A stretch of DNA of 64,000 nucleotides from a virus: positions 1 to 64,000 of IMG/VR virus record IMGVR_UViG_3300017917_002108; one strand, written 5' to 3'. How positions within the stretch are numbered: the stretch's first letter is position 1; every line of letters begins with the position of its first letter. Shown piece by piece: positions 1 through 64,000 of the stretch. The notes under the pieces were generated by a model that saw only the letters and a list, made by a program, of their open reading frames with translations, had not been told where the DNA came from and ran no database searches. The position numbers and the translations under genes are program-made.

Positions 1-20
1 AGAATGCGTAAAAAGGTAGC

Positions 21-86
21 GTATTAAAGTGTTCTTCATTCAGCCCCTGACGCTGTCTAAAAGCATAGCGGAGAACATTTTAATAC
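21..86 (+). other. AU-rich 15-bp hairpin upstream of the tRNA operon
   Basis: Positions 21-35 pair with 72-86 over 15 bp, with one G-U pair, enclosing a 36-nt interior. The design resembles the 18-bp AU-rich stem at 3589-3674, which also sits just before tRNA genes. It could be the 3' end or a processing signal of an RNA that starts left of the window. No coding region is credible in 1-110. The pairing is directly visible; the role is inferred. Confidence 0.5.
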
Positions 87-113
87 ACACTCTCCTTACC
101 GCCTGAACAGTGG

Positions 114-142
114 TTGACAGACATAGTCGGAGAGTGTATAAT
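114..142 (+). promoter_or_regulatory. Consensus sigma70 promoter for the tRNA/ncRNA operon
   Basis: TTGACA at 114-119 and TATAAT at 137-142 are separated by exactly 17 bp, a perfect sigma70 consensus. Transcription would begin near 149, just ahead of tRNA-Tyr at 152, and could continue through the giant structured RNA and the next tRNAs, because I see no terminator before them. Confidence 0.88.
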
Positions 143-151
143 TAATTCATT

Positions 152-236
152 GGATGTGTAGGAAAATTGGTAACCCCAGTGGACTGTAAATCCGCCGCCT
201 CTGGCACTGCTGGTTCGACTCCAGCCGCATCCACCA
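152..236 (+). tRNA. tRNA-Tyr (GTA)
   Basis: The acceptor stem GGATGTG pairs with CGCATCC. The anticodon stem-loop carries GTA in loop CTGTAAA, the variable arm is long (class II), the T-arm has loop TTCGACT, and CCA is encoded at 234-236. It is the first gene after the promoter at 114-142. Confidence 0.9.
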
Positions 237-240
237 TTAA

Positions 241-1361
241 GAAATAGCATTGACGGGTATCGTCTATGGACGCATAGACTTATGAAGGATAGGGCCATCT
301 TACCCTTCTGAGAAAACTGTGAACAATGGCTTATGAGGAGAATCGAACTCCACTCAGAAATACGTTTCATCCCATAGGGTGTAATGTTATTTTTTAATGG
401 TAAAAATTTAAGGGTAGTTTATTATCCTGTTGGCGGCTTGCCGTTGACGAAGAATAAGTTGAGTGATCAACCCAAAGGAGGTAAGCCTACGCAACTCCGC
501 CAGCAATGGTTCATGTAAACAAGCCTGCTCACTACCGTGAGGTAGCGTTCACTTATAAGACGGGTGGATGTAACAGCAAAGCTGATGTTAGGGAAAGAAT
601 GCGTATCGACTGGCCCGCAAGGGAACCAGGGTGCGTGAAAAGTAACAGGTGGTGCTGACTTCCTAACAAAACCAATCAGTCAGTTGGTATGAGAAAGGGT
701 AGTGTATTGGTTCGAAGGGTCGCACCTAAGAGCTCGTATGCAATGTAAATGGTTGGTGGGACACGTTGCGAAACGTTGTTACACTGGTCGTGAAACATCA
801 CTGAGTAGCTCGCGAGGCAAAAGGTATGTGGTGAGTTGTATCGTGTATTCCAAAAGAGTATGCGGCAACTGAGGCAGCTCATCGCGGTAGGTTGTTATAG
901 ATCAATGGTAGATCATTTCTCTGTTAAAGAAACTGCTGTAGGTTCAAATCCTACTAACAAATCAAAAATGCAAAGACTGCCTCGGTTATGTGTGAAAAGC
1001 ATCTAATGCTTGACACGCAAGTGAATCAAGTCTAATGAAGCTCGCAAGGTGACATTAGTTTATACTGGAAGTTTCGTAACGGTTTAGCGACTGTGAATGG
1101 CTCGCAAGGTCAACGGGATAGATGGTGTAGAATAGCACATAACGACAAGCCTACTGCCTGGCTTTAAAAACGGCGATGCTGATAGTGGACATAGATACAG
1201 TAATGGTCTATGTGGATGTCTAGAGAAGGTTTGCTCGCAAGGCGGACTATAATGCTAGAGGCACTATTGGCTAACGTGTAATCTCAGCGTTAGCACTATT
1301 CTAAAACACATTCGCAACCAAATGGGAGTGAAATGTCCGCGGGGAGTGTGTTTCAGAATAG
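241..1361 (+). ncRNA. Giant structured noncoding RNA with an embedded tRNA (GOLLD/ROOL-like)
   Basis: About 1.1 kb has no plausible gene but many strong helices. Seen pairings: 262-268/273-279, 306-312/353-359, 431-436/497-502, 458-462/467-471 with loop GTGA, 532-536/541-545 with loop GTGA, 614-616/621-623 with loop GCAA, 867-877/977-987 enclosing tRNA-Asn, 997-1002/1006-1011, 1032-1037/1053-1058, 1147-1151/1160-1164, 1189-1195/1207-1213, 1270-1276/1288-1294, and 1296-1310/1347-1361 (two 7-bp blocks). A bulged GNRA hairpin of type GCTC-GNRA-GGY recurs at 808, 1040, 1100 and 1233. Large ornate RNAs of the GOLLD and ROOL classes are known next to phage tRNA genes, and GOLLD RNAs can contain a tRNA. 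Assignment to a class is inference, and both boundaries are approximate. Confidence 0.68.
891..962 (+). tRNA. tRNA-Asn (GTT), embedded in the giant RNA
   Basis: A complete cloverleaf is visible: D-stem GATC/GATC, anticodon stem TTTCT/AGAAA with loop CTGTTAA (anticodon GTT), and T-stem GTAGG/CCTAC with loop TTCAAAT. Unlike the other tRNAs here it encodes no CCA and has a G1-A72 mismatch. It is enclosed by an 11-bp helix (867-877 with 977-987), so it is a domain of the surrounding RNA. Whether it is excised and charged cannot be told. Confidence 0.82.
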
Positions 1362-1367
1362 ATTTAC

Positions 1368-1446
1368 CCGAGTGTAGGATAGTCTGGTTCATTCCGCCTG
1401 CTTTGGGAGCAGGATGTCGCAGGTTCGAATCCTGCCACTCGGACCA
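1368..1446 (+). tRNA. tRNA-Pro (TGG)
   Basis: Acceptor CCGAGTG pairs with CACTCGG. The anticodon loop TTTGGGA (TGG) closes on CCTGC/GCAGG, the T-arm is GCAGG-TTCGAAT-CCTGC, and CCA is encoded. It begins six nucleotides after the last helix of the giant RNA. Confidence 0.9.
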
Positions 1447-1451
1447 AAAGC

Positions 1452-1526
1452 GCCTCGTTAGTTCACCGGTAGAACGTCGCCCTTACAAGGCGAATGCAGT
1501 TGGTTCGACTCCAGCACGAGGCACCA
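1452..1526 (+). tRNA. tRNA-Val (TAC)
   Basis: Acceptor GCCTCGT pairs with ACGAGGC. The anticodon loop CTTACAA gives TAC on stem TCGCC/GGCGA. A canonical T-loop and an encoded CCA are present. It lies 5 nt after tRNA-Pro, so both are probably processed from one transcript. Confidence 0.92.
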
Positions 1527-1532
1527 GTTAAC

Positions 1533-1621
1533 GGAGAGGTCCCATAATGGTATTGGAGCAGATTGCTAATCTGTCGGTCGCTAAAAACGTCTTCGGGGTT
1601 CGAGTCCCCGTCTCTCCGCCA
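1533..1621 (+). tRNA. tRNA-Ser (GCT)
   Basis: A class II tRNA of 89 nt with a long variable arm. The acceptor GGAGAGG pairs with TCTCTCC (last pair G-U), the anticodon loop TTGCTAA gives GCT, the T-arm is GGGG-TTCGAGT-CCCC, and CCA is encoded. Confidence 0.9.
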
Positions 1622-1645
1622 TTTCATTTTTAAGGAAAATAAAAT

Positions 1646-1831
1646 ATGCTAAAGCCAGGTCCGAATTATAGAATGAGTAAACAGGGTAAGAGAACATTAG
1701 CCACTAATCGAATGATTGATGCACACTATCGAGGTGCTATCAAGCGTTCTATAATTCAAGCAGAGTTGGCTGCCGCTATTCAACCTAAGCGTGAAAAGAA
1801 TCGTCGAGATTCTAATACCGCAGGAGAATAA
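1646..1831 (+). CDS. Small basic hypothetical protein (61 aa)
   Basis: The ORF starts at ATG 1646 after an AAGGAAAA purine run and ends 1 nt before the next gene's ATG. The product is rich in Lys and Arg, with a central helix-prone stretch (residues about 20-48) and no membrane segment. I do not recognise a family. It sits between tRNA-Ser and a cysteine-motif gene, inside the tRNA cluster. Its tight coupling to the next gene and its proper ribosome site support it being real. Confidence 0.7.
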   Translation: MLKPGPNYRMSKQGKRTLATNRMIDAHYRGAIKRSIIQAELAAAIQPKREKNRRDSNTAGE

Positions 1832-1832
1832 C

Positions 1833-2090
1833 ATGTCTGATGGTGGAAAAGGGTCTAGACCCAGACCATTCAGTGTAAGTCAAGATACATTTTCCCAAAA
1901 TTGGGACCAGATTTTTACAAAGGAAAAATCCATGCAGGTAAGAGCAGATCAGATCAAAGAAGGTGGTGTAAGTTGTGGATGCGGTCGTAGTCCTACCGGT
2001 CATTGTATTGGTTGGCACGGTTTATCAGAAGCAGCATTCCAAGCCAAACTTCAAGAATACCTTAAAGAACAAAAGACAGCTGATAAGTAA
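1833..2090 (+). CDS. Small protein with a CDGSH-like Cys/His motif (85 aa)
   Basis: The start at ATG 1833 is chosen because CAGGAGAATAAC directly precedes it; an in-frame upstream ATG at 1791 lies inside the previous gene and has no such site. Residues about 48-62 read CGCGRSPTGHCIGWH, with spacing C-x-C-x7-C-x-G-x-H. This is close to the 2Fe-2S CDGSH signature but one residue shorter and with CIGWH in place of CDGSH. A helical tail follows. Metal binding, as zinc or an Fe-S cluster, is likely; the role is unknown. Other Fe-S genes (IscU, IscA, ferredoxin) occur elsewhere in the window. Confidence 0.72.
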   Translation: MSDGGKGSRPRPFSVSQDTFSQNWDQIFTKEKSMQVRADQIKEGGVSCGCGRSPTGHCIGWHGLSEAAFQAKLQEYLKEQKTADK

Positions 2091-2096
2091 TTCGTT

Positions 2097-2172
2097 GGGG
2101 GTTTAGCTCATCTGGGAGAGCATTAGCTTTGCAAGCTAAGGGTGATCGGTTCGAGTCCGATAACCTCCACCA
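2097..2172 (+). tRNA. tRNA-Ala (TGC)
   Basis: Acceptor GGGGGTT pairs with AACCTCC (one G-U pair). Anticodon loop TTTGCAA (TGC) sits on stem TTAGC/GCTAA. D- and T-arms are canonical and CCA is encoded. Confidence 0.92.
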
Positions 2173-2176
2173 ACAT

Positions 2177-2252
2177 GCCCTTGTAGCTCAGTTGGTAGAG
2201 CAGTGGTTTTGTAAACCAAAGGTCGGGAGTTCGAGACTCTCCGGGGGCACCA
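2177..2252 (+). tRNA. tRNA-Thr (TGT)
   Basis: Acceptor GCCCTTG pairs with CGGGGGC (G-U pairs allowed). The anticodon loop TTTGTAA gives TGT, the D-arm is the standard AGCTCAGTTGGTAGAGC type, the T-loop is TTCGAGA, and CCA is encoded. Confidence 0.9.
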
Positions 2253-2269
2253 AGATTACCAAAAATGTC

Positions 2270-2297
2270 TTGACAAAGACATAAAAGAATGTATAAT
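2270..2297 (+). promoter_or_regulatory. Consensus sigma70 promoter ahead of rpoZ leader
   Basis: TTGACA at 2270-2275 and TATAAT at 2292-2297 are separated by 16 bp. Transcription would start near 2304, exactly where a 9-bp hairpin begins, about 280 nt before rpoZ. Confidence 0.87.
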
Positions 2298-2303
2298 ATT
2301 TTT

Positions 2304-2586
2304 GTTACAGTAGAAATACTGTAACCGGTGAAGCAGAAGGTAGATGAGGGTAGACGCTTGTATGGCTTCATTGCCGTACAGACTTAATCTGGCAAAGACG
2401 CTTGAAACGTCTCCGTGCTTGGGTGATCCGATTTTATCTAATGTCATTTGCTGATCGGAAATATTCAGGTCTCTGTCGCCTGTATATTGCACGTTGTCTA
2501 GACCGACGATATCGAACAATAGGTCTTGTCAATTGTCCGGTCTATTACTTGACCTTTTGCCGACCCGTCACTTATTAAGGAAGCAC
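2304..2586 (+). ncRNA. Long structured leader or small RNA upstream of rpoZ
   Basis: The predicted transcript opens with a perfect 9-bp hairpin, 2304-2312 with 2317-2325, capped by a GAAA tetraloop. More stems follow: AGACG/CGTCT, CCGAT/ATCGG, CAGG/CCTG and GACC/GGTC pairs, plus a TTGC...GCAA hairpin containing CAGA/TCTG. No open reading frame is convincing. It could be a stable small RNA, a regulatory 5' UTR controlling rpoZ, or both. I cannot match it to a known riboswitch. Confidence 0.5.
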
Positions 2587-2832
2587 ATGGCTAGGATTTC
2601 AGCAGAAGAAGCAGTAAAGGCGATTGGAAACAGATTTGATCTGGTATTGGTCGCTAGTCAAAGAGCCAGAGAAATTAAAAACGGATCCAGACCTAAGATC
2701 TCGGATCAAGATTCAACGCCCTGTGTAGCGGCATTGAAAGAAATTGAAGAAGGCAAATATACCTACAACGATTATTTGAAAACTGTACAACGAAAGAAAA
2801 AAGGACAAAGAGATGAATATTTCCCTACGTAA
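2587..2832 (+). CDS. rpoZ: RNA polymerase omega subunit (RpoZ homologue)
   Basis: The 81-aa product starts [20 protein letters not shown] and continues [10 protein letters not shown], then [11 protein letters not shown]. This follows bacterial omega closely (E. coli: [20 protein letters not shown], then ALREIEEG). The start at ATG 2587 is set by AAGGAAGCAC just upstream and by homology to the omega N-terminus; an earlier in-frame ATG at 2494 is not used. Omega helps fold and assemble beta-prime, and its MAR(V/I)(T/S) N-terminus is part of a ppGpp site in E. coli polymerase; it is kept here. The gene follows its own promoter and long leader and overlaps the next ORF by 20 nt. A phage copy could replace host omega and change polymerase or stringent behaviour; that is inference. 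Confidence 0.9.
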   Translation: [81 protein letters not shown]

Positions 2833-3385
2833 GGCCAATGCCATCCAGAATAACATCAACGAGGCTATCCGTGGTATCAAGATCGAAACCACAGTAGAAC
2901 TCAACGAGTTCCAAGATGTGGCTGCTGAGCTGCAAAAGGCCAATGACTTGGTAATCACCAATGATGCCCGCAGACAAAAACTGTTGTTGTCTCTGTACAA
3001 CATCAGAGGTCTAGTTGGCACAGCCAATGCCGGTTGTGGTATTGATTTGAATCTAGCCAAGGCCGCGTTTATTGACAAGCGTATTGGTCAGCTAGAAGAA
3101 CTAGCCAGCGTCAAGCCTGTGACTGCACTTGATGTTATTAAGGGCAAGCTAGAGAAGATTAAGAGTCTTAAAGACGAAGCTCGTAGCAGAATCTATGGGT
3201 ACGGAGATACTGTGAGTACCACAGTGGTCAGCCAAGATCAGATCGATCAGGCCAAGTCTGAGATCCTTAATCTCAAGAAACAGAAACAAAAGCTCAACGA
3301 TGAAATTCTTGAGCTCAACATCAAAACTGAGATTCCCCTCAGTGACGAAACGGTCAAACTTCTTCAGCAAGAAGGATTGATCTAA
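2813..3385 (+). CDS. Coiled-coil hypothetical protein (190 aa)
   Basis: The ORF overlaps the end of rpoZ by 20 nt; AAAGGACAAAGAG before ATG 2813 supplies a ribosome site. The product is almost wholly helical with two heptad-rich stretches, residues about 100-125 and 140-178 (the latter rich in K, Q, E and L), suggesting a parallel coiled coil. There is no signal or membrane segment. I do not recognise the family. Translational coupling to omega suggests the two may be needed together, for example as a partner of RNA polymerase, but nothing in the sequence proves it. Confidence 0.75.
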   Translation: MNISLRKANAIQNNINEAIRGIKIETTVELNEFQDVAAELQKANDLVITNDARRQKLLLSLYNIRGLVGTANAGCGIDLNLAKAAFIDKRIGQLEELASVKPVTALDVIKGKLEKIKSLKDEARSRIYGYGDTVSTTVVSQDQIDQAKSEILNLKKQKQKLNDEILELNIKTEIPLSDETVKLLQQEGLI

Positions 3386-3675
3386 CAGACCCCGGGGTCC
3401 CTTCCTCGTTATTAAAGGGGGTAATTGACTTCACCAAAACGTCAGGGTGCAAACGGTAACGACCCCAAGGCCTTGTCGGCGACTTGAGACACCGTGGCGG
3501 CAGAAGCAGAACTGACGACAAAAACATAAATGCTGATCGACAGGGTAGACAACTCAGTCTAGGGCGGAACAGGGAACCGTGGCTAGACACTTTATTAAAA
3601 CGCACTGCCGAAGTTGGTTCGGTTAGGCAAGCTGCATCCAACGAGCTATGTCCGTGAGTGCGTTTTAATAAAGTT
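3386..3675 (+). ncRNA. Second structured noncoding RNA ending in an 18-bp hairpin
   Basis: This gene-free stretch lies between a coding region and tRNA-Cys. It ends with an 18-bp perfect stem, 3589-3606 with 3657-3674. The 50-nt interior holds a CCGAA/TTCGG hairpin and an AGCT/AGCT pair. Near the 5' end is the perfect 12-bp palindrome GACCCCGGGGTC and a CCCTT/AAGGG stem. I checked by eye for RNase P, tmRNA, SRP and group I intron core sequences and did not find them. It is probably an RNA of unknown type, co-transcribed with the tRNAs. Confidence 0.5.
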
Positions 3676-3678
3676 TAT

Positions 3679-3754
3679 GGTCAGGTGGCAGAGCGACTTA
3701 TGCGCTGGATTGCAAACCCAGACTAGGTAGGTGGAAATCCTACCCTGACCTCCA
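3679..3754 (+). tRNA. tRNA-Cys (GCA)
   Basis: Acceptor GGTCAGG pairs with CCTGACC. The anticodon loop TTGCAAA gives GCA, the T-arm is GTAGG-TGGAAAT-CCTAC, and CCA is encoded. It starts 5 nt after the 18-bp stem of the preceding RNA. Confidence 0.87.
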
Positions 3755-3759
3755 ATTAT

Positions 3760-3835
3760 CGCAGAGTATGGAAGTGGTCATCCGTCCGGTCTCATAAGCC
3801 GGGAATCGCAGGTTCGAATCCTGCCTCTGCAACCA
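3760..3835 (+). tRNA. Initiator-type tRNA-Met (CAT)
   Basis: The acceptor CGCAGAG pairs with CTCTGCA except for a C1-A72 mismatch, the hallmark of bacterial initiator tRNA-fMet. The register is fixed by T8, the discriminator A and the encoded CCA at 3833-3835. The anticodon loop is CTCATAA as in fMet. The anticodon stem CCGGT/GCCGG keeps two of the three G-C pairs normally at 29-41, 30-40 and 31-39, the last being U-G. An elongator Met or Ile2 reading is less likely because of the 1-72 mismatch. Confidence 0.82.
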
Positions 3836-3840
3836 ATCAC

Positions 3841-3915
3841 CTCGCTGTAGTTCAATGGACAGAACGAATTCCTCCTAAGAATTAGATCCAGGTTCGATTC
3901 CTGGTGGCGAGGCCA
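3841..3915 (+). tRNA. tRNA-Arg (CCT)
   Basis: The acceptor CTCGCTG pairs with TGGCGAG (G-U pairs allowed). The anticodon loop CTCCTAA on stem AATTC/GAATT gives CCT. The T-arm is CCAGG-TTCGATT-CCTGG, and CCA is encoded. Confidence 0.87.
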
Positions 3916-3933
3916 AAGCGTAAATAATTCAAT

Positions 3934-4009
3934 GCGGGTGAAGTGTTTGTGGTTACACGTCAGTCTTCCAAACTGAAATAGACGAGTTCGACTCTCGCCT
4001 CCCGCTCCA
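3934..4009 (+). tRNA. tRNA-Gly (TCC)
   Basis: Acceptor GCGGGTG pairs with CTCCCGC with one mismatch. The anticodon loop CTTCCAA on stem CAGT/ACTG gives TCC, the T-loop is TTCGACT, and CCA is encoded. It is the last tRNA of the array. Confidence 0.87.
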
Positions 4010-4015
4010 TATATT

Positions 4016-4591
4016 ATGAAAGTAATTGATCAAAACGATACCTTTAAAAAATTTGATTTCAGTTCTATTATCACAAAACAAGATAATGACACTGCGATAG
4101 GTATCATTCGCGATATTATCGCCAACGGAAATTACTTTACTAATAGTCCTAAATATCAAACCAAAGAGAATTTATTCGCAAGAACAGAATCTGTCTGGCT
4201 CAAATATCGAATGAGTTTTCTGTTTTCAGTATTCATGTATCTAGGTCGAGAAGTTAAAGTATCTAATATGATGGCCTGGAGTTTTATGACTAATCTTGAG
4301 GGTGCCGAAAATCGGGACAAATTATGGCACCATCACTGGCATCCGCAAAATCCAAATTCTCAAATGATTAGCGGTATATTTTATCTACACATTCCTGAGA
4401 ATGTAAAAGATCGAGATTACTGCGGAACTGAGATGGCTCCAAATGGTCCGGAAAATGAAGGCAAGTTTTTTGTAAAACCTACGGATTTTAATTGGTTGCT
4501 TTATCCGTCAAATCAATGGCACCGTCCAGGTATCGTACAAAGCAAAGATTATCGATTTATACTAGCAGTCGATATAGAATATCTAATCTAG
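4016..4591 (+). CDS. 2-oxoglutarate/Fe(II) oxygenase-like protein (191 aa)
   Basis: The C-terminal half follows the small phage 2OG-Fe(II) oxygenase pattern. A His-rich segment WHHHWHPQN (about residues 102-110) is followed by SGIFYL, and then, after a strand, YPSNQWHRPG supplies the distal His and an Arg in YRFILAVDI would bind the 2OG carboxylate. The N-terminus is helical. Such enzymes hydroxylate proteins, nucleobases or small molecules; the substrate here is unknown. The gene starts only 7 nt after tRNA-Gly with no strong Shine-Dalgarno. A second HxD...H oxygenase-like gene is at 14144-14995. Confidence 0.68.
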   Translation: MKVIDQNDTFKKFDFSSIITKQDNDTAIGIIRDIIANGNYFTNSPKYQTKENLFARTESVWLKYRMSFLFSVFMYLGREVKVSNMMAWSFMTNLEGAENRDKLWHHHWHPQNPNSQMISGIFYLHIPENVKDRDYCGTEMAPNGPENEGKFFVKPTDFNWLLYPSNQWHRPGIVQSKDYRFILAVDIEYLI

Positions 4592-4612
4592 GACCCATTC
4601 TTAATTCATCGG

Positions 4613-4641
4613 TTGACACTATTGTAAAATAGTGTTATAAT
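4613..4641 (+). promoter_or_regulatory. infA promoter with an operator-like inverted repeat
   Basis: TTGACA at 4613-4618 and TATAAT at 4636-4641 are 17 bp apart, a perfect consensus. The spacer is almost filled by an 8-bp inverted repeat, 4616-4623 with 4628-4635 (ACACTATT / AATAGTGT, 4-nt centre). An operator here would block polymerase directly. The other sigma70 promoters of the window lack such a repeat. Confidence 0.85.
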
Positions 4642-4668
4642 AACTTATTTAGGAACAAATGAGGTCAA

Positions 4669-4887
4669 ATGTCAAAAAACGATTTAATTGAATTAACAGG
4701 CACTATAAACGAAGTTTTACCAGGTAGCATGTTTAGGGTTAAACTAGATAACATGCCCAATGTTATAACTTGCTACACAGGCGGCAAACTCAAACAGCAT
4801 AAAATTAAAATTATATTAGGCGATCGCGTTAAAGTAGAAGTAAGTGCATATGATCTTACCAAAGGACGTGTGACTTATAGATTATAA
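4669..4887 (+). CDS. infA: Translation initiation factor IF-1
   Basis: The product is 72 aa, the same length as E. coli IF-1, and matches it along its length: [20 protein letters not shown] against [20 protein letters not shown], then a GK loop, [19 protein letters not shown] and a final R. This is the single OB-fold that binds the 30S A site during initiation. The start is set by AATGAGGTCAA just upstream. It has its own promoter (4613-4641). A phage copy could alter 30S selection or favour phage start sites, which fits with the initiator tRNA next door and the probable leaderless genes in this window; that link is inference. Confidence 0.93.
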
Positions 4888-4894
4888 GTAAAGT

Positions 4895-5113
4895 ATGTAT
4901 GAAGTAAAATGGCAAGACACAGCGGGTAGAGGCTGTGTGGAAGAAGTAATAGATCTATCAGCAGCACTGGCATTGGCCACTGCACTAGGAATACCAGTAA
5001 CCATAAATGGAAACGGTATAGAGCTTGTAGGAACTTTTGGTTCCGCAGGCGTAGAAAATGGACGATTACCAAACGGTGATCCCTACACTTGGTACAAAAG
5101 GAGACGACCATGA
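4895..5113 (+). CDS. Hypothetical protein (72 aa)
   Basis: The ORF begins 7 nt after infA with a weak AAGTAAAG site and ends overlapping the release factor start by 4 nt (ATGA). The product shows an N-terminal strand, an Ala/Leu-rich helix (residues about 22-34) and a short basic tail. No family is recognised. Its position between IF-1 and a release factor makes a translation-related role possible but unproven. Confidence 0.68.
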   Translation: MYEVKWQDTAGRGCVEEVIDLSAALALATALGIPVTINGNGIELVGTFGSAGVENGRLPNGDPYTWYKRRRP

Positions 5114-5787
5114 AACGAGTGATTGAAATCCGTGCCGCAGAGGGCGGTGAAGATTCAAAACTATTTGTCAGCGATCTCGCGACCGCTTACCAGAAATTGG
5201 GAATGAAACTAGGTTGAACTACCCGCCTGATAGATGTACGTCTTGGCGAGTGTAGTTTACTTGTTGAGGGCGCAGATCTATCCGGCTTAGACAATGAGCC
5301 CGGAGGTCATAGAATACAGCGTGTTCCTCCCACGGAACGCAAGGGCAGAGTTCATACCAGCACCGTTACCGTCGCGGTCATAGACAGCGAGGATGCCTGG
5401 ACAGCACCAACTATACATAAGTCCGATCTAAAGATTGAATGGTATAGTGGTACTGGGGCTGGTGGACAATATCGCAACAAACATCAAAACAGTTGTCGTA
5501 TCACACACATTCCTTCAGGAATCGTAGCCAAATCAGAATGCCGTAGTCGCCAAAATAGTTTGGATTCCGCTATGGCGGAAATACAACAGCGCATTGACAG
5601 CGAAGCCAAAAGATCGTATAATAATAACATAGCCTGCAATAGAAAGCAGCAAGTTGGGTCAGGCATGCGGGGAGACAAAATCCGCACCTACAGATTCCAG
5701 GACGATTCTGTTCAAGATCATCTGACAGGCTGTAGAGCAAAATGTTCCGCAGTTTTGAAAGGCAATATAGATTTACTTTGGAGATAA
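5110..5787 (+). CDS. Short RF1-like peptide chain release factor with an in-frame UGA
   Basis: Reading one frame from ATG 5110 gives a release factor of about 225 aa lacking domain 1. Order of motifs: IEIRAAEGGEDSKLF (start of domain 2), an in-frame TGA at codon 36 (5215-5217), then GHRIQRVPPTERKGRVHTS with PPT in the place of the RF1 PxT codon-recognition motif, the catalytic GTGAGGQYRNKHQNS, and GSGMRGDKIRTYRF near the end. The stop is TAA at 5785-5787. The frame is open and conserved-looking on both sides of the TGA, with no in-frame ATG, GTG or TTG after it until Met at 5571, beyond GGQ. A potential hairpin starts at the TGA (5217-5257). UGA readthrough, TGG-to-TGA mutation, sequencing error or early decay are the alternatives. 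Confidence 0.78.
5217..5257 (+). promoter_or_regulatory. Potential recoding hairpin immediately after the in-frame UGA
   Basis: AACTAC (5217-5222) pairs with GTAGTT (5252-5257), and after a small internal loop CGCC (5224-5227) pairs with GGCG (5245-5248), with a further AGA/TCT pairing inside the loop. A stem this close to a stop codon is the type of element that promotes readthrough in several recoding systems. The pairing is visible; function is inferred. Confidence 0.45.
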
Positions 5788-5789
5788 AC

Positions 5790-6287
5790 ATGGCACCATG
5801 GATTCAGAATGTATCGCTCAGCGATGTACGTAAAGGTCATCACATCGATGCGGGCATCAATTCCATGTTGATCCAGATCGTAGATCCAGCAATGGAGTTT
5901 CCTGCACCGTCTTATCAGTTTCGAGAAGTTCATCAATTCGAGTTCTTGGATCTTGAAAAGAGCGATAATTGTATTAACGACGATTGGAAGATACAAGATG
6001 CGCAGGCCGCAGAACTTGTAAGGCTTCTACAACATGCTTTAGAGCATAAGATGAATGTGGTTGTTCATTGTGTAGCGGGCGTCTGTCGTTCGGGTGCTGT
6101 CTGCGAGATTGGAGTTATGATGGGCTTCCGTGATACTGAAGTTTTTCGTTCACCTAATCTATTAGTCAAGCACAAGATGATGAAGTGCCTGGGTTGGACC
6201 TATGATGAAAAAGAAGCTCATACGATCAATGGTGTGATTTTAGATTCCGGCCTTATTGTGCCAAAAAATTATGAAGGGGGTATTTAA
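5790..6287 (+). CDS. Protein tyrosine/dual-specificity phosphatase-like protein
   Basis: The start at ATG 5790 follows TTTGGAGATAAAC, 2 nt after the release factor stop; an upstream in-frame ATG lies inside that gene. The 165-aa product has the cysteine phosphatase loop at about residues 91-98, HCVAGVCRSG, matching HCx5R with the catalytic Cys and Arg present. A likely general acid lies in the segment about residues 60-75, which contains DDW. It would remove phosphate from Tyr or Ser/Thr residues, or possibly from a small molecule. The stop overlaps the next gene's start (TAATG). Confidence 0.8.
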   Translation: MAPWIQNVSLSDVRKGHHIDAGINSMLIQIVDPAMEFPAPSYQFREVHQFEFLDLEKSDNCINDDWKIQDAQAAELVRLLQHALEHKMNVVVHCVAGVCRSGAVCEIGVMMGFRDTEVFRSPNLLVKHKMMKCLGWTYDEKEAHTINGVILDSGLIVPKNYEGGI

Positions 6288-6592
6288 TGAGAGACGAAAA
6301 TGAACTAGAAGTTCCTAGTCACACTATAGAAGCATTAGATCGGTATTGGACTCACGGTTACGAGCCAGGTAGCTTTTTAGGTATGTTACTTTGTGGTGAT
6401 GTCTACAATGCTGTTCTACGTGCCGATCGTTGGAACAAACAAGCATTAGGGCCTATTGTAGAATACATTGTTCGTAATGCCCCTCGGGGCAGCTACGGTA
6501 GTGTTCAGCTGTATCAAGATTGGGTGAATCACGGTGTGGCTTTTCAACAACACCAAAAGAATCGAGTAGTTGACATTTTGAGCACTCCCTAG
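6287..6592 (+). CDS. Hypothetical protein (101 aa)
   Basis: The ATG at 6287 overlaps the preceding stop, and GAAGGGGGTATTTA just upstream is a good ribosome site. The product looks all-helical, with a conserved-looking Trp/Tyr pattern and no known motif. It is of a size common among conserved small phage proteins. It ends inside the promoter of the next gene. Function unknown. Confidence 0.72.
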   Translation: MRDENELEVPSHTIEALDRYWTHGYEPGSFLGMLLCGDVYNAVLRADRWNKQALGPIVEYIVRNAPRGSYGSVQLYQDWVNHGVAFQQHQKNRVVDILSTP

Positions 6593-6598
6593 TATAAT
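6570..6598 (+). promoter_or_regulatory. Sigma70 promoter giving a probable leaderless mRNA
   Basis: TTGACA at 6570-6575 and TATAAT at 6593-6598 are 17 bp apart. The -10 box ends 7 nt before the ATG at 6606, so transcription should start at or within a base or two of the start codon. No Shine-Dalgarno lies upstream. Confidence 0.82.
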
Positions 6599-6605
6599 AG
6601 ATACT

Positions 6606-7013
6606 ATGGAATACATTATTGAAGCCCGAAGCCAGAGGACTAAAAAGTTTATTGATATGATCTTACGATCTATGATTAAACAGCTGAAACTCAAAAACAG
6701 CAGAAAAGTCCTTTTTGTAAAAGTTAGCAGAGCCGATATTGACAATGACAATGACGGTCAGACCTGCTATATTCCGGGAGTTGATGGAATCGTTATCATA
6801 GTCAAGCCACAATCGCTTGAAAAGATGGGGATAACATTAGCTCACGAAATGGTTCATGCTAAACAAATGGCGTCGGGAAAACTCAAAACTATCGATGGTG
6901 TAAATTATTGGTGCGGCAAACGCTACACTAAAAGGACAAAGTATCTAAACAAGCCTTGGGAAATCGAGGCATTTTCAAAACAAGAACTTCTGTTTAGGAG
7001 ATCAATAGAATGA
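6606..7013 (+). CDS. Small zinc metallopeptidase-like protein (HExxH)
   Basis: The 135-aa product has HEMVH in TLAHEMVHAKQM (about residues 80-91), the zinc-binding and catalytic helix of zincin peptidases. A likely third ligand lies in PWEIEAF near residue 117. An acidic DNDNDG stretch (about 47-52) and basic N- and C-terminal parts flank it. Similar short phage and SprT-like proteins exist, but the substrate is unknown. The gene appears leaderless (see the promoter at 6570-6598). Confidence 0.75.
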   Translation: MEYIIEARSQRTKKFIDMILRSMIKQLKLKNSRKVLFVKVSRADIDNDNDGQTCYIPGVDGIVIIVKPQSLEKMGITLAHEMVHAKQMASGKLKTIDGVNYWCGKRYTKRTKYLNKPWEIEAFSKQELLFRRSIE

Positions 7014-7025
7014 AAGGAGGGCACT

Positions 7026-7628
7026 ATGCCTAGCGTGTTTTTAGTAAGTGATACGCACTTCGGCCATGCAGGCGTGTGTCGTTTCACTCGAGATGATGGT
7101 AGTAAGTTGAGACCGTGGGATTCGGCTGAAGAAATGGACGAAGCTATGGTCAAGGCTTGGAACGAGAGAGTTAAGCCTACTGACAAGGTGTATCACTTAG
7201 GTGATGTTGTTATTAATCGTAAGGCAATGAGCACATTAGCTCGTTTGAACGGAGACAAGGTTTTAATCCGTGGTAACCACGACATCTTTAGAGATGGCGA
7301 GTACAGACAGTACTTTAGAGAATTACGTGCATATCATGTTATGAACGGAATGATCTTAAGTCACATTCCTGTACACAGTGATAGTTTGGGTCGTTTTGGT
7401 GTTAACATTCACGGACACTTACACGCAAACCGTGTTAAGAAGGCTCGTGGAGTTGATGCTCGTACAGGAGAAATTTTGTACAGCGATGAGATCGATCCTC
7501 GTTACCATTGCGTCTGCGTAGAACAAACACCAAACTTTGCGCCTATCTTGTTTGAAGACGTTATCAAGCGTATTGAAGCAGAAGGCGGATCAGTAGGTTT
7601 TAGGAACGGTAACGGTCCTACAATGTGA
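7026..7628 (+). CDS. Calcineurin-like metallophosphoesterase (200 aa)
   Basis: Motifs of the family appear in order: SDTHFGH (residues about 8-14), GD in HLGDVV (about 57-62), GNHD (about 83-86), HIPVHS and the terminal HGHLHAN (about 129-136), giving the two-metal site. Such phage and bacterial proteins act on phosphomonoesters or phosphodiesters; the substrate is not evident. GAAAGGAGGGCACT before ATG 7026 is a very strong ribosome site, unlike the leaderless gene upstream. A terminator follows at 7646-7673. CGT is used often for Arg, more than in neighbouring genes. Confidence 0.9.
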   Translation: MPSVFLVSDTHFGHAGVCRFTRDDGSKLRPWDSAEEMDEAMVKAWNERVKPTDKVYHLGDVVINRKAMSTLARLNGDKVLIRGNHDIFRDGEYRQYFRELRAYHVMNGMILSHIPVHSDSLGRFGVNIHGHLHANRVKKARGVDARTGEILYSDEIDPRYHCVCVEQTPNFAPILFEDVIKRIEAEGGSVGFRNGNGPTM

Positions 7629-7645
7629 CATTATCTACGTACTTT

Positions 7646-7673
7646 ATAGGGCTCTTCGGAGCCCTATTTTTTT
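7646..7673 (+). terminator. Rho-independent terminator
   Basis: A 9-bp stem (7646-7654 with 7659-7667), ATAGGGCTC/GAGCCCTAT, with a stable TTCG loop is followed by a run of T to 7673. It closes the early operon and separates it from the late fibre gene. Confidence 0.95.
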
Positions 7674-7697
7674 GACTGAACGTTCTGGAACAAATGA

Positions 7698-7705
7698 TAT
7701 AAATA
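7698..7705 (+). promoter_or_regulatory. T4-type late promoter
   Basis: An exact TATAAATA box lies 31 nt before the fibre gene start, with no sigma70 -35 hexamer at proper spacing. In T4 this box is read by the gp55 late sigma factor; a gp55-like gene is not in this window. Confidence 0.8.
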
Positions 7706-7735
7706 TATGAGCTTGGTAAAGTTTCGGAGTCAAAT

Positions 7736-9463
7736 ATGCCCTTACAAATTAAAAGAGGCCCAACAGCAGATAGAACTACCTATACGCCGGTACAAGGCGA
7801 ATTGGTGTTTGATACTGATGAAAACAAATTATATGTAGGAGACGGTACTACTGTAGGTGGTATAGCTTCTACATCGATCAGCATCGAAGATGCGCAAGAT
7901 GCGGCAGCATCTCTATTAACCAGCGGTATTCATACCGGAATTTCATTCACGTACAACGACACTGCGGCCAGAATAGACGCTGTTCTAGGCACAGATCTAG
8001 TGACTGATATCAAAGGATCTGTATTTGCAGACGACAGCACAATTTTAGTAGACAGTGTATCTGCTCAAATCAATCTAGACGGAACTGTAAAAGGCGATAT
8101 CGTACCTGATGTAGATTCTGCCTATGATCTCGGCAGTGCCTCTTTTAAATTTAGAGACCTTTATCTCAGTGGGACCAGTATATATCTGGGTTCTGCACTG
8201 ATTACAGCTTCTGGTTCAATAGTTAATTTACCTGCCGGATCAACTATCGGTGGACTGGACATAGGTTCTGGCAGCGGAGTTACACCCGGAAGTAATTACA
8301 ATATCAATATCGTAGGCGACGACAGCACAGTAATTCTAAATTCGTCAACTAAAACAATTACCGCAGCCGGTGGTTTTGTGGGCAATATAACTGGTAATCT
8401 TATCGGTAACACCACAGGCTATCACACAGGCGATGTCAAAGGATCTATATTTGCAGATGATTCGACTATTCTTGTGGATGCGGTAGGCGCGGTTATTAGA
8501 GCCGATATCGCTACCGATGAAATTAAATTAGGAACTCCTAGTTCTTATGATCTAAGAATTTACAAAACTGTTCCAGGAGAAGTCACCTTTGATGTTAGCG
8601 GTCTTTTAGATTTTAGATTAAATGCAACAAACCTAAATCTAGGATCAAATACATATTCATCTAGACTCAACATATTCAGAAGCGGTTCAGTCGGTACTAT
8701 AGCTAATTTTTATACAGCAGTCACAGGTGGCGGCACTTCAGGAAACAATTTTAGTTTTTATAGAGCTAACGGCACACTAGGCAGTCCAACTGCTATGGCC
8801 GACGGTGAAAGAATTATAGATATTGACTTTCACGGCCATACAGGATCCGGTTATTTTTCCGCAGCCAATATTCGTGCATATGTAGATGGCACGCCTTCAG
8901 CTGGTGTTGTTCCAGGTGGACTTGTATTAATGACTAGATCTGCTGGAGGATCTATGCAGAACTCGGTCACCATAGATTCTACCAATGCAACTACTCTTAG
9001 AGGAAATCTTAATGTAGATTCTGGTAACGTAAACGTTACAGTTTATGGCAATAACCAAAGCGTAAAATCTGTAAACTTTTATAGAGCAAGAGGAAACATT
9101 TCAACGCCCACAACAGCATTGGCCAACGATCACTTGTATTCGTTAAAATTCAATGCCTATGACGGTTCGGCCTATCAGCAGAGCAGTCTGATCAGAGCTG
9201 AAATTGATGGCTCATTATTAGGTGGAGGAATAGTTCCAGGCAAGTTGGTTTTAATGACAGTTGGCACAGCAGGAACTATGACCACTGCCATGCAGATTAA
9301 TAAGGATCAAGTAGTTTCTGTTAACAAAGCTCTACAACTACCGGTGTATGCAGATTCGACTGCAAGATCAGCGGGTATACCAACACCAGCTACAGGCATG
9401 GTATGTATTACTGCTTCTAGTTTTACCTGGTATGACGGTACTGTTTGGCAGACTCTAACCTAA
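7736..9463 (+). CDS. Tail fibre / receptor-binding structural protein (575 aa)
   Basis: The N-terminus (residues 1-45; MPLQIKRGPTADR then ELVFDTDENKLYVGDG) matches the attachment domain common on phage fibres and tropism determinants. The body is Ser/Thr/Gly-rich beta-structure with repeats: DVKGSIFADDSTILVD appears near residues 91 and 235, and DLGSASFKFRDLYLSGTSIY (about 131-150) recurs as a motif in fibres at 41907 and 47055. The C-terminus ends in a short TWYDGTVWQ-type strand. It would be a trimeric virion fibre. The ribosome site is CGGAGTCAA. Confidence 0.85.
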   Translation: MPLQIKRGPTADRTTYTPVQGELVFDTDENKLYVGDGTTVGGIASTSISIEDAQDAAASLLTSGIHTGISFTYNDTAARIDAVLGTDLVTDIKGSVFADDSTILVDSVSAQINLDGTVKGDIVPDVDSAYDLGSASFKFRDLYLSGTSIYLGSALITASGSIVNLPAGSTIGGLDIGSGSGVTPGSNYNINIVGDDSTVILNSSTKTITAAGGFVGNITGNLIGNTTGYHTGDVKGSIFADDSTILVDAVGAVIRADIATDEIKLGTPSSYDLRIYKTVPGEVTFDVSGLLDFRLNATNLNLGSNTYSSRLNIFRSGSVGTIANFYTAVTGGGTSGNNFSFYRANGTLGSPTAMADGERIIDIDFHGHTGSGYFSAANIRAYVDGTPSAGVVPGGLVLMTRSAGGSMQNSVTIDSTNATTLRGNLNVDSGNVNVTVYGNNQSVKSVNFYRARGNISTPTTALANDHLYSLKFNAYDGSAYQQSSLIRAEIDGSLLGGGIVPGKLVLMTVGTAGTMTTAMQINKDQVVSVNKALQLPVYADSTARSAGIPTPATGMVCITASSFTWYDGTVWQTLT

Positions 9464-10735
9464 TCAACGATGCCATTCGGCATGTAATCTCTCAGAGTGC
9501 GCCACTGGTTCTTTTCGAACATTAGTTTGTTTAAAACCAAACTCAGTGGCGAATTCATCTAGCTTTTCAATAGTCCATGGAAAAAAATCAATTGACTTAC
9601 AATCTTCGTGTTGATGATCTTTGAATCCTGGATTCACCCGCCAATACATTCTTCCAGTTTCTTTCAAACAGCTGACCACTTTAGCTATCTGATTTCTTAT
9701 GTCCTGTTCTGATCCAAAATTGATACTTCCATAACAGACCGCTACATCAAATAATCTATCTGGTTCATAATCTTCAATAGTGGTCATGATATCTGCCTGA
9801 TCGAAAGCGGGATCAATACCTACAACATTCTTACATAATGTCTTAAATGGATTGTATCCGCAGCCGACATCCAGGACCCATTCGTCATCCGAAATTTTAG
9901 TAGCCAATTCTCTATGAGTGTAATCAGGGCATTCGCCATAGATAGGAGCCCATTTATTAGCAAAATAATTATTAAGAGCATCTTGATTTAATTGTCTTTC
10001 TTTCTTTTGCAGTACGAAATAGAATCTATTATTGCTGTCCTTTTTAAAGGTAACTAGATTCAGATTATATTTTTTTGTGAGTTCGTAAACTGTTTCAAAT
10101 GTCCAAGGGAATATATCAACATATGGTCCGTTAGGCCATGCTATTCCTGGGTTGGCACGGAAATAGATCTTGCCCAAAGGCATTAATAATTCTATAAGTC
10201 TTTTAAATCTAATCTCTATATCGTCGAGAGAATTAAAATTAAGGCTGCCAAAGGCAATGATATGATCAAAACTTTCATTTTCTATCTTGAAGTCTAGGAC
10301 ATCTATCATATAGTCCGCACAGTTATTAAAAGGATCAATGCCTATGAGATTGTTTATCCTGCCCTTGAACTGGTTAAACCCGCATCCGAAATCTAATACC
10401 GCCTTGGGATTTTCTTTATTAATTTCGTCGACTATGGTCCAACCAGAATACTGATATCTATCAGTGTTAGGTTTCCAAATTTCTCCAAAAAATCTCATCA
10501 TGTATCTTTGATCTAGATCGCCTATAAACTGTTTAAGTGTCCCTTTTAGGTTAATATCAGTTAATGACAATTCTGATTTAATATGATTTTCAAACTTCTG
10601 CAATCTAGCAGGAGTCCAAGGCAGGTCTGTTAAAAAAGTATCTGAATTTATATTTTCTAAAATGCTCTTATACTTGGGTAATCCAAATGCGATTTCTAAT
10701 TCTTGCCATACAAGTTGTTTGATTTTTTGATTCAT
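9464..10735 (-). CDS. Tandem class I methyltransferase (two SAM domains)
   Basis: Two copies of the same methyltransferase fold are fused. The first SAM-binding loop is VLDFGCGFNQFKGRINNLIG (about residues 115-134) and the second is VLDVGCGYNPFKTLCKNVVG (about 288-307), each followed by GIDP. Each copy also has FDxxxxxGSxNF and a WRVNPG or FRANPG strand. A single-domain relative lies at 12670-13233. Such duplicated enzymes often act as pseudo-dimers. No target-recognition domain for DNA is seen, so a small molecule, glycan or protein target is as likely. It reads from a minus-strand late box at 10762-10769. Confidence 0.82.
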   Translation of the reverse strand: MNQKIKQLVWQELEIAFGLPKYKSILENINSDTFLTDLPWTPARLQKFENHIKSELSLTDINLKGTLKQFIGDLDQRYMMRFFGEIWKPNTDRYQYSGWTIVDEINKENPKAVLDFGCGFNQFKGRINNLIGIDPFNNCADYMIDVLDFKIENESFDHIIAFGSLNFNSLDDIEIRFKRLIELLMPLGKIYFRANPGIAWPNGPYVDIFPWTFETVYELTKKYNLNLVTFKKDSNNRFYFVLQKKERQLNQDALNNYFANKWAPIYGECPDYTHRELATKISDDEWVLDVGCGYNPFKTLCKNVVGIDPAFDQADIMTTIEDYEPDRLFDVAVCYGSINFGSEQDIRNQIAKVVSCLKETGRMYWRVNPGFKDHQHEDCKSIDFFPWTIEKLDEFATEFGFKQTNVRKEPVAHSERLHAEWHR

Positions 10736-10761
10736 AAGCTATCCGTGTGGAATTATAGTAG

Positions 10762-10817
10762 TATTTATTGACCTTGGAATTACCTAGATAATTTCTTGAT
10801 GCTCAGCATGATAAATA
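10762..10817. promoter_or_regulatory. Divergent pair of late promoters
   Basis: AATAAATA on the minus strand (10762-10769) faces the methyltransferase gene, and GATAAATA on the plus strand (10810-10817) faces the gene at 10851. Both are one base from the T4 late box TATAAATA and lie 27-33 nt from the starts they serve. Confidence 0.6.
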
Positions 10818-10850
10818 CATTCATAGGTAACGTCTGTTTAGGAGAAAAAA

Positions 10851-11381
10851 ATGCCTAAAATTTATTTTTTAGTTAGTTCTTTGGGTACAGGAAGGAACGT
10901 CACGGTCAGTTTGATTGAACTTTATAAATCAAACAATAAGAAATGTATAGAAGAAAGACTAGGTGGTGCTCCGGGAATTTTGCAGTATGGGCAACGTACT
11001 TCGGAACATGTCCTATCAGGAATCAGCGAATATATAGGTCTTGTAGACGCTGATGCAATTATCTTTAACGGGTTCAGAATTGCTGAGCATATCGAAGCCA
11101 TTTATAATCAGTATAAATCTACAGCAACATTTATCTTCACAAGAGAAAGATATGAAGGTGCTGTATCAAATGAAATTAGAAACTTTCATAAGTACACCAC
11201 AGACGAGATCGTAGAACAAGTAGTACAAGATCAAAAATCAAAAATTGCTAAAGTTGTAGCAGATAATAATCTTGTTCTTACTTATAGACCTGTAAATTGG
11301 AATAGTTCTTTCTTCGAAGGTGCTGTGTTGAACAGTGAAGAAGGACTAACTGAAATAGCAATTTTAGGAAACTTAATCTAA
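10851..11381 (+). CDS. 176-aa P-loop-like protein, paralogue A of a phage family
   Basis: Two other proteins here share its layout: 15691-16215 and 32191-32721. All start with a hydrophobic strand and a Gly-rich turn (here LVSSLGTGRN), and have a middle motif, ADAIIFNGFRIAEHIEAIYN, matching DVLIMSGWEINKHIKHIFEF and TTFVYYGWELVECLEQLYIS. The fold is probably a degenerate P-loop kinase or sulfotransferase. Paralogue A lacks a Lys in the turn, so nucleotide binding may be lost. It has a good TTAGGAGAAAAAA ribosome site and a late promoter, and its 3' end overlaps the converging gene by 9 nt. Confidence 0.68.
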   Translation: MPKIYFLVSSLGTGRNVTVSLIELYKSNNKKCIEERLGGAPGILQYGQRTSEHVLSGISEYIGLVDADAIIFNGFRIAEHIEAIYNQYKSTATFIFTRERYEGAVSNEIRNFHKYTTDEIVEQVVQDQKSKIAKVVADNNLVLTYRPVNWNSSFFEGAVLNSEEGLTEIAILGNLI

Positions 11382-11948
11382 GGTATATAAACGGACCTGC
11401 ATATCGGTCGGTTTACTAACACCATCTTCAAAATAATCTTTTAGATCAAAGTCATGCCACTCACCGGCTCCGACTATGTCTGCCATCTTGTCTAATTCTT
11501 TGTAAGAGTGGATAAAGATCTCATATAAATGATCTTTATCCAACGGATACTTACCAAAATTATAGTGTTTAATCAGATATCTGTCTCGACTATAGGGTTC
11601 TAAAAATGTATAATGATCATTGATGACATAGTCAATATCTTTATGCTTGAAAAAATAAAATCTACTGCCCCTCGGAGCATAAGGTTTATACCATTTCATG
11701 ATTACATTTTGCTTTGCATCTTCTGCAAAGTTCTGAACACCTATGTTACATTCTTGCGCTGTAGTGTCGTTCCACATGATAGATTTTACAACATCGTCAA
11801 AACCTACTCTCTGAATAGCATTTCCATATAGACCCTTACCAATTTTAGTCAACGGCATTACAGGAGTTGAAATTCTAGGATCACCTGTTAAGATCTTTCT
11901 TACGAAATGCAGAGTTGGCCATAATCCTACAAAAAAATTTATTCTCAT
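11373..11948 (-). CDS. Hypothetical protein, last gene of the minus-strand accessory operon
   Basis: The 191-aa product has no motif I can name. It is rich in aromatic residues, with Tyr/His clusters in the middle (YVINDHYTFLEPYSRDRYL). It overlaps the preceding sulfotransferase-like gene by 4 nt (ATGA), so the two are translationally coupled and probably function together. No signal or membrane segment is seen. Confidence 0.72.
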   Translation of the reverse strand: MRINFFVGLWPTLHFVRKILTGDPRISTPVMPLTKIGKGLYGNAIQRVGFDDVVKSIMWNDTTAQECNIGVQNFAEDAKQNVIMKWYKPYAPRGSRFYFFKHKDIDYVINDHYTFLEPYSRDRYLIKHYNFGKYPLDKDHLYEIFIHSYKELDKMADIVGAGEWHDFDLKDYFEDGVSKPTDMQVRLYTLD

Positions 11949-12688
11949 TTTTTCTTTCCATCAAAAGCTCTGGGATTACCATATTTTATTGTTACAAAAC
12001 ATGTGTTACCTAAATTCCTTCCCATCGATACCTGTCCACAAACATTGTCAATACCGTCTGGATGACGAGGTCTTTCTTCATTCTGTCTTAGTAATAGAGT
12101 CGAAGGCTCACCGTAGTGTTGTCTAAAGAAATCAACATTAAGATGCTGTAATTTTAGATTATGCTTGTTGATCCATTTATCAATGTTATCGCATTGGGTC
12201 GTAACTTCGTTCCATACAGCTTCATAGTCTCGCTTATAAAAATCATATGCGTCGTGATGTATGTCGTGACCTTCACAGATTTGCCACCATAGCCAACATT
12301 TCTGAGGTTCTTGTCTAGTAGTAAGTATATCACATTCCGGAAATAATTTTTCGATATGATCAAAATAATAACTCCAATAATGACTTTTATGGAATCTTAC
12401 CACAAATGGTGTGACAGATTCATCCGGCGGTTCTTCTGCATAAGCAGAATCTAACATAGTTTCTATCTGCTCTCTATCATAATCCCTAAAATTAAGGACC
12501 CAATCATATCCTGGTTCATTTCCGGGATTCCAATATGCACCTAAATGTCCGTGCCAATTTCTTTTAGCATTCACATCTGTGTTATCAGTGTACGGAGCCC
12601 ATCCCGCTCTCAACCAACGATCGGTGCTGGACCACATAGCGCCTGGCGCTCCTGTTATGAAAATTCTTTTTATTTTTGCTTTTGCCAT
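11945..12688 (-). CDS. Sulfotransferase-like P-loop protein (GAPG type)
   Basis: The N-terminus IKRIFITGAPGAMWSSTDR carries a strand plus a PAPS/nucleotide-binding-like loop (about residues 10-18), as in sulfotransferases. A later ILTTRQEPQKCWLWW segment (about 140-154) corresponds to the second PAPS-contact region, with an Arg. It is a clear paralogue of 19626-20321, sharing TGAPGxxWS and HxGAYWxPGN. The acceptor is unknown; it might instead be a kinase-like enzyme. It overlaps its neighbours by 4 and 19 nt in a tight minus-strand operon with a methyltransferase and an amidohydrolase-fold protein. Confidence 0.72.
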   Translation of the reverse strand: MAKAKIKRIFITGAPGAMWSSTDRWLRAGWAPYTDNTDVNAKRNWHGHLGAYWNPGNEPGYDWVLNFRDYDREQIETMLDSAYAEEPPDESVTPFVVRFHKSHYWSYYFDHIEKLFPECDILTTRQEPQKCWLWWQICEGHDIHHDAYDFYKRDYEAVWNEVTTQCDNIDKWINKHNLKLQHLNVDFFRQHYGEPSTLLLRQNEERPRHPDGIDNVCGQVSMGRNLGNTCFVTIKYGNPRAFDGKKK

Positions 12689-13233
12689 GTAAATGTATAC
12701 CTCAAACTATCTGTAAGTCTAACTGGTTTTATAATATCAAAATTATGTTTTCGTGTAAAATATGCGATATCGGCCATAGTCCATTTATAGACTGCGAATT
12801 TAGGAGGAGTGATTTCCTCCATTATAGGATTAACCCTCATGTATATTCTACCTCCAGGACGACACCAGTAATGTAGTTTTTCTATTTGTGATTCAATTAA
12901 TTCAAAAGAATGTAAGTTTGTCGCACCCAACGCGATCACAACATCAAATGATTCTTCTGCTGCAGAATAGTCAAGCATGTCAATTAATACATCAGCAGCA
13001 GGATTGTATTTGTCAATGCCTATTAAATTCTTGATTCTTCCCTTAAAAGGATGATATCCACAACCAACATCTAAAACTTTTTCATCGTCGCCGATTTCAG
13101 AAACTATTGTATCATACTCTAGTTTAGCCGTAGGGAACTTTTCCGGATCTTGGAATTTGGGTCTCCAATAACCTTGCTTCGATTTATCAAGATTATTAGT
13201 AAAATATTCTTTTAGATAATCTTCGTGATTCAT
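12670..13233 (-). CDS. Class I SAM-dependent methyltransferase (187 aa)
   Basis: The motif I region, KVLDVGCGYHPFKGRIKNLIG followed by GIDKYNPAAD (about residues 53-84), is a SAM-binding loop with the acidic turn; IALGATNL and YMRVNP follow as motifs IV and V. It is a single-domain relative of the tandem enzyme at 9464-10735. It overlaps the preceding amidohydrolase-fold gene by 4 nt (ATGA) and the following sulfotransferase-like gene by 19 nt, implying a shared pathway. Confidence 0.82.
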   Translation of the reverse strand: MNHEDYLKEYFTNNLDKSKQGYWRPKFQDPEKFPTAKLEYDTIVSEIGDDEKVLDVGCGYHPFKGRIKNLIGIDKYNPAADVLIDMLDYSAAEESFDVVIALGATNLHSFELIESQIEKLHYWCRPGGRIYMRVNPIMEEITPPKFAVYKWTMADIAYFTRKHNFDIIKPVRLTDSLRYTFTWQKQK

Positions 13234-14141
13234 AGTAAGTTATATATCTTAGCAGCATTGGTGTAACCTAGTTTCATGGCTAGCTCAACATCCAATTGTC
13301 CTAGAATGTCTCTCCATATTCTTACTATTTTTTTATATGATTTCCACCTTAATCTCTTATGCGCATCAGTGGCCCACATGAACCTATCCTGATATTTTTT
13401 TAATAATTCTACCCATTCGGGTTTGATTACACCGTCCATATCTATGCAGGCTCCATCTACTTTTTCAAGAAAAGGCATATGAACTATATTGTATCCTCCT
13501 ATGTCGTCTCCTAGGTGAGATATCCAAAGAGTTTTGGTACGGATTAGTTCTCTTTTGCTTAGGGTAGGATATACATTCGGATACTTTGATAACACTAAAT
13601 CTATCTGTTCCACAGTGGCGAATCCGCAATGAGGCCAGATAAAATTTAACATAGGATAGCGATCTAGCATGATTTGAATATTAGGCCAATCTCTGTCCCA
13701 ATGATAAACCTCCCAATGAAACATCACAGGGATTGGATTTTTGGCTATTTCATCTAATAATCTCAAAACATTCGGAGATGATGAATTAACATATCTCTCA
13801 AATGTGTCGTTGACTTCACCTGCCTGTTTATCAGCATGCGTCAACATTAATTCACCTATGAATTTAACATTATCAATTTTCACACAATCTAATATTTGTT
13901 GAACGTAGTGATCGGTCAAATCATCTCTTTGATCAAATCTTTTGACTGATCCAGGTATGACTCTATGTTTACATTCATTCATTAGATTAACACCGTGATG
14001 TCCTGTTTCAACATAAGGCTTGGCTCTGGGGAATAGAGCTATGTATTCGATATTTGAATCGTCTAACATTGATAAAAATTTTTCAGACTGTAACTCAAAT
14101 TCTATCTGAGACATAGCATCTATAAGTTTATGTTCAAACAT
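13230..14141 (-). CDS. Amidohydrolase-fold protein lacking the HxH metal motif
   Basis: The 303-aa product looks like the amidohydrolase 2 family (TIM barrel): PVMFHWEVYHWDRDW (about residues 136-150), NFIWPHCGF (about 164-172), VYPTLSKRE and RFMWATDAHKR near the end, keeping the His and final Asp of the metal site. The usual N-terminal IDxHxH reads IDAMSQ, so both histidines are replaced. It may use a mononuclear site through the other ligands, or be catalytically altered. Family enzymes decarboxylate or hydrolyse aromatic and lactone substrates. It sits 2 nt from the oxygenase-like gene. Confidence 0.72.
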   Translation of the reverse strand: MFEHKLIDAMSQIEFELQSEKFLSMLDDSNIEYIALFPRAKPYVETGHHGVNLMNECKHRVIPGSVKRFDQRDDLTDHYVQQILDCVKIDNVKFIGELMLTHADKQAGEVNDTFERYVNSSSPNVLRLLDEIAKNPIPVMFHWEVYHWDRDWPNIQIMLDRYPMLNFIWPHCGFATVEQIDLVLSKYPNVYPTLSKRELIRTKTLWISHLGDDIGGYNIVHMPFLEKVDGACIDMDGVIKPEWVELLKKYQDRFMWATDAHKRLRWKSYKKIVRIWRDILGQLDVELAMKLGYTNAAKIYNLL

Positions 14142-14143
14142 GA

Positions 14144-14995
14144 TTATATCTTATGAACTGTTTCTGCCGTAGAGTTATTAAGGATGTCAAAAGTTTCTTG
14201 TGTATTGACTCCGGTTATAACTAAAGTAGGTCTAGGAAATTTGCTGGCATTTGCGGTAGCATGAGGCACATTCGGCCAATCAAATATATGAATATCCCCG
14301 GCACGCCAATGACTATAATGATATGTACCGTATAGATAGAACTGGCCTGGCCTCCAATCTTCAAGAGGAATAACTATTCTAGAAACTGTTTCTGGTCTAT
14401 TAATATCTTCGACCTTTTCCCAAAGTTTATCAATGTGTAGGTTGAACATCTGTCCAGGCATCTGTACGTGTACCCAAGGTTTAAAATGTTCTTTCTTCAT
14501 TTTAAAGTAAGTGGTCATTTTCCATATAGTAGGATAATCCTCTAGAAAATCATATCTATTGGCCATTTCTAGATTTTCAGGTGCTCCTGATTTACGAAGG
14601 TCGTATAGTTCTTGTTCAAGCATATCAGAATATTGATCATTGCTATCTTTATAATTTTTACGGCTTTCCCATGTGACGATTTTATTTTTAGATTTTTCAA
14701 TTATATCAGCTACTTCCTTGGCCCAATCGCCTTCGAATCTACCTAAAGACCGAGTCCATTCTCCCCATTGATCGTGTCTCGTATCATCAAAATGATATTT
14801 GCTATGATCTTTAGCCCATTCCCAGCTACTAGCATAGTCATCCTTGTTCTTGAGTATCATTTTCTCATTCCTCTGTTCTCGTAATTTTGCATATTCTTTT
14901 TCCATTCTGATCATAAAAGACACGTCGTCTTCATGAGCACGAAACGCCCACTCGCCGAATTTTTTAAAATAATTTTTAATTTTCCCACTTGTCAT
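14144..14995 (-). CDS. HxD...H oxygenase-like protein (283 aa)
   Basis: I place the start at ATG 14995 because it leaves only a 20-nt overlap with the upstream gene; an in-frame ATG at 15079 would overlap by 104 nt. The C-terminal third has a double-stranded beta-helix iron site: NLHIDKLW (HxD), then WRAGDIHIFDWPNVPHATAN with the distal His, and an Arg in RPTLVITG. This suits an Asp/Asn beta-hydroxylase-like or other 2OG oxygenase. The N-terminal half is helical and charged. The substrate is unknown, possibly the same molecule handled by neighbouring genes. Confidence 0.7.
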   Translation of the reverse strand: MTSGKIKNYFKKFGEWAFRAHEDDVSFMIRMEKEYAKLREQRNEKMILKNKDDYASSWEWAKDHSKYHFDDTRHDQWGEWTRSLGRFEGDWAKEVADIIEKSKNKIVTWESRKNYKDSNDQYSDMLEQELYDLRKSGAPENLEMANRYDFLEDYPTIWKMTTYFKMKKEHFKPWVHVQMPGQMFNLHIDKLWEKVEDINRPETVSRIVIPLEDWRPGQFYLYGTYHYSHWRAGDIHIFDWPNVPHATANASKFPRPTLVITGVNTQETFDILNNSTAETVHKI

Positions 14996-15716
14996 CGTTT
15001 GGCCTATGATAAATTTTTTTGCTTTTATACCTAAATCTGTCACCTTGTCTCCTTGAAAGATCTTCCATGTAACCATCAAGCCAGTGATCGTTTACAAAAT
15101 GTATATATTTTGCATTGGCATTGTCTTTCAATATGTCTTTGAGTTTTTCTTCTGGAACTTCGATTGGAAAATCTAAAAGTTCGCTGATGTGTTGAAGATA
15201 TAGGTCTTCATACAGATAAAGAGACTCGGTGCTTAGTATAATAGGATTGTATTTTTTTAAAACGGTTCTGTAATTTTCTAAAAACATTTCGGTAGTTCGT
15301 TTGAGCCTAAGACGCATCTGCTGTTTTTCAAGTATATTTTTGTCTCTAGAAATAATAGCAACAACTACTTCAAATCCTGCTTGCCTAGCACAATTTATAA
15401 ATTCATCGTATTTAGGTATATGAGCTATCTTACTATCATCTAGTACCGAACCATTCGATGCTTTTTGTACATACGGACAACTGATACCTGTATGATAATA
15501 TTCGTGTGGCCATTCTAGATCATGGAAAATACTAGGATCTCTCCATATTTCTGAAAACGGTTCATGGGGGTGTCCTAACCAATACGTTTCTGTCAACTCT
15601 TTCCATCCTTGAACCTTAGGAGATTCAGCAAAGATCTTACTCCATAGATGGTTTCCAGATCCCTGTGGGCCAGTAACAATCAATAATTTTTTAGGCATCT
15701 TTTTTACCTTTGACAA
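14976..15716 (-). CDS. Sulfotransferase-like P-loop protein (GPQGSGNH type), copy 1
   Basis: The N-terminus KKLLIVTGPQGSGNHLWSKI holds a Walker A-like loop GPQGSGNH (about residues 17-24), then VQGWKELTETYWLGH. The closest match is 16212-16886 with ILTGPQGSGNHVFARLF and VKGWEELKTTYW. The middle IISRDKN segment and the length (246 aa) fit small sulfotransferase-like proteins. The two copies flank the paralogue at 15691, as if the set arose by local duplication. The acceptor is unknown. Confidence 0.72.
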   Translation of the reverse strand: MSKVKKMPKKLLIVTGPQGSGNHLWSKIFAESPKVQGWKELTETYWLGHPHEPFSEIWRDPSIFHDLEWPHEYYHTGISCPYVQKASNGSVLDDSKIAHIPKYDEFINCARQAGFEVVVAIISRDKNILEKQQMRLRLKRTTEMFLENYRTVLKKYNPIILSTESLYLYEDLYLQHISELLDFPIEVPEEKLKDILKDNANAKYIHFVNDHWLDGYMEDLSRRQGDRFRYKSKKIYHRPNDDKWEN

Positions 15717-16215
15717 AACAACTATATCTATTGTTCTGATATGGGTCTTCTACGTTTCCATTAAACATTTCTATCTTCTTATCAGACAAAAAGTTTTTAA
15801 CCGTATCGAAATGATTTTCTATTCTGTGTTGTATTTTTTCTTTATTCAACTCGACCTTACTTCTTGCAAGTATATTTTCTAAGAGTTGTTGTCTAAAACT
15901 ATTAGAGGTCTTTAATGTTATAAAAAAATCACATTTATTAAAAGAAATATATAGCTGTTCTAAACATTCAACAAGTTCCCAACCATAATAGACAAATGTT
16001 GTATTAGAAAAAGTTTCAATATGTTCTTGTATAGTGAGACAAATTCTTTCAAAAGGATCGGTGTCTAAATCCATTCTAGAGTTAGCACCAAATTTAAAAA
16101 ATATCCTTTTACCTTCTAGATCGATATCGAAAATTTTATCTGCATGTTCTATGAGATAATCTTTTCCTTGCCCCATCGGAGAAATTATAAAAATTACTCT
16201 ATTGTTATTAATCAA
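15691..16215 (-). CDS. 174-aa P-loop-like protein, paralogue B of the 176-aa family
   Basis: Its N-terminus IFIISPMGQGKDYLIE has a Gly-rich loop with Lys, closer to a working P-loop than the copies at 10851 and 32191. The shared middle motif is TTFVYYGWELVECLEQLYIS. It overlaps genes on both sides (26 nt and 4 nt) between the two GPQGSGNH copies. Its C-terminus is charged and unconserved. Nucleotide or PAPS binding is possible; the partner is unknown. Confidence 0.68.
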   Translation of the reverse strand: MINNNRVIFIISPMGQGKDYLIEHADKIFDIDLEGKRIFFKFGANSRMDLDTDPFERICLTIQEHIETFSNTTFVYYGWELVECLEQLYISFNKCDFFITLKTSNSFRQQLLENILARSKVELNKEKIQHRIENHFDTVKNFLSDKKIEMFNGNVEDPYQNNRYSCFVKGKKDA

Positions 16216-16886
16216 TTATCATTCTCCCTATTTTCCGAATTAAGTAAATCTTCTATGGCCACGCCTTCATTATTATATTCATCTAACCAGTAATAATCCA
16301 CAGGCCTAATATATTTTAAATTAGGACTATCTTCAATGAATCTTAAAATGTCTGGTTCATTATAGCCTATAGGAAAATCTAATAATTTTTCCAAATATTT
16401 TAGATATTCCAGTTTGTAACTAAAAAAAGATTCTAAACTTATGAAGTGTATTGGAAATTCGTTTCTCAATAAATTATTAATAAAATAATTTTTTGCTATT
16501 TCTAAAGTTGCGCCCGATCTAACTCTGTCTTGTTGCAGTCTGTTTATACCTTCATCTCTAGTTATAATACCAAAAGTCACATCTATGCCCCAACCCTTAA
16601 CTTTAGTTGCGAACTCGATTATTTTTGGGTTATATCTAACACCGTCGAAATTAAAAGGAAAACTCACATCAGTGACAAAGTATTTGTAATCATCAAAATA
16701 TTCTTTTTTAAGCAACTGAGGATAAAGCCAGCATTCAGCTAGTTCATCTCGGTTATGTTTGACCCAATACGTAGTTTTGAGTTCTTCCCATCCTTTGACC
16801 TCGGGATGCATACTGAATAATCTGGCGAATACATGATTTCCAGATCCCTGTGGGCCGGTGAGGATGAGCATTTTTTTATTTGTCAT
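16212..16886 (-). CDS. Sulfotransferase-like P-loop protein (GPQGSGNH type), copy 2
   Basis: This 224-aa paralogue of 14976-15716 has KKMLILTGPQGSGNHVFARL at residues about 4-23, the matching VKGWEELKTTYW block, and a comparable IITRDEG segment near residue 106. It lies downstream of tctC on the same strand, after a 55-nt gap with a small AGCAG/CTGCT hairpin (16899-16912) that might attenuate read-through. Confidence 0.72.
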   Translation of the reverse strand: MTNKKMLILTGPQGSGNHVFARLFSMHPEVKGWEELKTTYWVKHNRDELAECWLYPQLLKKEYFDDYKYFVTDVSFPFNFDGVRYNPKIIEFATKVKGWGIDVTFGIITRDEGINRLQQDRVRSGATLEIAKNYFINNLLRNEFPIHFISLESFFSYKLEYLKYLEKLLDFPIGYNEPDILRFIEDSPNLKYIRPVDYYWLDEYNNEGVAIEDLLNSENRENDN

Positions 16887-16941
16887 AAATGAAATAATAG
16901 CAGTTTACTGCTCTTATTTAAGTTGATTTAGCGATGTTATT

Positions 16942-18009
16942 TTACTTTCTGATGATCAGCTGAGGTTTGAATTCGCTCTTAAATCCGTAGGCGTTATCAT
17001 GCCAGTATACTAAAGTCTGAAGTTTCTTTTCAGTGACATCTTTTCTTAGAGAATCAACAACTTTATTACCTGCATCGCCGATTATCCATTCATATTTGCC
17101 TGTATCATTTTCAAGAGCTGCTGCTGCTTCCGGATCGTTGACCATACGTGTTAAAGCATCGCGGAGTCTTTTGGTATTAGGATTTCCTTTATTGACCCAA
17201 AGAGCTTTCTGAAGTACATCTCTGAACTCTCTGCTCAGTCTATATGCTTCATAGAATTCCCCCTTAGGAGCGACTCCGTGTAATTTTTTAAATTGTGTTT
17301 CAAAAGTATAACCAGGTTCAAAGTTTGGATCATCTTTAACTTGTCTAGTCTTTAGATCGTAGACTCCGTGATGGAACCATAACATATTATTTTTATCTTC
17401 TGCATAATATTTGTTCCAGGCCACGGTCGTTTCTCTTGTGGTATTGAGTTCACCGCGTTGAAACCCTAATCTTCTTTCAGGACCAGATAACCCATTAACC
17501 CATATTACCTTCTGTTTGAAACAGTTGAGATAGTCTTCTCTGCTGGGAAGATTTCCACATAGTAGCATGGTCACAGCCATACCGTCTGGTTCCATACCGC
17601 TACCGTTAGCAAATTTTAATTTGGTAATATTTGGATCTGTATCCTTTTTGATGCCGACCATAATATTAAGATTCTGCATACCGATGCTATCATAGTTCTT
17701 GTAGTCATATTCTACCTTGTCTACTAGATAACTAACTCCATTACCACCGTGGCTGACCATGATCGTTTTGTTATCAAATCTCAATTTATTATGCCATTCG
17801 TTGAAGCCTTGTATGTCTTTGGCTCCGGGAATATGTTGAATTACCACAGTCTCCCCTAGTTGTTTTTCTAGATGTTTAGCAATTATACCTGCCCAGACAG
17901 CAGTGCCTTGGCCTGGACCTTGAGGTACGATTAATCTAAATTCTGCATTGGCCGCGCTACAGATACCTAGAGATAAAAGTGCAGCGGTAATAAACTTAAT
18001 AATTTTCAT
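16942..18009 (-). CDS. tctC: TctC/Bug-type periplasmic solute-binding protein
   Basis: The 355-aa product has a Sec signal peptide at residues 1-22 (MKIIKF, a hydrophobic core, cleavage after ANA). The mature part reads FRLIVPQGPGQGTAVWAGII, as in the Bug/TctC family, with later VSHGGNGVSYL, GMQNLNIMV and SREFRDVL segments. It would bind a carboxylate or another small molecule in the periplasm and deliver it to TctA. It starts 10 nt after the end of tctA, with a GGAGAATGAA ribosome site. The usual family length is about 320 aa; here the C-terminal part is longer. Confidence 0.86.
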   Translation of the reverse strand: MKIIKFITAALLSLGICSAANAEFRLIVPQGPGQGTAVWAGIIAKHLEKQLGETVVIQHIPGAKDIQGFNEWHNKLRFDNKTIMVSHGGNGVSYLVDKVEYDYKNYDSIGMQNLNIMVGIKKDTDPNITKLKFANGSGMEPDGMAVTMLLCGNLPSREDYLNCFKQKVIWVNGLSGPERRLGFQRGELNTTRETTVAWNKYYAEDKNNMLWFHHGVYDLKTRQVKDDPNFEPGYTFETQFKKLHGVAPKGEFYEAYRLSREFRDVLQKALWVNKGNPNTKRLRDALTRMVNDPEAAAALENDTGKYEWIIGDAGNKVVDSLRKDVTEKKLQTLVYWHDNAYGFKSEFKPQLIIRK

Positions 18010-18019
18010 TTCATTCTCC

Positions 18020-19468
18020 TTAATGATATTCTAATCCTCTGTTTGGTCTGGTAACACTGTATACTGCTATGCCTATGGCTATAGCTATCAATGATAGGAA
18101 CAACGGTCTTGTTAATAGATCTTCCGGTGTATACAATGTAAATGTTTGAAGTGTTAATTTTTCTAATCTTTCAGATAAGATAAATGACACCATAATAGCT
18201 GGTCGACTTATGCCAGTATACTTACAGACCAATCCCAACAAACTACATAAGATTAAGATGTAGATGTCATTTATAGTTCCTGTATATTCTAAACAACTCC
18301 ATATTATCACAGATAAAATAAGAATCGCATAAATCCAATAAGGTATCTCTAACAGTTTAACAACCAATTTGGTGGTAAACATGGCCATAATAGCAACTAA
18401 GATTGTGCTGATAATAAATGAAGCACCTAGGCTCCATAAGAATTTGGTGTCCTGTAATAAAGCAGGCGTGCCTAATTCAATACCAAAATACATACATATG
18501 GCCATCATCACCGCTGCGAACGGTGCAGCAGGAATACCAAATAAAACTGTAGGCACAAGACTGCCTGCTTTCTGTGCATTGTTGGCTCCTTCGCAACCTA
18601 AAAGTCCTCGGACATTACCATTTCCAAATTTTTCGTTAGGATATTTGGCCACAGTAGCACCATAGGCCATTATGTCCCCGATAGTCCCACCTATACCTGG
18701 TAATAGTCCTGTAAAAAATCCTATTACGCCTCCTCGCATCATATCTCGTCTATAGGTCCAACAATCTTTAAATCCTTGAAATAATTGTCCCCAATAATCT
18801 ACTATAGGTGCAGCCCTAAGTTTTTTATTTCTAAATCCTTCGACCACTTCAGGTATTCCAAAAAGACCTGCGATCAACGGAATGATTTGAATACCTGCTT
18901 CTAAATATGACCAGTCTGCGGTCCAGCGAGGCGAATTTGTTGCAGGATCTAAACCTATCATACCTATAAAGATGCCAACTATGATTCCTAAAATACTCAG
19001 CCAAAAATTCTTACTGGCAATAAAACCTACACAGGATAATGCAATTATCATGAATGCCAACATGTCGGGTATAGATAACATCATGATTAACTTACTGTAC
19101 AAGGGCATCATGGCAAAAGCTATCAATCCCCAGAATACACCGTTGATTGTAGAATCCATGATGGCCACACCTATAGCTCTAGCAGCTTGCCCTTGCAGAC
19201 TCATTTGATAACCATCTATGATAGATGCTGCCGTGGTGTTCGATCCTGGTATACCGGTTAATATACTGGTAAATGAATCTCCGGTACTAGAAGCAGCGAT
19301 AAGACTAGTTAAAAATACCACTCCTAGATAAGGATTGGCCAGGAATTGGTCAGACAGTGCAAACACTGTCAAAAGTCCAGTGGTAGCTCCTGCCATAGGA
19401 ATGATTCCAATGAGTAGTCCATAGGCGGTGCCTAGAAAAATCCACACTGCGTATAATAGTAGTTCCAT
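18020..19468 (-). CDS. tctA: TctA large membrane subunit of a tripartite tricarboxylate transporter
   Basis: The 482-aa protein is very hydrophobic, with about ten or more predicted membrane segments. It has two inverted halves with the signature loops: GIIPMAGATTGL near residues 22-33 (a variant of GxxPGxG) and GLLPGIGGTIGD near 255-266. The STGDSFTSILTGIPGSNTTA block is typical of TctA. It would carry a carboxylate inward with an ion gradient. No TctB-like small four-helix subunit lies next to it, so it may borrow host TctB or work without it. It reads toward tctC and is the first gene of the minus-strand operon. Confidence 0.9.
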   Translation of the reverse strand: MELLLYAVWIFLGTAYGLLIGIIPMAGATTGLLTVFALSDQFLANPYLGVVFLTSLIAASSTGDSFTSILTGIPGSNTTAASIIDGYQMSLQGQAARAIGVAIMDSTINGVFWGLIAFAMMPLYSKLIMMLSIPDMLAFMIIALSCVGFIASKNFWLSILGIIVGIFIGMIGLDPATNSPRWTADWSYLEAGIQIIPLIAGLFGIPEVVEGFRNKKLRAAPIVDYWGQLFQGFKDCWTYRRDMMRGGVIGFFTGLLPGIGGTIGDIMAYGATVAKYPNEKFGNGNVRGLLGCEGANNAQKAGSLVPTVLFGIPAAPFAAVMMAICMYFGIELGTPALLQDTKFLWSLGASFIISTILVAIMAMFTTKLVVKLLEIPYWIYAILILSVIIWSCLEYTGTINDIYILILCSLLGLVCKYTGISRPAIMVSFILSERLEKLTLQTFTLYTPEDLLTRPLFLSLIAIAIGIAVYSVTRPNRGLEYH

Positions 19469-19595
19469 AGTATTAGGTTAAATTGTTTAGTCTTATATAG
19501 TAAGATGTTAAGAAAAAAATAAAATTCTTGGTTTTTTTCTTATAGATCGGAAAAAAATTTGTCTTTTAGAAAAATTTTCTGATCATATTATGGTC

Positions 19596-19603
19596 AATAA
19601 ATA
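19596..19603 (+). promoter_or_regulatory. Late promoter (AATAAATA)
   Basis: A box one base from TATAAATA lies 22 nt before the GTG start at 19626, with TAAGGACCAATT as ribosome site. It serves the isolated plus-strand sulfotransferase-like gene. Confidence 0.55.
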
Positions 19604-19625
19604 GAAAGCTGACTAAGGACCAATT

Positions 19626-20321
19626 GTGGTAGACGAATCTAAAATTATTTTTTACACTGGCGCACCCGGTAGCAAGTGGAGTGCTACTGCACATCTAATA
19701 ACCATGAATCCAAAATATCCGATTAATACCTCGGATTATTCTAGTGAACGCACATATACTCACGAAAACCAACCTATAGCTCACCAAGGCGCATATTGGG
19801 GTCCGGGTAATGGAATCGGGGAAAACTTTCATAATCTTCCTTCTATGACTAAAGAAGAAGTTCTAGAAGAAATCGATAAGCCATATATGGACAAGTCATG
19901 GGACAAATATAGACTAGTCAAATGTCATCATTTTAGTTCCAATCTAGATTGGATTAAAGAAAACTTCCCAAGTAGTAAGATATTAATCGTACTACGTCCG
20001 GATATTATTTGTTTAAGAGGATGGTTAGTCACCGGCGGATTTCATAAGATTACCTATCCTAACTACAGTGTTTTTTACAAAAATAAATTTGTTTTAGAAG
20101 AAAAGATCTTCGAAGAAAATGCTGCGGCTAGAAAATTTATCTATCAAAATGATCTAGAACTCAACGTGGTTAGAAAAAAGTATTGGAAAAATTGGTGGGG
20201 TATAGACTGCGACACCGAAGAAAAAGAAACATATATGTATTCCCTAGAGGGCAAAATCGATCAACCCGATGTTGAGGATAGCCTTAGGTTTGATGTAACG
20301 ATCGCAGATTATAATTTCTAA
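19626..20321 (+). CDS. Sulfotransferase-like P-loop protein (GAPG type), second copy
   Basis: It starts with GTG 19626, fixed by AAGGACCAATT just before it. The 231-aa product begins SKIIFYTGAPGSKWSATAHL and has HQGAYWGPGN, both matching the gene at 11945-12688. LIVLRPDIICLRGWL (about residues 121-135) corresponds to the second cofactor-contact region. It lies alone on the plus strand between the transporter and a converging gene 1 nt away. The acceptor is unknown. Confidence 0.72.
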   Translation: MVDESKIIFYTGAPGSKWSATAHLITMNPKYPINTSDYSSERTYTHENQPIAHQGAYWGPGNGIGENFHNLPSMTKEEVLEEIDKPYMDKSWDKYRLVKCHHFSSNLDWIKENFPSSKILIVLRPDIICLRGWLVTGGFHKITYPNYSVFYKNKFVLEEKIFEENAAARKFIYQNDLELNVVRKKYWKNWWGIDCDTEEKETYMYSLEGKIDQPDVEDSLRFDVTIADYNF

Positions 20322-20322
20322 T

Positions 20323-21576
20323 TCATCTGCGTAGATCAAAATATCTATCCTTATTCAACAACCAAATATTTTGCTCAACTTCAAATATTGTCTCGGTGCT
20401 ATGATGATTAACCATACCGTCTTTGGCCATAACATCGAAAGAACGATTAATTCTAGACATTCTTCCGCTGGCGTCGTTATGAGTATTAGTGGTAATATAA
20501 ACAGGTGTTGATCTACCTGAAATAGATTCGGCATATTCTATCTGCAAAGGTAGATGAGAGTGTATGCAGTACGACTGCATCTGATATTTGTTAAGACCTG
20601 TTATGGGTCTTGTTTGAATTTGTGCTCCCCTAAACACTGCCCGCCATCCGTCCATGAATGGGTGTATTCCGCTGACTGAAATTATCTTTTGGTCTTTGAT
20701 CGTGGCCCACCATGAACCGTTTTGTTCAAGGCACCAACTAAACTTCATAGCTGACAACGAAGCATTGTTATTGAATCCTAATCTATTGCAGGCATCACAG
20801 AATTCTTTTAACATCTGCATGTCTTTTCTTTCTATTCTTTTGGTTATAGAATCTGGAGAAAAACTATCCTCTTTGACAAACTCTTTAACCTTAGAATAGT
20901 TCTGTTCATTAAATTCTAGATCGAAATGGTCGCATAAATTTTCAAAAAAACTTTGATCTAGTAGCTGTTGAATATCGTCTATAACGAAATCATTTTCATC
21001 TAGGTTAGATTTATAATTATCTAGCAAAGATATGACGTACTGTCTTACCCAGTCTGTGTAGTCTGTATCTAAATCCAAATCTTTAAAATATTCATAGAAA
21101 GTTCTTTTTTTCGGATCTGAATAGGAATAGACAAAATTAGCAGTGGTCTTTATAAATCTCTGTACAAGATTTTCAATATTATCAGACAACACTACTAGAT
21201 GTTTTGCCTGCTTGAATAATTGTTTGCTGGCATCTAGACGGGAATGCAGAGGATATACAAAATAAAAAGGATCTAATTTCTTTGACCACAAATTCATGGC
21301 TTGGGTCTCGTCTAGATCATATTGATTCCGTTCTGCCATATCTAGCACAGGCGGAACCGTGTATTCGTCTATGCCCTGACCCACGGCGCCTCTAAATCTT
21401 CTATCAAAATGAAATTTGCTGATATTTCCCATTTCCATTCCCATAGCAGGTAGCCAAGGACGATCACCGTTTTTAAAATGATTAAACCATATGACATTGT
21501 CACAAGAAGATATCAATCGTCCAATCTGATGACCTTTGGCTCCAGGAACGAACGTTATGGGTATGATATTTTTCAT
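20323..21576 (-). CDS. Two-domain protein: sulfotransferase-like N-terminus and unknown C-terminus
   Basis: The 417-aa product begins IIPITFVPGAKGHQIGRLIS, a P-loop-like start similar to the GAPG proteins, and has LVVLSDNIENLVQRFI near residue 127. From about residue 260 a separate domain follows (SAMKFSWCLEQNG, SGIHPFMDGWRAVFRG, ITTNTHNDASGRMSRINR). It has the strand order and an NTHNxASGR-type strand that could suit a GNAT-like acetyltransferase; this is tentative. The gene starts directly after the adenylate-forming gene ends, so the two are likely coupled. Confidence 0.65.
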   Translation of the reverse strand: MKNIIPITFVPGAKGHQIGRLISSCDNVIWFNHFKNGDRPWLPAMGMEMGNISKFHFDRRFRGAVGQGIDEYTVPPVLDMAERNQYDLDETQAMNLWSKKLDPFYFVYPLHSRLDASKQLFKQAKHLVVLSDNIENLVQRFIKTTANFVYSYSDPKKRTFYEYFKDLDLDTDYTDWVRQYVISLLDNYKSNLDENDFVIDDIQQLLDQSFFENLCDHFDLEFNEQNYSKVKEFVKEDSFSPDSITKRIERKDMQMLKEFCDACNRLGFNNNASLSAMKFSWCLEQNGSWWATIKDQKIISVSGIHPFMDGWRAVFRGAQIQTRPITGLNKYQMQSYCIHSHLPLQIEYAESISGRSTPVYITTNTHNDASGRMSRINRSFDVMAKDGMVNHHSTETIFEVEQNIWLLNKDRYFDLRR

Positions 21577-22308
21577 TTAACCTTTTCTAGGATCATAGAT
21601 ATCAATGTCTGTATTAGTCCTACCAAGATAAAATAGTGTTCCACCTACATCAATGACTCTGTCTTTAGTCCCATACCAGTCATCATAGATGCATATATCG
21701 CCCTTGACAAACAACTCTTGATCTCTAATTTCAACATCGCAAAATGCTGTATCTCCCATGATCGTAGATTTCAAAGGTCCCAGAGAAGCATATCTTTCTA
21801 CAAGATCTAGACAATCAAACGTCATGTTGATGGCCAAAGGTCCTATTTCTGTCATACCCCAATTGGTTATAAACTTGGCTCCTTGAGAAACAAATGTTGT
21901 AATAATATCCCAAGTAACTGGATCAGCGCCGCAGGTAATTGTTATCCCTTTAAGATTCAAATTATAAAAATTTTTGGTAGACATTATGGCCTTGGCATGC
22001 AGGGGGGTGATATGAGTGTGAGTATAATTTTGGATGTCTCTAACCCAATCATAGGCGCTGAAATTTACAATATCAACTTTTGCTCCAATTTCCAAAGCAG
22101 GCAGAGTCTGGGCCAAAAGTCCCCCTGCATGTGTGATCTTACAGCAGGTATAAATTCTGCTATGCTTGTCGATTTCTTGAATGTGTCTAGCGATATCATT
22201 GGCCACTTTAAGTTTTTGAGGCGGTTGAAAAAATCTTTTGGCCGTGCCGCTGGTGCCAGAACTTGATATGGTTATGCCATTTTGAAGTATAGATAGATGA
22301 TCGATCAT
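21577..22308 (-). CDS. Miniature adenylate-forming (AMP-binding) enzyme
   Basis: At 243 aa it is about half the usual length of acyl-CoA synthetase/adenylation enzymes, yet it has their core motifs in order: SSSGTSGTAKRF (residues about 15-26, the A3 phosphate loop), HAGGLLAQTLPALEIGAK (about 60-77), NWGMTEIGPL (about 148-157, A5) and GDICIYDDWYG...GRTNTDIDI near the end (A7/A8 hinge). The N-terminal half-domain and the C-terminal lid are missing. It could activate a carboxylic acid as its adenylate. It precedes the two-domain gene at 20323-21576 in a two-gene unit. No carrier protein is seen nearby. Confidence 0.8.
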   Translation of the reverse strand: MIDHLSILQNGITISSSGTSGTAKRFFQPPQKLKVANDIARHIQEIDKHSRIYTCCKITHAGGLLAQTLPALEIGAKVDIVNFSAYDWVRDIQNYTHTHITPLHAKAIMSTKNFYNLNLKGITITCGADPVTWDIITTFVSQGAKFITNWGMTEIGPLAINMTFDCLDLVERYASLGPLKSTIMGDTAFCDVEIRDQELFVKGDICIYDDWYGTKDRVIDVGGTLFYLGRTNTDIDIYDPRKG

Positions 22309-22381
22309 GTTTGGTACCCTAGATTAAATATTTAATGCATACAGGGTTGTTCTTATCAAAATAAGAATATATAATATCATT

Positions 22382-22493
22382 GTGGTCGTGAGTGGAATAC
22401 AGGCAGACCTGCCGCCTCTCCGAAAGGAAGGCTGGTGATGGGGCGCCGTCTTAGACAAAGCCTTTGTAGGTTCGAATCCTACCGACCACACCA
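22382..22493 (+). tRNA. Unusual tRNA-like element, possibly Leu-type, with an expanded middle
   Basis: A 7-bp acceptor GTGGTCG/CGACCAC, discriminator A, encoded CCA (22491-22493) and a T-arm GTAGG-TTCGAAT-CCTAC are perfect, and GTGGAATACAGGCAGAC resembles a Leu D-arm. The centre, however, is about 25 nt too long. It holds a GCCT...CC-GAAA-GG...AGGC hairpin and a CAAA-GCC-TTTG variable-type arm, but no clean 7-nt anticodon loop that I can find. It could be a disrupted tRNA, a tRNA with a small insertion, or a tRNA-like RNA. Confidence 0.55.
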
Positions 22494-22535
22494 AATTCTA
22501 TTATAAGTAGAATACTACTAACAAGAGGAACATAT

Positions 22536-22739
22536 ATGTCAAACACAGTAGAACAACTCAAAACCGCATTTGAAGAATTCCTTTCTGAAGATGCAAAATT
22601 CTCAGCAGGTAACGGTGCAGCTGGTACTAGAGCACGTAAGGCTCTACAAGAAGTAGCTAAACTAGTCAAGGCACGTCGTAATGAAATCACCGAAGAAAAG
22701 AACGCACGGAAAGAAGCCAAAGCCACAGCAAAGGCCTAA
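22536..22739 (+). CDS. Hc1-like small basic DNA-binding protein (67 aa)
   Basis: The core NGAAGTRARKALQEVAKLVK (residues about 25-44) matches the histone H1-like Hc1 family (chlamydial Hc1 and many bacterial and phage relatives), followed by a Lys/Ala tail. The product is highly basic and probably coats or bends DNA, either packing phage DNA or altering the host nucleoid. AAGAGGAACATAT before ATG 22536 is a good ribosome site. The gene follows the tRNA-like element and ends 1 nt before the next ATG. Confidence 0.8.
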   Translation: MSNTVEQLKTAFEEFLSEDAKFSAGNGAAGTRARKALQEVAKLVKARRNEITEEKNARKEAKATAKA

Positions 22740-22740
22740 T

Positions 22741-23238
22741 ATGGACGATAAGGATAATTTCATCCTTACCGGCAGTGGCATAGACAGCATCACGACCACA
22801 GATTCAGTAGTTTTGGATCTGGGACTTGGTGCTGGTCAACCGGCACTGAATTCGGCGGATTTGGGTGCCATCACCCTAGATGATCTAACTACTTCTAGTA
22901 TATCAACTATCACACTACCATCCTCATATACAATATCCGGAGGTGTTGGTATTAGTAGCAATTATACTACTAATACTGCCTATACTTGGAATCAATCATT
23001 CACACCTACTGTGAATATAACTCAAGACGGAGTGAATATCAGTGATGGTGGGGATTTGAAGATCGGGAACAAAAGCCTTAAAGACTTCATCACAAAGATG
23101 GAACAGCGTTTGTCAATACTTGTGCCAGATCCAGAAAAACTTGAAAAATTCGAAGCACTACAAAAGGCCTACGAACATTACAAGACCATGGAAGCCTTGT
23201 GTTTTCCGGAAGATAAAGATAAAAAGAATGAATGTTAA
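22741..23238 (+). CDS. Putative virion or tail-associated protein (165 aa)
   Basis: The start ATG 22741 follows the preceding stop by 1 nt. The N-terminal 110 residues are Ser/Thr/Gly-rich and strand-forming, as in fibre-like proteins. The tail GDLKIGNKSLKDFITKMEQR and a helical end resemble short structural proteins of large phages. No enzyme motif is seen. It overlaps thyX by 11 nt. Function is not certain. Confidence 0.7.
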   Translation: MDDKDNFILTGSGIDSITTTDSVVLDLGLGAGQPALNSADLGAITLDDLTTSSISTITLPSSYTISGGVGISSNYTTNTAYTWNQSFTPTVNITQDGVNISDGGDLKIGNKSLKDFITKMEQRLSILVPDPEKLEKFEALQKAYEHYKTMEALCFPEDKDKKNEC

Positions 23239-23899
23239 ACTTGTATCCTATTCACAACCAACAGGCGAATTTAGAAACATGGGCATCTCAGATGCGCAGG
23301 AACTCATTGCGTATTGCGCCCGTGTTTCCAATCCAGCCAATCAATTTAATACCGAGACATCAGAGAAGCTTATACGATATCTTGTTAAACATGCACACTG
23401 GAGCCCACTCGAAATGGTCTCAGCCTGCGTCGAAATCACAACCACCCGAGACATCGCAAGACAGATCCTTAGACACAGAAGTTTTAGTTTCCAAGAATTC
23501 AGTCAACGATATGCTGACCCTACTAAAGACCTCAATTTCGTTCTTAGAGAAGCAAGGTTACAAGACGTTAAAAACAGACAAAACAGCATAGACACAGAAG
23601 ATCACGAACTACAGTCTGAATGGAAAATCAAGCAGATGAATGTAATCGCTGCTAGTCGGGAAGCCTACAAATGGGCTATTGACAACGGTATTGCCAAGGA
23701 GCAGGCTCGTGCTGTACTTCCCGAAGGACTGATCGAAAGTCGCTTATACATGAACGGAACCCTGCGTTCGTGGATACATTTCATAGAACTACGTTCTGGT
23801 AACGGAACACAAAAGGAACATCAGCTGGTAGCATTAGCCTGTGCCAAAGCCATTGCTGAGATCTTTCCAATGACCGAAAGTCTAGTACAAAATGGATGA
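23228..23899 (+). CDS. thyX: Flavin-dependent thymidylate synthase ThyX
   Basis: The 223-aa product, starting at ATG 23228 inside the end of the previous gene, carries the ThyX signature RHRSFSFQEFSQRY (RHRx7SxRY, about residues 76-89) and the C-terminal ELRSGNGTQKEHQL block with the catalytic-region Arg. It methylates dUMP to dTMP using FAD, NADPH and methylene-tetrahydrofolate. An earlier in-frame ATG at 23120 is rejected because it lies inside the upstream gene and precedes the conserved N-terminus. It raises thymidylate for phage DNA synthesis. Confidence 0.95.
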   Translation: MNVKLVSYSQPTGEFRNMGISDAQELIAYCARVSNPANQFNTETSEKLIRYLVKHAHWSPLEMVSACVEITTTRDIARQILRHRSFSFQEFSQRYADPTKDLNFVLREARLQDVKNRQNSIDTEDHELQSEWKIKQMNVIAASREAYKWAIDNGIAKEQARAVLPEGLIESRLYMNGTLRSWIHFIELRSGNGTQKEHQLVALACAKAIAEIFPMTESLVQNG

Positions 23900-24275
23900 A
23901 GAAGTAAAAAAATTCTGTGAAAACTATGAGGTTCGTGTCCTAAACGATACCAAACGCAGGGCACGATATCGTCCTCCTAGGTTCTTTACAGACCCAGAAC
24001 GTGCTGATATTATTCGAAATGATATAGTAGAATACGAAACAGAACGTGTGATTACTTTGGAAATTCCTGAAGGAAGATTACGAACTTTAGTTGAATTAGA
24101 AAAGCGTTTTTATAAATGGCAACATCATTCTAAGGGAGAAGTTGACCTGTTCCAAACTCTTATGGATAAAGAACGCGAAGAAGCACTCTATCGTCATACC
24201 AATCCTGCTGTCCAAAAAGCCTATGAGCAGTATTCTATCATGCTCAATTTAGCAGGATACCAAAGAAAATTTTGA
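23892..24275 (+). CDS. Conserved-type phage hypothetical protein (127 aa)
   Basis: It overlaps the end of thyX by 8 nt (ATGGATGA). The product is charged and mainly helical, with an ARYRPPRFFTDPERAD stretch and no recognised motif. It is followed by a sigma70 promoter at 24293-24321. Its length and coupling to thyX argue that it is real; the role is unknown. Confidence 0.75.
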   Translation: MDEEVKKFCENYEVRVLNDTKRRARYRPPRFFTDPERADIIRNDIVEYETERVITLEIPEGRLRTLVELEKRFYKWQHHSKGEVDLFQTLMDKEREEALYRHTNPAVQKAYEQYSIMLNLAGYQRKF

Positions 24276-24292
24276 ATCATTTTTGAATCATC

Positions 24293-24321
24293 TTGACAGG
24301 TTTTATAAAATATCGTATAAT
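24293..24321 (+). promoter_or_regulatory. Sigma70 promoter
   Basis: TTGACA at 24293-24298 and TATAAT at 24316-24321 are 17 bp apart, 37 nt before the ATG at 24359. The spacer includes the 10-bp palindrome TTTTATAAAA (24301-24310). Confidence 0.87.
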
Positions 24322-24358
24322 TAAAGTGTTCGACTACTAAGTCTGAAAAGGATTATAC

Positions 24359-25183
24359 ATGAGAAATTATTGGACCTGTTCAAAATTTGCCGATTGGATT
24401 CGTGGCACCACTAAGCTAAAGTGTGGCACCGGCAAGGAATGGGCGGAATGGGAGCGAGCTGCCAAAGCCCAATATCCAATCCGTTGGTGGATTGCTGAAG
24501 AAGGTTTGGACAAATTACAAGATGTTTGGTGCTATATCCCAGAAAGGTTAAATGATGTACGCTACTATATCAACAATCGCTGGGTCACTAAAACCCATGC
24601 TCTTACTGCTAGTCCAAGCGATATTCCTCGCGGCGAGTGGCGTGATGTTGGCAACCGTTTTCTTCCATGTCTTTTTAATGAGCTTGTTGACTTTGTTGAG
24701 ATAGAACAAGCATGGCATCATTGTATTTGGGACGATGAAGCACGTAAGAAATATCAGACTCCATGGTGGCGCAGCGGTTGGCTACGCTGGAGAACTTGGC
24801 GCTGTCCAGAAGCCGGACTTGCCTATCTAAATTGGGCCAGTACTCTGACCAACGAAGAATTTTTGGAAGAAGATGAAAAGCATAAGGCAGAACCTACCTA
24901 TCAAGCTAAAGCCGCTAAAGAAATTTTAGAACTCTACAATTGGTGGAAAGAAGTTTATCCAAAGCGTCCAGACGTACACGATGCCAGCGGTTGGCATGAC
25001 TATTGTGAAATGCGCCGTAACAAAGGCTATCATTTGTTAGACATGGAAGATAAGACACCAGAAGAAGCAGAAATGTGTCGAACTGCTCTAGACAAGAGTC
25101 GTGAGATCGAAGAAGCCTACAACAAAGAAGATGAAGAAATGATGATTCGTTTGATTAAAATTAGAGAATCTCTATGGACCTAA
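24359..25183 (+). CDS. Tryptophan-rich hypothetical protein (274 aa)
   Basis: The product is unusually rich in Trp (more than 20), especially in residues 40-160 (RWWIAEEGL, WWRSGWLRWRTWR), with a helical acidic C-terminus. No catalytic motif is recognised. It has its own promoter and an AAAAGGATTATAC ribosome site, and begins a run of overlapping small genes to 26337. Expression from a strong sigma70 promoter suggests an early or middle role. Confidence 0.78.
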   Translation: MRNYWTCSKFADWIRGTTKLKCGTGKEWAEWERAAKAQYPIRWWIAEEGLDKLQDVWCYIPERLNDVRYYINNRWVTKTHALTASPSDIPRGEWRDVGNRFLPCLFNELVDFVEIEQAWHHCIWDDEARKKYQTPWWRSGWLRWRTWRCPEAGLAYLNWASTLTNEEFLEEDEKHKAEPTYQAKAAKEILELYNWWKEVYPKRPDVHDASGWHDYCEMRRNKGYHLLDMEDKTPEEAEMCRTALDKSREIEEAYNKEDEEMMIRLIKIRESLWT

Positions 25184-25395
25184 CAGACAATTCATCTAGT
25201 GAATTAGACGACTTATATTCTAAATATTTGCAATTCACGGGTATCATGTTAGAACAGTACGATGCCATGGAGGTGGCTGCTATTATGGCTACTCAGGCCA
25301 TGAGCTTGTATCGAACTTGTATGAGCGAAGAAGACTACCAACTGATGACAAAATCAATCTATAATAATCGCAACGAGGTAAAAACTTTTGGATAA
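25174..25395 (+). CDS. Small acidic hypothetical protein (73 aa)
   Basis: It overlaps the upstream gene by 10 nt and the downstream gene by 8 nt. It is helical and Met-rich, with no known motif. Similar short acidic helical proteins are common early genes in large aquatic phages. Function unknown. Confidence 0.7.
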   Translation: MDLTDNSSSELDDLYSKYLQFTGIMLEQYDAMEVAAIMATQAMSLYRTCMSEEDYQLMTKSIYNNRNEVKTFG

Positions 25396-25792
25396 GATCA
25401 AATTACAAACACCTGCAGAAGGTATTTTAAAAACCAACGACTGGGGTGACTCTCGTTCATACCATATTGTATGCGACTGTGGATCAGATGATCACTCTCA
25501 TAATCTATGGATCGAAGCAGAGGACGTTGGCATCACTGTTACCATTTATGCTACGGTAAAATCGCCCTGGTGGTCTATGAATCGTTGGAAACAAATTTGG
25601 ACATTGATCACCAAAGGTTATTTAGAACATCAGACAGTGTTAACTATGAGTCCTCAGACGGCCTTGAACTACGCAGAAACACTCAAATCATCTATCAAAG
25701 ACGTAGCACAATTTAGACAAGAAAGATTATCTAAAAAAGACAATGCCAATCAAGCAGCATCTAAATTGGCACAACAAACAGACTGTGTATGA
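25388..25792 (+). CDS. Hypothetical protein with CDCGSDDH motif (134 aa)
   Basis: It starts with TTG 25388, set by AACGAGG about 10 nt upstream. Residues about 28-36 read VCDCGSDDH, a possible metal site, followed by strands (LWIEAEDVGITVTIYATV), a WWSMNRWKQIW segment and a helical tail. I do not know the family. It overlaps the next gene by 4 nt. Confidence 0.72.
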   Translation: MDKIKLQTPAEGILKTNDWGDSRSYHIVCDCGSDDHSHNLWIEAEDVGITVTIYATVKSPWWSMNRWKQIWTLITKGYLEHQTVLTMSPQTALNYAETLKSSIKDVAQFRQERLSKKDNANQAASKLAQQTDCV

Positions 25793-26337
25793 CTAATATC
25801 TCTAAAAGCCCTCAGCGGCATACCTTCCAAAAGGAAGGTTATATCAAACGTCAAACCGAAAAGAACGAGCCTATTAACGAAGCATATCTCGATATGTTTG
25901 ACCAAGTCTTAGAGCAACACGATCACAAGTTCGACGATCCCCAAAGCCGCATCAACAATCTAGAATACGATCTACTGACCACTGATTGGATTTTGGAGAA
26001 AGTTCGTACCAACAATGCCTATGCCCAAAACTTATATGCGGCAATGTGCAACAACGGATTTATCCGTTTGGAAGTCATTCCAGTATTAAAACAAGAAGAA
26101 TGGAGTTGCTCATGGCGTTATGCCGGTGGTATAATTGCCGACATGCAACAAAAGGGCGACTACATCGATTGGTACTGTTCAGGCATCCGAAATGATTATG
26201 AAGATGAAGATGCTGGGAAACTATGGGATGGTAGAAATTATGTCGGCGAAGGCTGCATAACCGACGAGATCCGGAATGATCTCCAACATCTTGGCTGGGC
26301 GGTGGCGCCCGGTGGAGATTGGGAAAACTTTAATTAA
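25789..26337 (+). CDS. Conserved-type phage hypothetical protein (182 aa)
   Basis: The product has a charged N-terminus, a helical middle and a Trp/Gly-rich C-terminus with GRNYVGEGCITDEIRNDLQ. There is no enzymatic motif I can name. It is coupled to the preceding gene by ATGA overlap. Function unknown. Confidence 0.74.
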   Translation: MTNISKSPQRHTFQKEGYIKRQTEKNEPINEAYLDMFDQVLEQHDHKFDDPQSRINNLEYDLLTTDWILEKVRTNNAYAQNLYAAMCNNGFIRLEVIPVLKQEEWSCSWRYAGGIIADMQQKGDYIDWYCSGIRNDYEDEDAGKLWDGRNYVGEGCITDEIRNDLQHLGWAVAPGGDWENFN

Positions 26338-26363
26338 TCTAAATAGGAGATAAGTGAGTCAAA

Positions 26364-26552
26364 ATGACCTGGGAACTCTATGAGGTCTGGTCCGATATCG
26401 ACGGACATGAAGAATTGGTAGACACTACCAAAAGTCGCAAAGAAGCAATTAATCTAGCCAAAAAAACTCTCAATGAGGGCGCAGACGAGGTCTGGGTCTG
26501 CAGAGAAACCGGAGACGGGGACTATGAAGAAATTGAGCGGTTGACATCATGA
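26364..26552 (+). CDS. Small hypothetical protein (62 aa)
   Basis: ATG 26364 lies about 12 nt after an AGGAGATAA run. The product has a beta-alpha-beta look (MTWELYEVWSD, a Lys-rich helix, DEVWVCRET) and is acidic. It ends inside the promoter of the next gene. Function unknown. Confidence 0.68.
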   Translation: MTWELYEVWSDIDGHEELVDTTKSRKEAINLAKKTLNEGADEVWVCRETGDGDYEEIERLTS

Positions 26553-26569
26553 CAAATTGGTGCTATAAT
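26541..26569 (+). promoter_or_regulatory. Sigma70 promoter
   Basis: TTGACA at 26541-26546 and TATAAT at 26564-26569 are 17 bp apart. Transcription would start near 26576, giving a 26-nt leader with an AGGAG site. Confidence 0.87.
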
Positions 26570-26601
26570 ATATACATACAGTTAATTAATAGGAGCTCAT
26601 G

Positions 26602-27786
26602 ATGCCCAAGGCAGCAACCAAAACTCGTGTTACTAAAAAACATGTAGCTGAACATCGTACAGCATCTAAGAGAGATCTAAGTCCAAAATGGGACGGTCAT
26701 GAATCTTGGAATGCAGATCAATTCAGTAAGCATTTTCGAGTCGCCATGGAATATTATAGGTTAGAAGGCAGCGGCAAAGATCTCAAACCCAAGGTAATTA
26801 ATTGGATGTCGGCCAACGGTTATACCAAAGATCAAATCAAGGCATTCAAAGATACCAAAGATTTTCGCTGTAATGTGACCATGGGTGCTATCGCTGCTAA
26901 TCTTCTCAGAGGAATGCCTCCTGTACGTGCTGATTTCAACGAGGGTCGAAATACAGCAGACTGGCTAGGACAGGCTATTCGAAAAACCATAGAAGAAGGC
27001 AAGGACGATGTTGAACCAGAAATCGTAGAAGAAAAGGCTGCGGTTCCCACAATTTCAATCCAGGATCGTGTGCGTGAAGCTACATTCGCTATGACTGAAG
27101 AAATCGAAGATACCATCGAATCGTTCAGCCAAGATCCCGAAGCATTTGACCCCAAAGCCTTTAAGGTTCTGAATCTGTTGAGAGGTAAACAGACTAAGGC
27201 AGCACATGCTCGCATTATCAAAGATTACTATCAGCGTCAATACAATGAATATCTAGAACTTCAAGAAGGCAAATGTGAGCAACTCAAAGAAGCATATAGT
27301 CATCGCACCAAAGCGCAGATCAAAAAAATCGTAGCCTTCTATCAAGAAATTCTATCAGCCTGCGATATGCTCATGCAGGAAGCAAAGGTTAATCGTAAGC
27401 CTCGTGCTAAAAAGGCACAGCCCGTAGAAAAGATCGTGGGTAAACTCAAGTATCTTAAACAAGACGACAAGCTAAAACTTGTATCTATTTCTCCTGCTGA
27501 TATCATTGGTAGCAAAGAACTATGGGTTTTCAATATCAAGACTAGAAAATTGGGCAAATATATGACCAGCGAATTCAGCGAACTCAGTGTAAAAGGCACA
27601 AGTATCACAGGATTTGATGAGCATAAAAGTGTACAAAAGACACTACGCAAGCCCGAGGAACAACTTAAAGAATTCAAGGCTGCGGGCAAGGTAGCTCTAC
27701 GCAAGTTCCTCGAGGACATTAAAGCAGTAGATATCAAGCTAAATGGACGTATCAACGAAGATACGATTCTATTGAAAGTTGTCTGA
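26602..27786 (+). CDS. Large conserved-type phage hypothetical protein (394 aa)
   Basis: Two ATGs follow AGGAGCTC; the second (26602) has the better 6-nt spacing, so I choose it, though 26599 is possible. The protein starts basic, has a conserved block WDGHESWNADQFSKHFRVAM (about residues 31-50), a long helical middle with KQTKAAHARIIKDYYQRQ (about 194-211), and a C-terminal beta-rich domain (about 275-394). No known enzyme signature is seen. A strong promoter and composition suggest an abundant early or middle nucleic-acid-associated protein; this is inference. Confidence 0.8.
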   Translation: MPKAATKTRVTKKHVAEHRTASKRDLSPKWDGHESWNADQFSKHFRVAMEYYRLEGSGKDLKPKVINWMSANGYTKDQIKAFKDTKDFRCNVTMGAIAANLLRGMPPVRADFNEGRNTADWLGQAIRKTIEEGKDDVEPEIVEEKAAVPTISIQDRVREATFAMTEEIEDTIESFSQDPEAFDPKAFKVLNLLRGKQTKAAHARIIKDYYQRQYNEYLELQEGKCEQLKEAYSHRTKAQIKKIVAFYQEILSACDMLMQEAKVNRKPRAKKAQPVEKIVGKLKYLKQDDKLKLVSISPADIIGSKELWVFNIKTRKLGKYMTSEFSELSVKGTSITGFDEHKSVQKTLRKPEEQLKEFKAAGKVALRKFLEDIKAVDIKLNGRINEDTILLKVV

Positions 27787-27803
27787 TGTTTGGATTAGAG
27801 TTT

Positions 27804-27811
27804 GATAAATA
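27804..27811 (+). promoter_or_regulatory. Late promoter giving a probable leaderless mRNA
   Basis: GATAAATA ends 5 nt before the ATG at 27817. By T4 late promoter spacing the first transcribed base would be the A of that ATG. No Shine-Dalgarno is present. Confidence 0.65.
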
Positions 27812-27816
27812 CTGGT

Positions 27817-28692
27817 ATGAACAATACCAATATAGACCAAACTCTAACTGACCTCAGCAAAGTACTCAAAGACCTTGTTGAAGCTGCTCATCAACCCGTA
27901 GCTCAAGAAGTCACCCAATTTCTAGAATTTAGAGCGAAAAAAGGCACTGGCAATTCTGGAAAAGGTATTATCTGGAGTGGCCAAGGGCATACTAAACAAT
28001 TCGTTTATAATCAGGAACCTGATAGATTTTTCTCTTCTGAGTCTATTGATCTAGACAAAGACAAGAATATTTCTATCGCAGGAGTAAAAGTTCTAGACAG
28101 CAAAGAGCTTGGTTCCGGAATTACTAAGAGTAATCTGCAGACAGTTGGTAGATTAAAAGGTCTTATAGTTGACGGTTCAGTCAGCATCAATCAATATCTT
28201 ATCTATAATGGTGCCAGTGATCGACTAGGTCTTGGTACTGAATCTCCCAATGCTGCGCTGTCAGTAGCGGAGATGGGTATTGAGGTTATGCTAGGCACTA
28301 CCGATGATCTACAGGGCATGGTAGGTACTTTTGCATCAACAGATTTCAATATCGTCACAGATAACACACCTCGAATCACCGTCAAAGCCAACGGTAATGT
28401 AGAACTAGGTAATTCTAATCGAAATCCAATTCAGGTTAAGGTCAATGGTAAAATGAGCATTGGTGTGCAAGTGCCAGATCCTAATGTTGATTTACACGTT
28501 GCCGGTCCGGTCAAGTTTAATGGACATCTTCAGATGTACGCATCTGCACCTCCAGAGTACGGTACTTATTCCCTAGGAGATATTTTTTGGAACGAAGCTC
28601 CTCGAGTAGGTGCTAATATTGGATGGGTGTGTCTAAGAGCAGGTAGTCCCGGAGCATGGTATCCGTTCGGAGAAATCAAAGAACGAGGCTAA
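27817..28692 (+). CDS. Fibre-like structural protein (291 aa)
   Basis: I start at ATG 27817 rather than the in-frame TTG at 27802, because the TTG overlaps the late box. The N-terminus is helical; the middle is beta-rich with VDGSVSINQYLIYNGASDRL and VKVNGKMSIG. The end, YGTYSLGDIFWNEAPRVGAN then GWVCLRAGSPGAWYPFGEI, is a C-terminal module common on phage fibres. It is probably a virion fibre or its tip, made late from a leaderless message. Confidence 0.8.
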   Translation: MNNTNIDQTLTDLSKVLKDLVEAAHQPVAQEVTQFLEFRAKKGTGNSGKGIIWSGQGHTKQFVYNQEPDRFFSSESIDLDKDKNISIAGVKVLDSKELGSGITKSNLQTVGRLKGLIVDGSVSINQYLIYNGASDRLGLGTESPNAALSVAEMGIEVMLGTTDDLQGMVGTFASTDFNIVTDNTPRITVKANGNVELGNSNRNPIQVKVNGKMSIGVQVPDPNVDLHVAGPVKFNGHLQMYASAPPEYGTYSLGDIFWNEAPRVGANIGWVCLRAGSPGAWYPFGEIKERG

Positions 28693-28693
28693 A

Positions 28694-29284
28694 TTGTCTG
28701 CGTTGGTAATAGGTAATGGTGAGAGTCGATCAACTCTAGACCTAGTTACACTGTCGCGTGATAACATCACTATCGGATGCAATGCACTGCATAGAGATTT
28801 CACTACCGATCATTTAATCTGTTGTGATGCCAGGATGATCAGAGAAGCCTTGGCAAATACCGAAACAGCTAATACCAAAATTTACGTAAGAGATTCTTGG
28901 TATCCTACTTTTAGAAAAATCCAAAAACATAAAAATATAAACCCGTTGCCGTCACTCCCTTACCAAGGAAATATGAGACCGGATAATCCTGTGCATTGGG
29001 GCAGCGGAAGTTATGCGGTATTACTGTCAGCTCTATTAGCAAAGGATATTATTCTTGTGGGATTTGATCTATACGGACAGCAAGATCGAGTCAATAATAT
29101 CTATAAGAATACCTGTAATTATGATAGAGATACATCACCGGCCGTCGATTACAGTTATTGGGTTTATCAAATCTCTAAAGTTTTTGACTCTTTTCCAGAT
29201 TGTAATTTTACGATCATGAACAATCACTACTGGTCTATGCCCGAAGAATGGCAGAAAAATAATGTAAAATTCGTTGCATTATAA
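28694..29284 (+). CDS. Rossmann-like protein resembling DUF115/MptE-type enzymes
   Basis: It starts at TTG 28694 with GAGG just upstream, overlapping the end region of the fibre gene. The 196-aa product opens ALVIGNGESRSTLDL and has ITIGCNALHRDF, DHLICCDARM, then HWGSGSYAVLLSAL and IILVGFDLYG. This order is like DUF115/MptE-type proteins (6-hydroxymethylpterin diphosphokinase or sugar-linked activities). It lies next to queD, a pterin enzyme, but the actual substrate is uncertain. Confidence 0.6.
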   Translation: MSALVIGNGESRSTLDLVTLSRDNITIGCNALHRDFTTDHLICCDARMIREALANTETANTKIYVRDSWYPTFRKIQKHKNINPLPSLPYQGNMRPDNPVHWGSGSYAVLLSALLAKDIILVGFDLYGQQDRVNNIYKNTCNYDRDTSPAVDYSYWVYQISKVFDSFPDCNFTIMNNHYWSMPEEWQKNNVKFVAL

Positions 29285-29302
29285 ATATTCTCACAGTATA
29301 AT
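29274..29302 (+). promoter_or_regulatory. Sigma70-like promoter ahead of queD
   Basis: TTGCAT at 29274-29279 and TATAAT at 29297-29302 are 17 bp apart; a TATAAATA late box (29279-29286) overlaps the spacer, so early and late polymerase might both read from here. The 100-nt leader includes an AGCGG/CCGCT hairpin and a possible 17-codon ORF (29332-29385). Confidence 0.7.
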
Positions 29303-29403
29303 AACTTACACACAGACAACAGCGGTCTCCAATGGCATTCAACCCGCTTTATAAATTCTGCATGTCATCAAACTTACTCGCTTAATTTTACAGGAGGCAA
29401 GAG

Positions 29404-29952
29404 ATGGCGAAATTTTACTCAACAAAAACTTATGGCAATGACAGAGGACTGTCATGTTGCTTTAGACAATGGCGTGCCACACACAGTCATTGCTCAACAC
29501 TTCACGGTTATTCAATTGGCATTAAACTCGTATTTGAATGCGATACACTAGATGATAAAAACTGGTGCATGGACTTCGGTGGGCTCAAAGAATTTAAAGC
29601 GTGGGCCGATCACATGTTTGATCACACTTTGGTAATCGCTGAAGATGATCCGATGCTAGATCGATTCAAAGCAATGAGTGGCTGGAGTTCAAATCCAGAA
29701 CATGACGGTAATCCAGAACGTGTTCAAGTTGAACCATACCGTCGTCAAGGCATCTGCGATCTACGTATCGTTCCAGGCGTAGGCTGTGAAATGTTTGCTA
29801 AGATGTGCTACGACAAGATGGCCGAACTTCTAGCATCTGGCAATATGCGCTACCCAATCAATCCCACAGTGCGTGTCAAATCTGTAGAAGTATTTGAACA
29901 TGGTGCTAACTCAGCGACCTACGAGGGAGACTATCCAGTAATTCGAGGATGA
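29404..29952 (+). CDS. queD: QueD-type 6-carboxy-tetrahydropterin synthase
   Basis: The 182-aa product has HSHCSTLHGYSIGI near residues 26-39, giving His zinc ligands and the LHGY/H block of the 6-pyruvoyl-tetrahydropterin synthase family, and MDFGGLK and FDHTLV blocks. A C-terminal VEVFEHGANSATYEG supplies the Glu-His pair. QueD makes 6-carboxy-5,6,7,8-tetrahydropterin, the second step to preQ0. queC lies at 54462-55055. The preceding leader holds no convincing preQ1 riboswitch. AGGAGGCAAGAG is a strong ribosome site. Confidence 0.85.
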   Translation: MAKFYSTKTYGNDRGLSCCFRQWRATHSHCSTLHGYSIGIKLVFECDTLDDKNWCMDFGGLKEFKAWADHMFDHTLVIAEDDPMLDRFKAMSGWSSNPEHDGNPERVQVEPYRRQGICDLRIVPGVGCEMFAKMCYDKMAELLASGNMRYPINPTVRVKSVEVFEHGANSATYEGDYPVIRG

Positions 29953-30140
29953 ACAGTTTTGAAAAAATATGGGCTCGGGCAACCGGGCACTTGATGGGAC
30001 AAACGGACGACGATCGTCCTGTTGTTCCAATCCTAACCAAACGTGAAGCACGTATAGCATTATTTCTAAAAACATTTTGGGTTATAATACACGTGGTCAC
30101 ATGTTTTTTTATTATGGCTAACACTATTAGGCACTGGTAA
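29949..30140 (+). CDS. Small single-span membrane protein (63 aa)
   Basis: Residues about 38-58 (ALFLKTFWVIIHVVTCFFIM) form one membrane helix, with a charged N-terminal part including PVVPILTKREAR. It overlaps queD by 4 nt and its stop overlaps the next ATG. Short proteins with this PIL...RHW pattern recur in T4-like aquatic phages, as I recall them. Function unknown. Confidence 0.75.
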   Translation: MNSFEKIWARATGHLMGQTDDDRPVVPILTKREARIALFLKTFWVIIHVVTCFFIMANTIRHW

Positions 30141-30832
30141 TGATTAATGTAATCTGTGTTCGATTGGGCAACAAGTATGGCAGAGAGTATGTAGAGAAAC
30201 TACGTAATATGGTTTCTAGGCATCTTAGCCTGCCATATCGTTTTAATTGTCTCACAGACGATCAACACCCCATCGAAGGCGTTAATTTAATATATCTTCC
30301 TAGCCAAAGCTACAGCAAAATGTGGTGGCATAAAGTTCATCTATTTGATCCTAATCTAGGCTTAGAGGGTAGGATATTATACTTCGATCTAGATGTTATT
30401 ATACACGACAATATCAATAAATTAGTAGAAGGCTATAAAGATGAATTCTTGGGTATAAGAGATTTTAATAGAAAATTCAATCCCCAATGGAATATGTTGA
30501 ACAGTTCGGCAATGAGTTGGTCTTCGGGTTACCATCCCGATATCTTTACTGTTTTCAAAGATAATCTAAAGAATGCTCAAAGACTACATGGAGATCAAGA
30601 TTGGATTTGGCAAGTGGCCAAGAATAGAATAACATTCTGGCCTGAATCATGGATACAAAGTTATAAATGGGAAATCCGCAATAGGAATGATCTAGCCTAC
30701 GAAGGCGGTAAACGTTTTTTCAAAACAGTAAAGAATGTCAAGATACCAAACGAATGTAGTGTCTGTGTGTTCCACGGTGATCCAAATCCTCACGATATAC
30801 AAGATCCTTATGTACTTGACAACTGGCGTTGA
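30140..30832 (+). CDS. GT-A-type glycosyltransferase (230 aa)
   Basis: Features of a sugar-nucleotide glycosyltransferase are visible: LTDDQHP and a YFDLDVIIHD segment (about residues 74-83) with a DxD motif for metal and nucleotide-sugar binding. LHGDQDWIWQVAK (about 152-164) and the final CVFHGDPNPHD are typical of the acceptor region. It could glycosylate virion proteins, DNA bases or host glycans. It starts by overlap with the membrane protein gene and ends inside the promoter of the UvdE gene. Confidence 0.82.
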   Translation: MINVICVRLGNKYGREYVEKLRNMVSRHLSLPYRFNCLTDDQHPIEGVNLIYLPSQSYSKMWWHKVHLFDPNLGLEGRILYFDLDVIIHDNINKLVEGYKDEFLGIRDFNRKFNPQWNMLNSSAMSWSSGYHPDIFTVFKDNLKNAQRLHGDQDWIWQVAKNRITFWPESWIQSYKWEIRNRNDLAYEGGKRFFKTVKNVKIPNECSVCVFHGDPNPHDIQDPYVLDNWR

Positions 30833-30844
30833 TTCTGCTATAAT
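30816..30844 (+). promoter_or_regulatory. Sigma70 promoter for a probable leaderless mRNA
   Basis: TTGACA at 30816-30821 and TATAAT at 30839-30844 are 17 bp apart, inside the glycosyltransferase 3' end. The -10 box ends 5 nt before the ATG at 30850, leaving no room for a Shine-Dalgarno. Confidence 0.82.
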
Positions 30845-30849
30845 AAACT

Positions 30850-31914
30850 ATGACAAATGTTAAACGTATCGGCTTTGCCTGTAAATGGATCGACAGTCAC
30901 GACCAAGTAGACGGTATTAAGCCCAAGGACGATTGTAAAAAATACAATACTGGATCGACTACTGTGGCCTGGTTAAATAGACAGACCAAGGATGCGGCCT
31001 GTGAAAAACTGTGGTCTCTGATGCAACAAAACATAGAAGCATCTCGCCTCCTTGTTGAACGAGTAGGAGAATTAGATGAAAATCTTAGAATGGTACGACT
31101 CAGCAGCGATATCCTGCCTGTCTACACTGAGCCGACTTGGAGCTGGTTTTGGCGGACTGCCGATGTGCGAGACTATTGCGAAAGAGCATTTGGACAAGTC
31201 GGAGCTACAGCTCGTTCGCGTGGTGTTCGCTTGTCTTTCCATCCTGGCCAGTTCACTGTGCTGGCTAGCGATAATCCAGACATCGTAGATCGATCTATTG
31301 AAGAATTCGAGTATCATGTAGACATGGCTCGATGGATGGGCTATGGTCAAAACTTCCAAGACTTTAAGATCAACGTCCACATCGCGGGTAGACGAGGCCC
31401 AGATGGTATACGTGCTGCCTTGAGCAGATTAACTCCCGAAGCTCGTAACACACTCACTATAGAAAATGAAGAAATTACACACAATCTTGATACCTGTTTG
31501 GAACTTGCAGATGTGGTTCCGATCGTCCTTGATATACATCACCACTGGATTAACTCTGGAGAATATATTGATCCTAACGAGGACCGTGTTAAAAGGGTCG
31601 TTGATAGTTGGCGCGGTGTGCGTCCTACTTGCCACTACTCTGTTTCTAGGGAAGATCTACTCGGAGGTCATCCCAGCGGATCACGTCCCTCTCTTCAGAC
31701 CCTCTTAGATTCCGGTCACAAGAAAGCTAAACTCAGAGCTCATTCAGATTACTACTGGAATACAGCAGTGAACGAATGGGCACTGAGTTTTAGGGATAGC
31801 TTTGATATCATGTGCGAGAGCAAGGCTAAGAATTTAGCCTCATTCGCACTTTATGAACAGGCTAAAGGACTTACTCTGCCTTTGGCTTGCGACCGCGAGT
31901 TGATACTTTCTTAA
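30850..31914 (+). CDS. uvsE: UV damage endonuclease UvdE/UVDE
   Basis: The 354-aa product follows the UVDE TIM-barrel pattern: RIGFACKW, RLSFHPGQFTVLASDNP (about residues 124-140), KINVHIAGRRG (about 175-185), LTIENEEI (about 200-207), VPIVLDIHHHWIN and HYSVSRED, supplying the metal-binding His and Glu residues. It nicks 5' to cyclobutane dimers and 6-4 photoproducts. Phages in sunlit water carry such repair genes. The message is probably leaderless, and its last 44 nt overlap a gene on the other strand. Confidence 0.9.
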   Translation: MTNVKRIGFACKWIDSHDQVDGIKPKDDCKKYNTGSTTVAWLNRQTKDAACEKLWSLMQQNIEASRLLVERVGELDENLRMVRLSSDILPVYTEPTWSWFWRTADVRDYCERAFGQVGATARSRGVRLSFHPGQFTVLASDNPDIVDRSIEEFEYHVDMARWMGYGQNFQDFKINVHIAGRRGPDGIRAALSRLTPEARNTLTIENEEITHNLDTCLELADVVPIVLDIHHHWINSGEYIDPNEDRVKRVVDSWRGVRPTCHYSVSREDLLGGHPSGSRPSLQTLLDSGHKKAKLRAHSDYYWNTAVNEWALSFRDSFDIMCESKAKNLASFALYEQAKGLTLPLACDRELILS

Positions 31915-32170
31915 CAGTTTCTTTGGCTTTTTTGGCTTTGGCCTTAACTTCGGTTTTGGCCTTTTCTACCACGACTGCTGCATCAACCTTGCCATCCTTG
32001 TTAACATCGGCATCTGCCTTGACACCTTCTACTGCTATTTGTACAGCAGCTTTAGCATCTTGTGCATCAACCTTGCCATCCTGATTTACATCAAAGCCTT
32101 TGCTGTTACGGTTATAGTACCAAACGGCCCCTACTGCTAAGACTACGATTGCTATGAGAAGTAATTCCAT
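31871..32170 (-). CDS. Membrane-anchored EF-hand/dockerin-like protein with a basic tail (99 aa)
   Basis: Residues 1-18 form an N-terminal membrane helix. Two Ca-binding repeats follow: DVNQDGKVDAQDAKAAV (about 28-44) and DVNKDGKVDAAVVV (about 55-68), matching the dockerin/EF-hand D-x-N-x-D-G-x-x-D loop. The tail is Lys/Ala-rich and ends STRGRKPKAE with an RGRKP AT-hook-like core. AAGGAG supplies the ribosome site, and a late box lies at 32192-32199. A calcium-sensing membrane tether is possible; no partner is obvious. Confidence 0.75.
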   Translation of the reverse strand: MELLLIAIVVLAVGAVWYYNRNSKGFDVNQDGKVDAQDAKAAVQIAVEGVKADADVNKDGKVDAAVVVEKAKTEVKAKAKKAKETVKKVSTRGRKPKAE

Positions 32171-32190
32171 GAGTTTTTTCTCCTTGTAGG

Positions 32191-32721
32191 TTATTTATTA
32201 ACTGCTGATAAAATACTAATTTTATGAGCCCCGTTAGAGGGCATAATTCTCAAATTATCTATAATTGGCTCTAGATCTGCTGAAAACCAATGATGTTTAT
32301 CAGCATAAAAAGCTTCTAGTATCTGTGTCATTTCTTGTTTAACTGCTAGATGTGCCGGACTCTGATCCCAAGAATTTGAAAAGTATTTGCTGTCAATTAG
32401 ATGGTCATAGTCTTCGTTTAATTTGATACAGACGAATTCAGCAGTATTTTTGTAGAATTCAAATATATGTTTTATATGTTTATTGATTTCCCAACCACTC
32501 ATAATTAGGACATCGTATTCGTCTTGATAAAAATTAATGTAATCGCTGATATAAGCCAAAGTTTTTTCTATCGTAGATTCGTAATATAATCCAGCATCTT
32601 GTACTTTGGTACCTAACATCTGCTCGTAGATACTATACTCCGCTCGAGAATAAGCAGCAATTAATCTCTCTATCACTAGATGTTTGGTTCCCGAATTGCC
32701 CACAGCAAAAATTATTTTCAT
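32191..32721 (-). CDS. 176-aa P-loop-like protein, paralogue C
   Basis: It is the third member of the family at 10851 and 15691, and equal in length to the first. The N-terminus IIFAVGNSGTKHLVIERLI has a Gly/Ser/Lys turn, and the shared block is DVLIMSGWEINKHIKHIFEF (about residues 71-90). AGGAGCC before the start is a good ribosome site. Being outside the 9.5-22 kb island, it shows that the family has spread through the genome. Function unknown. Confidence 0.68.
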   Translation of the reverse strand: MKIIFAVGNSGTKHLVIERLIAAYSRAEYSIYEQMLGTKVQDAGLYYESTIEKTLAYISDYINFYQDEYDVLIMSGWEINKHIKHIFEFYKNTAEFVCIKLNEDYDHLIDSKYFSNSWDQSPAHLAVKQEMTQILEAFYADKHHWFSADLEPIIDNLRIMPSNGAHKISILSAVNK

Positions 32722-32763
32722 ATTAGGCTCCTTGCTAATATAATTATTCTGTCCTAAAAAGAC

Positions 32764-32771
32764 AATAAATA
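32764..32771 (+). promoter_or_regulatory. Late promoter giving a probable leaderless mRNA for SOD
   Basis: AATAAATA ends 4 nt before the ATG at 32776; the first base transcribed should be within the start codon or a base before it. No Shine-Dalgarno is seen. Confidence 0.62.
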
Positions 32772-32775
32772 TTTC

Positions 32776-33336
32776 ATGACCTTACATTTTATACGATCAT
32801 TAACAGAAACTTCAGACAAACGAGAAATCTATCAGGACAAGCTCAAATTTGATAAAAAAGAACTAGAGCCTGTAATGAGTGAAGCTACGGTCAAATACCA
32901 TTACGACGGATTGGCCAGCAAATATTCCGAGCGTTATAATAAGGGCGAAGGCGATCCAGATTTTAACTACGGTGGCGCCATGCTACACAATATTTTCTTT
33001 GCCAACTTAACCCCACCTAGAGCAGCTAATAAACCAGAGGGGCTCAGTAAATCTATCATAGATGAAAAACATGGCAGCTTTGACAAATTCAAAGCAGAAG
33101 TTGAAAAAACTGCTATGTCAATACAGGGCAGCGGTTGGCTATATATGGATACCACCGGTGAAATAAAAACCATTAGCAATCACGAATACAAGAAGAACAT
33201 GAAGATTGCTCTGTTGATAGATTGGTGGGAACACTCGTGGGCCTTAGACTATCAGCAGGACAAAGCCAAGTATCTAAACAACATTTGGCGTATCATCAAT
33301 TGGGAAACCGTTGATATTAGACTACAAGGAGCATGA
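32776..33336 (+). CDS. Fe/Mn superoxide dismutase
   Basis: The 186-aa product has the four metal ligands of the Fe/Mn family: His in KYHYDGL (about residue 42), His in AMLHNIFF (about 72), and Asp and His in DWWEHSWALDY (about 155-165). KYLNNIWRIINW completes the C-terminal signature. The N-terminus is about as long as in bacterial SODs. It removes superoxide, which would protect infected cells and the nearby Fe-S cluster machinery. GSGWLYMD replaces the usual GSGWxWL, so the Fe or Mn preference is not decided. Confidence 0.93.
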   Translation: MTLHFIRSLTETSDKREIYQDKLKFDKKELEPVMSEATVKYHYDGLASKYSERYNKGEGDPDFNYGGAMLHNIFFANLTPPRAANKPEGLSKSIIDEKHGSFDKFKAEVEKTAMSIQGSGWLYMDTTGEIKTISNHEYKKNMKIALLIDWWEHSWALDYQQDKAKYLNNIWRIINWETVDIRLQGA

Positions 33337-33337
33337 T

Positions 33338-33454
33338 ATGTTAGAAACATTATTTTGGTTAGCGTTAGGCGCATTTATTGGTTGGAATTTTCCTCAACCA
33401 GAATTTGCAAAAACTATACAGGCTAAAATCGTAACAATTTTTTCAAAGAAATAA
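33338..33454 (+). CDS. 38-aa membrane miniprotein
   Basis: A short ORF fills the 119-nt gap between SOD and iscU: ATG 33338 follows CAAGGAGCATGAT, and the stop lies 1 nt before the iscU ATG. The product begins MLETLFWLALGAFIGWNF, one membrane helix (residues about 4-18), then PQPEF and a short basic amphipathic tail. The good ribosome site and exact packing between genes support it. Confidence 0.7.
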   Translation: MLETLFWLALGAFIGWNFPQPEFAKTIQAKIVTIFSKK

Positions 33455-33455
33455 C

Positions 33456-33860
33456 ATGGCGTATTCAGACAAAGTAATCGATCATTACGAGAACCCTCGA
33501 AACGTAGGTAGCTTTGCCAAAGACGAACAAGGCATTGGCACCGGAATGGTGGGAGCACCTGCCTGCGGTGATGTAATGAAACTACAGATAAAGGTGGACG
33601 ATGATACAGGTATTATTACAGATGCGAAATTTAAGACGTATGGCTGCGGATCGGCTATCGCAAGCTCAAGCCTTGTCACAGAGTGGCTCAAGGGCCGTAC
33701 CCTCGACGAAGCAGGATCAATCAAAAACAGCCAAATTGCCGAAGAACTAGCATTGCCTCCCGTTAAGATACATTGTTCGATACTTGCAGAAGATGCGATT
33801 AAGGCGGCAGTAAAAGATTATAAGACAAAGTATGATATCTCTAACACCACTAGCAGCTGA
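33456..33860 (+). CDS. iscU: Fe-S cluster scaffold IscU
   Basis: The 134-aa product matches IscU: VIDHYENPRNVG at the start, then the three cluster ligands Cys in GAPACGDVM (about 37), YGCGSAIASSS (about 63) and HCSILAED (about 106), plus the conserved Asp after the first Cys. The LPPVK motif used by HscA is present as LPPVKIHC. No IscS desulfurase is seen nearby, so sulfur must come from the host. It overlaps iscA by 29 nt. Confidence 0.94.
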   Translation: MAYSDKVIDHYENPRNVGSFAKDEQGIGTGMVGAPACGDVMKLQIKVDDDTGIITDAKFKTYGCGSAIASSSLVTEWLKGRTLDEAGSIKNSQIAEELALPPVKIHCSILAEDAIKAAVKDYKTKYDISNTTSS

Positions 33861-34152
33861 AAAGGTTAAGAAAAATATAGAGCGCAGAGGTAAAGGCCAC
33901 GGTATCAAAGTAGGTATTAAGACCACAGGCTGCTCGGGATTGGCCTATACGATCGAATATGTAGATGATCCTACCCAGGAAGATATGAGTTTTGTCAGCG
34001 AAGGCGTACATGTATTTGTAGATCCCAGAGCGTTGCCCTATATCAACGGTATGACCATGGATTGGTTCAAACAGGGTTTAAATGAAGGGTTTGATTTTAT
34101 CAATCCCAATGAACGAGATCGATGCGGCTGCGGCGAAAGTTTTAGAATTTAG
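33832..34152 (+). CDS. iscA: IscA/HesB-type Fe-S carrier
   Basis: The 106-aa product starts at ATG 33832 within iscU and has the three conserved cysteines: TTGCSGLAYTIEY (about residue 37) and RCGCGESF at the end (about 101 and 103). The family accepts iron or clusters and delivers them to targets. Gene order iscU-iscA resembles the bacterial isc operon without iscR, iscS or hscBA. It overlaps the end of the converging gene by 11 nt. Confidence 0.93.
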   Translation: MISLTPLAAEKVKKNIERRGKGHGIKVGIKTTGCSGLAYTIEYVDDPTQEDMSFVSEGVHVFVDPRALPYINGMTMDWFKQGLNEGFDFINPNERDRCGCGESFRI

Positions 34153-34429
34153 ATACTGGTAGCTCTACACTAGCGGGCATATCCCATATTTTCTTGCGTT
34201 CTACACCCTTGCGTTGTGCAAACCTCTTAGCATCACAATCTGTACAGCAGTGAAAATAATTATTGCTGAGACGTTTACTAGAGACCTTTTTTAGCTCTCT
34301 TTCAAAATTTTTATCACAATTATCACATCTAAAAACTGCTATAGTTTTTTTTCTAATATATGTATGCTCTATACCTAATTTACTGATTCTAACATACTGA
34401 CTTTGTTGTGATTTTGTTTTCAAGAACAT
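34142..34429 (-). CDS. Four-Cys zinc-finger protein (95 aa)
   Basis: CDNC (about residues 35-38) and CCTDCD (about 61-66) form a likely C-x2-C...C-x2-C zinc site. The rest is basic and suits nucleic-acid binding, as in the finger part of phage HNH-like proteins, but no HNH motif is visible. A minus-strand TAAATA box ends 4 nt before the start codon, so this message may also be leaderless. Confidence 0.72.
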   Translation of the reverse strand: MFLKTKSQQSQYVRISKLGIEHTYIRKKTIAVFRCDNCDKNFERELKKVSSKRLSNNYFHCCTDCDAKRFAQRKGVERKKIWDMPASVELPVSKF

Positions 34430-34461
34430 AACTTATTTACGTTAGGCTTATAAAATTTTTA

Positions 34462-34469
34462 GATAAATA
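34462..34469 (+). promoter_or_regulatory. Late promoter for the fibre cluster
   Basis: GATAAATA lies 31 nt before the ATG at 34501, with a TCAGGATGAACT ribosome site between. The cluster from 34501 to 54461 has no other clear promoter that I can see. Confidence 0.6.
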
Positions 34470-34500
34470 CCATAGAAATCCAATTTAATCAGGATGAACT

Positions 34501-37500
34501 ATGGCACGTAAAATAATTGATATAGGTATTGTCGGCAATGACGGTACTGGTGATAGCATTAGAGATTCGTTTAGAAAAGTAAACGATAATTTTAGAGAAC
34601 TGTATAGTTCTCTCGGTTTAGGCGAGAAGCTGACCTTTATCAACCTCGACGATACTCCTGCAGATTATCTAGGGCAGGAAAATGCTATCTTATCTGTTAA
34701 TAATACTGAAACTGGTCTAGCATTCAAACAACTAGTACCAGGTTCTGGTATCAGCTTGGACTTTGCATCTAATTCCAGCGAAATTCGAATTTCTGCAGAG
34801 TTCTCTAGAGTATCGGCTGATCCTGCTCCGCAACTAGGTGGACCTTTAAATGCCTTTAGCGGTGATACCAGATATGCGATTGCTAATTTGCCGGATCTAA
34901 ACGATCCTGCAGAATTTTCTGCATCTTTCGCTAGAGTCACTAGTATATACGGCACAAACAATAACGTAGACGATCCAGATAGAGTAGCAGTTAATAAAGG
35001 TTACGCAGACAGCAAAATATCTCTAGCAGGTATAGACGGTATAGATCCGGTCACCGGAGATGCTAATCCTGCATTTGGACAGATGTCGGGTCCATTGATT
35101 TTATCTAGAGATCCTATACCAGATGATGATCTTGTTCACAATGGATTGATTGCTGCTACTAAAAGATATGTAGATAATTCCGCATTCGGTAGCAGCGTTA
35201 ATCTTTATGTTGCTACTTCAGGGCAAGATGATAGAATTGGAGTCAGCGCATCCTTACAAGGACGAGCTTTGGCCTATGCCTATAGGACCATTGAAGCTGC
35301 CTGTAAACGAGCAGAAGAAATATTATTAGAATCAAGACTAGAAATAGGTCCTTATAAAAAGCTATTGACCTTTAATCAAGGCGCAGATTTTTGTACTCTA
35401 GCAGGCATCACAGAAGCACCAGCTTCTGGATCTGGTTTCTTGGGTCATGCGTTGATGAGCGTAGATACGGCCACTGTTCGCAACGTTGGTGTGAATTATA
35501 AAATTAACGACATACTAACTATTACAGGGGGCACAGGCACCCAGCCAGCTAGATATCAGGTGCTGTCGATCACAGAAGCAGGCGGCATTATCTCAGTATT
35601 GCAATTGAGTTCTGGAGTCTATACTACATTACCTGGCTCTACAAATGTCGCTACCAGCGATAATAGTGCATTCGGAGACGGAGCAACCTTTGATTTAACC
35701 TATAAAGTAAACAATGTGATAGTAGATGCGGGAGGTAGCGGTTATGGACTGGTATCTGTTCGTATTATTCCTGCACTAGGCGATACCACTGGTTCGGGTG
35801 CTTTTGGAACTGCAGATGTTCTAAGCGGAGTGGTTCAGAGTATAACCATTACTGATCAAGGATCTGGATTTACAGATCTACCATCTGTGATCGTAAATCT
35901 ACCAAGATTCTTAATTAGAACAGATTTTTTTAGAACAGACTTTACCGGAGATGTATTAACCAATACACCCACTGCTATCAGAGGACGAGATATCAGAGAA
36001 GGTCTATATCTTAGAGGCGAGACTTCAGGAGCATTGGCTCAAATTCTAGCTCATCAGGGCGCATTGGACTCTGACGGTAACGAGATTTTTGATGTAGATA
36101 TCAAATACGGTTCATTCCAAGAAGATGAAATTATATCCTATGGCGATGTGGCCAAAAGAACGCAAATATCCATTTTGGTAGAATCTGGAATATATGAAGA
36201 GAATCTACCGATACGAATTCCTACAAATACTTCCATAGTAGGAGATGAATTTAGGCGAGTTATAATCAGACCTAAACCAGGACGTAGTTCAAGTCCTTGG
36301 GCATTTATTCACTTTCGCAGAGATCTCACTGTGGGAGAAAATAATACAGATCTGCTCACAATAGCTGATAGACTATTTGGTTACCACTACCTAACAGACA
36401 GCAGTCAACCTGTTTACCCTATCGTTAATAACAAAGGTTATTATCGTTCGGCAGCACAGCTATTGTACCTTAACAGACAATTCATTCAGAAGGAAGTCAT
36501 TGGTTGGATTGAATATCAGATCCAAAATAATATAGATCCATATACCAGTACCTTTACATATGATGCAGAATTATGTGAAAGAGATGTTGGTTTGATCATA
36601 GATTCTATGATCTTCGATCTCCGATATGGCGGATCGAACAGAAGTATTTCCGCAGCCCTTAAATATTTTGCCAACGCCAGCGGCCTAGTAGCTATTAATG
36701 ATCAATTATCAGAAACTGTAGCGGGTATAAGAAGAATTAATACTTTGGCTCAACTAGTGATTAGAAATGTAGAAGTTACAGAAATATATCAGACATCTAT
36801 CCCTCAGATCATAGACGGCGCATACATCTCCGAAGTGGGTGCGGGAGGATCATCCATTAATATATCACTGGTGACTAGCGCCAATCCTGTAGTAATCACT
36901 GCCAGCACTGCTCACGGATTATCCAACGGAGATCAAGTCTTAATCAGCGAAGTTGGCGGGACCACCGCTATCAACGGCAATGATTACTATGTTGATGTTA
37001 TCGACACAACATCATTCTATCTATACAATGATCTTGCTCTTACTGATGCAGTCGATGGTACAAACTTCGCTGCCTATACCACCGGTGGTTACATAACAAA
37101 CAACGGAGGAGTAATTGGAGCACTGACTGATCTTATAATTGATGTTATCAGTGGTTCTGCTTCTGTAAATTATCCTAAGAACAATAACGAAATGGATGTG
37201 TTCTTGTGCAATGATGCGGTTAGATTTCAAGCAGTTACCTTCCAAGGCCACGGCGGGTTTGCCATGGTGCTGGATCCGGAAGGACAGATCCTTGCTAAAT
37301 CTCCCTACGCACAGGAATGTGCATCATTTTCAAGAAGTACAGGACGTCAGACATTTGCTGGCGGTCAATATGTAGACGGTTTCACAGGAAATCTAAAATT
37401 TCGAATTCTAAGTAAAGATAGTAATACTTTTCTAAGAGTTGGTGATCTACGAAGATTACCACAATTGCCTGCTTCATTCATTGTTCGAGACACAGTATAT

Positions 37501-40500
37501 AGAATCAACTATGTTAGAGATTATGTATTTCATCCGTCCGGATCAACAGCATCTCTAGTATTAGACGAATCAACTCCTTGGCCATTTGATATATTCACAT
37601 ATAATTCTGCTATCTGTAGTAGAGATGTGGGATTAATCATAGACGGTCTAGGATATGATATAGTTCTAAATACAAACTATCATTCTAGAAAATCAGGTCT
37701 AAGTTATAGACAGGCTAATGCATCAGTGGTCATTGAAGACCAATTACAACTAACATTAGATGCTATATCCTATGCACATACCACAGCATTTGGCCTGTTA
37801 GATTCTTATCCGGCGGCACAGTCTACCGTACAATCCAGTGAACTAATAATTCTAGATATCGTAGAAAACGGTACGACATTTGCCCCTGCTCTAATTATCA
37901 CAGCTCCTACAGGTTTATCAGCTAATCTAGTCAAAGCTAAAAATCAATTAGAAAATAATATAGCTTATATAAAGGCAGAAGTTTTAGGATATATGAATAC
38001 CACATATCCAGCGTTGGGTCTAGATGAAGATAGATTTAATACCGATATTCAATATATCATAGAAGGTTTGATCTATGACCTAACCTATGGCGGAAACAGC
38101 GAAACTAGAAAATCTGGTTTGAGATTTTACGATGGAGTAGGTTCTGCCGTAGCTTTACAGATTCCTTCCGGTCAGTTAATTGAAACAAGTCAAGGTGTAT
38201 TGTATGCCAGCTATCTAGCACAACAAGTTGTTCGAAACCTTGCACCTGCGGTGACCTATTCGGCTGTTCCCAGAACTTCTGGCGCAGCAGCATCTGCCAC
38301 AGAGGCTACTTTAATAAACACCTTAGTGGCCAATGTCAACGGCATTCTACTAGGAGGTCCGGGTGCCGCGGCTGCTGAAGTGCTGCCGGACCTTACCGCT
38401 TATCCTTATACGGTCAACGATCTTAATGCTAGAACTATTCTTGTAACAGAAAAGTCAGATATACAACAGGCAGTGATAGATTATGTTGACGAAAACGCCA
38501 ATGTATATGAGGTATTGATGCCGGGCAATAGATCTATGTTAAGCAATGACTTTACACAGATCAATGACCTCGGTTATGGTATTGTGGTAAACAATGGAGG
38601 TCTGATAGAGGCTGTTTCTATGTTTACCTACTACTGCCATATATCATATTATTCTATGGGTGGTGGTCAGATACGTTCAGTGGCTGGATCTAGTGCTCAT
38701 GGAAATTATGCACTAGTGGCACAGGGTGCGGACCCACTAGAAGTTCCTACTCCGGTTACACTGTATTATAATCTAGCACAGGGCATAACCTGTTACTTTC
38801 CCTCTGGCTCATATGCTAACGCTGTAAGTGGGTTGGTTATCTTTGTTACCTACGATGACTATGTGCCTCTCGACGTCAGCGAATTAGAAATTGACCACGG
38901 ACTAGGCCAGGTGTATAGGTATCCAGTAGTATCTGTCAGCACTGCTGATCTTCCTGCAGGCGTTGCTAGACTGGGTCTAAGAAGCAGTGAGGGCACAGGA
39001 GTAGATGGACTTGCAGCAGTAGTACCAAACGGTACTAGAATGACCATAAGACAGAATGCACAGGTAGTACTCACAGGAGATGTAGTACAAGTGGCTGTGC
39101 GTCCTTCGACCGGTCTGGTACTTGCAGAAAGCGTAGATGTTTATCGTATTCTCCAGTTTGAAAATTATACTGATCCCGCCGGGGGAAGAATATTCACTAT
39201 CTCTATAGCATCACCTGCGGTAATTACCAGAACCTCACATGGTTTGAGGCCAGGTTATCAGATCAGTTTAACTACTACGGGAACACTTCCAACTGGGGTA
39301 GACACCTTAACTACTTATTATGTTGTATCTGATGGTTTCACAGCTAATTCTTTTAGAATTTCAACGACAAAAAACGGTTCTCCCATAACTACTTCAGGCT
39401 CACAATCAGGAGTTCATAGCTATATTGTAGAAGGACTGGCAAGAACTACTTTAAGAGAAAACTATAACTATGTCGATTTATCTCTGTGGAGCACACAAGA
39501 GTATAGTGGTTCGACTAACACCTGTACTATTACCATAGCGGCACCGGCTGTGGTCACCTGTGCCAGTCACGGATTTATTGCAGGGGATGTCATAAGATTT
39601 ACAACCACGGGCACATTGCCTGGTGGTATGAGTACGAATAAACATTATTTCGTCACTGCTACTCCGAGTCCGAACACATTTAGATTCACTGATGTGGCCA
39701 CAGGTGCAGGGGTTGATCTTGATACCTTTGGTACACAATCGGGTACTCATAGTGTAGGAAAAGTCAAAGGCTATGCCGGCGATAATGTATTGGCTATAAC
39801 TGCGCTAGGTACAGCTGATGCAGAAAGAGTTCTCAATACTAAATTTGTATGGAAAGGAACCACTCACACAGTAATTTCATACGAAAACGAAACTGTTACT
39901 GGTCAGCCTTATGCTAGAATAACCATAAGTCCTGCATTGTCTGACAGTGTGGTATATTTTACGTACCTTCCTACTTTAAAATCTGCTACATTAAAAGATG
40001 AACCGGGTACACTAACTATTAGAATTTCTTTAACTCGTGTTACATCACACGATTTATTAGAAATTGGTACAGGTTCTTATGCAGATACTAATTATCCTAA
40101 CGAAATCTATGGTCCTCCGGTAAATTCAATCAACGATGCCAATGAAACAGAAGAGCGAGGGGTTGGTCGAGTTTTCTATGTTACTACTGATCAATTTGGT
40201 AACTTCTCAGTAGGTCCATATTTCCGTGTAGACCAAGGCACTGGTACTGTTACTTTTGCAGCAGCTATCGCTCTAAGTAACCTAGATGGTATCGGTTTTA
40301 AACGTGGTGTACCAGTTTCAGAATTCTCTACAGACACTGGATTTTCGGATAACGCCACAGATACTGTACCTACAGAAAATGCCACTAGAGGTTATTTAGA
40401 TCGACGTTTGGGTCTTAGCCATACTGGAGATATAGTATCAGCTACTAGCCTTATTCCTGCGATAACAGGCGGATTCATGTCCTTAGACGGTCAACTGAGC

Positions 40501-41907
40501 ATGAAGGCCAATATGGATTTGGGCGGTAATAAAATAGAAAATCTCGGTGATCCTATTGGTCCTACAGATGCTGTGAACCTCCGAAGCCTTGTAGCGTCAA
40601 ATTTCCAAGAATTTACAGTGGTTGACCCCCGGGCTGGGGATCTATTGGTTTATACAGGGGCGGGCAACGATGCAGAAAATGCTTCAGTTGTAGGTGATAT
40701 TAGCCTAAGCCTGGACAGCACTGCGCATACTATTTCTGCACAGATCACACCGGGTGTCATAGTTAACACAGATATTAATTCAGCAGCAGCGATTTCTCAG
40801 AGCAAATTAAGTCTGCAGGCAGCCACTACCAGAGCTAATGCCACAGGTATCACACAAGCTGATAGAGGATTAGTGAGTTTTGATAGTGCTCAATTTGATG
40901 TTACAAGTGGTTGGGTCACCCTAAAAGATAATGGTATTACCCTAACAGATCTGCCACAGATAGCCACTAAAACTGTGTTAGGTAATTCAACTTTAATCAC
41001 AGGCAATGTCAGCGCAGTACCTTTCAGTGATGTGGTCAATGACGGTGGTGCTGTCAAGAAAAGTCAATACAGCAGCGGTACTGGATATCTCCGCAGAATT
41101 GGTTTTACATTTAACAACGACGGTGATTATTCTATTGTAGACGAATCCAGTGCTAACACACCCAGTACTTTGGTCAAGCGTGACAGCAACGGTGATTTCT
41201 CAGCCAGAAATGTCAGTGTAGAAAGATTGGTAGTAGATACAAAAACAGTATTAGATACCACAACTTCAGCCACCGGTGGTTACACTCAGGTATATGGTTT
41301 CACTGGCCAAGTAGGTATATTGATAGGCGACGGTTCAGTAGCCACAGATAAACGTTCATTTTATGATAATGACGGTCATGCATTTAGAACACAAAATGGA
41401 TTGGCCTATGCTCCTATAACCTGTTCTAGCGTACAGGCCACAGTATTAACTACTGGATCTACTGCTACAGCAGGAACAGTAACAGGCACATGGAGTCTCA
41501 GCTCAGGATCACGGTTCCAGGCTACCTATGCTGACCTAGCAGAGTACTACGAAGGCGATAAAGACTATGAAGTAGGAACTGTGTTGGTATTCGGTGGCGA
41601 AAAAGAAGTTACAGTTACAACAATGAAAATGGACAGCAGAGTGGCCGGAGTGGTCAGTGATACTGCGGCCTATACCATGAATTCAGCCTGTCCAGGATCA
41701 AAGAATTTAATTGCCTTGCAAGGTAGAGTAAAATGTAAGGTCGTAGGCAGGATCCGTAAAGGAGACATATTAGTCACTACCAGTATACCTGGTGTAGCAG
41801 GATTACCAGAAAGTCAGGCCCAGGCAGGAACTATAATCGGTAAGGCTCTACAAGACTATGATTCAGATCACATTGGCACCATTGAGGTAGCCGTAGGAAG
41901 GACATAA
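34501..41907 (+). CDS. Giant fibre/adhesin protein (2468 aa)
   Basis: The N-terminal 40 residues (GNDGTGDSIRDSFRKVNDNF then RELY) form a module shared with genes at 47055 and 55544. The body is beta-rich. A block CxRDVGLIIDxxxxDxxYGG recurs near residues 695, 1040 and 1185. A second block, HGLxxGDxVxxTTTGTLPxG, recurs near 805, 1580 and 1690. The C-terminus, from YADLAEYYEGDKDYEVGTVL to GTIEVAVGRT, resembles the chaperone/G2-type end domain of phage fibres, which may be cleaved after trimerisation. It is probably the main long fibre. Confidence 0.87.
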   Translation: MARKIIDIGIVGNDGTGDSIRDSFRKVNDNFRELYSSLGLGEKLTFINLDDTPADYLGQENAILSVNNTETGLAFKQLVPGSGISLDFASNSSEIRISAEFSRVSADPAPQLGGPLNAFSGDTRYAIANLPDLNDPAEFSASFARVTSIYGTNNNVDDPDRVAVNKGYADSKISLAGIDGIDPVTGDANPAFGQMSGPLILSRDPIPDDDLVHNGLIAATKRYVDNSAFGSSVNLYVATSGQDDRIGVSASLQGRALAYAYRTIEAACKRAEEILLESRLEIGPYKKLLTFNQGADFCTLAGITEAPASGSGFLGHALMSVDTATVRNVGVNYKINDILTITGGTGTQPARYQVLSITEAGGIISVLQLSSGVYTTLPGSTNVATSDNSAFGDGATFDLTYKVNNVIVDAGGSGYGLVSVRIIPALGDTTGSGAFGTADVLSGVVQSITITDQGSGFTDLPSVIVNLPRFLIRTDFFRTDFTGDVLTNTPTAIRGRDIREGLYLRGETSGALAQILAHQGALDSDGNEIFDVDIKYGSFQEDEIISYGDVAKRTQISILVESGIYEENLPIRIPTNTSIVGDEFRRVIIRPKPGRSSSPWAFIHFRRDLTVGENNTDLLTIADRLFGYHYLTDSSQPVYPIVNNKGYYRSAAQLLYLNRQFIQKEVIGWIEYQIQNNIDPYTSTFTYDAELCERDVGLIIDSMIFDLRYGGSNRSISAALKYFANASGLVAINDQLSETVAGIRRINTLAQLVIRNVEVTEIYQTSIPQIIDGAYISEVGAGGSSINISLVTSANPVVITASTAHGLSNGDQVLISEVGGTTAINGNDYYVDVIDTTSFYLYNDLALTDAVDGTNFAAYTTGGYITNNGGVIGALTDLIIDVISGSASVNYPKNNNEMDVFLCNDAVRFQAVTFQGHGGFAMVLDPEGQILAKSPYAQECASFSRSTGRQTFAGGQYVDGFTGNLKFRILSKDSNTFLRVGDLRRLPQLPASFIVRDTVYRINYVRDYVFHPSGSTASLVLDESTPWPFDIFTYNSAICSRDVGLIIDGLGYDIVLNTNYHSRKSGLSYRQANASVVIEDQLQLTLDAISYAHTTAFGLLDSYPAAQSTVQSSELIILDIVENGTTFAPALIITAPTGLSANLVKAKNQLENNIAYIKAEVLGYMNTTYPALGLDEDRFNTDIQYIIEGLIYDLTYGGNSETRKSGLRFYDGVGSAVALQIPSGQLIETSQGVLYASYLAQQVVRNLAPAVTYSAVPRTSGAAASATEATLINTLVANVNGILLGGPGAAAAEVLPDLTAYPYTVNDLNARTILVTEKSDIQQAVIDYVDENANVYEVLMPGNRSMLSNDFTQINDLGYGIVVNNGGLIEAVSMFTYYCHISYYSMGGGQIRSVAGSSAHGNYALVAQGADPLEVPTPVTLYYNLAQGITCYFPSGSYANAVSGLVIFVTYDDYVPLDVSELEIDHGLGQVYRYPVVSVSTADLPAGVARLGLRSSEGTGVDGLAAVVPNGTRMTIRQNAQVVLTGDVVQVAVRPSTGLVLAESVDVYRILQFENYTDPAGGRIFTISIASPAVITRTSHGLRPGYQISLTTTGTLPTGVDTLTTYYVVSDGFTANSFRISTTKNGSPITTSGSQSGVHSYIVEGLARTTLRENYNYVDLSLWSTQEYSGSTNTCTITIAAPAVVTCASHGFIAGDVIRFTTTGTLPGGMSTNKHYFVTATPSPNTFRFTDVATGAGVDLDTFGTQSGTHSVGKVKGYAGDNVLAITALGTADAERVLNTKFVWKGTTHTVISYENETVTGQPYARITISPALSDSVVYFTYLPTLKSATLKDEPGTLTIRISLTRVTSHDLLEIGTGSYADTNYPNEIYGPPVNSINDANETEERGVGRVFYVTTDQFGNFSVGPYFRVDQGTGTVTFAAAIALSNLDGIGFKRGVPVSEFSTDTGFSDNATDTVPTENATRGYLDRRLGLSHTGDIVSATSLIPAITGGFMSLDGQLSMKANMDLGGNKIENLGDPIGPTDAVNLRSLVASNFQEFTVVDPRAGDLLVYTGAGNDAENASVVGDISLSLDSTAHTISAQITPGVIVNTDINSAAAISQSKLSLQAATTRANATGITQADRGLVSFDSAQFDVTSGWVTLKDNGITLTDLPQIATKTVLGNSTLITGNVSAVPFSDVVNDGGAVKKSQYSSGTGYLRRIGFTFNNDGDYSIVDESSANTPSTLVKRDSNGDFSARNVSVERLVVDTKTVLDTTTSATGGYTQVYGFTGQVGILIGDGSVATDKRSFYDNDGHAFRTQNGLAYAPITCSSVQATVLTTGSTATAGTVTGTWSLSSGSRFQATYADLAEYYEGDKDYEVGTVLVFGGEKEVTVTTMKMDSRVAGVVSDTAAYTMNSACPGSKNLIALQGRVKCKVVGRIRKGDILVTTSIPGVAGLPESQAQAGTIIGKALQDYDSDHIGTIEVAVGRT

Positions 41908-44354
41908 TGGCACGAAGAACAATAGACCCCAAAAAGGCTCCGATATTATGGAGTACCATAGATCAGGCCTTCGAGGATATCAATTTAAATTTTACTGAGC
42001 TTTATGCTACAGTTGGAGGTCCCGGGGGTGTTGTTGATTTTGGTTCTCTTCCGACCGACGTTATCCCCAGCGATAGCGGAACCTACGATATAGGTTCTCC
42101 TACAAAACGTTGGAGAGATCTTTATCTCACTGGTTCAACCATTTATCTAGGATCGGCTGTTATTTCGTCAGTGGACGGGAAAGTTAATCTTCCTCCCGGA
42201 AGTTCTATTGGAGGATCAATATTAGATCAAGAATATTTTAGATCTATAGCGGTAGTTGGACAAACAGACATCGTAGCAGACGCAGGCGGCAACGATGTTT
42301 TAAATATAGCGTCCGGTAGTGGTATTTCTATAACTACAAATGCTAGTACTGATACATTGACCTTTACCAACAGCGGAGTAACATCCGCTATTGCTGGAAC
42401 TGGAATAAGCGTAAACACAGCTTCAGGAGCAGTTACATTTACTAATTCCGGAGTAACAGGTCTAGTCCAAGGCGCAGGTATAAGCGTCAGTGCTGCTACA
42501 GGAAATATTACCGTGGCCAACACTGGTGTGCTCAGTGTTGTAACAGATCCTGGATCTGGTATTACTCTAGATACCACAGTACCCGGAGTGGTTCGTGTAA
42601 CCAACAGTGCGCCAAATACCACTCAGAATTTATATAGAAATATCGCAGTTTCCGGACAGGTCACTCTTATTGCTGGAGATCCATTAGCGACATTGACATT
42701 AGTCAATGGTAACGGTATCAATATAACCACAACACCCGCCAGTGATTCTATTACAGTAACCAATACAGGTGTAACTAGTCTGGCTGTGTCTGCTCCAGGT
42801 CTAAGTATCACGGGTAGCACAGGTAGTTTAACTTTATCTAACACAGGTGTTACCGCTATATCAGCGGGTAATGGGATTTCTACTATTAACACTAGCACAG
42901 GTACAGTTGTTATTTCTAATACCAGATTCGGATTTACCAATATAGCGGTCACAGGCCAAAATCCCATCCAGGCAGACAACACCACAGATACATTTACTTT
43001 GATCGCAGGTGACGGTGTTGTGTTGACCACCAACGATGTCAATGACAGTTTGACCATAGACGTTAATTATGTCAAGGGAAATGTGTATTCCGAAAGTTCT
43101 ACAGTTTTAGTCAATGCTGCTCTAGGTAAAATTGTAGGCGACATAGAAACAGGTTCATTGAGAACATCTGCTACCGAAATAGCCTTAGGCGATGGGGCTG
43201 GTGAAGCTAACCAAGGATTTGCCGGTGTTGCCATAGGTAGATATGCTGGGGGATCCTCGCAGGGTAATAGATCGACCGCAGTTGGATTCAGTGCTGGTTC
43301 CTATTCTCAAGCAGCCTATTCTTTGGCTGTGGGCGATTCTGCAGGTAACATAAATCAAGGAACTAGATCAGTAGCTCTAGGAACACAAGCTGGTCAAAGT
43401 AATCAAGGCACCGCAGCAGTAGCCATTGGATATTCTGCAGGAGTGAATAACCAACCCGCAAACAGTATTATTATAAATGCTAGCGGAGTTGCACTAAACG
43501 GTAGTGCCTCAGGATTCTATGTAAATCCTGTGAGAGAGGTTACTGGTCCACAGGTTCTATATTATAATCCTTCTGACAAAGAAATAACATGGGGTCCTGT
43601 GCCAGCAGGAGGATCAGGAGGCAGCGGCGGTGGTGATTTTGAACTTAATGTTGCTGCAGACGATTCGACCATAAGAAGAATCTTCAACGGAGAAACATTA
43701 AAATTCGTAGGTGCATCTGGTATTAGTACAGCCACCGACGGTGAAGGCAAAGTAACTATCACAGGTCCGTCATTGTCCACTGTGGCCAATACTGGCAGTT
43801 ATAATGACCTTTTGAATTTACCCTCTATCCCAGCAGCCTACTCAGCTACCAGCATAGATGCACTATCAGACGTAGACACTTCCACTACACCGCCAACCAA
43901 TGGACAAAGCCTAGTATGGAGTTCTGTCAGCAGTAAATGGCTGCCCAGCACGATCAGTGGAGGTGGAGGTAGTCTACAATCAAGATCAACCGTTGGCACT
44001 TCGACAACTAATTTGGCCAATGGTGCTACCGGTAATATTACTATCACAGGTTATAAAGGATACATGTTGTATAAGATACAGACATCTGCAGCATCATGGG
44101 TTAGAATTTATACTGATTCAGCATCTCGAGCAGCAGATGCTTCTAGAGTAGAAGGTTCTGATCCTTTACCAGGATCAGGAGTTATAGCAGAAGTCATTAC
44201 TACAGGATCTCAAACAGTCTTAGTAAGTCCGGGAACCATAGGTTTCAGCAATGAATCAAGTCCTTCTACAAATATAGAAGTGGCTGTTACCAACAAGAGT
44301 GGTATCACTACAAATATCACTGTTACCCTTACTGTGGTACAGCTAGAGGCCTAA
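41907..44354 (+). CDS. Fibre protein with YadA-like head repeats (815 aa)
   Basis: The ATG overlaps the stop of the giant fibre (TAATG). The N-terminus WSTIDQAFEDINLNFTELYA is a divergent form of the shared attachment module. Residues about 100-390 repeat a VTNTGVTxL-like strand at least six times, consistent with a beta-solenoid. About 420-500 carries AVGxxAGxxxQ repeats (VALGTQAGQSNQGTAAVAIG), as in trimeric autotransporter heads. The C-terminus has a jelly-roll-like end. It is probably an adhesive trimer on the virion. Confidence 0.85.
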   Translation: MARRTIDPKKAPILWSTIDQAFEDINLNFTELYATVGGPGGVVDFGSLPTDVIPSDSGTYDIGSPTKRWRDLYLTGSTIYLGSAVISSVDGKVNLPPGSSIGGSILDQEYFRSIAVVGQTDIVADAGGNDVLNIASGSGISITTNASTDTLTFTNSGVTSAIAGTGISVNTASGAVTFTNSGVTGLVQGAGISVSAATGNITVANTGVLSVVTDPGSGITLDTTVPGVVRVTNSAPNTTQNLYRNIAVSGQVTLIAGDPLATLTLVNGNGINITTTPASDSITVTNTGVTSLAVSAPGLSITGSTGSLTLSNTGVTAISAGNGISTINTSTGTVVISNTRFGFTNIAVTGQNPIQADNTTDTFTLIAGDGVVLTTNDVNDSLTIDVNYVKGNVYSESSTVLVNAALGKIVGDIETGSLRTSATEIALGDGAGEANQGFAGVAIGRYAGGSSQGNRSTAVGFSAGSYSQAAYSLAVGDSAGNINQGTRSVALGTQAGQSNQGTAAVAIGYSAGVNNQPANSIIINASGVALNGSASGFYVNPVREVTGPQVLYYNPSDKEITWGPVPAGGSGGSGGGDFELNVAADDSTIRRIFNGETLKFVGASGISTATDGEGKVTITGPSLSTVANTGSYNDLLNLPSIPAAYSATSIDALSDVDTSTTPPTNGQSLVWSSVSSKWLPSTISGGGGSLQSRSTVGTSTTNLANGATGNITITGYKGYMLYKIQTSAASWVRIYTDSASRAADASRVEGSDPLPGSGVIAEVITTGSQTVLVSPGTIGFSNESSPSTNIEVAVTNKSGITTNITVTLTVVQLEA

Positions 44355-44355
44355 G

Positions 44356-47043
44356 ATGTCTGAACTCCTACATCTCATAACAACTAGAAAATATCTAGTT
44401 ATAGCCAATGAATTTCAGGATCTAGATTCTATCTATGATGACCTCGAAACCCTAGGAAAATCACCTACAGGTCTAGATTTATTTAGAGATATAGAGTGTG
44501 TGGACAGGAAGCCTAGTAGTAGGAGCACCGTGTATAGGTTGACAGATTATGAAGCTGATCAATTAAAACAAGATCCCAGAATCAAAACTGTAGAAGCACA
44601 TCCCGATGAGCTTGGTATCACTGCTGGCACCACAGCTACTAGTCAAACATCATCAAATTGGGACAAATCAGGTTCTACAAGTTCGTCTATGAAAAATTGG
44701 GCCTTGCTACGTTGCACAGAAGGAACTCAACGAGCAGGTTGGGGTGGAGTTGGCTACGAAGGCAACGGCACCGGTACTGCTACAGAGTCAGGAACTATAA
44801 CACTAACGCAAACTGGTCGTAATGTAGATATAGTAGTCATTGATGAAAACGGACTAGTTTGGAATCATCCAGAATATGCTGTCAATGCAGACGGGACAGG
44901 CGGCACAAGAACTGTTCAATACAATTGGGAACAACATAATCTAGCAGTCAAAGGAACAGCGGCATCAAATTATGTCTATGGCACTGGTTCTCATTCCACC
45001 CATGTGGCGGGAACTGTAGCCGGTAATACACAAGGCTGGGCTAGAAATGCCAATATATATAATATCTATTATCTAGCTGGTGATTCAGGTAGTGGTGATT
45101 TTCAGTATGTTATAGATTATGTTAGACAATTTCATGCCAATAAAAGTATAAATCCTGCTACTGGAAGACGTAATCCTACTATTACCAACAACAGTTGGGG
45201 CATGAGTATATTTCCCAGCGAATGGAGTTTCTCGGATATAACTGCTGTGACCTATAGGGGTGTTAGATATGCTCCCGCAGGTACTACAACCTATCTAGGC
45301 ACCAGCGGTGTTTGTACAACCAATACAAAACTTGCCGATCTATTAGGTTACGAAAACTTTGGAAATAGAATCGTTACTTCAGGAACTGCTACAACACCAG
45401 GCGGAACAATAACTGCTAAACCAGCGTCATGGACTCAAGACAGCAGTCAAAGTGTTTATATAGCACAGTTGACAGCTCCCTCAGCCTCATATTCTGTGTC
45501 GTTGAATATTACAGGTGCTAATACTGTGGTAAATGTGCGCAGTGATGTTGCGTCCGGAGGATCATTAGGTATAACTACCTTAACTATAAGCATCCAGATA
45601 TTAAGAACATCAGACAACACTGTCGTGGCTAGTTTTACACAAGGTCCTACATCTTCAGACAATGGAGGTGAAATCGGTCTCGTCATAGACGAAAATGTTA
45701 CTCTATCGGCTACAGGAAATTATACAGTAACCTATACCACTGTTCTGCAAAACGGTTCGGTGTCAAATCCTCTAACTGCCTTTAATATGTTAACACATAT
45801 TAATACTATACCTGTCTCAGAAAATGCTACGGTTACTTCAATAACAAATTCTTTACTAGGAGCAGCTAGCCTAACTGCCTCTACATCACCCACTACCGGC
45901 AATAACGACGATGGATATTGGTCTTTGTCTTTGCCTTTCTCTATAGAATATCTAGGAATAACTTACAATACAGTATATCCCGGAACAAATTTCTATCTTA
46001 CTTTTGGCTCTGGTTCAGCAGTTTGGAGTGGGATAAACATTTCTAATCCGGGACTGCCTAAAATTATGTGGTGTGCTAGAGATAACTCGGTGCAGAGAAT
46101 TTATTATGGTACAGAAGGATCTGCGCCTAATAGAACCTATAGAATACGCATGGAAGGTACATCAGCTACTTCAGGAACCCTAGGATCTCCTAATATGGTC
46201 TGCGAATATATATTCTATGAAAATAATCCTAGCAGAATAGATTTACAATTAGGAACAAACAATGCCAAACAACTTACAGGCAGTTTTACCACACAACAAC
46301 TGAATAATTTTGGATTCATTTCAGGACAACGTATTCCTGCTAGAGTGGCCAGTCTTGATGTTGATATAGAAGACGCCATAGACGAAGGCATAATATTTGT
46401 TGGCGCAGCCGGTAATGGAAGATGGAAGCACTGCCTACCGGGCGATCCAGATTGGAACAATACATTTGAAATGTCTGTAAGATATCCTGCCAGTGTCAGC
46501 AGTCCTTATTATTACATGCGTGGTACTAGTCCTACTGCCAACGACAATACCATAGACGGTGACTATGATATACCTAATATCTGTGTAGGATCGATAGATT
46601 CTATCCAGATAGACCAAAAGGTATTGTATAGCGATTGCGGTACAGGAGTAGATATATGGGCACCAGGCACTAATATTATAAGTTCATTACCCAGCGGTAC
46701 TGCTGATCCAAGAAGCGTCAGCTACTATCTGGGCAAATACAATGGGACTAGCATGGCCAGTCCACAGGTGTGTGGTGTATTGGCCTGTGCCTTAGAAATT
46801 TATCCTCACTGGAAACAAGAAGATGCCAAGGCCTACATAACCGGAATAGCCAAAACGAATCAACTATCAGCCAGTGCTGGGGGCTCTACGGATGGTCAGG
46901 ATCTGCAGGGAGCTCCTAATAAAACCTTGTTTTACAAGCGAGAAAGAGAAGATTCAGGAAATGTATTTCCTAAGACAAATTATAATGTAAGACCCACAAC
47001 AGGATCTGTGTATCCTAGACCTAGAATACGAAGAACAATATAA
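44356..47043 (+). CDS. Subtilisin-like serine protease in the fibre cluster (895 aa)
   Basis: The catalytic triad is visible: Asp in VDIVVIDENGLVW (about 160), His in GSHSTHVAGTVAG (about 216) and Ser in NGTSMASPQVCG (about 798), with oxyanion Asn in NNSWG (about 279). About 500 residues of beta-sandwich sequence are inserted between Asn and Ser, far more than in typical subtilases. There is no signal peptide. It starts 1 nt after the 815-aa fibre gene, so it is probably virion-associated: it may mature fibres, digest surface proteins of the host, or act as a receptor-binding enzyme. Confidence 0.87.
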   Translation: MSELLHLITTRKYLVIANEFQDLDSIYDDLETLGKSPTGLDLFRDIECVDRKPSSRSTVYRLTDYEADQLKQDPRIKTVEAHPDELGITAGTTATSQTSSNWDKSGSTSSSMKNWALLRCTEGTQRAGWGGVGYEGNGTGTATESGTITLTQTGRNVDIVVIDENGLVWNHPEYAVNADGTGGTRTVQYNWEQHNLAVKGTAASNYVYGTGSHSTHVAGTVAGNTQGWARNANIYNIYYLAGDSGSGDFQYVIDYVRQFHANKSINPATGRRNPTITNNSWGMSIFPSEWSFSDITAVTYRGVRYAPAGTTTYLGTSGVCTTNTKLADLLGYENFGNRIVTSGTATTPGGTITAKPASWTQDSSQSVYIAQLTAPSASYSVSLNITGANTVVNVRSDVASGGSLGITTLTISIQILRTSDNTVVASFTQGPTSSDNGGEIGLVIDENVTLSATGNYTVTYTTVLQNGSVSNPLTAFNMLTHINTIPVSENATVTSITNSLLGAASLTASTSPTTGNNDDGYWSLSLPFSIEYLGITYNTVYPGTNFYLTFGSGSAVWSGINISNPGLPKIMWCARDNSVQRIYYGTEGSAPNRTYRIRMEGTSATSGTLGSPNMVCEYIFYENNPSRIDLQLGTNNAKQLTGSFTTQQLNNFGFISGQRIPARVASLDVDIEDAIDEGIIFVGAAGNGRWKHCLPGDPDWNNTFEMSVRYPASVSSPYYYMRGTSPTANDNTIDGDYDIPNICVGSIDSIQIDQKVLYSDCGTGVDIWAPGTNIISSLPSGTADPRSVSYYLGKYNGTSMASPQVCGVLACALEIYPHWKQEDAKAYITGIAKTNQLSASAGGSTDGQDLQGAPNKTLFYKREREDSGNVFPKTNYNVRPTTGSVYPRPRIRRTI

Positions 47044-47054
47044 CGGAGCGCAAC

Positions 47055-50000
47055 ATGGCCAAACAAACGATTAATGTAGGAACAACAGCTAATGACCGAA
47101 AGGGCGACAGCCTCAGAGCCGCGTTCCAAAAAGTAAATGCTAACTTTTCAGAACTTTATACTGCATTAGGTTTAACAGGGGACGCTACATTAAATTTAGG
47201 TGCATTTGAATTTACTGGTAGTACGATGAGTACTACAAACAGTTCGGCTATTGTTATTGATCAGGCAACTACCGTTACTAGTAATTTAACCGTAGGCGGT
47301 GACATATTGCCAAGCATCGATAATAATCAAGATATCGGTAGTCCCGCAAAACAGTGGCGACACATTTATATGTCAGGCGGTAGTATCTACTTAGACAACA
47401 TCAAACTGACCAACAACGCTGGTAAACTTGAGATCATCAAGGTTATCAATCCGGGCGAAGAAAACGAAGCACCAGACCCAGAAGACAGCAATGCCGGTAG
47501 CGCAGTTACAAATAAATTAGTTAACGGTGAACAAGAATTTATTTTAGAAACAGATGGTTCTGTGACTATACCTAATGGTGGAAAATTGGGTCCGGTACAA
47601 TTTCCTACAGGTAATGAAGTATACACAGAAGGAAACGACGGCTATAGTCAATTGAACTGGGATAATACTAACTTTGTTTGGACTGATAACGCAGGTGCTT
47701 CAGTTCAAGCAGGATCTAAAACATGGGCGTTTGGTAGTAGCGGTAACTTGACATTACCTCCCGGAGGTGATATCCTAGATAGTGCCGGTAATTCGGTGCT
47801 AGGAGGTGGTGGTGGATTCTCATTGCCACCTGATACAACATTTGATGACTTTTATGAAGACGGTGGCGCCACAATATACAACAGTGGTGGCAAGATACAG
47901 TTATATTCTCTTGTCAGCGAAGGCAATGACGGTGTTAATATTCGTGTCAAAGGTGACGGCGGCGACAGTACTTGGGAGTTTAAGAGTAATGGGTCTATAA
48001 CATTCCCAGACAATGAACTTAAAACATCTATAGATAATGATCTATCTATAGTAACTGAAAGTTCGCCAACAGAACCACCAACAACTATAGAGATAGTTGG
48101 TGCTGATTTTGTAGCAGTGAATCTAACCTACACTCAATCTATCAGTGATCCCAATGCTTGGATTCCTGCTAATTATAATCCTGCTACTGATCCTTACATA
48201 CAGTTTGATAACGGATATGGAATCTGGCATCCGGCGTTTGAACAACCAATATATGTCAACACAGGCACATTGAATGTACCATTGGAACAGTGGAACACCA
48301 ATCCTCCACTGGGCAGTGTGCCTCCTACAGGTGTTTATACCTATCCTAATACCTATACTAAAACTTGGACATTTGACAACGAAGGTGCTATCAACTTACC
48401 AGATCCTGGAACTATTAGAAACACCAGTGGAGCCGCAAATCTAGTAGCAACTGACTACGCTCAACTACAGTGGACTACACAGGCAGGTGCTAATGATCCA
48501 GATCCTAACGGTACACAAGAACCAAAGAACTGGGTTTATGTCGAAGTTGGCGGTGCATATATTGAAACCAACATAAATGGTCTAGGATCATCACACAGTT
48601 GGCATTTTGGCAACGATGGTGTTCTAACTCTACCACAAGGCGGTGACATTCAAAACAGCGCCGGAAACTCAGTATTAGGTGGTAGTGTTGTTGAACGATC
48701 AGTAGAATTTCCATTAGGTGAATCTGGAGACACTAGAGGCACAATCGCTCTAACACCCAACGGTACGACCTACATCTGTACAGCAGATTGGGTTGACGCA
48801 TCAACAGGTCTACAGGGCACATTTACTGCTGTAACTCTTGAATTATACGATATAGGTCAAGGGGGCGGAGTTTATAATAGTGCTATACTATCAATAGCAG
48901 ACGAACCAGAAATTTATAACATTTTAAGATACGGTAGTTGGACTGAAGGACAGTTCACCATTGATGCTGGTCCAACCTGGGGCGGTGCCAAGAACGTAAC
49001 CTCTACCGGTTACAACGATCAAGCAGGAACTATGAGTGTGTTGTGGGCAGTTGGCCCTGGAGACCCTCAACAGATTCCATTAGGAACCAGCGTAACTGTC
49101 GTGTATACTGGCGGTGGAACACAAACACCAATCTGGAAAAAACTAGTAGATCTAACCAGTGAAGGCTACGGTGATGGTACTATCAACTGGACCAACGAAG
49201 GCGACTTGACTATTGAAACACTACGTCCTCAAGGTTATAACGGTGACTGCGATGTCAACATCTATGGCGCTGACGATATTTGGATTGAAGCCAAAGGTGA
49301 TCAAGCAGAGATCAAGGCTTTTTCCGATGTTCGAATTGCCAGCGATGGCGGTAATCATCAATGGACTTTTACCAAAGCCGGCGCAGTACAACTACCATAT
49401 CTAAACAATATAGGTTATCAAAACGGTTACGGTCTAAACGGTCCCACACTACGTCTAGGTGGAGAAAACGATCCTAACGATCAAGTTATCATCACAGGTC
49501 CAGTGCCAGACAGCAACAATGCCAGCGCACAGCGACTGGTCATCCAAGGACAGCGTGGTTTCGGTGATTGGAATCAGCCTGCGGCGGGTGAAGGTGGCGA
49601 TGTCTACATCTGGGGCGGTACTGGCGGCGAAGGATCCAACGGCGGAAATTATTACGGTGGTTCAGGCGGTGACATCAAGATACGTGGTGGACAAGGACAG
49701 AACAATGCTGGTGGTTATGTAAAGATTGAAGGCGGTAGTGCCGCAGATTGGAACGGTGGATCACATACAGGTGGTTACATAGAAATCTCAGCAGGTGATG
49801 CTACTGGAGGGGCCAATGGCAACGGCGGTGATGTAAACATCCGTGGTGGTAGGAAACAGGGCACTGGCAACAACGGAGAAGTTAATATACGCACAGGAGC
49901 CAACTCAGAACACGAATGGCGGTTTGACAACGGTGGCGGATTAAATCTACCAACCAATGGCGGGCTCAGTTTTAATTACGGTTACATAGATCAAGATACA

Positions 50001-53000
50001 ACGTTTGACAATAACACCCTGCGTCTAAGCGGCGGTGACCAAGTTGGTATCTATAGCAACGAAGATAGTAAACGTTGGCTATTCAAAGCAGATGGTACAT
50101 TAGAATTACCTGCGGGCGGGGACATCGTAGACAGCAATGGCGACAGCGTATTAGGTGTTGGCGCTCCAACTATACCAAGCACAGTCAAAGGTTGGTATCA
50201 GATACAGGGTCCAAGACCCAATAACAATGATGAAGTAGCCTTTCAAACCGTGGCTGTCACTCCAGGCGGAGAAGCGTTCACAGCAGGCAAGAACTACTAT
50301 GCTGACAATCGTGGCGATGCTACCATAGTGATACAAAAGCACAGCACTTCAGGTGAAGTACTGTTGAGCAAGCGCATTGGTGCTGGCTACGGAGCAACAC
50401 TCACAGTGGTAGTTGCTGGTGGTGTGCTCAGCGTCACAGGTGTTACCAATCTTGGCAGTCAAAGATATCAGGTCAACGAAAAACTGGTAATGTGGGGCGC
50501 ACAATGGAACGACTACAGTTATAGTTCAATATGGACTGTAAATGTAGACAGCGTAGACGGTAATGGCGCGATTCTCACAGCCAGCGTAGTTGATCAACCT
50601 ATCACTCCTCCCGCAGACGGCACCTATAACTCTAACAGTCCTGTGAGACCTGATCTGACTCTGTATGCGAACTCTATGGTCTACAACAATGAGTGTGAGC
50701 AGGTGTTTTTAGTAGCAGAATATCAATCAGGTTACAAATCTCAGTATGACAGTAATGTTACCTGGGCTATGGTCTATGTGTTGGACAGTTCAACACTAGC
50801 AGTAATGGCAACATATCTATTGAGAGACGAAGCAGACCTACATCCTATCAGCATCACAGCCAACGACAATGGCGACATCGCCGTAGTAGGACAAAAGTTC
50901 AACGAGTATAGAACGATTCCAATCACTGGCTACACTGGCGGTAACCAGTATCTAGCGGTCAGCAAGACAGTAATGGGCGAGCATTTCCCCGAAAGTGGCA
51001 TCCCTGGCGATGAATACTACAACTTCTTTGTACAGGGCACAGGCATCACTGGTCAAGCACAGGTTGATTCTGTCAACTTATATCCCTCATTGGCTACCAC
51101 TGTGCGTGAAGGTTCAGGTGCGGCATTTAATATATGGAACAATGGTGATGGCACTTATGGGTGGAACGGTATAACCTATGGTACCAACTATCGTGTAGGA
51201 CACAAGATCAAACTGTTAGGCTCAGACCTAGGCGGCACCAGTCCTGCTAACGACGCTATCGTCACTGTGACCGGCATAAACAACGATGTACAAGGCGGTA
51301 TTTCTAATATATCAATCTCAGGATCAGCCGCAGGTGTTGGTCCTCAAGTAAACTATCCTAATGTTTCAGGCACTAACTATCAAGTTGGTAGCGGTGCTCG
51401 TGTGAACATAAACGTTGATCCAGTCACGGATTTGATAACTTCTGTTGGCACAGACAACTTTGGTGACTATCACTATGTGGTAGGAGATGTACTTACCGTG
51501 TCGGGTACGGTTTTCCCAGGTGGCACCAGTCCTGCCAATGATGTAGTATTGACAGTGACTGCTGTATATCTAGGTGGTCCTAACGGTTATACAGTGGTCA
51601 GCGGAACTCCGCCAACAGATATACTGAGATTAAACGTCAGCGGCTATGATTTTAGCACAGGTACCTACACGATGAGACAGAGCCTGAACAGCGAAGCCTT
51701 TGTGTGGACACCCGGTTGGAACAAGGCCATTGGCGGCGGCAGTGATGACTATTTCCAATCAGTGATCTTTGGTTCAGACGGCACACATATATATGCTGTG
51801 GGTAAAGGTCGCTACGAAGTCACTTATGATCAAGCCCTGGTAGTCAAGATGACCAAAGGCAACGGCACCATTGTCTGGAGCAAGTATGTAAACAGTTATC
51901 TATCACCAGGCAGTGAAGTTGGTGCCTGGGCATCCAGTGTGATACAGTTGAACAACAACAATATCGTGGTCAGTGTCTACCAGTACAACAACAGTTTCAG
52001 CAGTAATGAAATAGGTCTAGTGGCACTAGACACTGACGGGGTTCTACAATGGACACGAACCTACTTGTTAGACAACGGAAGTATGGATTCAGAACATCGA
52101 CTACTACGTGATGGCTCTGACAACATCTATATAGTATTCCGTGGCTACAACGCTCGCAATGGCGATGATGCCTACAACATCTTGAAGTTGGATAGCACAG
52201 GAGCCAAGATATGGGCTCGTGCTATAACCAACAACAGTATGTATATGGATTTCGCCTACAGTTGGGGCAACGAGTTTGCGGCTATCAGCAACACACACCT
52301 TTATATCGCAGGTTATACTTCCGCACCCAACGACAACTACTACAGCGGTCTACTGATACGTTTCCCCGTAGATGGCTACAAAGAATTTGCTGAAGAAGGT
52401 TGGGCTCGTGGAGAATCTTTTGGCGACCTCAGCCTGTTCAAACCTACGACTATTACTACTACACCCGTGGCCACACCGCAGACATTTACACCAGATGTAC
52501 ACAGTGATGGAATAACCACTGTGGCCAACTACAATATGGGCTATACCTATACAGATGATTGGCAGGTGCCTGCGCTGTTGGTCAAGATGACCCGTGATGA
52601 TCTAGGCTACCTAGAGTTTGGCGATGGTTCTAAACAGAGTTTTGCCACAGATCGCATTCCGCAGATTCTGGTTGGCAACAACCAACAGATCAAACTAAGT
52701 CCACAAGATTCAGGCAAGCACTATTTTATAGGGCCAGACCAAGCCGGAGTTGATTTTATCATTCCTGAGTATGACATAGAAGATCCATATCCAGTAGGCT
52801 ACACAGTGACTATCGTGAACTGTTCAGGTGGTGATGTCTATGTCAATATGTATGCTCCAACCGACGGCAACTACTATTATGGTAGCATCTGGGGTGCAGG
52901 ACGAGACATACAGACTCGCTATTGGGGCATTCCAGACAGTGGTTCAGGAAGCCTAGTCACGCTGATGAAGGTCAAGAATGCTGAGTTCACAGGCGGTGAA

Positions 53001-53060
53001 AATATTTCAGGCACGATCTGGATGATCGCTGGTCCAAGTGACATTTACAACAACGACTAA
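47055..53060 (+). CDS. Giant fibre protein (2001 aa)
   Basis: It has the shared attachment module at residues 1-40 (NDRKGDSLRAAFQKVNANFS) and the DIGSPAKQWRHIYMSGGSIY module (about 93-112) also found in the fibres at 7736 and 41907. A block L(P)xGGDIxxSxGxSVLG recurs near residues 236, 530 and 1020. About 840-980 is Gly-rich (GGDVYIWGGTGGEG, GGDIKIRGGQG), like a glycine-rich tip domain. About 1580-1790 looks like propeller-type repeats (VVKMTKGNGTIVW, ALDTDGVLQW, KLDSTGAKIW). It is probably a long receptor-binding fibre. Confidence 0.85.
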   Translation: MAKQTINVGTTANDRKGDSLRAAFQKVNANFSELYTALGLTGDATLNLGAFEFTGSTMSTTNSSAIVIDQATTVTSNLTVGGDILPSIDNNQDIGSPAKQWRHIYMSGGSIYLDNIKLTNNAGKLEIIKVINPGEENEAPDPEDSNAGSAVTNKLVNGEQEFILETDGSVTIPNGGKLGPVQFPTGNEVYTEGNDGYSQLNWDNTNFVWTDNAGASVQAGSKTWAFGSSGNLTLPPGGDILDSAGNSVLGGGGGFSLPPDTTFDDFYEDGGATIYNSGGKIQLYSLVSEGNDGVNIRVKGDGGDSTWEFKSNGSITFPDNELKTSIDNDLSIVTESSPTEPPTTIEIVGADFVAVNLTYTQSISDPNAWIPANYNPATDPYIQFDNGYGIWHPAFEQPIYVNTGTLNVPLEQWNTNPPLGSVPPTGVYTYPNTYTKTWTFDNEGAINLPDPGTIRNTSGAANLVATDYAQLQWTTQAGANDPDPNGTQEPKNWVYVEVGGAYIETNINGLGSSHSWHFGNDGVLTLPQGGDIQNSAGNSVLGGSVVERSVEFPLGESGDTRGTIALTPNGTTYICTADWVDASTGLQGTFTAVTLELYDIGQGGGVYNSAILSIADEPEIYNILRYGSWTEGQFTIDAGPTWGGAKNVTSTGYNDQAGTMSVLWAVGPGDPQQIPLGTSVTVVYTGGGTQTPIWKKLVDLTSEGYGDGTINWTNEGDLTIETLRPQGYNGDCDVNIYGADDIWIEAKGDQAEIKAFSDVRIASDGGNHQWTFTKAGAVQLPYLNNIGYQNGYGLNGPTLRLGGENDPNDQVIITGPVPDSNNASAQRLVIQGQRGFGDWNQPAAGEGGDVYIWGGTGGEGSNGGNYYGGSGGDIKIRGGQGQNNAGGYVKIEGGSAADWNGGSHTGGYIEISAGDATGGANGNGGDVNIRGGRKQGTGNNGEVNIRTGANSEHEWRFDNGGGLNLPTNGGLSFNYGYIDQDTTFDNNTLRLSGGDQVGIYSNEDSKRWLFKADGTLELPAGGDIVDSNGDSVLGVGAPTIPSTVKGWYQIQGPRPNNNDEVAFQTVAVTPGGEAFTAGKNYYADNRGDATIVIQKHSTSGEVLLSKRIGAGYGATLTVVVAGGVLSVTGVTNLGSQRYQVNEKLVMWGAQWNDYSYSSIWTVNVDSVDGNGAILTASVVDQPITPPADGTYNSNSPVRPDLTLYANSMVYNNECEQVFLVAEYQSGYKSQYDSNVTWAMVYVLDSSTLAVMATYLLRDEADLHPISITANDNGDIAVVGQKFNEYRTIPITGYTGGNQYLAVSKTVMGEHFPESGIPGDEYYNFFVQGTGITGQAQVDSVNLYPSLATTVREGSGAAFNIWNNGDGTYGWNGITYGTNYRVGHKIKLLGSDLGGTSPANDAIVTVTGINNDVQGGISNISISGSAAGVGPQVNYPNVSGTNYQVGSGARVNINVDPVTDLITSVGTDNFGDYHYVVGDVLTVSGTVFPGGTSPANDVVLTVTAVYLGGPNGYTVVSGTPPTDILRLNVSGYDFSTGTYTMRQSLNSEAFVWTPGWNKAIGGGSDDYFQSVIFGSDGTHIYAVGKGRYEVTYDQALVVKMTKGNGTIVWSKYVNSYLSPGSEVGAWASSVIQLNNNNIVVSVYQYNNSFSSNEIGLVALDTDGVLQWTRTYLLDNGSMDSEHRLLRDGSDNIYIVFRGYNARNGDDAYNILKLDSTGAKIWARAITNNSMYMDFAYSWGNEFAAISNTHLYIAGYTSAPNDNYYSGLLIRFPVDGYKEFAEEGWARGESFGDLSLFKPTTITTTPVATPQTFTPDVHSDGITTVANYNMGYTYTDDWQVPALLVKMTRDDLGYLEFGDGSKQSFATDRIPQILVGNNQQIKLSPQDSGKHYFIGPDQAGVDFIIPEYDIEDPYPVGYTVTIVNCSGGDVYVNMYAPTDGNYYYGSIWGAGRDIQTRYWGIPDSGSGSLVTLMKVKNAEFTGGENISGTIWMIAGPSDIYNND

Positions 53061-53069
53061 GGATCGATC

Positions 53070-54461
53070 GTGAGTATAGTTCAAACAGTACAGGCCGCGA
53101 TAGTAACAGGCGCACCAGGAGAACCTCCTGCCCCACAACCAGTGGGTGTATACGCTTGGAACGGCGCGATGACTCCTTGGTATTCGCAGAGCAATCCCAC
53201 CCCTGCCGACTCTCCTGTGATATTTCCAGATGGCTTTCAGAGTTCAGCACTGACATTCAGTAATACCTGGACAGTGAGCCAGAATCTGGGACTGTGTAAC
53301 GAAATAGAAGTACAGATGTGGATCTATCCTACCAGCAACAACTGTATCATAGTCACTGAACAGGGACAGGCCGCTGAAAACACTGGTTATCACTATGCTA
53401 TGATAGAGATAGACAGCAGTAATCGTATCAAGGCTCGTAGTTGGCCACAGAATGGCCCTCAAGCATTGACCAGTGATCCTATCACGATAAATGCTTGGCA
53501 TCACATCTACTTCCGCCACAGCAGTGGTACAGCACGATTAGAAGTAGATGGTGTATTGGTAGGCACTGACAACTACGCAAGATCAGCACCTGGCAACTCC
53601 TTTATAGGTATTGGCTCATACTCTATCACAGGTATAACCAGTAACAATAGATATCAAGGTCGCATACACAATGTACAGATACGTAACTACAACTTTGTGG
53701 GTAGTGCTTATGCTGGTAGCAACACTACCTACAGACCCAGCATACAGTTTGATCTAGATGCTAACAAGAACTACGATCCTGCCACACCCAATATTTGGCA
53801 CAACTCGGCGTTCCCCGCCTATGACTGTACGCTCTACGGATCACCTACTTATGTAGCAGACGGTTCTGCTACAGGCACACCTGCGGCCTACTGGACCTTT
53901 GATCGCAATAATCTACAGTTTGGACAGATACAGAACATTCCTAACATAAATGTTTGGACCATTGAAGGACTGTACAGATTAAGTGCTTCCTATTCAACTA
54001 TCAATGCCACAGCAGTTATCACTACTATCTTTGATCTTGACGGAGGTGCTTCGCCAGACTATGGTGTGGTCAACTTCTGTTTAGGCACTAATGGTGATCA
54101 AGTCTTTAATGCCAACTGGTACGGTCAGTTTTTTGCTGGTGGTAACTGGCGCAAAAGTATCGGCAGTAATGTCAGTTATACGAACAGTTGGTACCACTTG
54201 ATGGCTACCTATGACGGAGTCTATCTACAACTGTACAAGAACGGACAGCCATTGGGTTCGCCAGCACAGTTTAACATAGCCAGTTCAGCCAACGGTGGTG
54301 CCATACGCATAGGTCGTCGTTGGGATGGTGCTGACTTTTCCTCTGACAACTACTTCCCTGGAGACATTGCCAAGGTTGGTCTATGGTATGGTGCTATGAG
54401 TCCTGGTGATGTCTACAAGAGATATCAAGAAGCAGTAGCACAGGGCTATCCACAGATCTAG
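53070..54461 (+). CDS. Concanavalin A/LamG-like fibre tip protein (463 aa)
   Basis: It starts at GTG 53070 after AAGGATCGATC. Two LamG-type jelly rolls are visible: residues about 60-215 (EVQMWIYPTSN, NAWHHIYFRHSSGTARLEVD) and about 285-455 (WTIEGLYRLSAS, SWYHLMATYDGVYLQLYKNG, GDIAKVGLWYG). Such domains bind glycans. It follows the 2001-aa fibre by 9 nt and may be its receptor-binding partner. Codon choice in this gene and the end of the previous one seems richer in GC than in 34.5-47 kb. Confidence 0.83.
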   Translation: MSIVQTVQAAIVTGAPGEPPAPQPVGVYAWNGAMTPWYSQSNPTPADSPVIFPDGFQSSALTFSNTWTVSQNLGLCNEIEVQMWIYPTSNNCIIVTEQGQAAENTGYHYAMIEIDSSNRIKARSWPQNGPQALTSDPITINAWHHIYFRHSSGTARLEVDGVLVGTDNYARSAPGNSFIGIGSYSITGITSNNRYQGRIHNVQIRNYNFVGSAYAGSNTTYRPSIQFDLDANKNYDPATPNIWHNSAFPAYDCTLYGSPTYVADGSATGTPAAYWTFDRNNLQFGQIQNIPNINVWTIEGLYRLSASYSTINATAVITTIFDLDGGASPDYGVVNFCLGTNGDQVFNANWYGQFFAGGNWRKSIGSNVSYTNSWYHLMATYDGVYLQLYKNGQPLGSPAQFNIASSANGGAIRIGRRWDGADFSSDNYFPGDIAKVGLWYGAMSPGDVYKRYQEAVAQGYPQI

Positions 54462-55055
54462 TTATCTAATACCCTGCTTGCGTAGTTCTAGACAACTATG
54501 ACACTTGCCGCAGGGCAGTATCTGTGTTTCCTTGTACTGCGGTGTGCGGCAACTCCAAAACAGATCACGTAGTGTTTCTGGCAACATCAGATGTATTTGT
54601 TGTTTGGTCATAGTCAACACAGGAAATATCTTTTCCGCTCCCGTGAATGCTGAAAATATGATGTTGGCTCTACGACGTCGATCTTCTAGACGCTGATTGG
54701 CATCGTTGGCTGTCATTCCCATTGCCACTTTCTTTATGCGACTATCGTTAGAGCAGATAAATCCCGCAAAGAAATTCATAGTGTCTGTGTCGTAGAGAAA
54801 CCCTGGGCCTATGTGCGGACTGCGTATTTCGCTTTCTGTGTACTCAAAATCATAGCCCAATCTCCGTATTTCTTTAAGTGCTAGATCCACAGTGATGGCT
54901 TCGGCCTTGGCTCTATTTTCCACGTTGTTGTTATGTACGTGATGTACGTGTAGGTCATAGTGCTTGTACAGGGGATTGGTCAAGATAGTCCACACAGTAC
55001 CAAGACTGTCTAGGCCTCCTGAATACATCACTAGGATTTTGTCTTTTGATTCCAT
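54462..55055 (-). CDS. queC: QueC-type 7-cyano-7-deazaguanine synthase
   Basis: The 197-aa product has the PP-loop SGGLDSLGTV (about residues 12-21) for ATP binding and a C-terminal zinc site of four cysteines, CRTP...PCGKCHSC (about 168-189). QueC turns 7-carboxy-7-deazaguanine into preQ0 with ATP and ammonia. With queD at 29404 this gives two of the steps to preQ0; folE and queE are not in the window. It overlaps the upstream gene by 25 nt. Confidence 0.83.
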   Translation of the reverse strand: MESKDKILVMYSGGLDSLGTVWTILTNPLYKHYDLHVHHVHNNNVENRAKAEAITVDLALKEIRRLGYDFEYTESEIRSPHIGPGFLYDTDTMNFFAGFICSNDSRIKKVAMGMTANDANQRLEDRRRRANIIFSAFTGAEKIFPVLTMTKQQIHLMLPETLRDLFWSCRTPQYKETQILPCGKCHSCLELRKQGIR

Positions 55056-55492
55056 ATGTAAAATGTATAAACTTCGTTGACGGGGTGTTCTTCGGGTTGC
55101 GGAGTAAGTTCGTCAGCACGGGGAAAATACACAGCATACTTAGTAGGCCAGTTAGGGTTTAAGAAAGCACGGGCTACAAATCTATCACAACGAGGTAATA
55201 CCACTGCTAATAGGTCTCTACAGAATTGCTCACCAAATGCTAGTCCGCCGTCTATTATCACTGTATCCCAATGCTCGTCTAAACTAAACCAGTCACGCTG
55301 ACGTAGTTTAGCGTCATTGTATAAAGGATGTAGATCCCAGGCTTCTGTACACAAGGGTAATAATAATCTAGTACTACCTAGCAGCAAAACTCTTCCCTCG
55401 CAGTAGTTTTCAAACACCCTATAGTCATCTTCGTTAGGAGCTGCTGGCCATTTTAAGGCTGTCCAATACGAATTATCTGCGTGTATATTCAT
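55031..55492 (-). CDS. Hypothetical protein, possibly methyltransferase-like (153 aa)
   Basis: The strand pattern GRVLLLGSTRLLLPLC, AWDLHPLY, WDTVIIDGGLAFG and RFVARAFLNP resembles a class I Rossmann methyltransferase with a damaged glycine loop (GST instead of GxG). It could bind SAM weakly or be another Rossmann protein. It is coupled to queC, so a role in the 7-deazaguanine pathway or its target is possible. A late box ends 5 nt before the start codon, so its mRNA is probably leaderless. Confidence 0.65.
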   Translation of the reverse strand: MNIHADNSYWTALKWPAAPNEDDYRVFENYCEGRVLLLGSTRLLLPLCTEAWDLHPLYNDAKLRQRDWFSLDEHWDTVIIDGGLAFGEQFCRDLLAVVLPRCDRFVARAFLNPNWPTKYAVYFPRADELTPQPEEHPVNEVYTFYIWNQKTKS

Positions 55493-55497
55493 CCGAT

Positions 55498-55505
55498 TAT
55501 TTATT
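55498..55505 (-). promoter_or_regulatory. Minus-strand late promoter (probable leaderless start)
   Basis: AATAAATA on the minus strand ends exactly 5 nt before the ATG at 55492, so the predicted first base is the A of the ATG. A plus-strand TAAATA box at 55520-55525 faces the gene at 55544. Confidence 0.62.
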
Positions 55506-55543
55506 GTTCAGTATCCTGCTAAATATACTAAAGAGAACACATT

Positions 55544-56098
55544 ATGGCCATACAAACAATAAACATTGGAAATGTAGTAAACGACGGACTGGGCGACGAT
55601 CTACGCACCGCGTTTCAAAAAGTAAATGCTAATTTTGCAGATCTAAATGCATCGTTGACTGTGACTGCTAGTAATGTAGGAGCCACAGGTGTTGGCATAT
55701 TCAAAGAAAAAAACGGTCTAGATTTAAAATTTAAAAAATTAGTATCTGGAACTAAAATACTACTATCGGAATATCAAGATACAATCGTAGTTAATAATCA
55801 ACAACCTGATGGATTCGTGAGGATCGATACCAACAACGGCACAGTGCTAGGGGATGATTATCTTAATATAACCCTTCAAGGTGCGAATGGTGCTGAAAAT
55901 ATTTCTACCAGTGTTGTGGACAGTGTTATATCCATAGACACAGTATTGCCTGTTACTGAAATATTAACTTATTACGATTTTGGTACTATTGATCAGGATT
56001 TTACCAATGTCATGCAATTAGCTTTATCTGCAGCCAATATCGATTTTGGAACCATAGCCAATCCAGGAACTGTAAGTTTAGATCTAGGTACCTTATAA
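55544..56098 (+). CDS. Fibre/neck-type structural protein with shared N-terminal module (184 aa)
   Basis: The N-terminus NDGLGDDLRTAFQKVNANFA (about residues 11-30) is the same attachment module as on the giant fibres at 34501 and 47055. The rest is strand-rich with no enzymatic motif. Being short, it may be an adaptor that occupies the same socket as the large fibres. It has an AAAGAGAACAC ribosome site. Confidence 0.78.
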   Translation: MAIQTINIGNVVNDGLGDDLRTAFQKVNANFADLNASLTVTASNVGATGVGIFKEKNGLDLKFKKLVSGTKILLSEYQDTIVVNNQQPDGFVRIDTNNGTVLGDDYLNITLQGANGAENISTSVVDSVISIDTVLPVTEILTYYDFGTIDQDFTNVMQLALSAANIDFGTIANPGTVSLDLGTL

Positions 56099-56107
56099 GG
56101 ATCATAT

Positions 56108-58573
56108 ATGGCCGTAACATGGATCACTTCAGCCGGAAATCTAGGCATCATAACTGAAAGAGTAACCATTAATATACCATTAATGGCTGTTTCTCCGGTG
56201 GGTCCTGTTTCATTCTCGCTCATAGCCGGAAGCCTTCCTAGGGGAGTAAAATTATTAGACGGGGTCATAAAAGGTTCCCCGGTCGAAGAAAAAAAATATA
56301 CAGAATATAAATTCGTGATCAGAGCCGATGACGGTCAAGATCTTGAAGATCGAACATTTGTCTTGTCTGTGGACGGATCCGATATACCCTATTGGTTGAC
56401 CGTTGAGGGTTTTTTAAAAGTCGGAGACGGTGATAACTATTTTGTATTAGATAATGCTTATGTTAATTTTCAATTAGAGGCCGATGACACTGATCTAAAT
56501 GCTGGGGATACATTAGAATATTTTCTAGTCCCTGCAGGGGGAGAGTTACCGCCAGGATTGTCATTGAGTAGGTCGGGATTGATTTCAGGTTTTACAGATC
56601 CAGTATTTTCCATTGATTATCAAGAAAATCAAACCGGGTCGTATGACACAGCCGCATTTGATGTAGTACCGTTAGATCTAGTTCATAAGAAAGACAACGG
56701 TTTTGATTCTTTTCTTTATGATAATACTACCTATGATTACAATGAACCGAGCCGTACTCCTAGACGCCTAAGTAGATTTTATACCTTTGTTGTCGCAGTA
56801 TCAGACGGCATTAACGAGATACGAAGAGTTTTCAGAATATGGGTAGTCACCGAAGAGTTTCTAAAAGCAGATAATAATCTTCTAGAAGTTGATACCAATC
56901 TGTTCAGGGCCGATAATACCGGTGATAGGATACCTTTATGGATCACAGAAAGTTATCTAGGAAGATTTCGAGCAAATAACTATGTGACTATCTATCTTGA
57001 TGTATACGATCCTCCCAGTCTGCCAGGAACCATAACTTATTTTCTACTAGATATCAATCCCGACGGCACGAGCAGTCAATTGCCACCAGGCATGGAGTTA
57101 GATACAATCACCGGAGAAATAGCAGGTAAAGTACCTTATCAAGCAGCCGTTACTAAGACCTATCAATTCACCATGCAGGCAGTTAATTTTCCTGCAATAT
57201 TGGCGGAAATAAATTACACGCTGGTAGGAGATTGGAGTTCTACAAGAATATACAGAGTCAACGAAGCGGTCAGATATAAAGGATTTATCTATATCTGTAT
57301 ACAGGATCATCGCAACGTGCAGCCTGTGAATGGCGCCTATTGGAATCTCGGAGTTTCAACTTCTGAAAAAACTTTTACCGTAGATGTCATAGGCGAGATT
57401 GAAAGTTCTATAGAATGGATTTCGGACAGCGACAGAGGTATAATCAAACCCAACCAACCTAGCCTATTAGAAGTCAAAGCCACTAGTTTACTCTATGGAG
57501 GTAAAGTGGTATATGAAATAGTTTCAGGTACGTTACCTCCCGGTCTAAGTCTGTTATCTACTGGTATCATCCAAGGCAAAGTAAAACAGTTTGCAGATAA
57601 TTTTGGACCAGGACTTACTAGATTTTTTGATCATGATTCCAGCCTTATTGATTCAACCGGCTCAGTTTCATACAATACCACTTTCGATGGTGCAGATACT
57701 AGTTTTGATCAAAAATTTACTTTTGAAATCAAAGCCAGAGACACCGCCAATTTTGCAGAAAGTATCAAAACATTTTTTGTAACGGTATCGGCTAACAATA
57801 CCAAAACATTTGCCAATCTATATGTCAAAGCTCTACAAACCAAACAGAAACGACTAGACTGGTATAATTTTATAACCGATTCAAATATTTTTGCTGCGGA
57901 CGAAATATATCGCTACGGTGACGCAAACTTCGGTGTACAGCCAGAATTAAAAATGTTATTATTTGCAGGTATCGAAAGTGTAGAAGCAGTCAAATATATT
58001 CAGGCCATGAGTAGAAATCATTACAGAAAACAACTTAGATTTGGCAATGTAAATTATGCCGTGGCAAATGATCCGGAAACTCAAGAAGCTCTATATGAAG
58101 TCATATATGTAGATATAATCGACGAATACGAAATAAATGGTAAAAGCATTTCAAGTGAAATAAATTTAACAGACAATATAAACAGTAAAGTATTAATCAG
58201 TTATGATGCTATCAAGGTTGACAGCGATATACCCTTTGTCAGTGACAGCGATCATCAACGCATCTTTCCAAATTCTATAAAAAACATGAGAAATAGAATC
58301 AAACATGTGGGTCAAAATGACAGAGAATTTTTACCTTTATGGATGCGCAGTATACAACCTAATAATTTTGTAGAGACAGGATTTGTTAAAGCTGTGGTAT
58401 TATGCTATGCCAAACCTGGTAATTCTAAGGCAATTCTAAGTAGGATCAAAAGCAAGGGCTATGATTTCAAATCTATCAATTTTACCGTAGATAGATACGT
58501 CATAGATATTCTAGACGGGGAGATAGAGGATAAATATCTAGCATTTCCGCAACGTGGAGAAAAATTACCGTGA
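56108..58573 (+). CDS. Structural protein with putative Ig-like (He_PIG) repeats (821 aa)
   Basis: At least four repeats of the form YxLxxGxLPPGLxLxxxGxIxG are seen: SLIAGSLPRGVKLLDGVIKG (about residue 38), PAGGELPPGLSLSRSGLISG (about 139), QLPPGMELDTITGEIAG (about 322) and VSGTLPPGLSLLSTGIIQG (about 474). A helical C-terminal part (about 570-821) follows. Ig-like domains on virion proteins often bind carbohydrate loosely. The stop overlaps the next gene's GTG start. Confidence 0.83.
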   Translation: MAVTWITSAGNLGIITERVTINIPLMAVSPVGPVSFSLIAGSLPRGVKLLDGVIKGSPVEEKKYTEYKFVIRADDGQDLEDRTFVLSVDGSDIPYWLTVEGFLKVGDGDNYFVLDNAYVNFQLEADDTDLNAGDTLEYFLVPAGGELPPGLSLSRSGLISGFTDPVFSIDYQENQTGSYDTAAFDVVPLDLVHKKDNGFDSFLYDNTTYDYNEPSRTPRRLSRFYTFVVAVSDGINEIRRVFRIWVVTEEFLKADNNLLEVDTNLFRADNTGDRIPLWITESYLGRFRANNYVTIYLDVYDPPSLPGTITYFLLDINPDGTSSQLPPGMELDTITGEIAGKVPYQAAVTKTYQFTMQAVNFPAILAEINYTLVGDWSSTRIYRVNEAVRYKGFIYICIQDHRNVQPVNGAYWNLGVSTSEKTFTVDVIGEIESSIEWISDSDRGIIKPNQPSLLEVKATSLLYGGKVVYEIVSGTLPPGLSLLSTGIIQGKVKQFADNFGPGLTRFFDHDSSLIDSTGSVSYNTTFDGADTSFDQKFTFEIKARDTANFAESIKTFFVTVSANNTKTFANLYVKALQTKQKRLDWYNFITDSNIFAADEIYRYGDANFGVQPELKMLLFAGIESVEAVKYIQAMSRNHYRKQLRFGNVNYAVANDPETQEALYEVIYVDIIDEYEINGKSISSEINLTDNINSKVLISYDAIKVDSDIPFVSDSDHQRIFPNSIKNMRNRIKHVGQNDREFLPLWMRSIQPNNFVETGFVKAVVLCYAKPGNSKAILSRIKSKGYDFKSINFTVDRYVIDILDGEIEDKYLAFPQRGEKLP

Positions 58574-59157
58574 CAAGCGCAATAAATTATTCAGCAATAA
58601 ATGAAAACTTTCCTGTAGCAGGGCAGGATAACGACACACAGGTGTTCAGAGATAATTTCGATACCATCAAAACTAGTCTACAAACAGCTCAGTCTGAGAT
58701 TACTGATCTCCAGACCAATGTTGCTAGAACAGATCTAGATAATGATTTTAATTGGAAAATACAGAATAGGGCAGTTTTTCAAAACACCTATGAAGCTAAA
58801 TTCGACGGCGGCACGGTAACAACCCCACTTGTTGTAGATTATGAAAATGGTAGTTATCAAATTTTTAGATTCGGTGCCAATACTACCGTAGAATTTTTGA
58901 ACTTCCCCGACGACGACACTATTCCCGAAAGTGTAGGCAAAATCACTCTAGAGCTATACGGTGACGGTACAGCTAGAACTATTACATTTATTACTACAGG
59001 CGGCACAGTACTAAAAAAATCTGCAGATTTTCCTTCCCCGTTTACTATTACCAGTGCAGAACTCGCAGGTGGTGCTGGCAACCCGATAATCGTAGAAGTT
59101 TGGCGTCACAAAACCGATAGGATTTTCTTAAATTATATTGGTACATTTAGTTCATAA
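58570..59157 (+). CDS. Structural protein (195 aa), possible fibre adaptor
   Basis: It starts at GTG 58570, overlapping the previous stop. It begins with INYSAINENFPVAGQDNDTQ and VFRDNFDTIKTSLQTAQ (about residues 20-42), a divergent form of the attachment helix, then a beta-rich end (about 85-195). Its end overlaps the next ATG by 1 nt. Similar modules occur at neck or baseplate positions in T4-like phages, but the exact role is unknown. Confidence 0.74.
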   Translation: MTSAINYSAINENFPVAGQDNDTQVFRDNFDTIKTSLQTAQSEITDLQTNVARTDLDNDFNWKIQNRAVFQNTYEAKFDGGTVTTPLVVDYENGSYQIFRFGANTTVEFLNFPDDDTIPESVGKITLELYGDGTARTITFITTGGTVLKKSADFPSPFTITSAELAGGAGNPIIVEVWRHKTDRIFLNYIGTFSS

Positions 59158-59393
59158 TGTTTCACCCCCTGGAAGAAGATCTAACCAAACTAACAGATGC
59201 TCAGGTAGAGCAACGAGTACAAGATCTATCAAAAAAATATTTTACAGCACAGCGTTTAGGGAAACCTGAACTATTGACACAAATCGCTACTTTTGTTACA
59301 ATATACAGAGAAGAGATGTCTAAGCGTTATAGAGAAAAAACTAAAAACGAGTTAGATGGCGATTTGGATCAATTAATTAATGTCAATAACTAA
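59157..59393 (+). CDS. Small helical phage protein (78 aa)
   Basis: It begins at the stop of the previous gene. The product is all helical, with LTDAQVEQRVQDLSKKYF and TFVTIYREEMSKRYREK, and acidic at the end. No motif is recognised. It overlaps the next gene by 14 nt, the first of a chain of overlapping housekeeping genes. Confidence 0.75.
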   Translation: MFHPLEEDLTKLTDAQVEQRVQDLSKKYFTAQRLGKPELLTQIATFVTIYREEMSKRYREKTKNELDGDLDQLINVNN

Positions 59394-59859
59394 ACAGAAC
59401 GAGCAAGATCTAATAGAAGGTGTGCTAAGGCACGGCCCTAATATTATAGAAAAATGCCTTGTTGATTCCAATGACATTGAATCATATCTACAAAGATTAA
59501 CTACAGAACATCTTAGATATCCGATCCCCAAGGAAACATTAGACACTAATCATTGGAATATTCCTCACGAATATCAAACCATGGATATTGAACAATATCT
59601 GATAGATCAATGTCCTAAAGAAAATCTTGGAAGATTGACCCAAGAATTACAGCTTTATAATCAACACAATATGCTTATGGTTCTCAGAGCTATGAAGTAT
59701 CTAGTAGACTCTTTAAGGTCTAATAGCATAATATGGGGTGTTGGACGTGGCAGCAGTGTGGCCAGCTATACGCTCTATTTGTTAGGGGTCCATAAGATCG
59801 ATAGTGTTAAATATAACTTACCAATAGAAGAATTCTTCAAAGGAGAACAAAATGGGTAA
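59380..59859 (+). CDS. Small protein with a DnaE-like GRGSS segment (159 aa)
   Basis: The C-terminal part RLTQELQLYNQHNMLMVLRA and then WGVGRGSSVASYTLYLLGVH matches a segment of bacterial DNA polymerase III alpha (DnaE: GxGRGSAAGSLVxYLLGIT, followed by IDPxxYNLxFERFL; here IDSVKYNLPIEEFF). The PHP domain and the rest of the polymerase are absent. It cannot polymerise on its own; it may bind DNA or a polymerase partner. It is a real, coupled gene between small phage genes. Confidence 0.72.
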   Translation: MSITKQNEQDLIEGVLRHGPNIIEKCLVDSNDIESYLQRLTTEHLRYPIPKETLDTNHWNIPHEYQTMDIEQYLIDQCPKENLGRLTQELQLYNQHNMLMVLRAMKYLVDSLRSNSIIWGVGRGSSVASYTLYLLGVHKIDSVKYNLPIEEFFKGEQNG

Positions 59860-60082
59860 AACTTATACAAGCATGCAGGGTAAACAAATTGACATGGAAA
59901 AACTAAATCTAGTTAACGAATTAACTCCTGCTATCGGAAATATGAAAGTAAATGCCAGAGGCGACGAATTGGGCCCTGGAGGTAAAATCGTCCGCACAAG
60001 AGAACAGATATTACAGGATTACTATCAAAACAATCCCAGAGCTATTAAAGAAGAAATAGCTACCAGAGGAAGCAAAAGGTAA
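59852..60082 (+). CDS. Small basic hypothetical protein (76 aa)
   Basis: It overlaps the previous gene by 8 nt with an AAAGGAGAACAAA ribosome site. It starts MGKTYTSMQGKQIDMEKLN and has a GDELGPGGKIVRTREQILQD stretch, then a helical basic end. It looks like a conserved small phage structural or scaffold protein. Function unknown. Confidence 0.72.
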   Translation: MGKTYTSMQGKQIDMEKLNLVNELTPAIGNMKVNARGDELGPGGKIVRTREQILQDYYQNNPRAIKEEIATRGSKR

Positions 60083-60085
60083 AGC

Positions 60086-60445
60086 ATGTCAACAGCCTAC
60101 GACGTTAAACATATAAAAATAAGAGCTATTCACGATTGGGTCATAGTTTCCGATATGGATTTCGGAGAGATGAAAACCTCTTCGGGCATAGTTCTTAGAT
60201 CGGACAATGGTCAAGCTCACGGAGTCAAACCTAGATGGGGTAAGGTATATTGCATTGGTCCTAAACAACATGATGTCAAAGTTGGTGATTGGATACTTAT
60301 CGAGCACGGAAGATGGACCAGAGCTATGCATATAAACGACGGTGAACAAGAACTTAAGGTGCACCGAGTAGATACCTCGGGCATTATGGCCATTTCCGAC
60401 TCTCCTCCCAGTGCAGAAGATGTATTGATAGGTAACACTCTGTAA
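60086..60445 (+). CDS. GroES-like co-chaperonin (T4 gp31 type)
   Basis: The 119-aa product has the co-chaperonin beta-barrel order: AIHDWVIVSDMDFGEMKTSSG (close to RPLxDRVLVKxxEVETKSAGG in GroES), the mobile-loop region after KTSSGIVL (about residues 31-40), WGKVYCIGPKQHDVKVGDWI and the C-terminal strand. It would cap host GroEL to fold phage proteins such as the large capsid protein. It is longer than GroES (97 aa), as in gp31. Confidence 0.83.
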   Translation: MSTAYDVKHIKIRAIHDWVIVSDMDFGEMKTSSGIVLRSDNGQAHGVKPRWGKVYCIGPKQHDVKVGDWILIEHGRWTRAMHINDGEQELKVHRVDTSGIMAISDSPPSAEDVLIGNTL

Positions 60446-60684
60446 TGGGTTTCAAAAAAAGCTGGGACACAGGGGACATAGCTAACCAAATACACGCCCT
60501 AGCTCGTGAGTGTTCCAGCAGCTACACAGACGGTTTTACAGCATTTGAATGTAAGAAAGATCTTTATCAAATCAAAGAAATCATCGATCAGGCTATCAAA
60601 TTATCTCCGAATTTTGGAGAACTGGAACAGCAGTGGTTGACAGAACAAGAACAAAAGCGTATCATTAAGATTCTAAAGTCTTAA
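60445..60684 (+). CDS. Small helical hypothetical protein (79 aa)
   Basis: ATG overlaps the preceding stop. The sequence is helical with an ECSSSYTDGFTAFECKKDLY stretch holding two cysteines, and a charged C-terminal helix. No motif recognised. Coupled to mazG, 10 nt downstream, with GTCTTAAGGAGATACG between. Confidence 0.74.
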   Translation: MGFKKSWDTGDIANQIHALARECSSSYTDGFTAFECKKDLYQIKEIIDQAIKLSPNFGELEQQWLTEQEQKRIIKILKS

Positions 60685-60694
60685 GGAGATACGA

Positions 60695-61099
60695 ATGACT
60701 AACCCTTTCCGCGACCAAGAAAAATTCATGCGGGCATGTGATCAATCTGTAGAAGGTTGGAATCAAGAACAATTCAATCTTTACGTTAATTTAATCGACG
60801 AAGAATATAACGACGAATTAAAAACAGCCATTGCAAATTGCGATCCGGTAGAGATCGTAGATGCACTTACCGATATCTTAGTCGTAACTATTGGTGCTTT
60901 ACATTCCATGGGAGCAGACCCAGAAGGTGCTTGGAAAGAAGTCATGAAGACCAATTTTGCTAAGATTGACAAAGATACTGGCAAAGTTCGCAAGCGTGAA
61001 GATGGCAAAGTACTAAAGCCGTTGGGATGGACTCCTCCCAATCTTTCTGAGTATACCACTAAAGAAAAAACTATCCTAAAACAAGGATACGAACAATGA
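60695..61099 (+). CDS. mazG: MazG-type NTP pyrophosphatase
   Basis: The 134-aa product has the all-alpha NTP-PPase pattern: EEYNDELKTAI (about residues 31-41) and DALTDILVVTIGALHSMG (about 50-67) with the acidic metal residues, then KIDKDTGKVRKREDGKVLKP and GWTPPNL typical of phage MazG/DUF-related forms. It hydrolyses NTPs or dNTPs, and phage versions have been proposed to affect ppGpp. Note that the window also has a phage omega with a ppGpp-type N-terminus. A strong AAGGAGATACGA site precedes it. Confidence 0.87.
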   Translation: MTNPFRDQEKFMRACDQSVEGWNQEQFNLYVNLIDEEYNDELKTAIANCDPVEIVDALTDILVVTIGALHSMGADPEGAWKEVMKTNFAKIDKDTGKVRKREDGKVLKPLGWTPPNLSEYTTKEKTILKQGYEQ

Positions 61100-61518
61100 G
61101 GAAAGGATTCACTTGTTCGACATTTGATCTATTTCATGCTGGGCATATTATGATGCTTAAAGAAGCCAAAACACAGTGCGATTATCTCATTGTAGGTCTT
61201 CAAACAGATCCCACTATCGATCGCAAAGAAAAAAATAAACCTGTACAAAGTGTTTTTGAACGCTACGAACAACTCAAAGCCTGCAAATACATAGATGAAA
61301 TCATAGTCTATGAAACCGAAGAAGATCTCTTGAACATCTTGCTTTCTTATCCCATCGATGTTAGAATATTAGGTGATGAGTACATGCAAAAAGATTTTAC
61401 AGGTGCACATCTACAACACATTGAATTATATTTCAATACACGAAGACATAATTTTTCAACAACTGAATTACGACAGCGAGTTATCGCTGCACAGATTAAT
61501 AAAGGTCTCACAGAATGA
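61096..61518 (+). CDS. Cytidylyltransferase-like nucleotidyltransferase (TagD type)
   Basis: The 140-aa product opens KGFTCSTFDLFHAGHIMMLK, giving the HxGH nucleotide-binding motif (HAGH, about residues 15-18), then DYLIVGLQTDP, ERYEQLKACKYIDEI and the FSTTELRQR end (TagD has a related STTxI(L)xR motif). It would couple CTP to a phosphoalcohol such as glycerol-3-phosphate. It overlaps mazG by 4 nt and the next gene by 4 nt. Confidence 0.87.
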   Translation: MRKGFTCSTFDLFHAGHIMMLKEAKTQCDYLIVGLQTDPTIDRKEKNKPVQSVFERYEQLKACKYIDEIIVYETEEDLLNILLSYPIDVRILGDEYMQKDFTGAHLQHIELYFNTRRHNFSTTELRQRVIAAQINKGLTE

Positions 61519-61721
61519 CTATGGATCAAGCGGCTGTATTTTTAGCCGGAAGTATTTTGATAGCAATCGGATTCACTGTAATGATTGCAGCGGTGGTGTT
61601 TATTAATAATATGCTTCACAAATATTGGAAACCAGTGAGTTTATTCACCCCCGATAGTTGGAAGGCATTCAACCCACCACCGCAATTTATAGATCAAGGA
61701 ATAAACAAGGATAAAAAATGA
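61515..61721 (+). CDS. Small membrane protein (68 aa)
   Basis: One hydrophobic helix (about residues 7-32, AVFLAGSILIAIGFTVMI) is followed by a soluble tail with [15 protein letters not shown]. It overlaps neighbours by 4 nt on both sides. Similar one-span proteins occur near clamp-loader genes in large phages. Role unknown. Confidence 0.75.
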   Translation: MTMDQAAVFLAGSILIAIGFTVMIAAVVFINNMLHKYWKPVSLFTPDSWKAFNPPPQFIDQGINKDKK

Positions 61722-62632
61722 AAGAACTATGGGTTGAAAAGTATCGCCCTAAAAATATCGAGGGTTATGTATTTAGAGATGATCATCAAAGAAGGCAAAT
61801 TGAAACTTGGATAAAGGATCAAAGTATTCCTCACCTATTGCTCAGCGGTTCAGCAGGTATTGGTAAAACCACACTGGCTAAGATTCTTATTCACGAGCTA
61901 GGTATTGAGGATTATGATGTCTTAGAAATCAATGCAAGTCGTACTAATTCTGTTGAAGATGTCAGAGATAAGATCACAAACTTTGTTCAAATGATTCCAT
62001 TTGGTCCGTTTAAAGTAGTCTTACTTGACGAGGCCGATTATCTGTCACCAAACGCACAGGCAGCACTCCGCGGTGTAATGGAAGAATATCATGCAACAGC
62101 TCGCTTCATTCTTACTTGTAACTATCCCAATCGTATTATTCCTGCTATACATTCGAGGTGTCAAGGATTCCACGTTGAACGTACTGATAATACTGAGTTT
62201 ACTGCACGGGTGGCTACTATCCTTGTCAATGAATCTGTGGACTTCGATCTCGATACCTTGGATGATTATGTAAAGGTCGCATATCCTGATCTTCGCAAAT
62301 GTATCAATCTTGTCCAACAAAACATAAACGAGGGTCATTTGAATCCTCCTAATAAGAGTGATAGCGGAGAAGCTGATTGGAAGTTTGATATGGTCGAACT
62401 TTTCAAAGCAGGTAAAATACAAGAAGCAAGAAAACTGCTGTGCGGTAAGTTACGTGCAGAAGAAATGGAAGAAGTATATCGCTGGTTATATGACCATGTT
62501 GAAATTTTCGGTAGTGATGAGAATCAAGACAAAGCTATTCTTATTCTTAAACAAGGACTAGTAGATCACACATTGGTAGTAGATGTAGAAATTAATCTAG
62601 CTGCTGTGTTGATTAAACTAGCGAGACTCTGA
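61718..62632 (+). CDS. Sliding-clamp loader large subunit (T4 gp44/RFC type AAA+ ATPase)
   Basis: The 304-aa product begins [16 protein letters not shown], as in RFC/gp44. It has Walker [13 protein letters not shown] (about residues 44-55), Walker [12 protein letters not shown] (about 100-110), sensor 1 FILTCNYP, the arginine-finger region IHSRCQGF (SRC motif, about 146) and a C-terminal collar. It opens the sliding clamp on DNA for the phage polymerase. It is the best T4-like replication marker of the window, and its stop overlaps the ferredoxin start. Confidence 0.93.
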
Positions 62633-62955
62633 TGAGTTATCTGGTCACTGAAAATTGTATAAAATGCAAACATACAGATTGTGTTAATGTTTGTCCGGTT
62701 GATTGTTTCTATGAAGGCCCAAATTTTCTAGCTATTAATCCTGACGAATGCATTGATTGTGGTGTTTGTGTACCGGAATGTCCTATCGATGCCATTAAAG
62801 CAGATTCTGATAAAAATATCGACGGTATATTTTGGACCGACTTAAATAGACGACTAAGTCTAAAATGGCCTAACATCACAAGATCTAAACTGCCTTTGCC
62901 TGATCACGATCAGTGGACCGATCAACCAGATAAAATAAAGTTTCTAGAAGAATGA
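62632..62955 (+). CDS. fdxA: 7Fe ferredoxin (FdxA type)
   Basis: The 107-aa product starts [20 protein letters not shown] and continues [10 protein letters not shown], as in the FdxA family with one 3Fe-4S and one 4Fe-4S cluster: Cys residues at about 9, 17 and 21 and in [12 protein letters not shown] (about 41-52). It carries electrons at low potential. Its partner is not visible; IscU and IscA could mature it. It sits directly after the clamp loader (4-nt-type overlap), in an odd place for a redox gene. Confidence 0.92.
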
Positions 62956-63443
62956 CCGATAAAGAAAGCAATGTCGCTAAAGGCAAAGACAGCTATGATG
63001 CTAATATCGGCGACGGTCTAGTTGCTTTCTTTAATAGAAATGTCACTGCTTATCCCACAGAAGTAGGGGGTCCTGCTTTTGATCTAATACCTGTAGAACG
63101 TCAAAAAGACATAATGATTAATGTTGCCCGAATGCACGGTCAACAAGAGTATAATCGTATCATGGAATTAGTATCTGTCTTACAAAAACAAGCCGCTAGT
63201 ATCAAACGTAGATTAGAAATCACCGATTGGATACATTCGGCTGTGTATCAATTTCAGATAGCCCATGGCCAATGTTATTGGTTGGCTTTTGATACACGCA
63301 AGGGCGGAACCATTTTAACCATGCATGGTCCACAAGATTGGTCTACCGGAGCTCCGGATTGGTATGATTACATCTGTAGAGTAAAGTGGTTAGGTGATTA
63401 CACCTGGAGTGAAGTTGACAACGATGGAAATCCTGTATCATGA
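62952..63443 (+). CDS. DUF2452-like hypothetical protein (163 aa)
   Basis: The sequence [20 protein letters not shown] (about residues 35-54), a helix with [17 protein letters not shown], and an end with HGQCYWLAF and [16 protein letters not shown] resemble the DUF2452 family, seen in T4-like aquatic phages. Function is unknown. It overlaps the ferredoxin and the next gene by 4 nt each. Confidence 0.72.
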
Positions 63444-63676
63444 GATATATGATAGTAACCTATATCAAACGTCCCGACGGCAAGCATGACGAATTGACAG
63501 AATTTAAGAGTAGTGTAAAATTAAAACACTATCAAAGTGCAAAAGTAATTTTAGACCTTAAGAAAAAACAATGTCTTAAGAACGGGTTAAACCCGCAAGC
63601 ATCATATCAAGATATGATAGATTTCTATAAAAAGATGTTAGGGGATCGATTGACCCCCTACCTCCCTAAAGATTAA
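63440..63676 (+). CDS. Small basic hypothetical protein (78 aa)
   Basis: The product is rich in Lys and has an alpha-beta look, MIVTYIKRPDGKHDELTE then SAKVILDLKKKQCLKNG. No motif is recognised. The last 4 nt overlap the converging phoH gene. It ends the plus-strand operon. Confidence 0.72.
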   Translation: MRYMIVTYIKRPDGKHDELTEFKSSVKLKHYQSAKVILDLKKKQCLKNGLNPQASYQDMIDFYKKMLGDRLTPYLPKD

Positions 63677-64000
63677 GAATCACCATATATTGCAAGTATC
63701 TCCTTTACCGCCTCGTGGCGTTCGATGTCACTAATATCAAAGTGACAAATATCAACATATCTGTGATTTACAAAGTTGTTATACAACTTAAGGAATTCTA
63801 GCAGTCCATTATTTGAAGGTCGATCTGCTTGTTGTAAATCACCCGTTACGATCATCTTTGATCCTTGACCTAACCTAGTAAGCAGCATTTTCATTTGACT
63901 AGGTGTAGCGTTTTGCATTTCATCAGCTATGATGACTGCATTCTTAAAAGTTCTTCCTCTCATATATGCTAAAGGACTGGTTTCAATCACCCCCTCAGTT
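63673..64000 (-). CDS. phoH: PhoH-like ATPase, C-terminal part (cut by the window edge)
   Basis: The visible part reads IETSPLAYMRGRTFKNAVII, ADEMQNATPSQMKMLLTRLG (Walker B ADE) and MIVTGDLQQADRP, matching the PhoH family; the Walker A and N-terminus lie past position 64000. The frame stays open to the edge. PhoH proteins are very common in aquatic phages; their biochemical role is an ATPase possibly linked to RNA or phosphate stress. Confidence 0.92.
   Translation of the reverse strand, partial: TEGVIETSPLAYMRGRTFKNAVIIADEMQNATPSQMKMLLTRLGQGSKMIVTGDLQQADRPSNNGLLEFLKLYNNFVNHRYVDICHFDISDIERHEAVKEILAIYGDS

What the first reader, a model, noticed from the sequence alone, without database searches (positions are those of the whole stretch)
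241..1361. Giant ornate noncoding RNA in the tRNA operon
About 1.1 kb without genes, between a perfect promoter/tRNA-Tyr and tRNA-Pro, shows at least 13 strong helices and many GNRA tetraloops (GTGA, GCAA, GCGA). It ends in two adjacent 7-bp helices, 1296-1302/1355-1361 and 1304-1310/1347-1353. The size, tRNA context and embedded tRNA are like the GOLLD class (and ROOL), whose functions are still unclear. The phage setting and association with omega, IF-1 and a release factor are notable.
Basis: partly seen in the sequence, partly recalled or inferred. Interest (0 to 1): 0.82.

Follow-up and report, generated by a model that had tools for sequence, protein, structure and literature searches.

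The report
Phage RNA cage carrying tRNA mimic
A phage tRNA cluster encodes a member of the known GOLLD family of giant RNAs (which form hollow RNA cages), carrying inside it a tRNA look-alike whose amino-acid end is cut short in over a hundred relatives, and it sits beside a second, previously undescribed structured RNA.

Summary
The finding is real and is a GOLLD RNA: Rfam RF02032 matches 828-1290 full length (215.6 bits, E 1e-59). The stretch 241-1361 is three things. (1) 232-407 is a separate ~176-nt structured RNA, not in Rfam, found in at least 46 phage tRNA arrays, mostly away from GOLLD; 33 of 39 pairs covary. (2) About 411-1294 is GOLLD: a variable 5' domain (76 of 120 pairs with compensatory changes), a linker, and the conserved 3' domain. 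(3) 1296-1361 is a 3' hairpin shared by some relatives. ROOL is not supported.

The embedded 'tRNA-Asn' is not an ordinary tRNA. In 118 distinct relatives the inner four acceptor pairs form in 95-98% of cases and the outer three only at chance level. Encoded CCA: 0 of 70, against 1293 of 1340 free-standing tRNAs in the same loci. D, anticodon and T arms covary, and the cassette swaps between GOLLD backbones. By homology GOLLD forms a 14-mer cage with this linker inside (inferred). I think the domain most likely acts as caged bait for tRNA-binding enzymes, possibly tRNA-cutting defences (about 30%). tRNAs in GOLLD linkers were known; the consistent 4-bp acceptor, missing CCA and cassette exchange I did not find described in the papers held.

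The parts
114..142 (+). sigma-70 promoter (TTGACA 114-119, TATAAT 137-142) that probably transcribes tRNA-Tyr, the 232-407 RNA and GOLLD together
   Evidence: 12/12 consensus match; no GOLLD-proximal promoter in the window, unlike 19/77 relatives
152..236 (+). tRNA-Tyr(GUA), with encoded CCA
232..407 (+). separate ~176-nt structured RNA of phage tRNA arrays: closing stem 234-251/383-400 (it includes the CCA of the upstream tRNA), hairpin 262-268/273-279, likely pseudoknot 284-288/304-308 with 292-298/326-332
   Evidence: covariance model R1, 206.5 bits; 33 of 39 pairs with both-side changes, 98% of cells paired, 0/500 shuffles; no Rfam match at or below E 1 here
411..1294 (+). GOLLD RNA, about 884 nt
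   Evidence: RF02032 215.6 bits over 828-1290; 5' end set by homology and by promoter positions in 19/77 relatives
411..885 (+). GOLLD variable 5' domain (the cap of the half-shell in the env-38 structure)
   Evidence: RNAalifold over 77 nonredundant homologues: 120 pairs, 76 with compensatory changes
523..529 (+). GCCUGCU, predicted to pair with 886-892 GUAGGUU and so use the first nucleotides of the would-be tRNA
   Evidence: 97-100% paired in 77 homologues but nearly invariant, so no covariation test
886..965 (+). linker with the tRNA-like domain: inner acceptor pairs 894-897/955-958, D arm, anticodon loop with GUU 923-925, T arm; no CCA
966..1290 (+). GOLLD conserved 3' domain after the linker, ending in the GUGUAAUCUCAGC hairpin 1270-1276/1288-1294
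1296..1361 (+). 3'-flanking long hairpin (1296-1313/1344-1361), probably a processing or stabilising hairpin before tRNA-Pro
   Evidence: also complete in L128, L165, L194, L265 and nearly so in L141, L184
1368..1446 (+). tRNA-Pro(UGG), downstream boundary

Best explanation
Window 411-1294 encodes a GOLLD RNA (shown), co-transcribed with tRNA-Tyr from the promoter at 114-142 (inferred from the sequence). By homology to the cryo-EM structure of GOLLD env-38, about 14 copies assemble without protein into a hollow cage whose variable linker points inward (inferred). In this phage clade the linker is an exchangeable tRNA-like domain kept under selection for D arm, anticodon arm, T arm and elbow, but with only a 4-bp acceptor stem and no CCA (shown). 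It is therefore very unlikely to be an amino-acid-accepting tRNA and would present up to 14 uncharged tRNA mimics inside the cage (inferred). Most likely function: bait that sequesters enzymes which recognise tRNA elbows and anticodon loops, the best candidates being host tRNA-cleaving defence nucleases. Rough probabilities: GOLLD identity 0.98; cage 0.8; not a working tRNA 0.9; bait for tRNA-binding enzymes 0.4; bait specifically for defence nucleases 0.3.
For: GOLLD identity: RF02032 over its full length; 65 of 100 first-scan records confirmed by the same model, 0 of 14 control genomes; the covarying 5' domain belongs to the same unit. Not a normal tRNA: CCA 0/70 against 1293/1340 neighbours; consensus cloverleaf with exactly 4 acceptor pairs in 90 linkers; outer three acceptor pairs at the level of shuffled partners, inner four 0/2000 shuffles; 15 of 119 have anticodon loops of 6, 8 or 9 nt. 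Selected as a tRNA shape: T-loop U54 C56 A58 in 113-114 of 114, U33 in 102 of 104, GG in the D loop in 113 of 119. Exchange: window against L171 83% / 100% / 86% identity in 5' domain / linker / 3' domain, against L140 85% / 63% / 89%; linker less conserved than both flanks in 127 of 155 pairs. Anticodon bias: 73 of 104 are NUU (Asn/Lys), 88 of 104 have U36; the main AriB targets of the PARIS defence are tRNA-Lys(UUU), Thr(UGU) and Asn(GUU) (PMC12409363). Cage and inward linker: PMC12286853.
Against: No experiment here: expression, assembly, charging and binding partners are untested for this clade. Some clade members have no cloverleaf in the linker (L157, L185, L173, L125) and cultured Xanthomonas phage X1 has a short linker, so the mimic is not essential to GOLLD. 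Odd-sized anticodon loops weaken an anticodon-specific bait. Only 7 of 119 have U39, and U39A abolishes E. coli AriB cleavage (PMC12409363), so cleavage by that enzyme is unlikely; binding without cleavage would be needed. A closed cage could hide the bait from proteins. The Asn/Lys bias could partly be inherited.
Confidence: 0.7

Rival explanations
1. The embedded element is an ordinary phage tRNA-Asn that is cut out of the GOLLD transcript and used in translation.
For: ARAGORN and Rfam call a tRNA (62.5 bits); it lies in a tRNA operon; annotators of Phaeobacter phage MD18 called the same element tRNA-Arg.
Against: No encoded CCA in 70 cases against 96% in neighbours; outer acceptor pairs at chance; odd anticodon loop lengths in 15 of 119; the 5' nucleotides are predicted to pair with GOLLD 523-529. 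A 'pseudo tRNA' in a mycobacterial GOLLD was not detectably expressed (PMC6582537).
Confidence: 0.05
2. The tRNA-like domain is ballast: the cage tolerates any compact folded insert in its linker, and captured tRNAs persist without a function of their own.
For: Linkers without tRNA exist in GOLLD and most first-scan GOLLD hits are about 405 nt without a tRNA.
Against: All arms covary, T-loop and D-loop elbow residues are almost invariant, the 4-bp acceptor is uniform, and whole cassettes move between backbones.
Confidence: 0.3
3. The tRNA-like domain recruits ribosomes or translation factors so that the cage stores or silences them late in infection.
For: The 2025 cryo-EM paper reports that ribosomes bind GOLLD in pull-downs (PMC12286853); the operon also carries IF-1 and a release factor.
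Against: Linkers without any tRNA exist; a tRNA without acceptor end should bind ribosomes poorly (general knowledge).
Confidence: 0.2
4. The whole 241-1361 stretch is one RNA of about 1.1 kb.
For: No clear terminator separates the parts (one weak terminator-like site at 368-381) and they probably share one transcript.
Against: 232-407 is a closed covarying module found without GOLLD next to it in most of its loci; 19 of 77 GOLLD relatives have a promoter whose start point fits position 411.
Confidence: 0.04

Closest known systems
GOLLD RNA (Rfam RF02032; env-38 structure, Kretsch et al. 2025, PMC12286853)
   Same: Full-length match of the conserved 3' domain, variable 5' domain, linker at the same place, phage tRNA-cluster setting, L21a-type loop with a GC centre (UUAGCG in 19 of 24 distinct hairpins found)
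   Different: The linker (42 nt, disordered in env-38) is here a ~75-nt tRNA-like domain; 5' domain of another lineage; assembly not shown for this clade
Mycobacterial GOLLD with 'pseudo tRNA' (PMC6582537)
   Same: A tRNA-like sequence inside GOLLD with no detectable tRNA product
   Different: Described as one pseudogene in one species; here a clade-wide, covarying, exchangeable domain with a uniform 4-bp acceptor
ROOL RNA
   Same: Giant phage RNA near tRNA arrays that forms a cage (literature)
   Different: No Rfam ROOL match in the window
Phage tRNAs that counter tRNA-cleaving defences (PMC11555353, PMC10264068, PMC12409363)
   Same: Phage tRNA arrays; overlap of anticodons Asn(GUU), Lys(UUU), Thr(UGU)
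   Different: Those are functional replacement tRNAs; the GOLLD domain cannot replace a tRNA, so any effect would be by binding

Membership tests
GOLLD (RF02032) | Covariance-model match over the conserved 3' domain above the gathering score | tested here: met
   215.6 bits against 150, positions 1-416 of 416
GOLLD (RF02032) | Large structured, variable 5' domain upstream | tested here: met
   411-885, 76 of 120 pairs with compensatory changes in 77 homologues
GOLLD (RF02032) | Variable linker between 5' and 3' domains, sometimes with a tRNA | tested here: met
   linker 886-965 with a tRNA-like domain
GOLLD (RF02032) | Phage or prophage location near tRNA genes | tested here: met
   146.6-kb virus record, 11 tRNA calls in the window
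GOLLD (RF02032) | Homo-oligomeric cage (14-mer) | not testable with these tools
   Only inference from homology; a GC-centred L21a-like loop is kept
ROOL | Match to the ROOL covariance model | tested here: not met
   No ROOL match at gathering score in the window nor at E of 1 or less in 1-1700
functional tRNA | 7-bp acceptor stem | tested here: not met
   Window has a 1:72 G-A mismatch; across 118 relatives pairs 1:72, 2:71, 3:70 are at chance level
functional tRNA | Encoded CCA, as in the other tRNAs of the cluster | tested here: not met
   0/70 against 1293/1340
functional tRNA | Aminoacylation and use in translation | not testable with these tools
   needs an experiment

The most novel reading that the evidence does not exclude
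Phages display uncharged, exchangeable tRNA mimics inside self-assembled RNA cages as anti-defence bait for tRNA-targeting host enzymes, which would be a function for GOLLD; and the adjacent 232-407 element is a new phage RNA class that folds onto the CCA end of the preceding tRNA in tRNA arrays.
Probability: 0.2. Interest if true: 0.9.

Novelty: new variant of a known kind. Interest (0 to 1): 0.62.

Why it matters
GOLLD cages have atomic structures but no known function. A linker kept under selection as a tRNA shape that cannot accept an amino acid, with swappable anticodons, turns 'what is the cage for?' into testable predictions about tRNA-binding partners. Cultured phages with this GOLLD type exist (Phaeobacter phage MD18; DSS3_MAL1), so tests are feasible. 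The neighbouring 176-nt RNA adds an undescribed structured RNA to phage tRNA arrays.

Tried and rejected
ROOL: no match. Scans of 84,980 bacterial and archaeal genomes for the clade's linker motif and for the 232-407 motif found nothing, so no host or prophage could be named. The blastn hit to Aeromonas phage 60AhydR15PP was not pursued: it covers only 10% of the query, in two pieces that include the tRNA-Tyr and tRNA-Pro ends. Of the records sent to cmsearch in the first round, 35 of 100 did not pass the GOLLD cut-off and were dropped. L312 and L313 looked like permuted tRNAs by pattern but lack the GOLLD context and read like coding DNA. Self-kissing of anticodon loops through UUAA was considered but not tested formally; several variants break the palindrome. 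Replacement of a missing phage tRNA was rejected: 28 of 46 tRNA-rich loci also carry a free tRNA with the same anticodon. Transcription of the window GOLLD from its own promoter was rejected. Mycobacteriophage Bxz1 was not in the collection under two accession numbers, so the mycobacterial pseudo tRNA could not be compared.

Full report
WHAT IS THERE. Window 828-1290 matches the Rfam GOLLD model end to end, 215.6 bits, E 1.3e-59, gathering score 150. The record is a 146.6-kb virus with one GOLLD. There is no ROOL match. The gene-free stretch between tRNA-Tyr (152-236) and tRNA-Pro (1368-1446) is confirmed, as is the 12/12 promoter at 114-142.

HOMOLOGUES. A conserved GOLLD pattern gave 120 loci in viral contigs; 65 of the 100 records searched passed the GOLLD cut-off. 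L106 and L107 are 81-82% identical to the window and share its tRNA-Tyr. Two patterns specific to the window's lineage gave 97 and 119 loci; one of them was also run on 84,980 bacterial and archaeal genomes and found nothing, so this lineage may be restricted to lytic phages, though that is a pattern search only. Members checked with the covariance model all scored above the cut-off: L106, L107, L007, L018, L024, L038, L090, L101, L134, L151, L157, L185, L140, L162, L171 and cultured Phaeobacter phage MD18 and DSS3_MAL1. Cultured Xanthomonas phages X1 and XacN1 and Stenotrophomonas phage CM1 also carry GOLLD. Not every locus used in the statistics below was checked one by one with the model; the rest were accepted because the lineage motif lay between conserved GOLLD flanks.

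LIMITS OF THE RNA. Homology to L106 begins at 411. In 19 of 77 relatives a near-consensus sigma-70 promoter ends its -10 box 8-10 nt before the equivalent of 412, which puts the start at about 411. The window lacks such a promoter, so its GOLLD is probably read from the tRNA-Tyr promoter. The 5' domain (411-892) has 120 consensus pairs in 77 nonredundant homologues, 76 with compensatory changes. 411-1294 is more stable than 20 of 20 shuffles (z -2.72).

THE EMBEDDED tRNA-LIKE DOMAIN. In this lineage the linker between the conserved GUAGGU and GCAAAG is mostly 70-80 nt, and 119 of 125 distinct linkers parse as a cloverleaf with my own permissive parser (no shuffle control was run for the parser itself). 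RNAalifold over 90 linkers gives a cloverleaf with exactly four acceptor pairs, and the four arms covary. Counting by position in 118 sequences, the inner four acceptor pairs form in 116, 112, 114 and 113, never reached in 2000 partner shuffles; the next three form in 61, 46 and 57, the same as shuffled. No encoded CCA was found in 70 ARAGORN-called domains, against 1293 of 1340 free-standing tRNAs in the same loci; one of 119 has CCA near that place in the wider set. 15 of 119 have anticodon loops that are not 7 nt. The T-loop and D-loop elbow residues are almost invariant. In the window the stem has six contiguous pairs and a 1:72 G-A mismatch, so it is at the long end of the range. A likely reason for the short stem is that the preceding GUAGGUU is predicted to pair with GCCUGCU at 523-529; that helix is nearly invariant and so not supported by covariation.

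EXCHANGE. The window and L171 differ by 14-17% in the 5' and 3' domains but have identical tRNA-like domains; the window and L140 are 85% and 89% identical in the flanks and 63% in the domain. Among 155 pairs of relatives, the domain is less conserved than both flanks in 127 (only 400 of 1363 candidate pairs were examined and the pairs are not independent). Anticodons: 37 GUU, 18 UUU, 17 CUU, 7 UCU and a mixed rest among 104 seven-nt loops. Two relatives (L134, identical to L209, and L151) carry instead what looks like a circularly permuted tRNA, with T arm, 3' acceptor strand with CCA, loop, 5' acceptor strand, D arm and anticodon arm, and 7-bp acceptors (both confirmed as GOLLD).

HOW IT PROBABLY WORKS. 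The cryo-EM structure of GOLLD env-38 is a closed 14-mer with an empty interior and the disordered linker inside (PMC12286853); the authors already note that tRNAs are sometimes present in the linker. A mycobacterial GOLLD 'pseudo tRNA' was not detectably expressed (PMC6582537). Shown here: the domain is selected as a tRNA shape but not as an amino-acid acceptor, and it moves as a cassette. Inferred: it is displayed in a cage and binds tRNA-recognising proteins. [quoted passage not shown] PMC12409363), and 81 of the loops have the U36-A37-A38 that those targets share; but position 39 is U in only 7 of 119, and U39A abolishes AriB cleavage, so any such bait would have to bind without being cut. 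I hold this specific version at about 30%.

A SECOND RNA AT 232-407. It was found because 232-410 is 86-98% conserved in some relatives and lies away from GOLLD in one. A pattern scan gave 38 contigs. In 39 loci examined, a flanking tRNA is the rule and only about 10 have GOLLD close downstream. A covariance model from 24 sequences found the window copy once in its genome and further, mostly divergent copies, eight of them at 46-162 bits. On 32 sequences 33 of 39 pairs have both-side changes, 98% of cells pair, and no shuffle or slid control comes near. This alignment was fitted to the model, which favours it, but 18 of 39 pairs already had both-side changes in the unfitted alignment. Its closing stem takes in the CCA of the upstream tRNA in the window. 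The pseudoknot is read by eye from the alignment (one search did not align that helix cleanly). No Rfam family matches it, and no copy was found in cultured phages or genomes. Function unknown; a role in tRNA-array processing is a guess.

NOVELTY. The finding as given is a member of a known family. The clade-wide truncated, exchangeable tRNA-like domain is a variant that I did not find described; the original 2009 GOLLD paper and the 2020 mycobacterial GOLLD paper were not available in the library, so part of it may be in print.

Noticed in passing
window 232-407; also L140, L170, L171, L183, L184, L274, L285, L317-L345, and divergent copies in L200, L263, L234, L169, L255, L262, L232: Undescribed ~176-nt structured RNA in phage tRNA arrays; its closing stem includes the upstream tRNA's CCA; 33 of 39 pairs covary; no Rfam match. 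In most of the closer copies a conserved AUCGAAC is complementary to the tRNA T-loop.
   Followed up: partly
window 5110-5790: RF-1-type release factor (PPT motif) with one in-frame UGA at codon 36; the same UGA is in 33 of 34 relatives compared, at the place where release factors have a conserved tryptophan (from memory), while UGA looks like a normal stop elsewhere in the window. Suggests programmed readthrough.
   Followed up: partly
L134 4746-4870 (same in L209) and L151 7594-7720: GOLLD linkers that look like circularly permuted tRNAs with CCA and 7-bp acceptor stems.
   Followed up: partly
L134 8196-8535; L314 3714-4129; L315 3554-3970: Phage-encoded permuted alphaproteobacterial tmRNA downstream of GOLLD, 60 bases to 3 kb away; hints at alphaproteobacterial hosts for those phages.
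   Followed up: no
window 2587-2832 and 4669-4887: Phage homologues of RNA polymerase omega (Pfam RNA_pol_Rpb6, 2.5e-15) and IF-1 (8.7e-18) in the same region.
   Followed up: no
window 1-100 and L106 5082-5209: A repeated hairpin-like sequence (GGTAGCGTATTAAAGTGTTC...) precedes the tRNA promoter in the window and the GOLLD promoter in L106; minus-strand terminator-like site at 95-70.
   Followed up: no
Xanthomonas phage XacN1 (AP018399) 38570-38983 and 357365-357778: Two equal-scoring GOLLD copies in one cultured phage record, possibly in terminal repeats.
   Followed up: no

What the first reader, a model, noticed from the sequence alone, without database searches (positions are those of the whole stretch)
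5110..5787. In-frame UGA inside a phage RF1-like release factor gene
Seen: a single frame from ATG 5110 to TAA 5787 encodes domain 2-4 release factor motifs (PxT as PPT, GGQ intact), interrupted only by TGA at codon 36. No usable start lies after it until past GGQ, and the downstream 189 codons look intact. Known: bacterial RF2 genes autoregulate through an in-frame UGA and +1 frameshift. Here no frameshift is needed, and the factor is RF1-like (UAA/UAG), so it would not itself read UGA. Inference: UGA readthrough may sense host RF2 activity or a suppressor tRNA, making a new form of release factor control. A TGG-to-TGA change, sequencing error or gene decay is the main alternative.
Basis: partly seen in the sequence, partly recalled or inferred. 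Interest (0 to 1): 0.88.

Follow-up and report, generated by a model that had tools for sequence, protein, structure and literature searches.

The report
Phage release factor requiring stop-codon readthrough
A phage gene for a protein that ends protein synthesis at stop codons has a stop codon in its own message, and that stop is kept in all 91 distinct related phage genes found, so ribosomes apparently have to read through it to make the protein: a kind of release-factor control that a 2016 review called unknown.

Summary
The gene at 5110-5787 encodes a 225-residue RF1-like release factor without domain 1, interrupted by TGA at codon 36. In IMG/VR all 91 distinct close homologues (down to about 55-60% identity, many metagenomes) carry TGA at that codon; two other Trp codons of the gene are essentially always TGG. 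Selection is equally strong before and after the stop (dN/dS 0.13 and 0.12). Synonymous change nearly vanishes in the ten codons after it (dS 0.30 against 1.8), implying a cis-acting RNA signal. TGA is an ordinary stop elsewhere in the contig. The interruption marks the whole protein family: two alphaproteobacterial isolates and a MAG share the phage arrangement; Myxococcota use an RF2-like CTT-TGA or CTT-TAG +1 frameshift cassette; huge phages carry one or two in-frame TGA/TAG at other columns. 131 of 133 viral genes collected are interrupted, never by TAA. Best reading: conserved programmed UGA readthrough, most likely as Trp, making the factor when UGA termination by RF2 is weak. A 2016 review called in-frame readthrough control unknown in RF2 and RF1 genes; mimivirus eRF1 is the nearest parallel. 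Readthrough and RF2 sensing are inferred, not measured.

The parts
5110..5787 (+). RF1-like class I release factor gene (225 codons plus stop), lacks domain 1, interrupted at codon 36
5215..5217 (+). in-frame TGA (UGA), codon 36, at the column of the conserved Trp of bacterial RF1
5098..5103 (+). Shine-Dalgarno AAGGAG, kept in most relatives
5218..5247 (+). codons 37-46: strongest synonymous constraint in the gene, proposed 3' readthrough signal
5224..5248 (+). possible stem-loop 6 nt after the UGA: 5224-5227 with 5245-5248 and 5229-5231 with 5240-5242
   Evidence: suggestive only
5326..5334 (+). PxT codon-recognition motif (PPT)
5461..5469 (+). GGQ catalytic motif
4669..4887 (+). translation initiation factor IF-1 homologue, next to the RF gene in close relatives too

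Best explanation
The gene encodes a short RF1-like release factor (domains 2-4) that terminates at UAA and UAG. Ribosomes start at a strong ribosome-binding site, and most stop at the UGA at codon 36 through host RF2, giving a 35-residue dead-end peptide. When UGA termination is slow, a near-cognate tRNA, most likely tRNA-Trp, reads the UGA in frame, helped by a conserved RNA signal in the next 30 nt, and the full factor is made. Its level therefore reports low RF2 or UGA-termination capacity, and the product can relieve RF2 of work at UAA. Shown: the UGA is conserved, coding is under selection on both sides, the downstream signal is constrained, UGA is a stop elsewhere in the contig, and relatives carry UGA/UAG frameshift or in-frame sites. 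Inferred: decoding as Trp, the role of RF2, and the benefit to the phage.
For: 91/91 distinct viral homologues carry TGA at the same codon, with scan patterns that exclude that residue. Trp111 is TGG in 31/31 and Trp224 TGG in 30/31. dN/dS 0.128 before and 0.121 after the stop. dS 0.30 in codons 37-46 against 1.84 after; synonymous constraint peaks there, 2.0 times the gene mean. The +4 base is A (52) or G (16), never U. Standard code: 52 of 133 ORFs end in TGA, 24 with an adjoining or overlapping next start; 513 TGG in 54 long ORFs. The column is Trp in RF1. The model puts codon 36 at the turn between helix 14-34 and strand 37-44, pLDDT about 90; best PDB folds are RF1. Relatives: in-frame TGA in Jiella, a Rhodospirillales MAG and Rhodovibrio; CTT-TGA or CTT-TAG +1 cassettes in Myxococcota; one or two in-frame TGA/TAG in huge phages whose surroundings read in the standard code. 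Genomes with the short factor also hold two full-length RFs.
Against: No readthrough product, rate or RF2 dependence has been measured. No UGA-reading tRNA was found. An RF1-type factor should not read UGA, so the loop to RF2 would be indirect. The stem-loop has modest covariation, is weak or absent in the most divergent phages, and overlaps coding constraint. The contig is a fragment and the host is unknown.
Confidence: 0.75

Rival explanations
1. The phage or its host reads UGA as an amino acid throughout, so codon 36 is an ordinary sense codon.
For: UGA sits at a Trp column; RF1 without RF2 would suit a UGA-reassigned code.
Against: 52 of 133 ORFs end in TGA, 24 tightly followed by or overlapping the next start; 513 TGG in 54 long ORFs, with a 2468-codon and a 2001-codon ORF free of TGA. 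Trp111 and Trp224 of the same gene use TGG. Bacterial relatives with the in-frame TGA also hold two full-length RFs, and other clades use TAG or frameshifts.
Confidence: 0.04
2. Sequencing error or decaying pseudogene.
For: A stop inside a gene is usually that.
Against: 91/91 distinct homologues from many metagenomes share it; dN/dS about 0.12 on both sides; all catalytic motifs intact.
Confidence: 0.01
3. Translational bypassing as in T4 gene 60: the ribosome leaves at GGY-35, skips the UGA and lands on GGC-46.
For: Glycine codons on both sides of the element, a possible hairpin, low synonymous change.
Against: Three loci pair GGA with landing GGC, which one tRNA-Gly would not match; relatives with CGC before the UGA; the skipped residues form a predicted strand and align with residues plainly translated in the frameshift relatives.
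Confidence: 0.04
4. Selenocysteine insertion at UGA through a SECIS-like hairpin just downstream.
For: A possible hairpin right after the UGA with strong synonymous constraint.
Against: No Rfam match; no tRNA-Sec found; the column is Trp in RF1.
Confidence: 0.03
5. Readthrough is programmed, but its purpose is a fixed low dose of a harmful factor, or a switch set by a phage-made factor, rather than sensing RF2.
For: PMC12421855 reports that release factor overproduction harms B. subtilis (RF2 strongly, RF1 modestly); the RNA signal may set a fixed level.
Against: The stop is UGA or UAG in every interrupted relative and never UAA, and several clades reuse the RF2-type cassette, both of which suggest response to particular release factors.
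Confidence: 0.2

Closest known systems
prfB (RF2) programmed +1 frameshift
   Same: Premature UGA near the 5' end of a release factor gene; output set by competition at that UGA; Myxococcota members of this family carry the same SD-like, CTT, TGA layout.
   Different: RF1-like factor without domain 1; in the phage the reading frame does not change; some relatives use TAG, which PMC12421855 did not find in prfB; that survey found no programmed frameshift in prfA.
Mimivirus eRF1 genes (conserved UGAC readthrough and CUUUAG frameshift, PMC6582330; noted in PMC5009743)
   Same: Viral release factor genes interrupted by conserved stops that call for readthrough and frameshifting.
   Different: Eukaryotic-type factor of giant viruses of amoebae; not homologous.
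PrfH (RFH), PMC1586002
   Same: Lacks domain 1; extra class I factor beside RF1 and RF2.
   Different: PrfH model scores 40 bits against a cut-off of 167; here the RF1 decoding loop (PxT) is kept.
Canonical RF1 (prfA)
   Same: Domains 2-4, PxT, GGQ, best sequence and fold match.
   Different: No domain 1, a shorter domain 2 loop, and the family branches apart from canonical RFs.

Membership tests
Class I bacterial release factor, RF1 type | PCRF and RF-1 domains | tested here: met
Class I bacterial release factor, RF1 type | GGQ motif, invariant in relatives | tested here: met
Class I bacterial release factor, RF1 type | PxT rather than SPF, with the preceding Gln and following His-Thr of RF1 | tested here: met
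Class I bacterial release factor, RF1 type | Domain 1 and score above the prfA equivalog cut-off | tested here: not met
   191 bits against 400; match begins at profile position 107. It is RF1-like, not an ordinary prfA.
Class I bacterial release factor, RF1 type | Release at UAA/UAG and not UGA | not testable with these tools
   needs an in vitro release assay
RF2-type programmed frameshift control | premature UGA with the rest of the gene in the +1 frame | tested here: not met
   window gene continues in frame 0; met in Myxococcota relatives
RF2-type programmed frameshift control | CTT slippery codon and SD-like sequence just upstream | tested here: not met
   GGY-TGA (rarely GGA-TGA) in phages; met in Myxococcota relatives
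Programmed stop-codon readthrough | stop conserved, with coding selection on both sides | tested here: met
Programmed stop-codon readthrough | constrained or structured 3' context | tested here: met
   synonymous constraint met; RNA fold suggestive only
Programmed stop-codon readthrough | full-length product observed | not testable with these tools
   needs mass spectrometry or a reporter
PrfH | score above the PrfH equivalog cut-off | tested here: not met
   39.9 against 166.65 bits
UGA-reassigned phage code | in-frame UGA throughout the genome and no UGA stops | tested here: not met
Selenoprotein | SECIS element and tRNA-Sec | tested here: not met
   contig is a fragment

The most novel reading that the evidence does not exclude
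A widespread family of spare release factors, in phages and some bacteria, uses premature UGA or UAG codons in its own message as gauges of termination capacity: the stop used tells which host release factor is being watched, genes with UGA plus UAG watch both, and the factor is deployed when the host's termination machinery is depleted, for instance during heavy phage translation or a host defence that disables release factors.
Probability: 0.35. Interest if true: 0.95.

Novelty: new variant of a known kind. Interest (0 to 1): 0.9.

Why it matters
Before RF2 genes were sequenced, an early in-frame UGA read through when RF2 is scarce was considered as a possible control; nature was found to use a frameshift instead, and PMC5009743 (2016) states that the in-frame arrangement is unknown in RF2 genes and its counterpart unknown in RF1 genes. 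It exists here in an RF1-like factor, kept across a large phage group and in cultured bacteria, next to sister clades with the frameshift solution. That gives repeated natural experiments on how release factor supply is sensed, a parallel to mimivirus eRF1, a candidate prokaryotic readthrough signal, and a gene class that standard annotation is likely to split or call a pseudogene.

Tried and rejected
Global UGA reassignment: rejected by stop usage. Suppressor tRNA: none with UCA, CUA or UUA anticodon. Sec: no Rfam hit. Bypassing: disfavoured by codon mismatch, the structure model and homology. PrfH membership: rejected. Huge-phage ORFs that looked TGA-rich when TGA was read as sense: inspected, mostly run-off past gene ends or spurious frames; the RF gene was the only interrupted gene I judged real in those stretches. 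First codon-usage scan for other interrupted genes used too strict a threshold and missed the RF gene itself; repeated with a coverage-based scan. Motif search for IF-1 neighbours failed and was replaced by tblastn. Search of 151 genomes of the Jiella family found only the one known case, so the cellular in-frame form is sporadic.

Full report
Check of the observation. The frame 5110-5787 runs ATG to TAA with one TGA at codon 36 (5215-5217), and no ATG, GTG or TTG start follows until 5560, beyond GGQ. Pfam finds PCRF and RF-1 domains in the frame. NCBIfam prefers RF1 over RF2 by 24 orders of magnitude and starts the match at profile position 107, so domain 1 is missing; PrfH is far below its cut-off. 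The decoding loop reads GGHRIQRVPPTERKGRVHTS, with the Gln, PxT and His-Thr of RF1. The TGA column is the tryptophan of the GW pair of bacterial RF1.

The stop is conserved. Three scans of IMG/VR with patterns that do not contain the stop column gave 91 distinct close homologues, and all 91 have TGA at that codon. Two other Trp columns of the gene use TGG (31/31 and 30/31). Median dN/dS is 0.128 before and 0.121 after the stop. The contigs come from many separate metagenomes. Error, decay and drift are excluded.

There is a signal after the stop. Over 68 distinct genes, synonymous constraint peaks at codons 37-45, 2.0 times the gene mean and the highest in the gene; median dS in codons 37-46 is 0.30 against 1.84 further on. 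The base after UGA is A or G, never U or C. A stem-loop starting 6 nt after the UGA pairs in 85% of cells against 25-47% when slid, with nine two-sided changes, but RNAalifold keeps only its outer four pairs with almost no covariation term, and the most divergent phages lack it. I call the constraint shown and the fold suggestive.

The code is standard. In the 146.6 kb contig 52 of 133 ORFs end in TGA, 24 of them directly abutting or overlapping the next start; 54 long ORFs use TGG 513 times. No other gene gave a convincing same-frame interruption. The contig holds 11 tRNA genes, none reading UGA, and 468 distinct tRNA genes in related loci include Trp(CCA) but no UCA.

The family. A scan of GTDB genomes found bacterial relatives of the same short factor. 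Jiella sp., a Rhodospirillales MAG and Rhodovibrio sodomensis have in-frame TGA at the same column. Myxococcota and related MAGs have, one codon later, CTT-TGA, in most with a purine-rich SD-like stretch before it, and the rest in the +1 frame, as in prfB; four have CTT-TAG. Novimethylophilus has CTT-TGA at a different site. Genomes that carry the short factor also hold two full-length release factors. Huge phages (485-735 kb records and IMG/VR relatives) have in-frame TGA, TGA+TGA, TGA+TAG or TAG at other columns, or CTT-TGA/CTT-TAG frameshifts, while TGG and TGA stops around the records examined show the standard code. In total 131 of 133 distinct viral genes are interrupted, never by TAA; a few bacterial and viral members have no stop. 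The tree groups phage and alphaproteobacterial in-frame genes (100/99), puts huge phages in another clade with Novimethylophilus, and separates canonical RFs. Interruption by stop thus recurs with different sites and different solutions in one family.

Mechanism. The model (pLDDT 82) puts codon 36 at a turn between helix 14-34 and strand 37-44, so both sides are one fold; the best PDB matches are ribosome-bound RF1. With a strong ribosome-binding site and a UGA, RF2 and a near-cognate tRNA compete. Trp is the likeliest insertion because the column is Trp in RF1 and because tRNA-Trp is the usual UGA misreader in E. coli (established knowledge, not tested here). Output should rise when RF2 is scarce. 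The factor, with RF1-type motifs, should act at UAA and UAG and could free RF2 for UGA; 52 of 133 phage ORFs end in TGA and 73 in TAA. The two-UGA and UGA+UAG genes would be steeper or dual sensors. The sensing steps are inference.

Comparison. PMC5009743 describes in-frame UGA readthrough as considered for RF2 but never found, with the RF1 counterpart also unknown, and notes a giant-virus release factor as an exception; PMC6582330 describes conserved UGAC readthrough and CUUUAG frameshift in mimivirus eRF1. PMC12421855 surveyed 12,753 genomes and found no programmed frameshift in prfA and no TAG in prfB cassettes. PMC7162821 lists release factors and IF1 among huge-phage genes; a term search there found no mention of UGA or suppressor tRNA. 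My searches found no report of this family's stops, but the library lacks most subscription papers.

Limits. Homologues with weak similarity or lacking the scan patterns may be missed, so the share of interrupted genes applies to those collected. Host and expression are unknown.

Noticed in passing
4669-4887: IF-1 homologue beside the RF gene; tblastn finds IF-1 in 28 of the related loci (some overlapping records), mostly within a few bases to a few hundred bases of the RF gene, suggesting a translation-factor module.
   Followed up: partly
L153, L159, L176, L189, L318: RF1-like genes with a CTT-TAG +1 frameshift cassette, a stop that the factor itself should read; PMC12421855 did not find TAG in prfB cassettes.
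   Followed up: partly
L192, L196, L302, L308-L310, L313, L316, L319: Huge-phage RF1-like genes with two in-frame stops (TGA+TGA or TGA+TAG); the surroundings of the records examined (L192, L196) read in the standard code.
   Followed up: partly
152-4009: Eleven tRNA genes at the left end of the contig, interleaved with small ORFs; a relative (L028) has 33 tRNA genes within 10.7 kb.
   Followed up: no
L147-L149, L321, L337: Family members without any internal stop; they could show what is lost when the control is dropped.
   Followed up: no
L182: Nannocystis pusilla copy in a different frame relation from its relatives, possibly a sequencing slip or a lost cassette.
   Followed up: no
9464-10735: A 423-codon ORF that looks like two tandem copies of a methyltransferase-like domain.
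   Followed up: no
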